From positions 1-32,778 of IMG/VR virus record IMGVR_UViG_3300013137_000067: a DNA stretch of 32,778 nucleotides. One strand, given 5' to 3'. Below are positions 1 through 32,778 of the stretch, one piece after another. This DNA comes from a virus. Every line of letters begins with the position of its first letter. The stretch's first letter is position 1. The notes below the pieces were generated by a model. It saw only the letters and a list, made by a program, of their open reading frames with translations. It was not told the origin of the DNA and made no database searches. A program made the translations under genes and the position numbers.

Positions 1-435
1 CAGACCTTTAAAAAGCACAGTCTTGATTCCACAGGAATCCGTCAGTGGCGACTGGATTGAAAATACGGTAGGTACTGCATAGGATGTCGAAGCGCTGCTG
101 CTGCTGTCACTCACCGGATCGGAGCGATCGCGGAAGGCCGCCTGCAGTTCATCGAATTGACTGCGAGCTGATTTCGTCACCGCACCGGAATCGTCTTCGA
201 TATCCACCAGCAGCATATTGATGCTGATCGATGTGTCTTCGTATCCGACCGCCTGTTTGATCTTTCCGCTGCGGCCCGGAATGTTCTTTTCATCGGCGCG
301 AGCGGCTTGTCTGATGCCCATTTTCTGATGCGGAACCGGGAAGCGGAAAAGCACGTTGGCGATATCCGGCGTGCCGTCGGATTTAACTGCACCTAAAGTC
401 ACCAGCTGAAATTCGGAGTTGCGGATCTCAGACAT
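1..435 (-). CDS. Tail/baseplate-type structural protein, 3' end cut by window edge
   Basis: The frame is open from an ATG at 433-435 to the left edge, giving at least 145 codons. A GGAGG sits a few bases upstream of the ATG, which decides the start. The protein begins MSEIRNSEFQLVTLG and contains PGRSGKIKQAVGYEDTSIS followed by a hydrophobic strand, a layout seen in small baseplate-hub or LysM-type tail proteins of contractile phages. A Ser-rich stretch near residues 112-119 looks like a linker. It is the next minus-strand gene after the tape measure, where baseplate genes normally begin. The family is not firmly recognised; a DUF6046-like or XkdP-like protein are the alternatives I considered. 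Confidence 0.55.
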   Translation of the reverse strand, partial: MSEIRNSEFQLVTLGAVKSDGTPDIANVLFRFPVPHQKMGIRQAARADEKNIPGRSGKIKQAVGYEDTSISINMLLVDIEDDSGAVTKSARSQFDELQAAFRDRSDPVSDSSSSASTSYAVPTVFSIQSPLTDSCGIKTVLFKGL

Positions 436-461
436 TGGTGGCCTCCAGATCATTTATAGAC

Positions 462-490
462 TTGACAGTGCAACATATGTGTTGCATTGT
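462..490 (+). promoter_or_regulatory. Promoter with palindromic operator for the HicB-like gene
   Basis: A consensus -35 box TTGACA lies at 462-467 and a weak -10 (CATTGT) at 485-490, 17 bases apart. The spacer holds a dyad at 469-486 with 7-bp arms TGCAACA and TGTTGCA around TATG. The dyad would be covered by a dimeric HTH protein, so autorepression by the downstream HicB-XRE protein is a reasonable inference. Confidence 0.5.
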
Positions 491-532
491 CGGATTCTGA
501 AAAGACAAGCAATCGGAAAGGACAGAGAGAAA

Positions 533-970
533 ATGATACCCAGGGGTTATTACGCAACACTTGAGAAAACCGAAGACACCGTTCTGGTGCGTTTTCCCCA
601 GCATTCGAACATCATCACATACGGTTTCGACTGGGAGCACGCAGAGGAAATGGCCAAAGAAGTTCTTTCTGCGGTTCTTGAAACCGATTATGAAACAGGT
701 TACAAACTTCCTCCTCTTATCAAACCACGTGTTAAAAAGGGCCAGAAGCTTATCTTTGTTGAAATCGACCCGGAAGTTCATACCGCTTATCTGCTGCGTT
801 TCTGGCGTGAAGAATCCAGTCTCACCCAGAAGCAGTTGGCAAAACGCATGGGAGTGAGTTATCAGGCTTACCAGCGCATGGAGCGTCCCGGGCGTTCCAA
901 CCTCACCGTCAGCACGCTTCAGCGTCTGGCGCACGCTCTCAAGAAAGAGCTTGTCATAGAGCTTCGCTAA
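533..970 (+). CDS. hicB: HicB-like protein with C-terminal XRE helix-turn-helix (orphan antitoxin/repressor)
   Basis: This 145-residue protein has a HicB-type N-terminal half (YYATLEKTED, RFPQHSNIITYGFDWEHAEE) and a C-terminal XRE helix-turn-helix (LTQKQLAKRMGVSYQAYQRM). HicB proteins neutralise HicA mRNA interferases and repress their own promoter. No HicA gene is adjacent: upstream is the divergent tail gene, and downstream the gene ends 4 bases before the convergent tape-measure gene. The start at 533 is chosen because it follows AAGGA and begins at the conserved domain; a TTG at 419 would add a non-homologous extension across the promoter. It is a plus-strand insertion in the late region, so it may be a stand-alone phage regulator or the remnant of a toxin-antitoxin pair. 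Confidence 0.82.
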   Translation: MIPRGYYATLEKTEDTVLVRFPQHSNIITYGFDWEHAEEMAKEVLSAVLETDYETGYKLPPLIKPRVKKGQKLIFVEIDPEVHTAYLLRFWREESSLTQKQLAKRMGVSYQAYQRMERPGRSNLTVSTLQRLAHALKKELVIELR

Positions 971-974
971 GATC

Positions 975-3587
975 TCAGGCATTCTGCACCCCCAGTCTGA
1001 GCGCGGCGCGGGCGAGAATTTCAGTCAGGCGATCTTCAAGATCATCGAACAGATCGGCTGAGTTGCCGGAGTTGTTTTCGAGTTGGATGGCCCCCTTTTG
1101 GAATATCACTGTAAACCCACGATCCTCGTTGGAAGAACTCGAACTGTTTCTACCTCCAGCTCTTTCCGTCGAGGTCGCTTCCATCGAAGGCATGCGCGGA
1201 GCTTCGAGGCTGATTGAGTTGAGCGAGTCCGAGACGGCCAGAGCCGGAGCGTCGGCGTTCTGTTGTATTCCACGGGAGAATGTCGGCAGCAGAGCGCGTC
1301 CGCTGGCGGTGAGTTGCGAGAGCGGACCTTCTTCGGCGTCGGAACCGGGCAGAAGCGCCCGCAGCCCGCCGAGCAGATCGGTGAAGCCTTCTTTCAGTGT
1401 TCCCCAGGCCGACTGTATGCCTTCCCAGAAAGCGTTGATAAGTCCTTCTCCGGCCTCGTTGAAAATATCTTTCAGGCCGTCCTGCCAGTTGAGCCAGGCG
1501 AAAAAGATGTTTTTAATGTTTTCCCATGCGGCGGAGAATGTTTCCTGCACGCTTTCCCATGCTCCTGCCCAGTCGCCTGTCAGCAGTTGCAAGCCTGCTT
1601 TAAAGACGCCGGTGATCAGGTTCAGAACCAGCGCGAGAGATTTGTAGATGGATGTCCAGACCGTCGTGACCGTCAGGGCAATGCCGTCCCATACAGCTTC
1701 AGAGACAACCTTGATGACTTCCCACGCGGTCGTGATATATGTCTGTATGAGATCTGCCCCGAAACCGACAAAATCTATCAGCGGCCCGAACGCGCTCAGC
1801 GCGACTTCCTTGATCAGCGGCCAAACTTCGGCGGTGTAATCGGAAATCACGTCCCAGGCATTCAGAAATACACCCACGAGGAAGCCGACACCGAAAGCTA
1901 CGGGTGTGGCCACTGCGTAAAAAGCGTCTTTCAAGCCCCCCAGAATCCTGGAAAAGGTTCCTGTGCCCTCGCCCATTTCATCCGTGCCGCTGGTAAAAAG
2001 CATCACCAGTCCGGTGATTCCAGCCACGAGCGCACCGACCGCCAGCAGCACCCCACCGGTCGAGACATGTACCGCTGCCATGGCGGTAGTCACCATGCCG
2101 CTCATCACCAGTGCTGCGCCTCCGACGAGCAATACACCCGCAGCAACGACAGCCAGTGTCACGGCGAATTTCATCAGTAGCGGATGTTCTTCGGCGAATT
2201 CAGACACCCCCACCGCTGCGTCGGAAAAGAAACCTGCGATCTTAGCCACAGATGGCAACAGCACATCGCCGATGGAAATAAGCATGCCCTGCAGGTTGGC
2301 TTTGGCGTCGCCCATGGCATCGCCGGCGCTGGCGTTGACTTTCTCGAAGGCTTCCGCCGTAGCTCCGCTAGAGTTCGTGACCTGATCCAGAATATTCGAG
2401 TATTTTTCAGCCTGACTGCCCGTCAGGGCGAAGACGCCCTGCAGTACCTTCACCGGCCCGAATAGTTTGGTCATGGCCTCGTCCGAACCGCCGGTCTTGA
2501 CTTTTACATCTTCCAGCCAGTTCGCCAGTCCCATGCTTTTAACCGCGGTAGCCGAGAAATCGATTCCCAGCTGGCGGGCAGTCTCGAGAGCTTCTTTTCC
2601 CGGATCGTTGATGGCGGATAGTACACCGCGCAGTGAAGATACCGCCTCGGTAGTGCTCATAACACCTGAGAGAGTAGAAGTGGCGGAGAGCAGCTCATTC
2701 AGTCCCACGCCGGCAGAGGATGCCAGCGGCGCAACCTTCCGGAGTGATCCGGCCAGCTCAGTCACAGACGTTTTTCCCATCTGAGCAGCGACAATGAACT
2801 GGTCTGAGACATTTGTAATACCTTCGGCCTGTACTTCGTAGGCGTTCATGATGGGAATAACTGAAGCAGCTGTATCTCCCATATCGCCATAGCTGGCGTC
2901 AGCCAGTCGCATTGAGCCTTCAAGTAACTTTGTGGCGGCGGAAGCTTCACGGAAACCGCCCTTGATTACAGTGGCAAGCGTCCCGGCGGTCTCGGTTGGA
3001 AGTGCGCCGATTTCACGCGAGAGGCCCTTCACATTGCCCTTCAGAATATCCATCTGGGATGCAGAAGCGCCCAGCAGGACATCCACTTCGGTCATGGCCG
3101 TGTCGAAATCCATCGACTTGTCGACGGCATAACCCAGTCCTGCCGCCAGCGCAGCACCGGCCAGCATGGCTTTCTTGCCCATGCTTTCCAGATTTACGGA
3201 AGCCTTGTAGGATTTCTTACCCACTTCATCCAGCTGCTCGGACGCAGCCGCACTCTCCGCCCCCAGTTCATCCAGCTGTACCGAAGTCGTTCCGCTCTCG
3301 GCACCCATATCTTCCAGTTTAACAGCGGTCTCATCGGTCTTTGCGCCCATATCTTCCAGGCGAGAGGACGCCTCTTCCGACCTAAGACCCAGTTCTTCCA
3401 TCTGGACAGAGGCCTCATCGAGCGAACCCGTATCAACCGTACCCAGTTCCATGTCGGAATTGACGGTCAGCATAGTGGATTGGGCAGTGTCTTTGAAAGA
3501 CAGCAGCGAGCTTTCGGCCTCCAGCAAGGGAGCGTTCAACTCGTTGAAGCCTTTCAGCAGCACACCGATTTCGCTCATGAAACCCAT
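975..3587 (-). CDS. Tail tape measure protein (TP901 type)
   Basis: The 870-residue protein sets tail length and fills the tail tube. Residues about 155-420 match the TP901-type core (SMDFDTAMTEVDVLLGAS, GALPTETAGTLATVIKGGF, MNAYEV). Two hydrophobic segments at about 471-495 and 511-532 look membrane-active, as is common in tape measures. Residues 60-143 form six tandem 14-residue repeats with a pattern like SVQLDELGAESAAA, predicted as coiled coil. The Ser-rich C-terminal region (about 815-825) precedes a short helical tail. The ATG directly follows the TAA of the frameshifted chaperone, so the two are translationally coupled. At roughly 1.5 angstrom per residue a tail near 130 nm is expected; that is an estimate. 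Confidence 0.93.
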   Translation of the reverse strand: MGFMSEIGVLLKGFNELNAPLLEAESSLLSFKDTAQSTMLTVNSDMELGTVDTGSLDEASVQMEELGLRSEEASSRLEDMGAKTDETAVKLEDMGAESGTTSVQLDELGAESAAASEQLDEVGKKSYKASVNLESMGKKAMLAGAALAAGLGYAVDKSMDFDTAMTEVDVLLGASASQMDILKGNVKGLSREIGALPTETAGTLATVIKGGFREASAATKLLEGSMRLADASYGDMGDTAASVIPIMNAYEVQAEGITNVSDQFIVAAQMGKTSVTELAGSLRKVAPLASSAGVGLNELLSATSTLSGVMSTTEAVSSLRGVLSAINDPGKEALETARQLGIDFSATAVKSMGLANWLEDVKVKTGGSDEAMTKLFGPVKVLQGVFALTGSQAEKYSNILDQVTNSSGATAEAFEKVNASAGDAMGDAKANLQGMLISIGDVLLPSVAKIAGFFSDAAVGVSEFAEEHPLLMKFAVTLAVVAAGVLLVGGAALVMSGMVTTAMAAVHVSTGGVLLAVGALVAGITGLVMLFTSGTDEMGEGTGTFSRILGGLKDAFYAVATPVAFGVGFLVGVFLNAWDVISDYTAEVWPLIKEVALSAFGPLIDFVGFGADLIQTYITTAWEVIKVVSEAVWDGIALTVTTVWTSIYKSLALVLNLITGVFKAGLQLLTGDWAGAWESVQETFSAAWENIKNIFFAWLNWQDGLKDIFNEAGEGLINAFWEGIQSAWGTLKEGFTDLLGGLRALLPGSDAEEGPLSQLTASGRALLPTFSRGIQQNADAPALAVSDSLNSISLEAPRMPSMEATSTERAGGRNSSSSSNEDRGFTVIFQKGAIQLENNSGNSADLFDDLEDRLTEILARAALRLGVQNA
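3159..3410 (-). repeat. Six 42-bp repeats encoding 14-residue coiled-coil units in the tape measure
   Basis: Residues 60-143 read as six consecutive 14-mers, each with a hydrophobic-acidic core of the type LEDMG or LDELG followed by a variable charged half. Fourteen residues equal two heptads. Expansion or contraction of such units could change tail length in register. Confidence 0.75.
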
Positions 3588-4132
3588 TTAACGCCTGCGT
3601 CCTTTGCCTGAAGATTTGCGAACGGCTCTGGCCTCCTGCTCGGACAGCCATAAAACCGCGCCGGCCAGTTCCGCGAACTCGTCGGTGCACAGATCGTCGA
3701 TATCTTTGAATGTATAAGCGCCGAAAACAGCGCAGATTCTGGCTCGCAACTGCCGATAACCGTCGTGCCGCAGCTCGGCGGTCTCGGCTTCTACAAGTTT
3801 TTTATTTCAGCGCCTTTGACGAAGCCCAGACCCTTCTGGATCTGCTGCGCCAGCGTCACCACCAGACCCGGATCCCAGTCGTTCTGCATGGCTTCATAGT
3901 CGGGTTTGGGATGAACAAGGAACTTCTGCACCAGCAGCTCGTTGGCATCGCCCTCGTTTTTGATCGATCCGATAAGTTTCTTGTACACACTCCACGGTGC
4001 CTTGCGGGCAATGAAGATTTCATCTTCGCGATCCGGCACTTTTATCTGGAAAAGCCGGATATTGGGATTTTCAGAGCGGAGTTGCTCGAGAATTGATTGC
4101 AGTTCCTGTTCGTTATCGAATTCTTTTGCCAT
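3588..4132 (-). CDS. Tail assembly chaperone, frameshifted G-T form
   Basis: This is the extended product made by -1 frameshifting at 3797-3803. The first 112 residues are those of the short chaperone; after the slip on AAAAAAC the reading continues as LVEAETAELRHDGYRQL and ends with a basic tail (KSSGKGRRR) and TAA at 3588-3590, giving about 181 residues. The extension has no start codon of its own with a ribosome site. In lambda-like and many contractile phages, the G and GT products chaperone the tape measure at a fixed ratio. The gene position directly before the tape measure is the standard one. Frameshifting is inferred from the heptamer, the continuous second frame and synteny. Confidence 0.82.
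3791..4132 (-). CDS. Tail assembly chaperone, short G form
   Basis: The 113-residue zero-frame product (MAKEFDNEQELQSILEQL start, GLGFVKGAEIKNL end) terminates at TAG 3791-3793, just after the slippery heptamer. It is acidic and helical, with DPGLVVTLAQQIQKGLGF near the end, typical of tail-assembly chaperones located between tail tube and tape measure. It is expected to be the major product, with a minority of ribosomes making the longer form. Confidence 0.85.
   Translation of the reverse strand: MAKEFDNEQELQSILEQLRSENPNIRLFQIKVPDREDEIFIARKAPWSVYKKLIGSIKNEGDANELLVQKFLVHPKPDYEAMQNDWDPGLVVTLAQQIQKGLGFVKGAEIKNL
3797..3803 (-). promoter_or_regulatory. Programmed -1 ribosomal frameshift site AAAAAAC
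   Basis: On the minus strand the zero frame reads ATA AAA AAC TTG TAG. The last A of ATA plus AAA AAC forms the canonical X XXY YYZ heptamer A AAA AAC. A slip by -1 moves translation into a frame open for another 69 codons that ends immediately before the tape-measure ATG. Confidence 0.85.
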
Positions 4133-4155
4133 GTTTAAAGCTCGTTCTTTCGTTG

Positions 4156-4383
4156 TCAGTTGCCTAAAATGGTCAGGATTTCCTTTATCTGCAGCACACC
4201 GGTGCCCAGCAGCACGCCAGTCAGCAGAAAAGCCGCGTTGCGCAGCAGCTTGATGGTCTTCTCCAGTTCGATTACACGAGTGGACAGTTGGTCGACCGAT
4301 TCATTGAGCTTTTCAGTCAGACGCACCATATCGGTATGAGCTGCACAGGTATTTATGGTTCCATCGGCGTCCTTTGAACACAT
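4156..4383 (-). CDS. Small coiled-coil membrane protein (XhlA-like)
   Basis: The 75-residue protein has an N-terminal helical region (residues about 17-48, with VRLTEKLNESVDQLSTRVIELE) that reads as a coiled coil, followed by one hydrophobic segment (AAFLLTGVLLGTGVLQI) and a short tail. This topology matches XhlA-type holin-associated proteins, though the position between tail tube and chaperone is not the usual lysis-cassette place. The start follows AAGGAAGG. No endolysin is seen next to it, so the lysis role is only a possibility. Confidence 0.6.
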   Translation of the reverse strand: MCSKDADGTINTCAAHTDMVRLTEKLNESVDQLSTRVIELEKTIKLLRNAAFLLTGVLLGTGVLQIKEILTILGN

Positions 4384-4395
4384 GCCTTACCTTCC

Positions 4396-4872
4396 TTACA
4401 CCAGGCCTTCGGCTGTCAGCGCCGTGCCGGAAAGCTTGCGGCCCACAGATTCGTCATCCAGCGAGAAGCCGCCGGAGACTTCCGAAAACTCGAAGCCGAG
4501 GAAACGCGGGTTGCGCGTGAAGTTGTTCTTTTCGGGATAAATGATCAGAATCGTCAGGTTGCGCAGATCGAGCAGGTCCGAGAACTCGCGCGAACCGATT
4601 TTGAACTTCTTCAGCGTCACTTTGCGCGAGCGCGGCGAGTTTACCGCCTCCTCGATGACGGCCTTGTTCAACTCCTTGATTTCGAAGTCCAGCTCGAAGC
4701 TCTTGACTCCGCGTCCCATGGCGTGCGGCAGATTGTATCCCGCTCCGCGGATGGGCGTCTTGGGCTGGCTGGCCTTCCAGCTCAGATTCTGTATGCCCAT
4801 CAGTTTGATGCCATCGACCAGTACGGAGATTTCCTCTCCCGAAGTTCCCTGAATGAATCCTTCGTCAGCCAT
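4396..4872 (-). CDS. Tail tube protein (contractile tail)
   Basis: The 158-residue protein directly follows the sheath gene, as tube genes do in contractile phages. It has the size and beta-rich character of FII/XkdM-type tube proteins: an N-terminal strand region with VDGIKLMGIQNLSWKASQPK, a GRGVKSFELDFEI strand and a long positively charged segment near residues 80-95 that can form the inter-ring loop. GAGGTG precedes the ATG. It should polymerise as hexameric rings around the tape measure. Confidence 0.85.
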   Translation of the reverse strand: MADEGFIQGTSGEEISVLVDGIKLMGIQNLSWKASQPKTPIRGAGYNLPHAMGRGVKSFELDFEIKELNKAVIEEAVNSPRSRKVTLKKFKIGSREFSDLLDLRNLTILIIYPEKNNFTRNPRFLGFEFSEVSGGFSLDDESVGRKLSGTALTAEGLV

Positions 4873-4881
4873 CTAATCACC

Positions 4882-7149
4882 TCATTTCAGATAAACGGTG
4901 GTGTAAATCATTTCCATGGCGCGCAGCGGCTTAATGCCCAGCGAGACATACACATCTCCCAACAGGCGATTGGTCTCATCGGATACGGCCTCCAGTTCGA
5001 AATCGTCGATCTGGCCGGCGTCGCGCATCTGTTCGACCGGACGCGACATAGCCGATTCCAGCTTGCGCAGCCCCTCTCCGGCCTCGTCGTTTTCCTCTCC
5101 GACGTAAGGCTGGGCCGCTTCACGGGCCGCTTTTGCAGCGTAATAGACCGCGCGCAGATCATTAACGCGCGAGTAATCCGAGCCGGGAGCAGCCGCCGTC
5201 AGTGAATGCGCGATGATGAAGCCGCGTCCGGGCTTGAAGCGCACGCAATTGACTCTGCTCTGAATAAGCGTCTCGATCTGTCCGGGAGTGAACTCCGGGA
5301 TCAGTTCCAGCACACCTTTAACCGGCTTATTGATGAGCGATTTCTGCACCTCCAGACCGGCCATGGTTCCGCCGCAGGACGCAGTCAAAGGCAGCACAAC
5401 CGAGTTGCCGTCCGAGTTGGTAAATCTGGCTCCAGCGGGAAAGACGCAGGCGTTGCGATCGCCGTATTTCTGCATGCGGGTCTTGATGGAATCGACATAG
5501 GTCTGTACATCCGTCAAATATCCGGCGCTGTCCTTTATATGCACGCTTGAAAACGCCGGGGTTTCCAGTATGGCGAAGCGCTCGGCCTGGTGCAGACGCT
5601 CCATTTCATCGCAATGCAGCAGTATGGCTGTCCACAAAGCTTCGGTACTGGCTTCCACCGCATGGATCCACGAGGCTTCGGTTACGACCCGGGTCGCTTC
5701 CAGACCGGCCAGATAGTTGGCGTTGGTAATGGTTCCAGAATCGGCTCCGCCACTGAAAGCATCGAACTGCGTCGGATCCGGAACGCCATCTCCGCCCTCC
5801 AGCGAAGGCGAAAGCCACGATGGAGAATCAAGAAGAACTTCGGCTTCGTATACGCCGGCGGCGTTGACCAGCGCTGCCAGCGCGGCAGTGGCGCTGTCGA
5901 ATGTCCCGACGGCATTGAAAACACTCGTCGTAACCGGTGAAGTATTGCGGTCCTGAATAGTAAGAGTCGTTACCAGTTCGGCTGCAGCCACATGAGAAGC
6001 CAGTCCGTAAGCGTTCTGGCCGATATTCTCAGTGCCGACATACGTAAAGACCGATGTTTCACCCCAGACCACACTGAAACGCAGGAGGCGAGAGTAAGGA
6101 TAGGTTCCCTCATTGCGCACAGCTATCAGAATATTGCCCGAGTCATAGTCGTAAGCGATGCCTTCCGGGATATCTCCGCCGATCTGCCCGGCCAGGTCAA
6201 TTACTTCCGTCATTGCGGGAGTGTTGCCTGTGCGTTCGACGACAATTACACTCTTCTCGGTACGATTCAGCAGCAGATAACGGCGAGTGGTTTCCTCTCC
6301 GGCAGTGGTCGCAGCCAGATCCAGCGCGACACAGATCGAGGACACATCAGGTGCGGAAGGTGCTCCCAGATCGTCGGTATAGCTCCATTTCCTGATCAGA
6401 GTCGCCGTTTCACCGCTGATATCGATAAAGACCACATTCTTGTCGGTAACGGCTATCAACTCGCCTTTTGGGCGCGGTTCACTGCCCAGACCCACCAGCG
6501 TATCGCCGGAGGGTACTACCGCGGCCAGACTCAGACTGCGCACTATGGCGCCTTCAGAGCTCAGTTCCCACAGCATGGGGGTTGTCGTGCTGCCGTAACC
6601 CACGACACGATACGGCGCGCTGCCGTCCTTGAATACTGGAGCATCCACCCCCACCGGGGTAACGATTGCCGCCGGGAGAGCGATTTCTCCGAGCAGCTGC
6701 ATATCGGCGTCGTAACGCTGTATGCGATTAGTGCTGCGACACAATGCCAGATAAGCCGGAGTTATGGCCGTCAGAGTCTGAACGACGTTGGCGAAGTTGT
6801 TGTTGCCATCGGCACGGTAATCCGTCTTGAGTCGCAGAGCAGCGACTCCGGCGATATTCTTCAGGTCGATGGTCGCCCGGGCGGCGTTGCCGATGCGACA
6901 GGCGATTATGCGTGTGCTGCCGGCATCGAAAGCTGCTTCAATGTGGCGCAGCAACGGACCGCCTTTAAAGAGCGTCTTAGCCTGCTTCTTGGCGTCCGGA
7001 CCGGAGAGCGTATAAAGCTTGTATGGCTGTCCGCCTTCCGCCGGGCCGATTTTAATTTCAACATTGGCCAGCGAGGCCGCCACTACTCCCAGATGACCGT
7101 CTTCATAGTCGGTATAGGAATCTGGAATGATTCTTTTTACAGGACTCAT
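4882..7149 (-). CDS. Tail sheath protein with inserted beta-propeller-like region
   Basis: The C-terminal part (residues about 395-755) is a contractile tail sheath: VNCVRFKPGRGFIIAHSLT, DLRAVYYAAKAAREAAQ and a terminal helix-strand unit that links sheath subunits. The N-terminal part (1-124) has the sheath start and the GNNNFANVV segment of the outer domain. Between them, residues about 125-390 read as repeated four-strand blades: YLALCRSTNRIQRYDADM, GELIAVTDKNVVFIDISG, RYLLLNRTEKSVIVVE and PEGIAYDYDSGNILIAVRNE. This resembles NHL or SdiA-regulated-type beta-propellers. At 755 residues the protein is longer than most sheaths (often 400-500), the excess matching the insert. The sheath identity is firm; the propeller is read by eye. 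Confidence 0.92.
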   Translation of the reverse strand: MSPVKRIIPDSYTDYEDGHLGVVAASLANVEIKIGPAEGGQPYKLYTLSGPDAKKQAKTLFKGGPLLRHIEAAFDAGSTRIIACRIGNAARATIDLKNIAGVAALRLKTDYRADGNNNFANVVQTLTAITPAYLALCRSTNRIQRYDADMQLLGEIALPAAIVTPVGVDAPVFKDGSAPYRVVGYGSTTTPMLWELSSEGAIVRSLSLAAVVPSGDTLVGLGSEPRPKGELIAVTDKNVVFIDISGETATLIRKWSYTDDLGAPSAPDVSSICVALDLAATTAGEETTRRYLLLNRTEKSVIVVERTGNTPAMTEVIDLAGQIGGDIPEGIAYDYDSGNILIAVRNEGTYPYSRLLRFSVVWGETSVFTYVGTENIGQNAYGLASHVAAAELVTTLTIQDRNTSPVTTSVFNAVGTFDSATAALAALVNAAGVYEAEVLLDSPSWLSPSLEGGDGVPDPTQFDAFSGGADSGTITNANYLAGLEATRVVTEASWIHAVEASTEALWTAILLHCDEMERLHQAERFAILETPAFSSVHIKDSAGYLTDVQTYVDSIKTRMQKYGDRNACVFPAGARFTNSDGNSVVLPLTASCGGTMAGLEVQKSLINKPVKGVLELIPEFTPGQIETLIQSRVNCVRFKPGRGFIIAHSLTAAAPGSDYSRVNDLRAVYYAAKAAREAAQPYVGEENDEAGEGLRKLESAMSRPVEQMRDAGQIDDFELEAVSDETNRLLGDVYVSLGIKPLRAMEMIYTTVYLK

Positions 7150-7152
7150 TTC

Positions 7153-7353
7153 TTATTTCCCCTTCTTAGCCGGGCCGGCCAGCCATTCGTCGCGCAGGCG
7201 AATGAAGTTTTCCTTCTGCAGGCGAGTGCGCTGATTCCAGCCATAAGCAGCCTTAAGCGTCGCCAGCAGCGAATCGGACGTACCGGTCATTTTTGCAGCC
7301 TGTTCCACATCCAGAAGCTTCGGGCCATTGCCGTTGGCGTTTTCATATTTCAT
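7153..7353 (-). CDS. Small phage protein of unknown function
   Basis: A 66-residue basic protein starting MKYENANGNGPKLLD and ending GPAKKGK. AAGGAATTGAAGC precedes the ATG. Its start overlaps the end of the preceding tail-completion gene by 11 bases and its stop lies 3 bases before the sheath ATG, so it is cotranslated with the tail genes. The middle (VEQAAKMTGTSDSLLATLKAAYGW) is helical. No family recognised. Confidence 0.7.
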   Translation of the reverse strand: MKYENANGNGPKLLDVEQAAKMTGTSDSLLATLKAAYGWNQRTRLQKENFIRLRDEWLAGPAKKGK

Positions 7354-7909
7354 GCTTCAATTCCTTCTCTACAAGTACGCGCTCGATCACATGCTCGACC
7401 GGGCGTTCCACGTTCACATAGCGCAGAGCCTCCAGGCTCAGAGCTGCCCGGTACAGAAACGGTTCTCCGTTGGAGTCCGGAGTTACATTCTGTCGACCGA
7501 GAGGCTTCAATCCCTCAAGTCTGAATAGTTCCGGCGGATCGCATTCCGTATCCGTCAGCTCGAGCGGAGCAGTTTTCAGCCAGGTCTGAAGAGCCGCATT
7601 TTCCAGTCGCCGGATGATGTCGTCGGCGATCTCCTGACCGTTGCGCTGACGGTCCGAAGGCGTAGCCAGCGTCAGGCGGAATACACTTTTCTCGCTTAAA
7701 AGCCTGCCGGCGTGAGTCTGCCTGGCTCCGTTTCGACGGCTGTGCGTACATTTGCCGCAACCCACCGCCCTCGTGTCGTGGGATATCTCCTTGACCGTCA
7801 GGCTCGGATAATGCTTTTTCACGTTGACCAGATCGTCAGCGTAAACATGCAGACCTGCCACCACTGTGGCCGCCCAGATACCGATTGCGCGCACGAGACT
7901 GCCGCTCAT
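7343..7909 (-). CDS. Probable tail terminator/completion protein
   Basis: The 188-residue protein lies between the HK97 gp10-like protein and the sheath, the usual place of a tail terminator or completion protein. It begins with a hydrophobic helix (LVRAIGIWAATVVAGLHVYADDL), has a Cys pair in CGKC near residues 51-54, and contains FRLTLATPSDRQRNGQEIADD, reminiscent of the alpha-beta tail-completion fold. The ATG overlaps the stop of the gene before it (ATGA). Function is inferred mostly from position. Confidence 0.6.
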   Translation of the reverse strand: MSGSLVRAIGIWAATVVAGLHVYADDLVNVKKHYPSLTVKEISHDTRAVGCGKCTHSRRNGARQTHAGRLLSEKSVFRLTLATPSDRQRNGQEIADDIIRRLENAALQTWLKTAPLELTDTECDPPELFRLEGLKPLGRQNVTPDSNGEPFLYRAALSLEALRYVNVERPVEHVIERVLVEKELKHEI

Positions 7910-8292
7910 TTGCCGGCCATCCTTTCCAGACGCGCCATGGCGCGCTTGACGGCCTTACTGAACACGCTGTCGGCCTGCTTGTGTCCTTCTTCAAATGCCG
8001 GTTCCAGAAACGGCTGGGCCGGAGTTCGCCTGGTGCCGTATTCGACCCAGGGTGCGTACTCGGTGTTGGTGCCGACATAAGCCGCCGCCCAGCTTTCGAC
8101 CTGAGCATTTATGGAAGAACGCAGAAGGCCGGTATCGACAGGACACAACTCCTTCGCTTTATTCTGGATTATCAGGGCCAGTTCCAGCACGGCCTGTCCC
8201 AGTTCTTCCTTGAGAACTTCAGGAAATTCTTTAATGGCCTGCCGCAGGCGCTCGATCTTCTTCAGATCTATTTCCAGATGCAGCTTAGCCAT
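7906..8292 (-). CDS. HK97 gp10-like head-tail/tail completion protein
   Basis: This 128-residue protein carries the HK97 gp10 family signature: a basic helical start (MAKLHLEIDLKKIERLRQAI), then KELCPVDTGLLRSSINAQV, YVGTNTEYAPWVEYGT and TPAQPFLEPAFEE. Proteins of this family act at the neck or tail completion step. The start at 8292 is chosen because GAGGTG stands six bases upstream; a longer in-frame start at 8331 would add a Cys/Arg-rich extension without ribosome site. It overlaps the previous gene by 8 bases. Confidence 0.85.
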   Translation of the reverse strand: MAKLHLEIDLKKIERLRQAIKEFPEVLKEELGQAVLELALIIQNKAKELCPVDTGLLRSSINAQVESWAAAYVGTNTEYAPWVEYGTRRTPAQPFLEPAFEEGHKQADSVFSKAVKRAMARLERMAGK

Positions 8293-8665
8293 GTTGCACC
8301 TCGCGTTTCTCGTGCTCCAGATGCAGCTCAAGATGCGTGACCACGCCGAAAAGGTTGTGTTTCCTGATATCGCTCACGCGATAACGTTCACCCTCAACCT
8401 CCAGAAAGTCCTGTTCCTGCACTCCGGAGTCGGGCAACGCGGAGGCCACAGCATCGGCTCCAAGTTCGGCCAGATCGGTGGCGCTCAGGCTTTTCATTTC
8501 AATGGGAATGCGTACGATCTCGACTTCGCCGGATTCGTGCGCACCGAAGAAGCTGTCATCACCTTCCTCCTGCGGACGCAGCAGCCTCGCCTCGACTCTT
8601 GAAAGTCGTATCAGGCGGGCTACATCCCGTCTGGCGCGTTCGATCTGGCGGTCGAGCAGGCTCAT
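8285..8665 (-). CDS. Probable head completion/neck protein
   Basis: The 126-residue protein starts MSLLDRQIERARRDVARL, then has a beta-rich second half (DFLEVEGERYRVSDIRKHN, FGVVTHLELHLEHEKREV). That late strand pattern with a ligand-like LEVEGERYRV hairpin is common in small head-closure proteins. The start at 8665 overlaps closely with the TGA of the lipoprotein upstream (one base between), suggesting reinitiation. It lies in the connector block between capsid and tail genes. The exact family is not recognised. Confidence 0.55.
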   Translation of the reverse strand: MSLLDRQIERARRDVARLIRLSRVEARLLRPQEEGDDSFFGAHESGEVEIVRIPIEMKSLSATDLAELGADAVASALPDSGVQEQDFLEVEGERYRVSDIRKHNLFGVVTHLELHLEHEKREVQHG

Positions 8666-8666
8666 A

Positions 8667-9014
8667 TCAATCGGCCTCGCGCTCCCAGGTTTCCAGTGGT
8701 TCACAAACCAGTTCGGAAGAGGCGCTTTCCTCGGCGCTCATCTCGCAGTAGAACTGCGCCAGGCGGCCAGATTCCTCGCAGCCGACAAATATTCCGCCGC
8801 CGAAGTGCATTTCGCCTTTCCAGTCGACCGACAGCTTCGGCGCCATGCTGACTTCTTTACAGCCGGACAGATAATCTCCCGCCACGTTCAGGATGGCGCG
8901 CTGCGAATCCAGCAGAAACTGACGATCGATGCCGCAACCGAATGTCGAAACGATCATTCCGAGCACGAGCGTCAGCAGTATTAATCCACGAATCAGTGTG
9001 TGTTTATCCTTCAT
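8667..9014 (-). CDS. Small phage lipoprotein (possible spanin-type)
   Basis: The 115-residue protein has a positively charged N-terminus (MKDKHTLIRG), a hydrophobic stretch (LILLTLVLGMIVSTFG) and a Cys at about residue 22-24, consistent with a type II signal peptide although the lipobox (STFGC) is not ideal. Four more Cys follow. The ATG at 9014 is preceded by AAGGAGTT; a longer frame from 9119 lacks such a site. An outer-membrane spanin subunit is one possibility, and a membrane-linked neck accessory another. It sits inside the connector genes, which is unusual for a lysis gene. Confidence 0.6.
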   Translation of the reverse strand: MKDKHTLIRGLILLTLVLGMIVSTFGCGIDRQFLLDSQRAILNVAGDYLSGCKEVSMAPKLSVDWKGEMHFGGGIFVGCEESGRLAQFYCEMSAEESASSELVCEPLETWEREAD

Positions 9015-9468
9015 GTTCACAACTCCTTTCGTATTGCCGACCGAGCTGGGTATAAAGCAGCGGGTCGGATTGCGGTAGCAGCAGTTCTTCATCTGAAGCC
9101 GGGTTGATACGTCTGACACGCGCGTTGTACTCGGCCAGCAGCGACTTCTCCAGCTCAGCCCAGTTGGCGGCCTCCCTGCCCCGGCTGACGCTCTTGTCGC
9201 CTGAAGAGAAAGAAATCATGTTGGCGCTCTGGGCGCGCAGGTGGCGCAGAATCAGAATCTTTGTACGCAGAAACCAGACTTCGCGTTCGTCGGCGGACAT
9301 GACCGGTAAGACTTCACCGTCGTTCAGGCTGAAATTACGACCCATATCAGATGCAGCCACCGGCAGGGCACGTTCGGCCATACGCTCGGCGACTTCATCC
9401 TCTATAAGCGACTGGCCTTCCTCGTCACGGAAATCCATCTGGATGTCTTCGATCAATTCGTTCAGCAT
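9004..9468 (-). CDS. Phage head-tail connector (gp6-like) protein
   Basis: The 154-residue mostly helical protein (NELIEDIQMDFRDEEGQSL, SADEREVWFLRTKILILRH, WAELEKSLLAEYNARV) has the size and helical pattern of a connector that docks below the portal. It lies two genes after the capsid and before the neck genes. Its ATG overlaps the end of the glycosyltransferase gene by 7 bases, and its own end overlaps the lipoprotein start by 11 bases, so all are cotranslated. Confidence 0.62.
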   Translation of the reverse strand: MLNELIEDIQMDFRDEEGQSLIEDEVAERMAERALPVAASDMGRNFSLNDGEVLPVMSADEREVWFLRTKILILRHLRAQSANMISFSSGDKSVSRGREAANWAELEKSLLAEYNARVRRINPASDEELLLPQSDPLLYTQLGRQYERSCEHEG

Positions 9469-10625
9469 GCCGCCTTCTCCGCAAAATATGCCTGAACGGA
9501 TTTGCAGTAACGCCTTAAGGAATAGTTGCGTTCCACAAAGAGACGACCTTTCAGGCCGATCTCCCTGCGATTTGTATCCTGCGCCGCCTCAACCATCTGA
9601 GCTGCGTAGTAGTCTCGCTCGGTGGCATTCAGATCCAGACCGGATTTGGCTACCAGCCTGACCGCTCCAGAAGCCGCAAGCTCCGGCATGGCGCCCACCG
9701 ATGTGGTCACCATTGGAAGACCGCTGGCTATTGCTTCCAGAGCAGCCAACGGCATGCCTTCGAAGTGACTTGTCAGCAGAAACACATCCATCTGGCGGTA
9801 ATAAGTCTCTGGATCCGAAACAGCGCCGGTGATATGCACACAGTCTTCCAGCTTCATCTGCCTGATGAGCTGCTCAACCATGCGACGCTCGGCGTTCCAG
9901 TAAGCTTCATGCATCGGAACTCCCGGATCCGTTCCTCCCACCAGCATCAATCTGGCTTCTGGCAGCCTGGTTTTTGCACGTCTGAAACAATCCACCATGG
10001 TTACCAAAGCCTTCTCGCCCGAGAAACGTCCGCAGTAACCGAATATGGGTCCTTTGCTCCCGGGCCAGGGTGAGACAAACATTTCCCCTTCCAGAGAAGG
10101 ACGGAAACGCTCTGTGTCCACTCCGTTGGGCAACACATCCACCGCTCCGACAATATCGTTGCGCTGTTTAAGAATGCCCCGGGCGGCCTCGTCAGAGATA
10201 GTCAGGATATGCGCCCGTTCCGGCAGTTTTTCAGGAAGCATATCCATGGAAAAACGAGAATGACCATGCAGAAGAAAACCAAGATAGGCCGGAGCCAGCT
10301 TCAGCTTCTCAATTTCAGAAATGCAGTTTCTGGCAAGACGGCAATTGTTAAACAGCAGCACATCCGGCTTTTCGGCGGAGAGCAGGCTCAAAAACTCCCG
10401 CTCCCCGCCGCCGGTGCAGGACAGTACAGCAATTCCTGCATCCAGAAGGGGCTTGAACAATCCTTCGGAAGCCAGCGTCAGAAGTACGCCAACTCTGCGG
10501 CGTCCGCCTTCTGCCAGAGCGTTGGCCAGATCCACCGTGACCTTTTCGGACCCACCCAGACCCAGTGTTTCTCCGGCGATGATGATATATGGCTGCTGCT
10601 TCGCGTTCTTCTTCTTGCTGCTCAT
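9462..10625 (-). CDS. Glycosyltransferase, GT4/GT-B family
   Basis: The 387-residue protein has the two Rossmann-like halves of a GT-B enzyme. The N-terminal half shows GETLGLGGSEKVTVDLANAL (acceptor side). The C-terminal half shows FGYCGRFSGEKALVTMV, ARLMLVGGTDPG, VHITGAVSDPETYYRQMDVF and SHFEGMPLAALEAIASG, including the E-x7-E nucleotide-sugar motif typical of GT4. It transfers a sugar from a nucleotide or lipid donor to an unknown acceptor. The gene is embedded in the capsid/connector operon with overlapping neighbours, pointing to action on virion protein, virion-associated glycan or host surface late in infection. No signal peptide is present, so it should be cytoplasmic. Confidence 0.93.
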   Translation of the reverse strand: MSSKKKNAKQQPYIIIAGETLGLGGSEKVTVDLANALAEGGRRRVGVLLTLASEGLFKPLLDAGIAVLSCTGGGEREFLSLLSAEKPDVLLFNNCRLARNCISEIEKLKLAPAYLGFLLHGHSRFSMDMLPEKLPERAHILTISDEAARGILKQRNDIVGAVDVLPNGVDTERFRPSLEGEMFVSPWPGSKGPIFGYCGRFSGEKALVTMVDCFRRAKTRLPEARLMLVGGTDPGVPMHEAYWNAERRMVEQLIRQMKLEDCVHITGAVSDPETYYRQMDVFLLTSHFEGMPLAALEAIASGLPMVTTSVGAMPELAASGAVRLVAKSGLDLNATERDYYAAQMVEAAQDTNRREIGLKGRLFVERNYSLRRYCKSVQAYFAEKAAC

Positions 10626-10635
10626 GGCTTCTCCG

Positions 10636-11040
10636 TCAGGATAAAAGCAGCGGCTGGAACTTCAGACCGCTGGTTACGGTTACTTTCAGATGCGTGTCGG
10701 TATGCCCGCCCATCATTACCTCATAGGGTTTGGCGCTGCCGCCGCCGTATCCGGTATCGGGGTTGTAGGTTATAAGCAGGCCGACGCCGGACGGGATATG
10801 GCCCAATCCGTGCTCGATCTCCTGCTCAACACCGGTCGCAACCACTTCGGGCAATATGCTGATATCGCCCGGTTCGGCTATACCCGAAAGCAACTCCAAC
10901 TGACCTGCGGCAACAGCCGCGTCTATGGCAGTGGAACGACGCGGAACCGTCTGATCCCGTTCCGTCGAACCTGCCGGCCCCCACACAACACCGTCTACAG
11001 TCAGCCAGGTATTGAGTTTGTTTCTGAATTTCAGTCCCAT
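10636..11040 (-). CDS. Phage virion-associated beta-rich protein, unknown
   Basis: The 134-residue protein lies between the capsid gene and the glycosyltransferase. The N-terminal half has an Ala-rich helix (STAIDAAVAAGQLELLSG), and the C-terminal half contains IEHGLGHIPSGVGLLITY and LKVTVTSGLKFQPLLL, a strand arrangement common to phage decoration or fibre modules (HGLG-x-P-x-GV). AGGGGG precedes the ATG. It may bind the capsid or tail exterior; being next to a glycosyltransferase makes it a candidate acceptor, which is speculation. Confidence 0.55.
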   Translation of the reverse strand: MGLKFRNKLNTWLTVDGVVWGPAGSTERDQTVPRRSTAIDAAVAAGQLELLSGIAEPGDISILPEVVATGVEQEIEHGLGHIPSGVGLLITYNPDTGYGGGSAKPYEVMMGGHTDTHLKVTVTSGLKFQPLLLS

Positions 11041-11053
11041 CGTCGCCCCCTCA

Positions 11054-11911
11054 TCAGGTGATTCTGATTTTGACCAGCAGATCGGAACGCGTGATGCCCT
11101 GCGCCGCTTCCATCCACGCCAGCCAGCCGGTCTTGAAGCGTTTGACCTCGTTGATGGTGTCGGTCTTGAGCTTCTCGCGAATGGCGTACTTGCCCACTTC
11201 CTCTTCCGGCACCAGAATGACCTCGCTCAAGGGCATGGTCGAAGTGCTGATGATGTCCGCGCCGTTGTATATCTTGAAGATGCCTTTCTGGCGCAGTTCC
11301 AGTTTGGTCTGCGGATCCAGCTCCCAGCCGCGCATGTCGTTGGCGCGAGCGCCGCGCAACATGATGTACTTGACACTCAGCTCCATGTCTTCGATGAGAC
11401 TGATGGCCTTGTTCATAGCCTCTTCAGTCAGCTTGCCGCCGGCCACCGTCACGATGCGATCGTTCGGCACCGCAGCCGAAAGAATGGTCACGGTGCGCCG
11501 GTCGATGGCCTTGCGGATTTCGTCAGCCGCCGATTTCTGGATGTCCAGCATGGTGCCGACATTGCCGTGCTTCAATACGGAAACGTCCACCATGGGCATG
11601 GAATGAATGCGGTGAACCGGAAATTCGACTTCCTCTTCCTGTACACCGGATTCCACCGCATCGCCGTCTTTGGAAATCCAGTAGGCTTTGACCTTCGGCT
11701 TCTTCTGGTACTTGGCGGGCTCGCCCACCGGCAGATTGTGCTTCGTTAAAAGCAGCGAAGTGATTTCCCTGGTCTGAATCTCCATGTCGATCAGCGGGGC
11801 GATGGCGGCGGCCAGAGCCTTGAGTCCCTCCGGACTGTCGGCGGCCTCGCTCATCAGCTGCGCCATGGTATCCATATAGGCTTCGCTGTGTACGTTGCTC
11901 AGTGCGTCCAT
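11054..11911 (-). CDS. Major capsid protein
   Basis: The 285-residue protein lies after the protease/scaffold and decoration genes, the canonical place for the HK97-fold capsid protein. The N-terminal 60 residues are helical, followed by VGEPAKYQKKPKVKAYWIS and an E-loop-like acidic segment. The middle carries KSAADEIRKAIDRRTVTIL and the end TDTINEVKRFKTGWLAWM with a final strand (DLLVKIRIT), in line with P- and A-domain order. A GGAGGG lies upstream of the ATG. Processing of the helical N-terminus by the upstream protease is possible. Confidence 0.85.
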   Translation of the reverse strand: MDALSNVHSEAYMDTMAQLMSEAADSPEGLKALAAAIAPLIDMEIQTREITSLLLTKHNLPVGEPAKYQKKPKVKAYWISKDGDAVESGVQEEEVEFPVHRIHSMPMVDVSVLKHGNVGTMLDIQKSAADEIRKAIDRRTVTILSAAVPNDRIVTVAGGKLTEEAMNKAISLIEDMELSVKYIMLRGARANDMRGWELDPQTKLELRQKGIFKIYNGADIISTSTMPLSEVILVPEEEVGKYAIREKLKTDTINEVKRFKTGWLAWMEAAQGITRSDLLVKIRIT

Positions 11912-11926
11912 TTTGTTTTTCCCTCC

Positions 11927-12289
11927 TTATACCAGCAGCTTGAAGCGCAGAACTCCCGCGCTTATGGAAATCACCGTCGCCAGCACGAACTCGCCTTCTC
12001 CGGCCACTTTCAGCAGACCAGTCGCAGCATCGCAGGCCAGATTCGCATTCGGCGTCGGCGAGCCGACAAAAGCGTCGGTCTCGTAAATGCCGCCCTGGCA
12101 GAAAATGCCCGGCATCTCGGTGTCCTTGACGCCTTTCTCAATAATTCCGAAGGGACGCGCCGTCGGGTCGCTGTTGACCGCGAAGGCGTTGTCGCCAGAC
12201 ACCTTGACTATCTGACCGGCGGCTCCCGCGCCCTGCATGACGCCCAGACCGTAGCGGAATCCCGGAGCCAGCACCTGTATGTATGCCAT
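11927..12289 (-). CDS. Capsid decoration/stabilisation protein
   Basis: The 120-residue, Gly/Ala-rich, beta-strand-rich protein (MAYIQVLAPGFRYGLGVM, RPFGIIEKGVKDTEMPGIF, GGIYETDAFVGSP) resembles capsid cementing proteins of the DUF2190/decoration type. It is encoded directly between the scaffold and the major capsid protein, with AAGGAGG ahead of the start. It is expected to bind the outer capsid surface after expansion. Confidence 0.75.
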   Translation of the reverse strand: MAYIQVLAPGFRYGLGVMQGAGAAGQIVKVSGDNAFAVNSDPTARPFGIIEKGVKDTEMPGIFCQGGIYETDAFVGSPTPNANLACDAATGLLKVAGEGEFVLATVISISAGVLRFKLLV

Positions 12290-12301
12290 CCTTTTTCCTC
12301 C

Positions 12302-12907
12302 TTATTCTTCGCCCGGCTGACCGGAGCGTTCCTTGTATGCCGCCATGAAACCGCGAGTCAGTCTGCTCGCCAGATCCTCAGAACCCTGATCCGAGGAATT
12401 GCGCGGAATGTTTCTGCGCGCCTCGGAATTCAATGCGGCCTTGGCTTTTTTGTTTTTCTTGTTGAATGGGAAGGGATTCTTCTTCTTTTCCTTCTCCTCT
12501 TCGTCGTTCTCGTCTTCACCTTCCGGCTCCTGCTCCTGGTCTTCTTCCTCCTCCGGCTTGTTTTTCTTCTTGCCGGCGGCGAATGCCGAAACAGTCTCTT
12601 CAGTGGCCGCGAAGGCGTCGTCCGACATCTTCATCAACCGCTCGATTTCAGCCGTGCGGGAGTTGTCGTCTGCGAACTCGCGTCCGGCTTCCTCCCACTT
12701 CGACAGCAGTTTCTCGGCCTTGGCCTTGCGCAGCATGGATTTGTGCGCCGCCTGGCTTTCGTCCAGACGCTTCTGCAAATCGTCTTTCTCTTTAGTCAGA
12801 CGCTCGATTTCCGACTGCTGACTTTTTGCCAGCTTGCGCAGCTCGGTTTCGGACATTTCGTCCACTTCGGGAGGCTGCGCCGCCTCTTTGCTCTTATCTT
12901 TATCCAT
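12302..12907 (-). CDS. Nested capsid scaffold protein (internal start)
   Basis: An in-frame ATG at 12905-12907 inside the fusion gene is preceded by a strong Shine-Dalgarno AAGGAGG (plus-strand 12911-12918, about 5 bases away). It would give a 201-residue protein MDKDKSKEAAQPPEVDEMSE with a coiled coil (ETELRKLAKSQQSEIERLTK), an acidic run and Lys-rich stretches near residues 110-160, and a helical C-terminus that could bind the capsid protein. This is the lambda C/Nu3 layout, where the scaffold is the C-terminal part of the protease gene made from its own start. Confidence 0.72.
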   Translation of the reverse strand: MDKDKSKEAAQPPEVDEMSETELRKLAKSQQSEIERLTKEKDDLQKRLDESQAAHKSMLRKAKAEKLLSKWEEAGREFADDNSRTAEIERLMKMSDDAFAATEETVSAFAAGKKKNKPEEEEDQEQEPEGEDENDEEEKEKKKNPFPFNKKNKKAKAALNSEARRNIPRNSSDQGSEDLASRLTRGFMAAYKERSGQPGEE

Positions 12908-14785
12908 CGTTCCTCCTTGCTTGTTACGGCTCGCCACCCGACCGATCTCTGCGCCCGGATCGGCGCCCTCTCGATCCAGCAGCCCCATGCCGGTGAATGT
13001 GATGTTGTGCAGAATTTCGTAGCAGGACTTGCCCTTGAAATCCCGGCCTTTGAAGTTCTTCAGATGTATGCAGTATTCGGCTTTGCTGCGGATGCGCTTG
13101 CCGCAGATCGAGCATTCGCCTTCCTGGTAGTCGCATTCCATCGAAACATGACTGACGATCTTCTGACGCATGAGCTTGTATGCCAGACGCGCCGGTTCGG
13201 AAACCGTGGTGTAGAGATCGCCCAGACAGGCCACATGCGATTTGGCTCCGGCTTCCACATATTTCGACTCTGCGATGCCGCCCACGATATCCCGGAATTC
13301 CTGCGAGTGCGACAGGTCGATCTTCCTGCCTATGGCCGTCGAAGCGGCCTGGCGCAGTTCTTCCGGTGTAAAATGATCTCCGTTGCGATTAGTGCCGACG
13401 TGCGTCAGTATGAATGGAAAACGCCGGTCGCCGGTGGCGCTCTCGGATTCCGCCTGTAGATTGCCTATGCTTTCCAGCAGTCCTTCCACGCGCGTGTGCA
13501 TGTTCGGTTTCTCGGCTGCGGCCTGAAGCGTTTCTTCCACCGGCGCCATTTCAACAGACATGTCGGAAGCTGCACAGTACAGCTCCTCGCCGCCCACGCA
13601 TTCGGCCTTCGTGCCCTCCGGCCAGCAGACAAACAGGCGCTCCAGCGCTTGCGAGTTTTCGCCGTGTTTGGCCGAAATCATGTAATTCAGTTCGCGGCTG
13701 CGCATTCGGCTGGCCCGTCCCACGCCCGCGATGATTTTCTTGATCTCGGCTTCAGCCGGGTAAGCCTGGTCGCGATAGGAAATCAGCCAGTGCGGAATGT
13801 GTTTGGCCGCCGTCAGGAAGCCCTTGAAGAACTCACCGGCGTTGCTCTGCGTGACCTCGGTAGGAATATCGTACTGGCGCGTCAGGGTGTCCTTGCGGAT
13901 TTCCTTGCCTTCCCACCAGCTCATAAGGCCTTCGATGAAGTGATAGGCGCGCTCGTAGTTGGTCTGCGAAAAGTGCGTGGCGTATGGCGGATCGAAATAG
14001 GCCACTTCGGCCTCCACCTTGCCGATCAGCTCGCGCGTGTCGCCGTGATGCGCTTTGCAGGGGTGCTCACCCTTGAACACCAGCTCGCTGATGCGTTTGC
14101 AGTTTGAAGCGAAACGCTCGCGGAACTCCGCCGGATTGTCGGCCCGATTGTCCTGCTTGCGCGTGGTCCCGAAATGCCCGAAGCCGCCCTTGCCGGTGAT
14201 GCAGGTCTTGCCCAGCGCAAAGAGCGCGATGTCTTTCTTGTAGCCTTCAAGTTTGTCGCAGTTCGAGCGGATGATGTCGATGACGGAATGCACACCCGGC
14301 TCGAAATACAAGCCCTTGAAGTTTTTACGCACAAAATCCTTCACGCCGGAGCCGTCGGCCATCAGGCCTTCAATCTCCTCATCCGAAAGCTTGACGTTGT
14401 CGTTCTCGACAATGGCGCGTGCGATGTGATGGCAGTATGCCAGACGATCCAGCGAATGCACCGCCAGACCCTTCGACTTGTACATGTAGCCCACCACAGA
14501 CGAGCCGGAAAAAGCATCCGCAACCGACTCGGCGTCCTGCGGCGTGGCCGCCCAGATCCAGTCGATAAGCTTCTGCTTGGAGCCGATGTAGTTGGTGATG
14601 TACTTCGGGCGCTCCTCGGCAGCCGCCTGCGCTTCCGCATCGGACTCTGAGCGAGGCTCCGCGCCGGTGGCGCTTTGGGATTCGTCGCCGGAAGTCTCCG
14701 CATCGACAAAAAGGCGCTCGGCCTGGTTCAGGTCCGCTTCGGCTTCCAGCAGGAAATTCAGTCTGTCCGCATCGCTTCGAAACAT
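12302..14785 (-). CDS. Fusion: N6-adenine DNA methyltransferase + prohead protease + scaffold
   Basis: This 827-residue frame has three parts. Residues about 60-410 are an adenine-N6 DNA methyltransferase of the D12/Dam type: NYIGSKQKLIDWIW, DAFSGSSVVGYMYKSKG, and catalytic DPPY in VAYFDPPYATHF. Residues about 450-620 are a prohead protease: THVGTNRNGDHFTPEEL, a His in KIDLSHSQEF, a Ser in VSHVSMEC, then a Cys/His cluster (CSICGKRIRSKAEYCIHL) and a closing FTGMGLLDREGADPG. Residues 627-827 are the scaffold, also startable internally. The start at 14785 follows AAGGAA; an upstream ATG at 14833 would run through the leader stem. The protease and scaffold order is normal; the methyltransferase in the same frame is not. 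No internal ribosome site separates methyltransferase from protease, so a true fusion is likely. Confidence 0.88.
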   Translation of the reverse strand: MFRSDADRLNFLLEAEADLNQAERLFVDAETSGDESQSATGAEPRSESDAEAQAAAEERPKYITNYIGSKQKLIDWIWAATPQDAESVADAFSGSSVVGYMYKSKGLAVHSLDRLAYCHHIARAIVENDNVKLSDEEIEGLMADGSGVKDFVRKNFKGLYFEPGVHSVIDIIRSNCDKLEGYKKDIALFALGKTCITGKGGFGHFGTTRKQDNRADNPAEFRERFASNCKRISELVFKGEHPCKAHHGDTRELIGKVEAEVAYFDPPYATHFSQTNYERAYHFIEGLMSWWEGKEIRKDTLTRQYDIPTEVTQSNAGEFFKGFLTAAKHIPHWLISYRDQAYPAEAEIKKIIAGVGRASRMRSRELNYMISAKHGENSQALERLFVCWPEGTKAECVGGEELYCAASDMSVEMAPVEETLQAAAEKPNMHTRVEGLLESIGNLQAESESATGDRRFPFILTHVGTNRNGDHFTPEELRQAASTAIGRKIDLSHSQEFRDIVGGIAESKYVEAGAKSHVACLGDLYTTVSEPARLAYKLMRQKIVSHVSMECDYQEGECSICGKRIRSKAEYCIHLKNFKGRDFKGKSCYEILHNITFTGMGLLDREGADPGAEIGRVASRNKQGGTMDKDKSKEAAQPPEVDEMSETELRKLAKSQQSEIERLTKEKDDLQKRLDESQAAHKSMLRKAKAEKLLSKWEEAGREFADDNSRTAEIERLMKMSDDAFAATEETVSAFAAGKKKNKPEEEEDQEQEPEGEDENDEEEKEKKKNPFPFNKKNKKAKAALNSEARRNIPRNSSDQGSEDLASRLTRGFMAAYKERSGQPGEE

Positions 14786-14808
14786 CCGCCGTTTCTTCCT
14801 TGAACAAA

Positions 14809-14903
14809 AAAAACGGCGACCCGACATCCGCACGAAGATCCGATCACCTTAAAAACAAAAAGGGGATGGATTTTCTCCGTAAGAATGTCGGGCCGCCGTT
14901 TTT
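14809..14903 (-). terminator. Leader hairpin followed by U-run (attenuator-like)
   Basis: Arms at 14809-14827 and 14885-14903 are 19 bases each and complementary except one pair, which is a G-U wobble in minus-strand RNA but an A-C mismatch in plus-strand RNA. After the second arm the minus transcript reads eight U. The loop is 57 bases. The structure ends about 20 bases before the methyltransferase-protease start, inside the transcript from the 15003-15031 promoter, so it could attenuate or be overcome by antitermination. Confidence 0.55.
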
Positions 14904-14970
14904 CCCGTCTAACCCAACTTGAAATACTATGTCTTCGCCGACGCTCTGAAACGTCCAGGCCGACTCCGGC

Positions 14971-14985
14971 GGAAGGATCCCTTCC
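14971..14985. promoter_or_regulatory. 15-bp palindrome near the capsid-operon transcription start
   Basis: GGAAGG and CCTTCC flank ATC. It lies about 12-26 bases downstream of the predicted start of the minus-strand transcript, a position suited to a repressor operator. Confidence 0.35.
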
Positions 14986-15002
14986 TGCCATCATCTGAGA
15001 TA

Positions 15003-15031
15003 ATAATATTCGGCTGATCGATGGCTGTCAA
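15003..15031 (-). promoter_or_regulatory. Sigma70-type promoter for the capsid-tail operon
   Basis: On the minus strand TTGACA (15026-15031) and TATTAT (15003-15008) are separated by exactly 17 bases. Transcription would start near 14997 and run into the fusion methyltransferase-protease gene and the whole capsid-tail block. Confidence 0.7.
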
Positions 15032-15070
15032 GCCTTATTCTGCAATAATATCATATTGTTACGATATATT

Positions 15071-15099
15071 TTGCGGCAAATATTTGCGGCAAGTATTAT
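15071..15099 (+). promoter_or_regulatory. Candidate promoter of the lipoprotein gene with duplicated palindrome
   Basis: TTGCGG (15071-15076) and TATTAT (15094-15099) are 17 bases apart. The -35 region and spacer contain two copies of the palindrome TTGCGGCAA in a 13-bp tandem repeat (15070-15082 and 15083-15095, one mismatch). Tight regulation by a dimeric repressor is plausible. Confidence 0.45.
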
Positions 15100-15233
15100 A
15101 TCTACCTCAGGCGTATTGGTAATATCAGTGATAACGGGTAATAATCGGTTGAATTTTCCTTAAAGAGCGCTTTCTTGCTTTATGGCACGTATTTGTTAGG
15201 CTATCTGACAATCTAAACCATCAGGAAAATAAA

Positions 15234-16370
15234 ATGAGAAGTGCTCTTGTTTTTCTATTCACTCTTTTTATGCTGTGCATCGCCAGCGCTCTGTCTTTAT
15301 CCTGCTCTGCGTCAAAAGCCATCGGATCTGAGGGCCAGCCATGTGACGACGATGGCGGCTGTTTAGATGACCTGGATTGCTGCGCGGATGATGTCTGCAG
15401 AAAAGATTGCTCGCTTGACGGAGACACAACTTCGGATGGTGATGAAAGCACTGATGGAGATAATGGCGCTGACGGAGATAATGGCGGCGGAGAAGATAGC
15501 TGCATAGATAACGATCACTATTCCTGCGATTCGGGCGATGTTTACTGGTTCGACTCCTGCGGTAACAGACTCTCGAAGAAGAGTGAGTGCGATGATTGCG
15601 CCTGCTCGGATAACGTCTGCATTTTTGAAGCGCAATATTCAATTGCTTGCTCCAACGACAATGTTTACTGGTACGATTGCCATGGAGAACGCGGAGATAA
15701 GAGTCAAGAATGCGGTGACTGCGGCTGCTCCAATGACGAATGTGTGATAATCGAGCATTACTCGTCCTCTTGCTACAATGACGACGTGTACTGGTTCGAC
15801 TGCAACGGCAGAGTTGCGGATAAAAAGAAAGAGTGCGGAACCGGAGGGTGTTGCATTGGCGAAATAGCCTGTATGGACTTAGAGTTTCAATGTTGTGACG
15901 GCGTCTGCACCGACCCGGAAACAGGTTTCGAGTGGCAGCAGGAGCCTACCGGCGGAACGATGATTTGGAATGATGCTATTACGCATTGCCAGAATCTAGA
16001 CCTTGATGGCGGCGGCTGGAGGCTGCCGAATATCAGCGAACTGCGGTCGCTAGTGCGCGGCTGCGGTCCAATTGAAACCGGCGGTGCCTGCGGGGTGAAA
16101 GGTGTGTGTACGCCCTGCGGAGATGCCGCAGCTTGCCTTGCCGATTCCTGTAGTGCGGATTGTAATCCATCCTCCTGCGCAGACAACGGTGGTCCGACGG
16201 GCTGCTACTGGCCGCAACAATTAAGCGGAACGTGTTCAAGGTTCTGGTCGTCGTCTGCCAACGTCTACCTCGCCTACTACGCCTGGTACGTGAGCTTCAA
16301 CTACGGTTTCGTGGACGGCTACAATAAGGGCGGCAACTACGATGCCCGTTGTGTGAGAGAGGGACCGTGA
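15234..16370 (+). CDS. Cys-rich lipoprotein with DUF1566 (Lcl C-terminal) domain
   Basis: The 378-residue protein starts with a signal peptide (MRSALVFLFTLFMLCIASAL) and a lipidatable Cys near 24. A Cys-rich segment (37-59) and an Asp/Gly-rich linker (61-86) follow. Residues 90-213 are three tandem Cys-rich repeats of about 40 residues, each with VYWFD or VYWYD and conserved Cys spacing. Residues about 222-375 are a DUF1566 domain (TDPETGFEWQ, GGGWRLPNISEL, WYVSF, RCVR). It is an extracellular surface protein, probably anchored in the membrane. AGGAAA precedes the ATG. It is on the opposite strand to the virion genes and its style is bacterial, so it is probably a cargo gene expressed by the host cell carrying the phage. 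Adhesion or superinfection exclusion are guesses. Confidence 0.9.
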   Translation: MRSALVFLFTLFMLCIASALSLSCSASKAIGSEGQPCDDDGGCLDDLDCCADDVCRKDCSLDGDTTSDGDESTDGDNGADGDNGGGEDSCIDNDHYSCDSGDVYWFDSCGNRLSKKSECDDCACSDNVCIFEAQYSIACSNDNVYWYDCHGERGDKSQECGDCGCSNDECVIIEHYSSSCYNDDVYWFDCNGRVADKKKECGTGGCCIGEIACMDLEFQCCDGVCTDPETGFEWQQEPTGGTMIWNDAITHCQNLDLDGGGWRLPNISELRSLVRGCGPIETGGACGVKGVCTPCGDAAACLADSCSADCNPSSCADNGGPTGCYWPQQLSGTCSRFWSSSANVYLAYYAWYVSFNYGFVDGYNKGGNYDARCVREGP

Positions 16371-16476
16371 AGTTGGGTATTTGATTATTCGGTTATTTGA
16401 TTATTTTCCCCTTCGCTTCGTGCGGGGTCGATAATTTTATCATAACTGAAAACATTACTCTTCAATGCCTAGCATC
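16371..16476. other. Short convergent intergenic segment
   Basis: An AT-rich stretch with a direct repeat TATTTGATTATT (two copies from about 16378) and a weak CCCC/GGGG hairpin near 16409-16428 that may end the lipoprotein transcript. No gene seen. Confidence 0.3.
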
Positions 16477-16665
16477 TCACCCCTTCTCCCCCGCCAGTTC
16501 CTGAATCTTGGCTACCGATTCCGTCCTGACGGTATCGATGCGACCGTTCTGGAAGAAGAGCACCACCTGGCCGTAGAAGCCCCTGCCCGCCAGGTCGTCG
16601 AGGTAGGCCGAGAGCGTGCTCATCTCTTCGCTGCTGATTTTCGGCGCGGCTTCCGGCGTACACAT
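16477..16665 (-). CDS. Small phage protein downstream of minor head protein
   Basis: A 62-residue protein with SSEEMSTLSAYLDDLAGRG and a strand pair QVVLFFQNGRIDTVRTE. GGAGG precedes the ATG, which lies next to the TGA of the minor head gene, so it is translationally coupled. Small proteins of this kind often follow the SPP1 gp7-type gene. Function unknown. Confidence 0.75.
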   Translation of the reverse strand: MCTPEAAPKISSEEMSTLSAYLDDLAGRGFYGQVVLFFQNGRIDTVRTESVAKIQELAGEKG

Positions 16666-16666
16666 T

Positions 16667-17524
16667 TCAGTCCTCCAGCACGCTCAAGTAAGTGCAGCGG
16701 CAGCCGGGATGCTTGGGCGGGCCGGGAGCATCGTCCATGTTGAATATCCGTCCGTCCAGCGGCGCGCATTCAGGGCAGGTGCGCTCGTCGTGCGCCGTCA
16801 GCCACTTGATCTTTTTCACTCCGACTTCGCGCAGAAAGACCTTGCCGCCTTCGTTGTGCGCCCGCAGGGTCTCGGTGCGCGCTATCAGTTCGGCGCGCTG
16901 CTGAGCGCTTTTAAACACGGTTTTTCCGGCCTTGCGGAACTCGTCCGGGTCTTTTATCGTCCTGCCGATATCACGCGTCACATCGCGGATGCTGCGGCCT
17001 TCCAGCACGCCCTGCGTAACGGTGCGCTTGATGCCCGTGGCCAGCTCGCGCGAGACGTCGCCCAATAGCTGCACTTCATAGTTGGCCAGAAAATCCACGC
17101 CGGCTTGGTCGATCTGCGAGAAAGTCCTTTTCACCAGCGCGTTCTGCGCCACGTCGGACAGATCGCGGAACTTCGAGTGATCCGCCGCTCGCAGTTGTTC
17201 GAGACCCGCTTCGATACCGAGCTTGAGCGCACCTTCCTTGCGGGCGCGCACGCCCACCTTCCAGTTCTCGTAAAGCTCCAGCGCCAGGGTGTCGATATTC
17301 TTCTCCAGGTCTTTCAGGATCGCCAGACGCATACTCTGCCACTCTTTCATGGCAGCCTGTCTCTCGAAGGCTTCGATCTGCTTCGCTACACGCGCTGAAG
17401 AGGCTTCCAGCGCTTTGAAGAGTTCCTCGGCGTTCTCGTCGGCATACTTATCGCGCCGACGTGCGGCTTCCTCCACCGCTTTGCGGATGCGTTTCACCTG
17501 TTCTGTTTCAGCCCTGGCGTGCAT
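16667..17524 (-). CDS. Minor head protein, SPP1 gp7/Mu F type
   Basis: The 285-residue protein has a long helical N-terminal two-thirds and the family hallmark at the C-terminus: AELIARTETLRAHNEG, WLTAHDERTCPECAPLDG and PPKHPGCRCTYL, with conserved His, Cys and Asp residues that likely bind metal. It is packaged in few copies and binds the portal. It starts within the end of the portal gene (17-base overlap) after a GGAGC site. Confidence 0.93.
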   Translation of the reverse strand: MHARAETEQVKRIRKAVEEAARRRDKYADENAEELFKALEASSARVAKQIEAFERQAAMKEWQSMRLAILKDLEKNIDTLALELYENWKVGVRARKEGALKLGIEAGLEQLRAADHSKFRDLSDVAQNALVKRTFSQIDQAGVDFLANYEVQLLGDVSRELATGIKRTVTQGVLEGRSIRDVTRDIGRTIKDPDEFRKAGKTVFKSAQQRAELIARTETLRAHNEGGKVFLREVGVKKIKWLTAHDERTCPECAPLDGRIFNMDDAPGPPKHPGCRCTYLSVLED

Positions 17525-18884
17525 ATATGCGCTCCACGTCTGCCCGGGCCGCTTCCTCGCGGGCTTTACCCACCGGCTTCTTCATACCCAGCCGCTCGCG
17601 CGCTTCTTCGACTGTCAGCACATCCAGCGCCACCAGCTGCGATATCTCCTGCACCGTCCAGTTGCGATCGACGACGATCTCCTCCTCCCTGCGGCCCTGC
17701 TCTTCCACATCCGGCGCCAGACCCATCTTCTGCTGTAGAGTCTTCTTCGAGATCAGGCCGCGATCGTATAAATCGACCAGCAGGCGCTTCTGATCGACTT
17801 CGCTGGTCAGGTCGAGGTCCGAGAACTGGTAATGCAGCTCGGCGTCCCGATGATTCTTGCGCTCTTTCCAGTCGTCGAAGATCCAGTCCAAAAGCGCCCG
17901 CGCCGCTTCTTTGATCTCTTTAAGCTGCACCACCATCTTCTGCATCGAGACCGAGGCGGTAGCAAAGTTCGGGCCGTCGCCAGTGACTATTCCACGCGCC
18001 ATGCCCAGCGCAACAAGGATATCCTCCTTGATCTCGCGCACCTTGGCCTCGGTGTTCAAAGCCGCACCGTCCGCGCCGTAAGTCTCGGCCTTGACATAGA
18101 ACGGCACCACCAGACCGCTGCGCATATCCATGTGTTCCACCTGGTCGCGCACGCGCTCCAGCATCTTCTGATCGGGCATGATGATGCGCCCGCCGAAAAC
18201 GCCGCCTACCTGAATAAAACGCATAGGCGTGGCCCAGCGGCGTGCCATGGCCCGTTCGGCACGGCGGTAATCGCGCAATAACTCGATGGACTCAAATGCC
18301 GGCAGCACCATGCTGTTGCCGTGGTGCTCGAACTCGGGACTGTTCCACTTGAGTACCAGCATCTTCTCAATATCCAGCGGCACCGGTTCCATAGCCACAC
18401 CCTCGGCGTTGACCGGATGCTGCACGGCTTCCACCAGCTCGTCGTTTTCGTAAGTGTACTTGACCGAAACGGGGTTCACGCAGATGACGTTTTCCGGCTC
18501 CTCTCCGGATCCACTGCCGGCTAAGTATCCCACCATCTCGCCTTTGACCAGCAGTTGCAGAATCATGTCGCGCACGAAGTCGTTCAGACCCAGGCTGTAA
18601 AAAAGCTCTTCGGCTTCTTCCTGCAGGCTCTCGTCTTCGCAGCGGACTTTGATCTCGTCGCCCAGCGCAAAAGCCCGCCAGGCGTTGACGGCGTTGGAGA
18701 CCAGCGGCTCCTGCAGGTAATACTCCCAGGCCTTGGCGGCGCGATCCTCCCACAGCGGCGGAACCGCGTCCTTGGCGATGAGCCCCGCAAAAGGGTTGCC
18801 GGCAAATGAAGCCGCCGTGCCGAGTTCAGCCGCAGGCGGCTGGGCGCTGTTGTGTGTTCTCTCCTGTTTTGCCTGCCGTTTCAT
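17508..18884 (-). CDS. Portal protein
   Basis: The 458-residue protein forms the dodecameric DNA entry channel at one capsid vertex. Evidence: position between terminase and minor head protein, size, and motifs such as EPLVSNAVNAWRAFALGD, LLVKGEMVGYLAG, DIEKMLVLKWNSPEFEHHGNS (split over the wing region) and the long stem-like helix VSMQKMVVQLKEIKEAARAL. The C-terminus (ISQLVALDVLTVEEARERLG) is the usual small helical tail of this portal class. The start at 18884 has AAGGAG six bases upstream; an in-frame ATG at 18905 has a poorer site and lies under the divergent promoter. Confidence 0.9.
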   Translation of the reverse strand: MKRQAKQERTHNSAQPPAAELGTAASFAGNPFAGLIAKDAVPPLWEDRAAKAWEYYLQEPLVSNAVNAWRAFALGDEIKVRCEDESLQEEAEELFYSLGLNDFVRDMILQLLVKGEMVGYLAGSGSGEEPENVICVNPVSVKYTYENDELVEAVQHPVNAEGVAMEPVPLDIEKMLVLKWNSPEFEHHGNSMVLPAFESIELLRDYRRAERAMARRWATPMRFIQVGGVFGGRIIMPDQKMLERVRDQVEHMDMRSGLVVPFYVKAETYGADGAALNTEAKVREIKEDILVALGMARGIVTGDGPNFATASVSMQKMVVQLKEIKEAARALLDWIFDDWKERKNHRDAELHYQFSDLDLTSEVDQKRLLVDLYDRGLISKKTLQQKMGLAPDVEEQGRREEEIVVDRNWTVQEISQLVALDVLTVEEARERLGMKKPVGKAREEAARADVERIYARQG

Positions 18885-18894
18885 CGTTTGCTCC

Positions 18895-18951
18895 TTGACG
18901 TTCATATATCCTGCGGTTATACTTCAGTAAGAACAGATGGCAAACGCCATC
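18895..18951 (+). promoter_or_regulatory. Promoter and leader palindrome of the AbrB/Doc pair
   Basis: TTGACG (18895-18900) and TATACT (18918-18923) are 17 bases apart, a near-consensus sigma70 promoter. Just downstream, GATGGC and GCCATC flank AAAC (18936-18951), within the transcript leader. This dyad may be the operator of the antitoxin. The -35 box overlaps the 5' end of the portal gene. Confidence 0.65.
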
Positions 18952-18963
18952 GGGAGGTGAATA

Positions 18964-19188
18964 ATGCATAAGCGATTGACTTCTATAGGAAACAGCCTTG
19001 GCCTCATCATTGAACGTCCGATTCTTGAACTTCTGGATATCGACAGGGAGACGGACCTTGAGATGAAAACCGACGGTGAGGCGCTCATTATCAAGCCGGC
19101 CAAACTGAGCAAGAAAGAACGAGCGCTTGCTTCCGCTCGACGGATGATGAAAACCCACGAAGCTTCTCTGAAGAGGCTGGCCGAATGA
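18964..19188 (+). CDS. AbrB/MazE-type antitoxin of the Doc pair
   Basis: The 74-residue protein has a swapped-hairpin AbrB-type N-terminal half (KRLTSIGNSLGLIIERPILE, then LDIDRETDLEMKTDGEALII) and a charged helical C-terminus suited to wrap the toxin. GGGAGGTG lies upstream of the ATG. The stop overlaps the toxin start by 4 bases, as in toxin-antitoxin operons. It should neutralise Doc and repress the promoter. Doc is more often paired with Phd; an AbrB-fold partner is an alternative known in the wider Doc family. Confidence 0.85.
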   Translation: MHKRLTSIGNSLGLIIERPILELLDIDRETDLEMKTDGEALIIKPAKLSKKERALASARRMMKTHEASLKRLAE

Positions 19189-19589
19189 AAGACGACATAA
19201 TCTTTCTTGATCTTGAGATCGTGCTGGCCATCCACGAAGAACAGCTCGTTCTCTTCGGCGGCGCTTCCGGCATCCGCGATCAGGGATTGCTTGAGTCCGC
19301 GCTGGCTCAACCGGAAGCCATGTTTGGAGGAGAATTCGTCCATCGTGATTTGTTTGAGATGGCGGCAGCCTATGCTTTCCATATTTCGCAGAACCAACCC
19401 TTTCTCGACGGCAACAAGCGCAGCGGGCTTCTCTGTGCGGTCACTTTTCTCGATCTGAATGGCGCCGTCATCGATACTCCGTCTCCGCGCCTTGATCAGG
19501 CCATTCTCGACATCGCCGAACACAAGCTTGATAAGGCTGGTTTGGCGGATTTGCTTCGCGAACTCTTTCATTCCTTTCCTCATCCGTAA
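19185..19589 (+). CDS. doc: Doc-like (Fic fold) toxin
   Basis: The 134-residue protein fits the death-on-curing family: FGGASGIRDQGLLESALAQP, then AAAYAFHISQNQPFLDGNKR and a helical end. Doc phosphorylates elongation factor Tu and stops translation. Its Fic loop reads QPFLDGNKR, so the position usually taken by the catalytic His (HxFxDxNKR) is Gln, while Phe, Asp, Asn, Lys and Arg remain. A nearby His in AFHISQ is five residues earlier. The 3' end overlaps the convergent terminase gene by 10 bases. The pair is an insertion between terminase and portal. Confidence 0.88.
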   Translation: MKDDIIFLDLEIVLAIHEEQLVLFGGASGIRDQGLLESALAQPEAMFGGEFVHRDLFEMAAAYAFHISQNQPFLDGNKRSGLLCAVTFLDLNGAVIDTPSPRLDQAILDIAEHKLDKAGLADLLRELFHSFPHP

Positions 19590-21100
19590 AAGTTCCTCGA
19601 CATCGCCAGCGGCGCCACATCGGCTTTGATCTCCAGCGCTTCGTAGAGGCTGCCGTTCTCCTGCGCACGACGCAAGAGCGCGCAGCGCATGGCGTCGATG
19701 ATGTGGTCGTTGCCCTTCGAGTAGACCACGCCGCGATCCGACAGGGTGTAGGTCTGTGTGCAGAGCTGGTCTTCGATTTCGTGATCCGAGTCCGGCAGCC
19801 GCAGCCGCCTGAAGTTCAGCGCCTCGTTTATCAGCGCCGTCATGTGCTCTTTGACGCGCTTGTTTATCAGATGCCCTTCGCGGTCTTCGCCCACGGCGAT
19901 GGAGCCGCCGAACTCGTAGCCCACCAGGCGGTCGATCAGATGCAGGTCGCGGTACTTGTCGAGGCCGGTCAGCTCCTGCACCACCGACATGCCGTTGCCG
20001 CCCCGGTCCACGCCAATGCCCTGCGGCGAGTAGCAGCGGTCGATCAGCGCTATGATTTCGGTCACAGCCGGGTAAGGCACATGCTCGACATGGATGCGCA
20101 GTACCAGTGTCAGGCGGCCTTCTTCGTCTTCTTCGAAAAGCAGCAACTCGCAGGGATCGGATGTGTACCCCAGATCGCCTCCCAGCCAGTAGCGCCCGCG
20201 TCCGCCCGGCAGGTTCAGCACCTGTTCCACGCGCTCTCGGATCTTGCTCTCGTTGTCCAGCCCGTCCAGGGCTTCGCCGTTTATCGTCAGGCGCTGGTAC
20301 TCGGGAATCTGCGTCAGGGCGCGAATGACCTGCACCGCGTTGAATGCTCCATAACTGGGACGCCCGTGCTCGCCGGCCACTTCGTGCTGCCAGCCGGAAG
20401 AGTCGCGCCCGCCGTAGAAGCGCAGCAGATCCGCTTCGCGCTCGGGGCTCCAGTCGGGAGCAATCCAGCTGGGCCACCTGAAAATCTTCCAGGCCTTGTC
20501 TTCGGTGATGCGGTAATAGGTCGTGTCGCGCAGGCCGTTGGGCGTGGAGTAAACCCGGAATATCCCGCCGGCGTTCAGGCACTGCCGCAGAGCCTTCCAC
20601 GCGGCTTCCGGCAACCACGCGGCCTCATCCACCAGCAGAAAATCGACGTGCAGCGAACGGAAGGCGCTGCCTCTGTCGCCAGCCGGCCTGAAGTGCATGA
20701 CCGCGCCGTTGTCGAACATGATCTCGAAATACGGCTTGCGCTTTATCTTGGCCTGGCCGCGTGCGTTCAAAGCCAGACTGTCGCGCAACAGATCGACGCT
20801 TTCAAGCTGAAACTCGACCTCCTCGATGATGGCGTCCAGATGCCCCTGAAAGGGAGCGCCCACCAGCGCCTGCTTACCCGGATGCGTGAAGGCGTACCAC
20901 AACAGCAGCGTTGACAGATCGACCGTCTTGCCCACAGCGCGCCCGTCCAGATGCGCCACACGGGGATGACGACATTCGAGATCTTCTACCTGATAGGGGC
21001 GATAGCAACGCGCGGATCCGTCGCGGTTGAAAAGCAGCGTTTCTCCGAAGAGCGCCGGTGATGATAATACTTTCTCAATTGCTGTCAGGTCGTCTGTCAT
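19580..21100 (-). CDS. terL: Terminase large subunit
   Basis: The 506-residue packaging motor has an ATPase half with a terminase-type Walker A (LDGRAVGKT) and Walker B (VDFLLVDEAAW), followed by coupling motif IFRVYSTPNG. The nuclease half shows LGGDLGYTSDP, IGVDRGGNGMSVV and a C-terminal NDHIIDAMRCALL, supplying the acidic metal ligands. The size is typical. It is transcribed from the promoter at 21176-21204 and followed by the plus-strand Doc pair and then the portal gene. Confidence 0.95.
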   Translation of the reverse strand: MTDDLTAIEKVLSSPALFGETLLFNRDGSARCYRPYQVEDLECRHPRVAHLDGRAVGKTVDLSTLLLWYAFTHPGKQALVGAPFQGHLDAIIEEVEFQLESVDLLRDSLALNARGQAKIKRKPYFEIMFDNGAVMHFRPAGDRGSAFRSLHVDFLLVDEAAWLPEAAWKALRQCLNAGGIFRVYSTPNGLRDTTYYRITEDKAWKIFRWPSWIAPDWSPEREADLLRFYGGRDSSGWQHEVAGEHGRPSYGAFNAVQVIRALTQIPEYQRLTINGEALDGLDNESKIRERVEQVLNLPGGRGRYWLGGDLGYTSDPCELLLFEEDEEGRLTLVLRIHVEHVPYPAVTEIIALIDRCYSPQGIGVDRGGNGMSVVQELTGLDKYRDLHLIDRLVGYEFGGSIAVGEDREGHLINKRVKEHMTALINEALNFRRLRLPDSDHEIEDQLCTQTYTLSDRGVVYSKGNDHIIDAMRCALLRRAQENGSLYEALEIKADVAPLAMSRNFYG

Positions 21101-21175
21101 TTAGCCCTCAGAACGTTAACAGCAATGATTCTATTACACTGAATATCGATATGCAACACGTATTCACATGTTATT

Positions 21176-21204
21176 ATTAGATAATTTCTCTTAATATCTG
21201 TCAA
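21176..21204 (-). promoter_or_regulatory. Strong promoter for the terminase/packaging block
   Basis: On the minus strand TTGACA (21199-21204) and TCTAAT (21176-21181) are 17 bases apart. The start near 21170 gives a leader of about 70 bases to the terminase ATG that contains the palindrome ATATCGATAT. Confidence 0.7.
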
Positions 21205-21211
21205 TGTACGT

Positions 21212-21460
21212 TTATTCTGTTTCTTCCGGCGGAATCTCCGTTTTCTCCGATTCCAGCCGATCCAGTTCCTCCAGCGCCTCCTGCGCCAGTTCGCGAGCCT
21301 CCCCGATATCCGCGGCCTTCAGCATCTTTGCCAACACCCCGCGCAGAGACGACAGTGCCTGAATGACGGACACCCACAGATCGTCGCGGTCGCCGCGCGC
21401 CTTTAAAGGCTCCTCGCTCATCTTGTCTAACTGAATCGTACCAGTGATAGAAGTTTTCAT
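21212..21460 (-). CDS. Small acidic helical protein upstream of terminase
   Basis: The 82-residue protein starts MKTSITGTIQLDKMSEEPL, with GGAGG five bases upstream; a longer start at 21490 lacks such a site. The second half (LKAADIGEARELAQEALEEL) is helical and acidic. No HTH is evident, so it is not an obvious small terminase. Function unknown. Confidence 0.7.
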   Translation of the reverse strand: MKTSITGTIQLDKMSEEPLKARGDRDDLWVSVIQALSSLRGVLAKMLKAADIGEARELAQEALEELDRLESEKTEIPPEETE

Positions 21461-21490
21461 GGCTGCCTCCGTGTTGCAGGTAACAACCAA

Positions 21491-21518
21491 AGCATAACCA
21501 CAGTATTCTTTTTGTCAA
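21491..21518 (-). promoter_or_regulatory. Promoter for the small acidic protein gene
   Basis: Minus-strand TTGACA (21513-21518) and TATGCT (21491-21496) with a 16-base spacer. It is back to back with the plus-strand promoter at 21534. Confidence 0.5.
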
Positions 21519-21533
21519 GCAAATCCCGAAATC

Positions 21534-21562
21534 TTGACGCCGGGGCCCGCGCCGGTTAGAAT
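21534..21562 (+). promoter_or_regulatory. Promoter for the RHH regulator; leaderless mRNA likely
   Basis: TTGACG (21534-21539) and TAGAAT (21557-21562) are 17 bases apart. Transcription should begin near 21569, only a few bases before the ATG at 21573, and no ribosome site is visible. Confidence 0.55.
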
Positions 21563-21572
21563 CCCACACATC

Positions 21573-21764
21573 ATGACGATGAAGAAACAGGTCATATCGC
21601 TTACGCAGCAACAGGTGGACTGGCTCGACAAAGAGTCGGACCGGCTCGGTATATCCATAGCCGAGATCGTGCGTCGCGCTGTCGACGATTACCGCGATTG
21701 CCACCTCTGCCGCATCTCAAACACCGCTTCGGTCAAGCCGGAGATCTCACCTAAAAAGAAATAG
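21573..21764 (+). CDS. Ribbon-helix-helix DNA-binding protein
   Basis: This 63-residue protein carries an RHH/CopG-type domain: a strand KKQVISLTQQQVDWL, then DRLGISIAEIVRRAVDDY. Such proteins bind DNA as dimers and commonly repress their own or neighbouring promoters. A start at 21579 is also possible. It is divergent from the small acidic gene, so it may control both promoters between them. The C-terminal tail carries two Cys (CHLC) and a Lys-rich end. Confidence 0.82.
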   Translation: MTMKKQVISLTQQQVDWLDKESDRLGISIAEIVRRAVDDYRDCHLCRISNTASVKPEISPKKK

Positions 21765-21766
21765 GC

Positions 21767-21783
21767 GATCGCATTTTGCGATC
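21767..21783. terminator. Convergent hairpin between RHH gene and core-binding-domain gene
   Basis: GATCGCA and TGCGATC flank TTT, with two further G-C pairs outside. It lies between two convergent genes and could end both transcripts, although no U-run follows. Confidence 0.4.
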
Positions 21784-21812
21784 ACCTGTCAGTAGATTCT
21801 TCAAGTCGCGGG

Positions 21813-22241
21813 CTAGTTATGAACCTGATCGTCGACCCGGCCCGCCTGCGCATCTGCATCCTCCTCCATTTTGTGCTTCTCGGTAAACTTCCGCTCCGTC
21901 GCCGGTAAGGGCAGGCGCTCGATCCAGCCCTGCTCGTGCCACCAGACCAGCGCCATACGCACAATACGCCTGATCTGCAGTATGCTGGCCGCCGCCCTTG
22001 GCTTGGCGCCGTCCCTGCCCGGCTGCATAGTCGCAGTCCCGCTCTTGAAGAACTTGTCCACGTGCACCGTCAGTATCTTCGCCAGCTCTTTCTCTTCCCC
22101 CATCTCATCCTGCAGCAGCCTGAGTGTGCGCTCTATGGTTCCAAGCGTACTGCTGCTCTGGCCCTGTGCCCGCATGTGTTCGACATAGGCCGCCGCCGCT
22201 TCTTTCAGAGTGATGCCCGTTGCGTTCGTCTCGTTCGTCAT
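21813..22241 (-). CDS. Stand-alone tyrosine-recombinase core-binding (SAM-like) domain protein
   Basis: The 142-residue protein resembles only the N-terminal core-binding domain of phage integrases: LKEAAAAYVEHMRAQGQS, STLGTIERTLRLLQDEMG, VDKFFKSG and ILQIRRIVRMALVWWHEQGW. The catalytic domain with R-H-R-Y is absent and the remaining 30 residues are charged. It may bind DNA without cutting, or be a remnant. AAGGAG precedes the ATG, and the gene follows two small minus-strand genes as an operon. Confidence 0.75.
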   Translation of the reverse strand: MTNETNATGITLKEAAAAYVEHMRAQGQSSSTLGTIERTLRLLQDEMGEEKELAKILTVHVDKFFKSGTATMQPGRDGAKPRAAASILQIRRIVRMALVWWHEQGWIERLPLPATERKFTEKHKMEEDADAQAGRVDDQVHN

Positions 22242-22320
22242 TTCAAATTCTCCTTCGTTCGCTTTGTGTTTTAAATTCAGGAGGAGGCTCGGACTTCGCG
22301 CCCGAGCCCCCGCGCCGCTT

Positions 22321-22551
22321 TTACGGCTCCAGCACCAGCCGGTGCAGGCTGTCGAGGCAGCCCAGCGCCATGGCCTGTGCGGCCTTGCGATCTGCGTAGC
22401 CCTCGTAGCCGATCTCCTCCAGCAGCTCGTTCGTGTCGCAGGCTTCCTCCCAGCGGAAGATTTTAAAGCTGGCCCCGCAGTCGTAAAGCGCGTGCTGGAT
22501 TACCTTACCGTTCTCGTCGGTGGCGTTTCTGGTCTTAAGCAGTCTGCACAT
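22321..22551 (-). CDS. Small phage protein, unknown
   Basis: A 76-residue acidic protein (MCRLLKTRNATDENGKVIQ, FKIFRWEEACDTNELLEEIG). GGGAGG precedes the ATG. It lies in a run of three small minus-strand genes. No family recognised. Confidence 0.65.
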   Translation of the reverse strand: MCRLLKTRNATDENGKVIQHALYDCGASFKIFRWEEACDTNELLEEIGYEGYADRKAAQAMALGCLDSLHRLVLEP

Positions 22552-22575
22552 TTCCGTTCCTCCCGTTCTTCGTTT

Positions 22576-22773
22576 TCAGATGTCTTCGTTCTTCATAAAG
22601 GCTTCCGCGATGTGAAGCTGCTCGGCGATGTATCCCAGGTCGCCGACGTGCGCCCAGTTGGGCTCTTCGCCTTTTTCCAGATGCTTTTTAAGCAAGCCCA
22701 TTAAGGATTTCATGCGGTCTTCGATCTCCTGCAGTTTCTCTGTGTAGGCTACCTTTGCGTTTTCCTGATTCAT
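22576..22773 (-). CDS. Small helical phage protein, unknown
   Basis: A 65-residue helical protein (AYTEKLQEIEDRMKSLMGLL). AAGGAC lies upstream of the ATG. It is the first gene of the small minus-strand group ending at 21813. No family recognised. Confidence 0.65.
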   Translation of the reverse strand: MNQENAKVAYTEKLQEIEDRMKSLMGLLKKHLEKGEEPNWAHVGDLGYIAEQLHIAEAFMKNEDI

Positions 22774-23369
22774 CTTTCGCGTCCTTTCATCCGGCGGCGT
22801 CGTTGCCGCGTTGCTTCATGTACATTGCACTTTGTGTTCCAGTTCACGCGTTTCTCCGACTGAAACTCCAGCCTCGCAAGTCCGCGGAACAAGGCGCTTG
22901 TTTCGGATGGCAATAAACGCGCATAACCTCACCAGATAAGGACTTGCGCGAATTGTGTCATTAAACGTCCATGTCCATGGACCACAAATGACATCCCAGC
23001 GCCAAGCCCGCGAAACATGGCCTCAATTCGCCTCGCCGCAAAAGACGTTAAACGTCTGTGCCCTCAAACCCGCACCACGCAAAGGTGACAATGAAACCTG
23101 TCAAATCGCGCAAGCCCCCGTTAACTCGCGCTATTCAGGCTGCTGCAATTGTCAGTCGATGTCCGCTAAACTGCGGGCGTTTGCCCCGAATGCGGCGCGT
23201 TCTGTCGTCTGAAAAGCTCCGCCAGAAATTCCGATCCGAATTGACGCCACATTCCGCAGGCTTGCAAGTTCCTGTAATTGTTCCCGTATTTCGCGAAGTT
23301 GGAACACATCCTGCAACATTGTTCAGTCGTGAGGCGATTGATAACCCTAACGACCACAAGGAGACCGCG
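22774..23369. promoter_or_regulatory. Long intergenic region with several dyads ahead of the amidoligase operon
   Basis: No gene is supported over 596 bases; the plus frame open from 23058 runs into the amidoligase but lacks domain character before 23370. Dyads include CGCAAGTCC (22875-22883) with GGACTTGCG (22940-22948), TGTCATT (22956-22962) with AATGACA (22987-22993) enclosing GTCCATGGAC (22973-22982), and a perfect 15-bp palindrome at 23043-23057. The motif TTAAACGTC occurs at both 22961 and 23048 regions. These look like regulatory sites or structured leader RNA. Confidence 0.5.
23043..23057. promoter_or_regulatory. Perfect 15-bp palindrome
   Basis: AGACGTT and AACGTCT flank a single A. 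It is about 310 bases ahead of the amidoligase start and is a candidate operator. Confidence 0.4.
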
Positions 23370-24242
23370 ATGCAGAACCTGACCTTCGGAATCGAAATAG
23401 AGACCATCAGACAGACCCGCGAAAACGTAGCCAACGCCATCCAGAGCGTAGTAGGCGGAACGACCAGACACGAAGGTTTGAGCTACGACGCATGGACGGT
23501 CACCGACTCCAAAGGCCGCAACTGGAAGGTGGTCATGGATGCCAGCCTGAACGCCGAGCGCGCATATCAGGCCGAGATCGTCAGCCCGATCCTGAAGCCA
23601 GAAGACCTCGACGAGCTTCAGCAGATCGTCAGAGCGGTACGCGCAGCCGGAGCCAAGGTGGACGACTCCTGCGGCATCCACATCCACATCGGAGCCAGCG
23701 CCTTCAACCCGCACGCCATAACCAACCTCGTCAAGATGGTCAATAAGCAGGAAAACCTGATATACGCAGCCCTGAAGGTCGCCCCGATGCGCAAAGCCAC
23801 CTTCGCCAAGCCGATCAACCCCAGCTTCCTGCACAAGCTCGAGACCCAGCGCCCACACAGCATGGACGCCTTGAACATCGCCTGGTACGGCAACCTGAAT
23901 CGCAACCCGCAGCACTACGACCAGACCCGCTACTACTCGCTCAACCTGCACAACGTCTGGTACCGCGGTACCATCGAGTTCAGACTCTTCAACAGCACCC
24001 TCCACGCCGGTAAGGTCAAGGCCTACGTACAGTTCTGCATGGCGCTGGCGACCAAGGCCATCGAAGCCCGCTCGACCCGCAGCGCCAAACGCGGCTGCGA
24101 TCCGGCCACAGCCAAGTACGACTTCCGGGTCTTCCTGCTCAGCCTCGGAATGATCGGAGACGAATTCAAAACCGCGCGCCACCACCTGCTGGCGAACTTC
24201 GGCGGACAGAGCGCATGGAAAAACACCCGCAGGGCGGCCTAA
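23370..24242 (+). CDS. Amidoligase_2 family enzyme
   Basis: The 290-residue protein matches the ATP-dependent amidoligase family of glutamine-synthetase/glutamate-cysteine-ligase fold: FGIEIETIR at the start (acidic metal ligands), an AEIVSPIL strand, the SCGIHIHIG histidine motif and [17 protein letters not shown] near the end. Such enzymes join an amino group to a carboxylate, making peptide-like metabolites or tagging proteins. The start at 23370 follows AAGGAG and opens directly into the domain. The next gene encodes a GGCT-like protein, a known genomic partner of these enzymes. Codon use is strongly C-ending, unlike the neighbouring AT-rich intergenic DNA. Confidence 0.9.
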
Positions 24243-24273
24243 GCCGCCTTGCCTCAAGGGGAAGGAGAAAGAC

Positions 24274-24633
24274 ATGAGCACAAGGATTTTTGTATACGGG
24301 ACACTGATGCAGGGACAGGGCAACCACCGCCTGCTTATCCGCGCACGCTACGCAGGCCCGGCACGCACCGAGCCCGCCTTCGACCTGATCGATATGGGCG
24401 CTTTCCCGGCCATGTTGGCCGGTGGCTTGACTGCCGTCGCAGGTGAGCTTTACGATGTCGATGCCGGGACTCTTGAAGCACTCGACCGACTGGAGGGTCA
24501 CCCGAGCTTTTACGAGCGCCGCCGGATACGCCTCGCCAACAGAGAACAGGCAGAGGCTTATATTTACTCTCAACGACGGCCCGGCTGTCCGCTGATAACA
24601 AGCGGGGACTGGCGTAAGGCAAAAGGAGTTTGA
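24274..24633 (+). CDS. Gamma-glutamylcyclotransferase-like (AIG2) protein
   Basis: The 119-residue protein has the GGCT/AIG2 signatures: FVYGTLMQGQGNHRLL (substrate loop), GAFPAMLAGG, and EALDRLEGHPSFYERRRI with the conserved Glu before GHP-x-FY. These enzymes cleave gamma-glutamyl bonds by cyclisation. Next to an amidoligase it may edit or reverse the amide bond that enzyme makes. GGGGAAGGAG lies upstream of the ATG, 31 bases after the amidoligase stop. Confidence 0.88.
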   Translation: MSTRIFVYGTLMQGQGNHRLLIRARYAGPARTEPAFDLIDMGAFPAMLAGGLTAVAGELYDVDAGTLEALDRLEGHPSFYERRRIRLANREQAEAYIYSQRRPGCPLITSGDWRKAKGV

Positions 24634-24636
24634 GCC

Positions 24637-24897
24637 ATGAAAACACGCACGATAAAAATGCTGATTGACGGTCGCACCTTCACAGGGACGCCAGTCGAAA
24701 TACTTACTCAGATGCGCTCTCTGGCTTTCGGCTGGGACGAGCGTCCGATGAGTGAATACCTGCTCTGGCTGAGCGAACAGATAAGGCGCCAAAAGAAAAA
24801 AGCGCCCGTCACACAGCTCGTCGGAAACGAGGCGCAGGACTGCGCCGCCATACTCGACGCCATGCTGGCCGTCGGTCTGGTGATGGAAGTGGTGTGA
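24637..24897 (+). CDS. Third protein of the amidoligase operon
   Basis: An 86-residue protein (KMLIDGRTFTGTPVEILTQM, FGWDERPMSEYLLWLSEQI) starting 3 bases after the GGCT-like stop, with AAAAGGAG ahead. It is compact and mixed alpha-beta; the C-terminal half is helical. The tight spacing says it works with the amidoligase. It could be a carrier, adaptor or modification target; function unknown. Confidence 0.72.
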   Translation: MKTRTIKMLIDGRTFTGTPVEILTQMRSLAFGWDERPMSEYLLWLSEQIRRQKKKAPVTQLVGNEAQDCAAILDAMLAVGLVMEVV

Positions 24898-24930
24898 GAT
24901 TCGTCTAAGATTCGTCTAATATTCGTCTAC
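24898..24930 (+). repeat. Three 11-bp tandem repeats after the amidoligase operon
   Basis: GATTCGTCTAA occurs at 24898-24908 and 24909-24919, and TATTCGTCTAC at 24920-24930. The first copy touches the stop codon of the previous gene. Spacing of one helical turn suggests a protein-binding array. Confidence 0.55.
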
Positions 24931-24959
24931 TCCTGACAAAGCTTATTGAGGCGAGTATC

Positions 24960-25039
24960 TGCACGAAACTAAACCCTGGGTTAAGTTTTGTGTTAATAAT
25001 GACTTGCACAAAACTAAACTCTGAGTTAATATTTGTGCA
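24960..25039 (+). promoter_or_regulatory. AbiE promoter with two 35-bp operator copies
   Basis: Two similar 35-bp sites, 24960-24994 and 25005-25039, share TGCAC-AAACTAAAC-CTG-GTTAA and TTTGTG. The second has perfect ends TGCACAAA and TTTGTGCA. A promoter TTGCAC (25004-25009), 17-base spacer, TAATAT (25027-25032) is buried in the second site. The predicted transcript begins at about the ATG, so translation may be leaderless. AbiEi antitoxins are known to bind paired inverted repeats and repress their operon. Confidence 0.7.
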
Positions 25040-25674
25040 TGATAAACGATAACTACATACTTAAACCCAACCCCGACTGGGACCGGCTATACGAAATCGC
25101 CGCCGCCCGGGAAGGTTATTTTACCACGGCTCAAGCTCTGGAAGCCGGCTATTCATCGCAGCTGCTGGCGAAGTATCTGGGCAATGGCCGCATTGTCCGG
25201 GCTCTGCGCGGAGTCTATCGGCTTACCCACTTTCCAGCCGGAGAGCATGAGGAGTTTGTGGTCATCTGGCTGTGGAGCGAACAACTCGGAATATTCTCCC
25301 ACGAGACGGCGCTCTTTCTGCATGGCCTCTCCGATGCGCTGCCATCGCGTGTGCATATGACTCTGCCCGCCGAATCGCGTGAAAGGCGGCTGCGGGTTCC
25401 GAACAATGTGGTGCTGCATTTCTCCGATGTGGGAGAAGCTGATCGAGGCTGGATCGGCCCCGTTCCGGTAACGAAAGTCGCCCGCACCATCACCGATTGC
25501 GCTGAGGATGCAGTGGCTCCCGACCTGGTGCGGGACGCCTTCGACGAGGCTGTTCAGCGGGGTCTGATTTCAGGCAAATCCAGGTCTATGCTGAAAGAGC
25601 GGCTCAGCCGTTTTGGTTCTGCTTCCGGCGTCCGGCGCAGTCCTTCAGGCGATGGTCACGGATATAATCAATAA
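25039..25674 (+). CDS. abiEi: AbiEi-type antitoxin (type IV toxin-antitoxin)
   Basis: The 211-residue protein begins with a winged-helix (YEIAAAREGYFTTAQALEAG, RALRGVYRLTHFP) and continues with the AbiEi middle (SHETALFLHGLSDALP, VHMTLP, VTKVARTITDCAED). These proteins repress the operon through the N-terminal domain and counter the toxin through the C-terminal part without direct binding in known cases. The start at 25039 coincides with the end of the operator; a TTG at 25033 adds only two residues. The C-terminal end is rather Gly/Ser/Arg-rich. Confidence 0.88.
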   Translation: MINDNYILKPNPDWDRLYEIAAAREGYFTTAQALEAGYSSQLLAKYLGNGRIVRALRGVYRLTHFPAGEHEEFVVIWLWSEQLGIFSHETALFLHGLSDALPSRVHMTLPAESRERRLRVPNNVVLHFSDVGEADRGWIGPVPVTKVARTITDCAEDAVAPDLVRDAFDEAVQRGLISGKSRSMLKERLSRFGSASGVRRSPSGDGHGYNQ

Positions 25675-25694
25675 ACACACATTCGAGAAAAGCA

Positions 25695-26591
25695 ATGGTT
25701 CCGCGTAAATATGATTCACCGGCGGCCTTTAAACAGGCGCTGGAGCAGAGACTTAAGTCAAGCTCGAAGGACGGATATGACTTTGCCAGGAGACGGCAAC
25801 TGCTGGTCTTCGATCGCTTCATTGCTCGAGTGCAGAGCTTGCTGGGTAAGTCTGTAGTGCTCAAGGGCGGACTGGTTCTGGAACTGCGGCTGGCAAGAGC
25901 CAGAACGACCAGAGACGTTGACCTTCGCATAACCGGCCCGGCAGAAAACATTCTGGACCGTCTACAGGAGGCTGGCCAGCTTGATCTGGGTGATTTCATG
26001 ACATTCGAAGTGCGACCCGACCCGGTTCACCCGGACATCAAAAACGACGGAAAGCCTTACGACGGCCAGCGTTTTCGCACAGAGGCCAGATTGGCCGGCA
26101 AGCTGTACGGTCAGGCATTTGGTGTCGACATAGGTTTTGCCGATCCGATTCTTGGAGAGCCGGAACTTCAAAGCGCCTCAGACCTGCTTGCATTCGCAGC
26201 TATTCCAACTCCGGTATTTCTCGTTTATCCGGTCGAGTCGCATATTGCAGAAAAACTCCATGCCTACACAATGCCCCGGCAGAGAGAAAACTCGCGGGTT
26301 AAGGATTTGCCGGATATCGCCTTGCTGGGCAAGATACGCGAGCTGGATGGAGACAGATTGCGATTGGCGCTTGAGCGGACCTTCGAGTTTCGCGGCACAC
26401 ATTCCATACCGGACTTCTTGCCGGACCCTCCCAGCGCCTGGAGCGAAGTTTACCGTCGAATGGCGCTGGAGGATGATCTGGAGTGGATCGATATGCCTGG
26501 CCTGCTGAAAGCGGCGCGCACATTTCTTTACCCGATTCTGGCAGGAAAGAAAAATCTGCATTGGTCCCCGTCGCAGTGGCAATGGAAATAA
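25695..26591 (+). CDS. abiEii: AbiEii-type nucleotidyltransferase toxin
   Basis: The 298-residue protein shows the AbiEii/AbiGii nucleotidyltransferase motifs: VVLKGGLVLELRLARARTT followed by RDVDLRI (the GG and D-x-D catalytic set), then PVESHIAEKLHAYTMP and KDLPDIALLGK. It transfers nucleotides, with known relatives targeting tRNA ends, and gives abortive infection or plasmid maintenance. It starts 20 bases after the antitoxin stop and ends 4 bases from the convergent recombinase. Confidence 0.9.
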   Translation: MVPRKYDSPAAFKQALEQRLKSSSKDGYDFARRRQLLVFDRFIARVQSLLGKSVVLKGGLVLELRLARARTTRDVDLRITGPAENILDRLQEAGQLDLGDFMTFEVRPDPVHPDIKNDGKPYDGQRFRTEARLAGKLYGQAFGVDIGFADPILGEPELQSASDLLAFAAIPTPVFLVYPVESHIAEKLHAYTMPRQRENSRVKDLPDIALLGKIRELDGDRLRLALERTFEFRGTHSIPDFLPDPPSAWSEVYRRMALEDDLEWIDMPGLLKAARTFLYPILAGKKNLHWSPSQWQWK

Positions 26592-26595
26592 TCGC

Positions 26596-27195
26596 TCACT
26601 CCTGCAGCCCTCTGGACTTTAGCCACATATAAAGCGCCTGCGTGGTGACGCCGTAGCGTTTGGCAATGAACCTGCGCGTGCTGCCGTTGGCCAGCAGGGC
26701 TTCGATCTCAGGCCGCACAACGTCGAGGCGCGACGAGAAAGAGCCGCGCGGGCGACCCAGAGCCATGCCCATCGCCTTCTTGGCGCGCAGGGCTTCCTTC
26801 GTCCGGCTGGATATCAACTCGCGTTCGATCTCCGACGCCATAGCGAAGACCATGGCCACTATTTTCGATTGCAGCGAGCCGTCCAGACGCCAATCGCCTT
26901 TGGCCGAGTACACGCGCACTCCACGCGATGACAGCACAGACAGTAACTCCATCACCTCCAGCATCGAACGCCCGAGGCGCGAGAGTTCGGATACCAGCAA
27001 AGCATCGCCTTCGGCCAGGCGCTCGACCAATTCTCCAAGCTTACGCTTGCGCCAGGGCGTCCGACCGCTGATCTTCTCCTCCACCCATTCAACCTGACCA
27101 AGTCGCTCGCGGTTGGCCAGCAAAAGAATATCGGCGCGGTTCTTGTCAAGATCCTGCTCTTCAGTCGAAACTCTCATGTAGGCGTAGGTTGACAT
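26596..27195 (-). CDS. Small serine recombinase (resolvase/invertase family)
   Basis: The 199-residue protein has the resolvase fold start with nucleophilic Ser (YAYMRVSTEEQDLDKNR), SELSRLGRSMLEVMELL, the E-helix (IVAMVFAMASEIERELI) and a C-terminal HTH (TRRFIAKRYGVTTQALYMWL). Such enzymes invert, resolve or in a few cases integrate DNA. It is the only complete recombinase in the window. GAGGAAAAG precedes the ATG. A 26-bp dyad lies 45 bases upstream. Confidence 0.93.
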   Translation of the reverse strand: MSTYAYMRVSTEEQDLDKNRADILLLANRERLGQVEWVEEKISGRTPWRKRKLGELVERLAEGDALLVSELSRLGRSMLEVMELLSVLSSRGVRVYSAKGDWRLDGSLQSKIVAMVFAMASEIERELISSRTKEALRAKKAMGMALGRPRGSFSSRLDVVRPEIEALLANGSTRRFIAKRYGVTTQALYMWLKSRGLQE

Positions 27196-27218
27196 GCTCT
27201 TTTCCTCACTGCATAAGC

Positions 27219-27227
27219 ATTATACCA
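27219..27227 (-). promoter_or_regulatory. Extended -10 promoter for the serine recombinase
   Basis: On the minus strand TGG TATAAT gives an extended -10 with a perfect hexamer (27219-27224). Transcription would begin near 27212, 17 bases before the ATG. A TTGACA at 27265-27270 overlaps the dyad further upstream. Confidence 0.6.
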
Positions 27228-27239
27228 TCAAAACCGCCT

Positions 27240-27265
27240 ATAAGTTTATGTATATATAAACTTAT
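27240..27265. promoter_or_regulatory. 26-bp dyad, candidate recombinase crossover site or operator
   Basis: Perfect 10-bp arms ATAAGTTTAT (27240-27249) and ATAAACTTAT (27256-27265). Read as two 12-bp half-sites around a central AT, there is only one mismatch. This is the size and symmetry of serine invertase/resolvase crossover sites. A second weaker dyad (AATTAT/ATAATT) lies at 27276-27297. Confidence 0.5.
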
Positions 27266-27310
27266 GTCAATGAATAATTATTTATATATGCATAATTTTC
27301 TAATCATCGT

Positions 27311-27964
27311 TTAATGTTTATGTTTTTCGTCATAATCAAACCCATCAAGGGCTTCCTCGTCTGCCTCTTCTACCTCAGCCATAATCTCAAGCATAGGTCT
27401 GGACTGCTCCAGCATCTCCGGCTTGCGCTCCTGCATTCTGGCCAGCAGCGCTCCTGCAAACTGCGCCGGCGATCCGACCACCAGTTGCTGAGGCGCCTTG
27501 CTGGCGCGAGTGGCTTTCAACTCACGCAGAAGCTCCAGCGACATTCGATTAAGTGTGTTCAAAGCGTCGGGTGGTGCGCCTTTCTCCAGGGCCACGTCGA
27601 ACTTGGCCGACACGGCGGCGAACTGGTGAATCAGGCGTTCGTCCGAGGCCGACAGCTCAGTGCCGCCCAGCTCAAGCTCGAAGCGCTTTTTGATTTCTTC
27701 ATAGCGTTCCTGCTCATCGGGCAATAACCGCGATGAGTAAGCTCCGTGCTTGACTGCGTTGGTGTTTCCCGGCGTTGCTCCGTTATCGCAACCCTTGGGA
27801 CGGCCCTTACCGGTTTTTTTGCCGACAGCGCCGCCGCCGTGAAACCTGCAGTAATCACTTCCCGGTACAGCCCGGGCTCCACAGGGCTCTCCCTTGTGGC
27901 CTTCACTGCGACGGGTAGACTTGCAAATTCTTATCTCTTCTTTTTTCTCTTCTTTACGTCCCAT
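27311..27964 (-). CDS. Small-terminase-like protein
   Basis: The 217-residue protein starts with a basic, Cys/His-bearing segment (EPCGARAVPGSDYCRFHGG) and the sequence GNTNAVKHGAYSSRLLPDEQ, a pattern common in phage small terminase or packaging-associated proteins. The middle and C-terminus are helical and acidic (QLVVGSPAQFAGALLARM, AEVEEADEEALDGFDYDE). It follows an unknown gene by 19 bases. No clear Shine-Dalgarno precedes the ATG. The distance of about 6 kb from the large subunit is explained by the inserted accessory block. Confidence 0.65.
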   Translation of the reverse strand: MGRKEEKKEEIRICKSTRRSEGHKGEPCGARAVPGSDYCRFHGGGAVGKKTGKGRPKGCDNGATPGNTNAVKHGAYSSRLLPDEQERYEEIKKRFELELGGTELSASDERLIHQFAAVSAKFDVALEKGAPPDALNTLNRMSLELLRELKATRASKAPQQLVVGSPAQFAGALLARMQERKPEMLEQSRPMLEIMAEVEEADEEALDGFDYDEKHKH

Positions 27965-27983
27965 TTAGGTTTTATCCATTTTT

Positions 27984-28685
27984 CTATTGAGCAGATTCCC
28001 GCGAAGGCAGGCCCTGCGCGCCTTCTTCCGCCACAGCCTGTTTATTCCTGTATTCCACGATCTCGACGCCCGGCCCGAATATGCTCTGGATAAGCAGCAG
28101 TTCCCGTGTGTCGTCGACGAGCAGCTCATTGCGACCGGGAGGCGGGTTTGGGGACAGCTCGGGAACGATGGTTACTTTACCGCAATGGGCGGTGGTCATT
28201 TCGATGTCTACATTAAGGGCTTTGAAATTCTGGACGTGCCTGTTCCAGTCGGCCAGTATGGCCTTGATCTCCTCGATCGTCATACTCTGTGTTTGCGGAA
28301 CGGAAAGGCTGCAATCGGTCTGGAATCCGGCCTTGGTTGGAACATCGGATGCATCAGACTGGAAGCCTGCGTCGTGCTTCGCGTGTCCGAACGGGTTTAT
28401 TTTGCATCGTTCGGAATCGGGTATGCGTGAGAAGAGGTCTAGGACTTTATCGAGATTGGCCTGGCCGTAGGTTGAGAGGGCCAGACGGTGAATCTCGTTG
28501 AAACGGGTGCGGACGGTCTCCCAGGTTTCGCTGGGGAGTGTTCCAGCCCGGAATTGAGATTGAGCGTTTGCGACCTGGTTATGGAGCCAGGCGTAAACGC
28601 TGGGAGCGAGTTTGCAGGTCCCAAGGGGAATATCCTGGGAATCCTGAGTGTGGCTGACGGTTAGGTCTGGAGTGATGAGGATCAT
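27984..28685 (-). CDS. Phage protein of unknown function, upstream of the small-terminase-like gene
   Basis: The protein starts MILITPDLTVSH, with AGGTGG six bases upstream; an earlier ATG at 28751 adds an Ala-rich extension and is less likely. It has helical YAWLHNQVANAQSQFRAG and FNEIHRLALSTYGQANLDKV, a low-complexity middle with two similar GFQ(S/T)D segments, and an acidic C-terminus with ELLLIQSIFGPGVEIVEY. No family recognised. Confidence 0.6.
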   Translation of the reverse strand: MILITPDLTVSHTQDSQDIPLGTCKLAPSVYAWLHNQVANAQSQFRAGTLPSETWETVRTRFNEIHRLALSTYGQANLDKVLDLFSRIPDSERCKINPFGHAKHDAGFQSDASDVPTKAGFQTDCSLSVPQTQSMTIEEIKAILADWNRHVQNFKALNVDIEMTTAHCGKVTIVPELSPNPPPGRNELLVDDTRELLLIQSIFGPGVEIVEYRNKQAVAEEGAQGLPSRESAQ

Positions 28686-29236
28686 GCCGCCACCTGCGAC
28701 GCCTGCGGCGCTTCGTGGTGCAGCGAGGCTCGTCCTGAAGATTTGGAACAAATGGAAGATTTGGAATACTTTTGCGTTTCGCGGTACCTAAAGGCACAGG
28801 GTACCGCAAGCATATTTGATAATAATAACGCTGAGTTACGCCTTATTTTTTTGGGTTTGCGGTATGTTGCGGTAGGTTTTACTAGCAGCTCTATATACGC
28901 GTATATATATACTTCTTTTTTATATATATTATTACTCTCTATAGGAATAGTTGAAAAAAGGTACCGCAAGGTACTGCAAAGGTATTTAAGTATCAGTAAT
29001 GATTGAAAATAATCTGCGGTACGTTCCATTTTGAGGTACCGCAAAGGTACCGCAAAAACAGGACAAGGTACCGCAGAATTCAGACATTTAGATATTGCGA
29101 CGTAAAAAATTGGCGTAGGAATTATTTTTTGATCATTGAGGCGCAAAATCGTGTTTTTTGCTCTGCGGTATGTTGCGGTACCTTTTATAAATGACATTTG
29201 CGTTTTCATCGAAAAACGTCCTTCCGGCGGTCCAGA
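28686..29236. other. AT-rich intergenic region with iterons, candidate replication origin
   Basis: No gene is supported. A minus frame crosses much of it (28682-29209) but its content is dictated by the repeats. The right of it is the primase-helicase gene. The middle (28888-28940) is a run of alternating A and T suitable for strand opening, flanked on both sides by iterons. Confidence 0.6.
28779..29182. repeat. About 12 iterons of consensus GGTACCGCAA in both orientations
   Basis: Forward copies start at 28800, 28960, 28970, 29035, 29046 and 29067; reverse copies (TTGCGGTACC) start at 28779, 28857, 28867, 29014, 29163 and 29173. Six are exact or differ by one base. Several are in head-to-tail pairs spaced 10 or 11 bases, one helical turn. 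Such arrays bind replication initiators. The AT-rich tract between 28888 and 28940 is the likely unwinding element. Confidence 0.72.
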
Positions 29237-31675
29237 TCACTTGAAGTTGCGAATATCGAAGAGGCTGGCCTGTGTATCGTTATTAGACACGTCCTTTTCC
29301 TCTTGAGGTATTTCCGAGAGCCAATATTTCATGGTTTTGGTGTGTGCGTCTTTTCCCATATGCACCTTTTTGCCGTCAACAATCCGGTCGCGGATACTCT
29401 TCATAAAGATGCCGAGTTTTGTCTGCTGAGACTTCGGAGAACCGTCGCCGCGCTTTACAAACATCAGATTTTTCTCTTCACAGAGCAGGTTCAACTCTGC
29501 CGAGGTGACCTGATATTCTCCGCGGGTGTCCCACCAGGCGGCGATGAGTTCCCGCAGCTCCGAGGTCTGGTCGTCCACGGTGTCGTACATTTCCTGCAGG
29601 TTCTCGATGAATCCGGCTATCCCGACGTGTTCGAGTATTCCGCCCATGGTCTCCGACCACTCGTCGAATGAACCCAGATGGCGCTTCGACCGGACGGAAC
29701 CTGCGGCCTGCCACGAGCGGATAAGCGTCAGGCAGGCGTGGATTATGCGGGCGCGGTTCTGGATGATCCACGGGACCAGCGGCGAATGTTTGAAGCAGGT
29801 GCGCTCCCACGGGCGCTCTACAGGGGCGTCGAGGCGTATGCGGGCGCAACGGCGGGCGATCTCGGTGGTCATACGCGGGTTGTTGGCCGTGGCCAGCCAT
29901 GCGACGTTGTTGGGCAGATCGAGCATTTCCGAGACCGACAGGCGGCGACCGTTGTAAACCGGGTAACTGGTGATGACGGCGGCCAGCACGCCGGAGTCCA
30001 GAGCGTGGTTGATGTTGTCGAAGAGGACGATCGGGCGGCCGCGCAGAAGTATGGCCACCGCCTTCTTTTCGATCTCGGCCTCGTCGCGTCCTATGCTGAT
30101 AGGGTCCGCCTTGCGTCCGGTGGCCACCAGCGAGATAACGTCGGCTAAGAGCGTCTTGCCCGTGCCCGGCGTCGGTGACTCTATAAGGTGGAGGGGCGTC
30201 GGTGCGGCGATTATGCGACGGACGAATGGGAGGAGCAAGGCTGCGACGGCGTTGGCGCGCTCGGCTTCTCCGGCGAAGGGGAAGTCCACGAACAGATCGT
30301 CGAGGATCAGCGATCTTGCAGAAGCAATGTCTGCGGCGCTCGGGTTCGCGGCGATCTCCGGCATGTGGAGCAGGTCCTTCGACGGCGAGAGCCACAGACG
30401 CGCATGCGGGTGGTACCCGGGAGTCGCGATAAGGCGGCCCTCGGCGTCCAGTATGGGTGTGTGGGCGACCGCTTCGATCTGCGGGAGCGAGGCTCCGCCG
30501 GAGTGTACCGGGTCGCTGTGGACGATCTGGATGACGGTCTTCGGCGGACGGACGTGCAAGATGCCTGTGTCCGAGATCTTTACCCAGTCCGCGAGACGGG
30601 TCAATAGTGAGAGCGATTGATGTTCGTCGAGCGTTTCAAGCACCAGATTCGACTCGCCCACGGGATTTGTAAACCACGTCAGGCGGGTAAGATGGCCGCC
30701 ACGGAGGAACATGGGCGAGGCGCTCTGCGCCTGCTGCTGGGGCTCGCCGTCGGGTAGTTCTCCGAGGGCGGCTTCCTGCATGGCGCGTTCGTTCTGTTTG
30801 AGGATTATGGCCCATGCATCGTTGACGATCTCGCGATCCTGACGGTTGTTGACGATGATCTCCGGGTGCGACGACTGCGTCGTGCTGGAGGATGATTGCG
30901 CGGCGCTGGCTGCGGTTTGCGGCGTCTGTCTGGTTGCGGGTATCGGCGGCGTCCAGCCGGCTTCCTTGGCGTGGTGGAAGAGCGTTCCGATGTTCACTCC
31001 GGCGTCGGGCGTGAACGATTGCCACTTGTCCTGTGTGCAGCCTTCTTCATACTTGCTTCCGCGACGCGACCACGAGTCGAAGAGTTCGAAGCCGGACGGG
31101 CCGGAGTCGAGGGAGTGGATGGCCATGCCGATGCGCAGCCATGTTTCGTATTCGCAATCCGGGTCGAGGCTTTCCAGCGCCGAACGGACTCGCAGCAATT
31201 CCTCGTCGTGAGAAAAGGTTGCGGCTCCGGTCGTCGTCTGCTTTTGAGTGGCGGTGTTCTGTGAGTTGTCAGCGCTCGCAGCTTTTGTGGGTTCTGGTTT
31301 GTCGCTACGAATCTGATTTTCGGTCTTATGCTTTGCAGCCTCGGCCTGCAGGCGGCTCAACATGTCGCTGTTTACTGTCTGGAACTCCGGGACGATGATA
31401 TCTCCGAGGCGCAGGTTGCCGCTGTCGTCGTACTCTACGGCGTAGAACTGGTTCGCGCCTGCAGGAGCTTCTCGCCACCACGGAGCCCAGACCATATTGC
31501 CTGTGACCTTTTTACCCTTATGCTCATCCTGCTTGGGGAATATTTCGAGGCCGCCTGTACCTGCGACGACGCGAGTGCCGTCCTTACGGCGCAGATCCGA
31601 CGGAATCAGGGCGGCAAGGATGCTGCGGACAATTCTGGCCGGGGTCGGTTCGGAAGCGAAGAGCCACAAGTGCAA
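29237..31675 (-). CDS. Primase-helicase, C-terminal portion after in-frame TGA
   Basis: This frame continues that of 31682-32098 beyond a single TGA. It opens with the second primase motif (RGLHLWLFASEPTPARIV; counting from the stop) and the EIFPKQD plus GNMVWAPWW motif of archaeo-eukaryotic primases. A PriCT_2-like segment (LESLDPDCEYETWLRIGMA) follows at about 168-235. The C-terminal helicase has Walker A (SPTPGTGKTLLADVISL) and Walker B (RPIVLFDNINH), then WLATANNPRMTTEIARRC. It would synthesise primers and unwind DNA at the fork. A TTG at 31675 could restart but has no good ribosome site. Adjacent iterons agree with a replication role. Confidence 0.88.
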   Translation of the reverse strand: MHLWLFASEPTPARIVRSILAALIPSDLRRKDGTRVVAGTGGLEIFPKQDEHKGKKVTGNMVWAPWWREAPAGANQFYAVEYDDSGNLRLGDIIVPEFQTVNSDMLSRLQAEAAKHKTENQIRSDKPEPTKAASADNSQNTATQKQTTTGAATFSHDEELLRVRSALESLDPDCEYETWLRIGMAIHSLDSGPSGFELFDSWSRRGSKYEEGCTQDKWQSFTPDAGVNIGTLFHHAKEAGWTPPIPATRQTPQTAASAAQSSSSTTQSSHPEIIVNNRQDREIVNDAWAIILKQNERAMQEAALGELPDGEPQQQAQSASPMFLRGGHLTRLTWFTNPVGESNLVLETLDEHQSLSLLTRLADWVKISDTGILHVRPPKTVIQIVHSDPVHSGGASLPQIEAVAHTPILDAEGRLIATPGYHPHARLWLSPSKDLLHMPEIAANPSAADIASARSLILDDLFVDFPFAGEAERANAVAALLLPFVRRIIAAPTPLHLIESPTPGTGKTLLADVISLVATGRKADPISIGRDEAEIEKKAVAILLRGRPIVLFDNINHALDSGVLAAVITSYPVYNGRRLSVSEMLDLPNNVAWLATANNPRMTTEIARRCARIRLDAPVERPWERTCFKHSPLVPWIIQNRARIIHACLTLIRSWQAAGSVRSKRHLGSFDEWSETMGGILEHVGIAGFIENLQEMYDTVDDQTSELRELIAAWWDTRGEYQVTSAELNLLCEEKNLMFVKRGDGSPKSQQTKLGIFMKSIRDRIVDGKKVHMGKDAHTKTMKYWLSEIPQEEKDVSNNDTQASLFDIRNFK

Positions 31676-31681
31676 GCCGCG

Positions 31682-32098
31682 TCAGCCGCCGGAGAGAACG
31701 AGATCGAGAGGAAGACCGATCTCTAGATCCTTGGAATATGCCTGCAAAGCGACACCCAGCGGGTCAGCCAGATCGGTCTGGCGATCGTGGTCGTCGAAGT
31801 CAAGGCAGCCCCAGCGGGTCTTGCCTTCCATATCGGGAGCGTAGAAACCTATACGCGGGCGGCCCTTTGAGATGGAGCGTCCACGTCGGGTCTGTGTCGA
31901 AATGAAAGCTTGAGGCGCGTTTTCGGATACGTGCGCGGCGATGAGGCCATCGATGTATTCGCCTCCCTCGACCGGTTGCGGGTGCGACTTTTCTCCCCAC
32001 TCCATCCACGCAGCCACGCGATCCTCGCGCGTGACGAAGAAGCTGCGCAGGAGTCGGGCCTTGTCTGCCGGAGTATTCATGGCAATCTGAGCGTTCAT
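31682..32098 (-). CDS. Primase-helicase, N-terminal portion ending at in-frame TGA
   Basis: The 138-residue piece starts MNAQIAMNTPADKARLLRS after GAGGTG and carries the first catalytic motif of an archaeo-eukaryotic primase (WGCLDFDDHD). It ends at TGA (31682-31684) in the sequence LVLSGG-stop-RGLHLWLF, exactly within the second motif, which normally reads S-G-x-G-x-H-L-W. All the remaining motifs follow in the same frame. The complete gene spans 29237-32098, about 953 codons plus the stop. A nonsense mutation (from GGA or CGA), a sequencing error or readthrough are the options; the stop is followed by C, a leaky context. Confidence 0.85.
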   Translation of the reverse strand: MNAQIAMNTPADKARLLRSFFVTREDRVAAWMEWGEKSHPQPVEGGEYIDGLIAAHVSENAPQAFISTQTRRGRSISKGRPRIGFYAPDMEGKTRWGCLDFDDHDRQTDLADPLGVALQAYSKDLEIGLPLDLVLSGG

Positions 32099-32187
32099 AA
32101 TGACGGCACCTCTCTAATATATATTTACGGGTCTATCATGCTCACCCGTTGTACAAGCGGCTTTGCGCCTGTGAAGTCAAGTGGTTT

Positions 32188-32205
32188 CAACGCCCGGAGG
32201 CGTTG
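32188..32205. terminator. Small hairpin after the C5 methyltransferase gene
   Basis: CAACGCC and GGCGTTG flank CGGA. It begins 4 bases after the methyltransferase stop on the minus strand. There is no clear U-run on that strand, so termination is uncertain. Confidence 0.35.
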
Positions 32206-32208
32206 TTT

Positions 32209-32778
32209 CTAATGTCGTTCAGTTAATGTCTTCATAAGAGTATTCCATGCGATTCCAACCACAGCCGGAACCTGACCGAGGCCAACGGCTTCAAGTCTGT
32301 CCACCCTATGGGCCACCCCATTAGCCACTCGACCCAGTCTGGATTCAATGCCCCACCGATTTCCGCATTCAGAGGCTTGGTATTCCGTTCTTTCTGGCTC
32401 GGCGCTCCGTTGTTCTTTGCATCCTGTGCCGTCGGTGTAGGGTAAATCTGCCGGGTCGTTTTCCCACCAATAGGCCAATGGATAGGAGTATTTACCATCT
32501 GGGGGAGAGACTGTCCGCTCATGTTCAGCGTTATTGTCCCTCCGCGCTTTCCATCCGAGGCTGCAGGAGTGGCCCAGAATCCAGATTCTCTCCCTCTTGT
32601 GAGGTGCTCCGGCGTTGCACGCCCCAACAACTCCCCATTCCGCATTGAACCCCAACGCGGCAAGGTCAGCGAGAACGACGTCAAGTCCACGGGAAACAAG
32701 GAACGGTGAATTTTCCACCAGGACGTATGCGGGTCGAACTTCACCGATAACTCTGGCCATTTCTTTCCATAATCCAGA
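32209..32778 (-). CDS. Cytosine-C5 DNA methyltransferase, 5' part outside window
   Basis: The frame is open through the right edge. The visible 189 residues include SGLWKEMARVI, the motif VI region YVLVENSPFL, a segment AGAPHKRERIWILG (motif VIII, RxR) and the late segment SRLGRVANGVAHRVDRLEAV with GQVPAVVGIAW (motif X). The PC catalytic motif must lie outside the window. The enzyme methylates cytosine in a specific site; in phages this usually protects from host restriction. It overlaps a second frame over its whole visible length. Confidence 0.88.
   Translation of the reverse strand, partial: SGLWKEMARVIGEVRPAYVLVENSPFLVSRGLDVVLADLAALGFNAEWGVVGACNAGAPHKRERIWILGHSCSLGWKARRDNNAEHERTVSPPDGKYSYPLAYWWENDPADLPYTDGTGCKEQRSAEPERTEYQASECGNRWGIESRLGRVANGVAHRVDRLEAVGLGQVPAVVGIAWNTLMKTLTERH
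32232..32778 (-). CDS. Second conserved frame overlapping the C5 methyltransferase
   Basis: A different minus frame is open from the right edge to 32232 and also reads like a recognisable phage family: KFDPHTSWWKIHRSLF, LTLPRWGSMRNGELL, WATPAASDGKRGG, PTPTAQDAKNNG and LNPDWVEWLMGWPIGWTDLK. This family is often found with or near phage C5 methyltransferases. Both frames keep their family patterns over about 550 bases, so dual coding is likely, though only one might be expressed. A GTG at 32744 could start it inside the window, but homologous sequence continues upstream. Confidence 0.6.
   Translation of the reverse strand, partial: LDYGKKWPELSVKFDPHTSWWKIHRSLFPVDLTSFSLTLPRWGSMRNGELLGRATPEHLTRGRESGFWATPAASDGKRGGTITLNMSGQSLPQMVNTPIHWPIGGKTTRQIYPTPTAQDAKNNGAPSQKERNTKPLNAEIGGALNPDWVEWLMGWPIGWTDLKPLASVRFRLWLESHGILL

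Follow-up and report, generated by a model that had tools for sequence, protein, structure and literature searches.

The window analysed here is the whole of an IMG/VR virus contig, 32,778 bases long. Its minus strand carries a tail module with the following genes and sheath parts.

4882..7149, minus strand: contractile tail sheath gene, 755 aa (Pfam and PHROG matches)
6799..7149, minus strand: N-terminal core of the sheath, residues 1-117 (conserved among relatives; matches known sheaths)
4885..5736, minus strand: C-terminal core of the sheath, subtilisin-like and C-terminal domains, residues 472-755 (Pfam; identity among relatives)
4396..4872, minus strand: probable tail tube gene, 158 aa (by position; weak PHROG match)
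975..3587, minus strand: tape measure protein, 870 aa (PF10145, E 5.5e-26; phrog_1272, E 2.7e-59)

By curated profiles and gene neighbourhood, the 755-aa ORF is a contractile phage tail sheath. It matches three Pfam sheath families, namely DUF2586 (PF10758; residues 14-725, 62.7 bits against a cut-off of 26.4), Phage_sheath_1 (PF04984; residues 472-651, 41.5 bits against 31.4) and Phage_sheath_1C (PF17482; residues 656-754, 34.8 bits against 26.9), as well as the tail sheath family phrog_279, which agrees with the earlier note's description of a clear tail sheath. The N-terminal core matches the phage 812 sheath (5li2_A, E 1.9e-7) and also that of phiYS40. Sheath families are recognised on both the N- and the C-terminal sides of the segment discussed below, and sheath sequence resumes around it as the earlier note had proposed. 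The putative tube gene lies directly downstream of the sheath gene both in the window and in relatives (for example at 8152-8628 of L064), and the sheath module of the relatives L064 and L069 is succeeded by genes for a baseplate hub, a base V spike, and proteins of gp25-like and J-like type. The tape measure gene in the window, taken together with these baseplate genes in relatives, points to a contractile-tail module of a real contractile phage. A plus-strand ORF overlapping the sheath gene (5992-7524) was rejected as a gene and regarded as an antisense open frame, since the sheath frame has both family matches and dN/dS values below 1.

Elsewhere in the window, an HK97-fold major capsid protein (NF042927) is encoded at 11054-11911 on the minus strand, its only match among phage records being gp27 of Bacillus phage G (28.5% identity). 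The capsid gene is adjoined by a gene for an 843-residue D12-class DNA methyltransferase (12302-14833, minus strand; phrog_27806), and a methyltransferase of this class adjoins the module in relative L069 as well. A glycosyltransferase gene (9462-10625, minus strand) is located between the head and tail genes, and its product might glycosylate the virion or the host surface. Amid these minus-strand structural genes, a lone plus-strand gene with an Lcl_C domain (PF07603; 15234-16370) sits between the methyltransferase gene and that for a Mu-F-like head protein. Further along, the plus-strand gene at 25695-26591 harbours an AbiEii-type nucleotidyltransferase toxin domain and is adjoined by a resolvase gene at 26596-27195.

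The DUF2586 match spreads 344 profile positions over 712 residues of the sheath, which indicates several hundred additional residues within it. The earlier note had placed this insertion at residues 125-390, corresponding exactly to positions 5980-6777 of the window; the segment itself was recovered, with slightly wider limits of about residues 118-400 once the presumed stalk strands are included. No significant Pfam or PHROG profile match to the extra segment was obtained in any of seven relatives, and neither Pfam, PHROG, PDB nor the phage records returned a significant sequence match to a known adhesin. The best sequence hint for residues 125-390 was PF06977 (SdiA-regulated, YjiK family; E 0.23), which at 11 bits remained below the gathering score of 21 and vanished when the insert boundaries were shifted slightly. 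Sequence matches of the insert to acylphosphatases in the PDB (E 0.08) span only about 32 residues and were discarded as chance. Profile self-alignment of the insert, using seven sequences, nevertheless revealed an internal repeat with an offset of about 47 residues, its off-diagonal score of 25.5 standing against 12.7 ± 2.1 (maximum 18.8) in 100 column shuffles; the same procedure gave 16.9 for the sheath core.

Structures were modelled as monomers with AlphaFold2 from only seven sequences, for the whole protein and for the domain alone (residues 117-404). The latter model reached a pLDDT of 88.7 and a pTM of 0.87, with 20 strands in a five-by-four order, whereas in the whole-protein model the insert had pLDDT values mostly of about 80-92 and the sheath core was poor, mostly below 50 after residue 439. 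The predicted strands run in the order B-C-D of blade 1, A-D of blades 2 to 5 and a final strand at residues 382-388, and were assigned as follows.

5986..6765, minus strand: predicted five-bladed beta-propeller, residues 129-388 (AlphaFold2 and VIA-align)
6766..6798, minus strand: presumed entry stalk strand, residues 118-128 (both models begin with a long strand)
6679..6765, minus strand: predicted blade 1, strands B-D, residues 129-157 (DSSP on models)
6529..6660, minus strand: predicted blade 2, residues 164-207 (DSSP on models)
6382..6498, minus strand: predicted blade 3, residues 218-256 (DSSP on models)
6196..6345, minus strand: predicted blade 4, residues 269-318 (DSSP on models)
6022..6171, minus strand: predicted blade 5, residues 327-376 (DSSP on models)
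5986..6006, minus strand: probable closing strand (strand A of blade 1, Velcro-type), residues 382-388 (from strand order and match span)
5950..5985, minus strand: presumed exit stalk strand into the sheath, residues 389-400 (both models end in a long strand)

The strand order in the models suggests closure of the ring through pairing of residues 382-388 with blade 1, and the pTM is high. Both models also have a long strand at either end of the domain (residues 118-137 and 382-400), and these lengths suggest that residues 118-128 and 389-400 pair as a two-stranded stalk. Comparison of the domain with known structures using VIA-align gave as the best match 3mbr, a Xanthomonas glutaminyl cyclase (Z 18.4; 2.5 Å over 195 residues), followed by the calcium-activated nucleotidase 2h2u (Z 17.8; 3.8 Å over 228 residues), YjiK 3qqz (Z 17.6; 2.8 Å over 198 residues) and the Zymomonas glutaminyl cyclase 3nol (Z 17.3; 2.9 Å over 195 residues), while six-bladed NHL, YWTD and Pizza propellers ranked next (Z about 14-15). 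All four leading matches are five-bladed structures. For 3NOL this fits its being the best DALI match of the five-bladed propeller of Gp45, the receptor-binding protein of Staphylococcus phage phi11 (PMC4901313); the phi11 structure itself was absent among the 50 fold matches listed, which is no evidence against similarity. The insert thus resembles the glutaminyl cyclases (3mbr, 3nol) and YjiK (3qqz) in its propeller fold (Z 17.3-18.4), but shares only 10-16% identity with them and has no family profile match; for the glutaminyl cyclase family in particular, neither Pfam nor PDB returned a sequence match.

Prediction and fold comparison together support a five-bladed beta-propeller as the fold of the insert. 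The propeller that the earlier note had read inside the sheath is accordingly borne out by two predictions and the fold comparison, the modelling of the whole sheath and the domain fold search that it had called for yielding a five-bladed propeller with high confidence and not some other fold. Its count of at least five blade-like repeats likewise finds a counterpart in a repeat score above all 100 shuffles and in five modelled four-stranded blades. The matches listed from the Foldseek viral library include two large sheaths from uncultured phages, A0A6J5MBK7 (804 aa) and A0A6J5SUT6 (1008 aa), as well as A0MN87, which at 648 aa agrees in length with the phiYS40 sheath. The first two may match through their sheath part or may carry propellers themselves, and uniqueness of the propeller-bearing sheath is therefore not claimed.

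Relatives were found with a C-terminal alignment query, single-protein scans of viral_contigs and genome_contigs having returned none. Six IMG/VR contigs encode sheaths that are 81-84% identical over the last 165 residues; all six carry the complete insert, in sheaths of about 760-775 residues, and a further contig, L075, ends partway through the insert, the first blades of which are present. The lineage is small, comprising eight known sheaths, all metagenomic. When viral contigs were scanned with the insert profile, nothing beyond the above six came up, no significant relative of the insert was detected among 50,697 phage records or among plasmids, and genome_contigs yielded no relative even with the seven-sequence alignment, so that no link to a host or prophage was found.

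Across seven sheaths, mean pairwise identity amounted to 71.8% for residues 1-110, 38% for the insert, 49% for residues 391-470, 72% for residues 471-651 and 90% for residues 652-755. The dN/dS values of the insert ranged from 0.24 to 0.55, against 0.09-0.30 for the cores, and dN was about three- to six-fold higher in the insert than in the C-terminal core. The insert is under weaker purifying selection, and a dN/dS below 1 on average fits either relaxed constraint or diversification. Insert and core distances are correlated (r 0.84), which indicates that the propeller descends with its sheath. Recombination as the source of the divergence of the insert was judged the poorer fit: this correlation and an only moderate difference in dS are better explained by vertical descent with accelerated amino-acid change. 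The alignment contains 22 invariant residues within the insert, which, read against the strand map, look mostly structural, and no active site was identified.

The sheaths of L076 (651 aa) and L077 are more distant: they resemble the N-terminal core but diverge beyond it, with no significant alignment to the propeller; no ordinary sheath was found to align across the segment, as it might if the insert were common sheath sequence. Against all these distant sheaths, a profile with the two flanks joined slightly outscored the whole profile, consistent with a domain insertion. In L077 (5700-5860), as in L078 and L079, the sheath gene is split into two ORFs at a Thr/Pro-rich TTTTVAP-type repeat; in L077 this repeat carries on in the +1 frame, which points to a frameshift or to a sheath made in two parts. 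Moorella phage MTATph1 (L002, 1195-3504) encodes a 769-residue sheath whose extra region has DUF2460 matches and no propeller, and a second gene of this phage is annotated as sheath.

In T4, domain I of gp18 (residues 98-188) is inserted in domain II and protrudes from the tail without sheath-sheath contacts (PMC3004832). The insert considered here starts near residue 118 and is the same kind of addition, from which outward projection would be expected; by this analogy, and from the fast divergence of the insert, the propeller is inferred to project outward from the tail surface. The five-bladed propeller platform of phi11 Gp45, whose cavity could hold GlcNAc (PMC4901313), has the same fold and is the reason to consider glycan or host binding for the propeller. 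The two precedents combined suggest, as a best guess, that weak binding sites for the host surface are arrayed over the whole sheath. The propeller would be spliced into the outer sheath on a two-stranded stalk, leaving the subunit still able to polymerise, and would project outward from the tail. The number of copies can be estimated from the tape measure: 870 residues at about 1.5 Å per residue correspond to some 1300 Å and hence, at the sheath ring rise of 36.2 Å reported for A-1(L) (PMC10966104), to about 36 rings and about 200 propellers. Each tail might thus display roughly two hundred copies, which would serve as a multivalent adhesin of low affinity and keep the tail against host-surface molecules, probably glycans, while the baseplate would make the committing contact. 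The low identity of the insert (38%, against 72-90% in the core) and its raised dN are of the kind expected for surface-type evolution and were counted in favour of adhesion. Such a stalked, outward array of about 200 weak host-surface adhesins per tail is considered the most likely use of the domain, with a probability somewhat short of even. The stronger version, in which the sheath is a receptor-binding array of about 200 glycan-binding propellers, with recognition along the whole tail and not only at the baseplate, and with a propeller that diversifies in the manner of a receptor-binding protein on a fixed motor, is put forward only tentatively and is rather unlikely.

The main alternatives, in descending order of probability, are fibre docking, stabilisation and enzymatic activity. 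The propeller may serve as a docking or assembly surface, holding retracted tail fibres or decorations or starting sheath assembly at the baseplate. This possibility, a doubtful one but the best placed of the alternatives, draws on the outward insertion of T4 gp18, where domain I attaches to the baseplate and to the long tail fibres in their retracted state (PMC3004832), and on the use of propellers as protein-binding platforms, including the subunit contacts in the T7 and SU10 tails (PMC6702177; PMC9509320); yet a fixed partner should have kept the surface more conserved than 38%, and neither the window nor the short, incomplete relative contigs show fibre genes that might supply such a partner. 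It is less probable that the propeller merely stabilises or shields the sheath, as a cementing or protective decoration with no specific ligand. A tail-cementing role has been put forward for extra sheath domains (PMC9230969), and rapid change with weak purifying selection is compatible with a domain that chiefly has to fold, but a 270-residue domain, complete in all full-length relatives, is costly for a small phage, and a simpler one could serve as a pure spacer. An enzyme of the glutaminyl cyclase, nucleotidase or glycosidase type, acting along the tail on host-surface material, is suggested by the closest folds (3mbr, 3nol and 2h2u being enzymes) and is very unlikely, as fold likeness among propellers says little about function, no family profile matches and the invariant residues look mostly structural. 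Least probable of all is that another beta-rich domain was over-read from weak repeats: domains added to sheaths are usually Ig-like (PMC9230969) and the sequence-only evidence is weak (PF06977, E 0.23), but the model is confident, the top matches are all propellers and the repeat exceeds the shuffles.

Weak, multivalent host-surface binding is the preferred reading, and the predicted propeller offers a fold with a receptor-binding precedent, an apparent two-stranded stalk and a variable domain on a conserved sheath motor. For extra outer sheath domains, a role in virion stability or adsorption could only be proposed in a survey of 112 modelled sheaths (Evseev et al., 2022; PMC9230969), and the propeller insert provides a separable test case that could be expressed alone and probed for ligands. 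The sheath apparently tolerates a globular insertion of about 270 residues. Sheaths with outer insertion domains are already known; within the literature searched, a five-bladed propeller as the insert is new. No description of a propeller in a contractile sheath was found in the open literature, with few subscription papers and preprints covered, and the word "propeller" is absent from the text of the 112-sheath survey (PMC9230969).

In that survey, the extra domains were mostly Ig-like, and helical in AR9 and PBS1, and small phages had shorter sheaths of one or two domains (Evseev et al., 2022; PMC9230969). The present sheath resembles its multidomain (type 2/3) representatives in combining a conserved core with extra outer domains. 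It is like T4 gp18 in that the insertion occurs near the sheath N-terminus and sheath sequence resumes after it, but T4 domain I comprises 91 residues folded as a six-stranded beta-barrel with a helix, whereas here a five-bladed propeller of about 270 residues is predicted. Beta-propellers also occur as structural tail parts in T7 gp12 and the SU10 nozzle proteins (PMC6702177; PMC9509320), although these have seven blades and occur in small number, in short-tailed phages, where they sit at the DNA channel. The phi11 Gp45 platform is likewise a five-bladed propeller in a phage tail protein with 3NOL as its nearest fold; however, it belongs to a trimeric baseplate protein of a siphophage, present as six trimers, whereas the propeller predicted here lies within the sheath ORF of a contractile tail and not in a separate receptor-binding protein of the baseplate.
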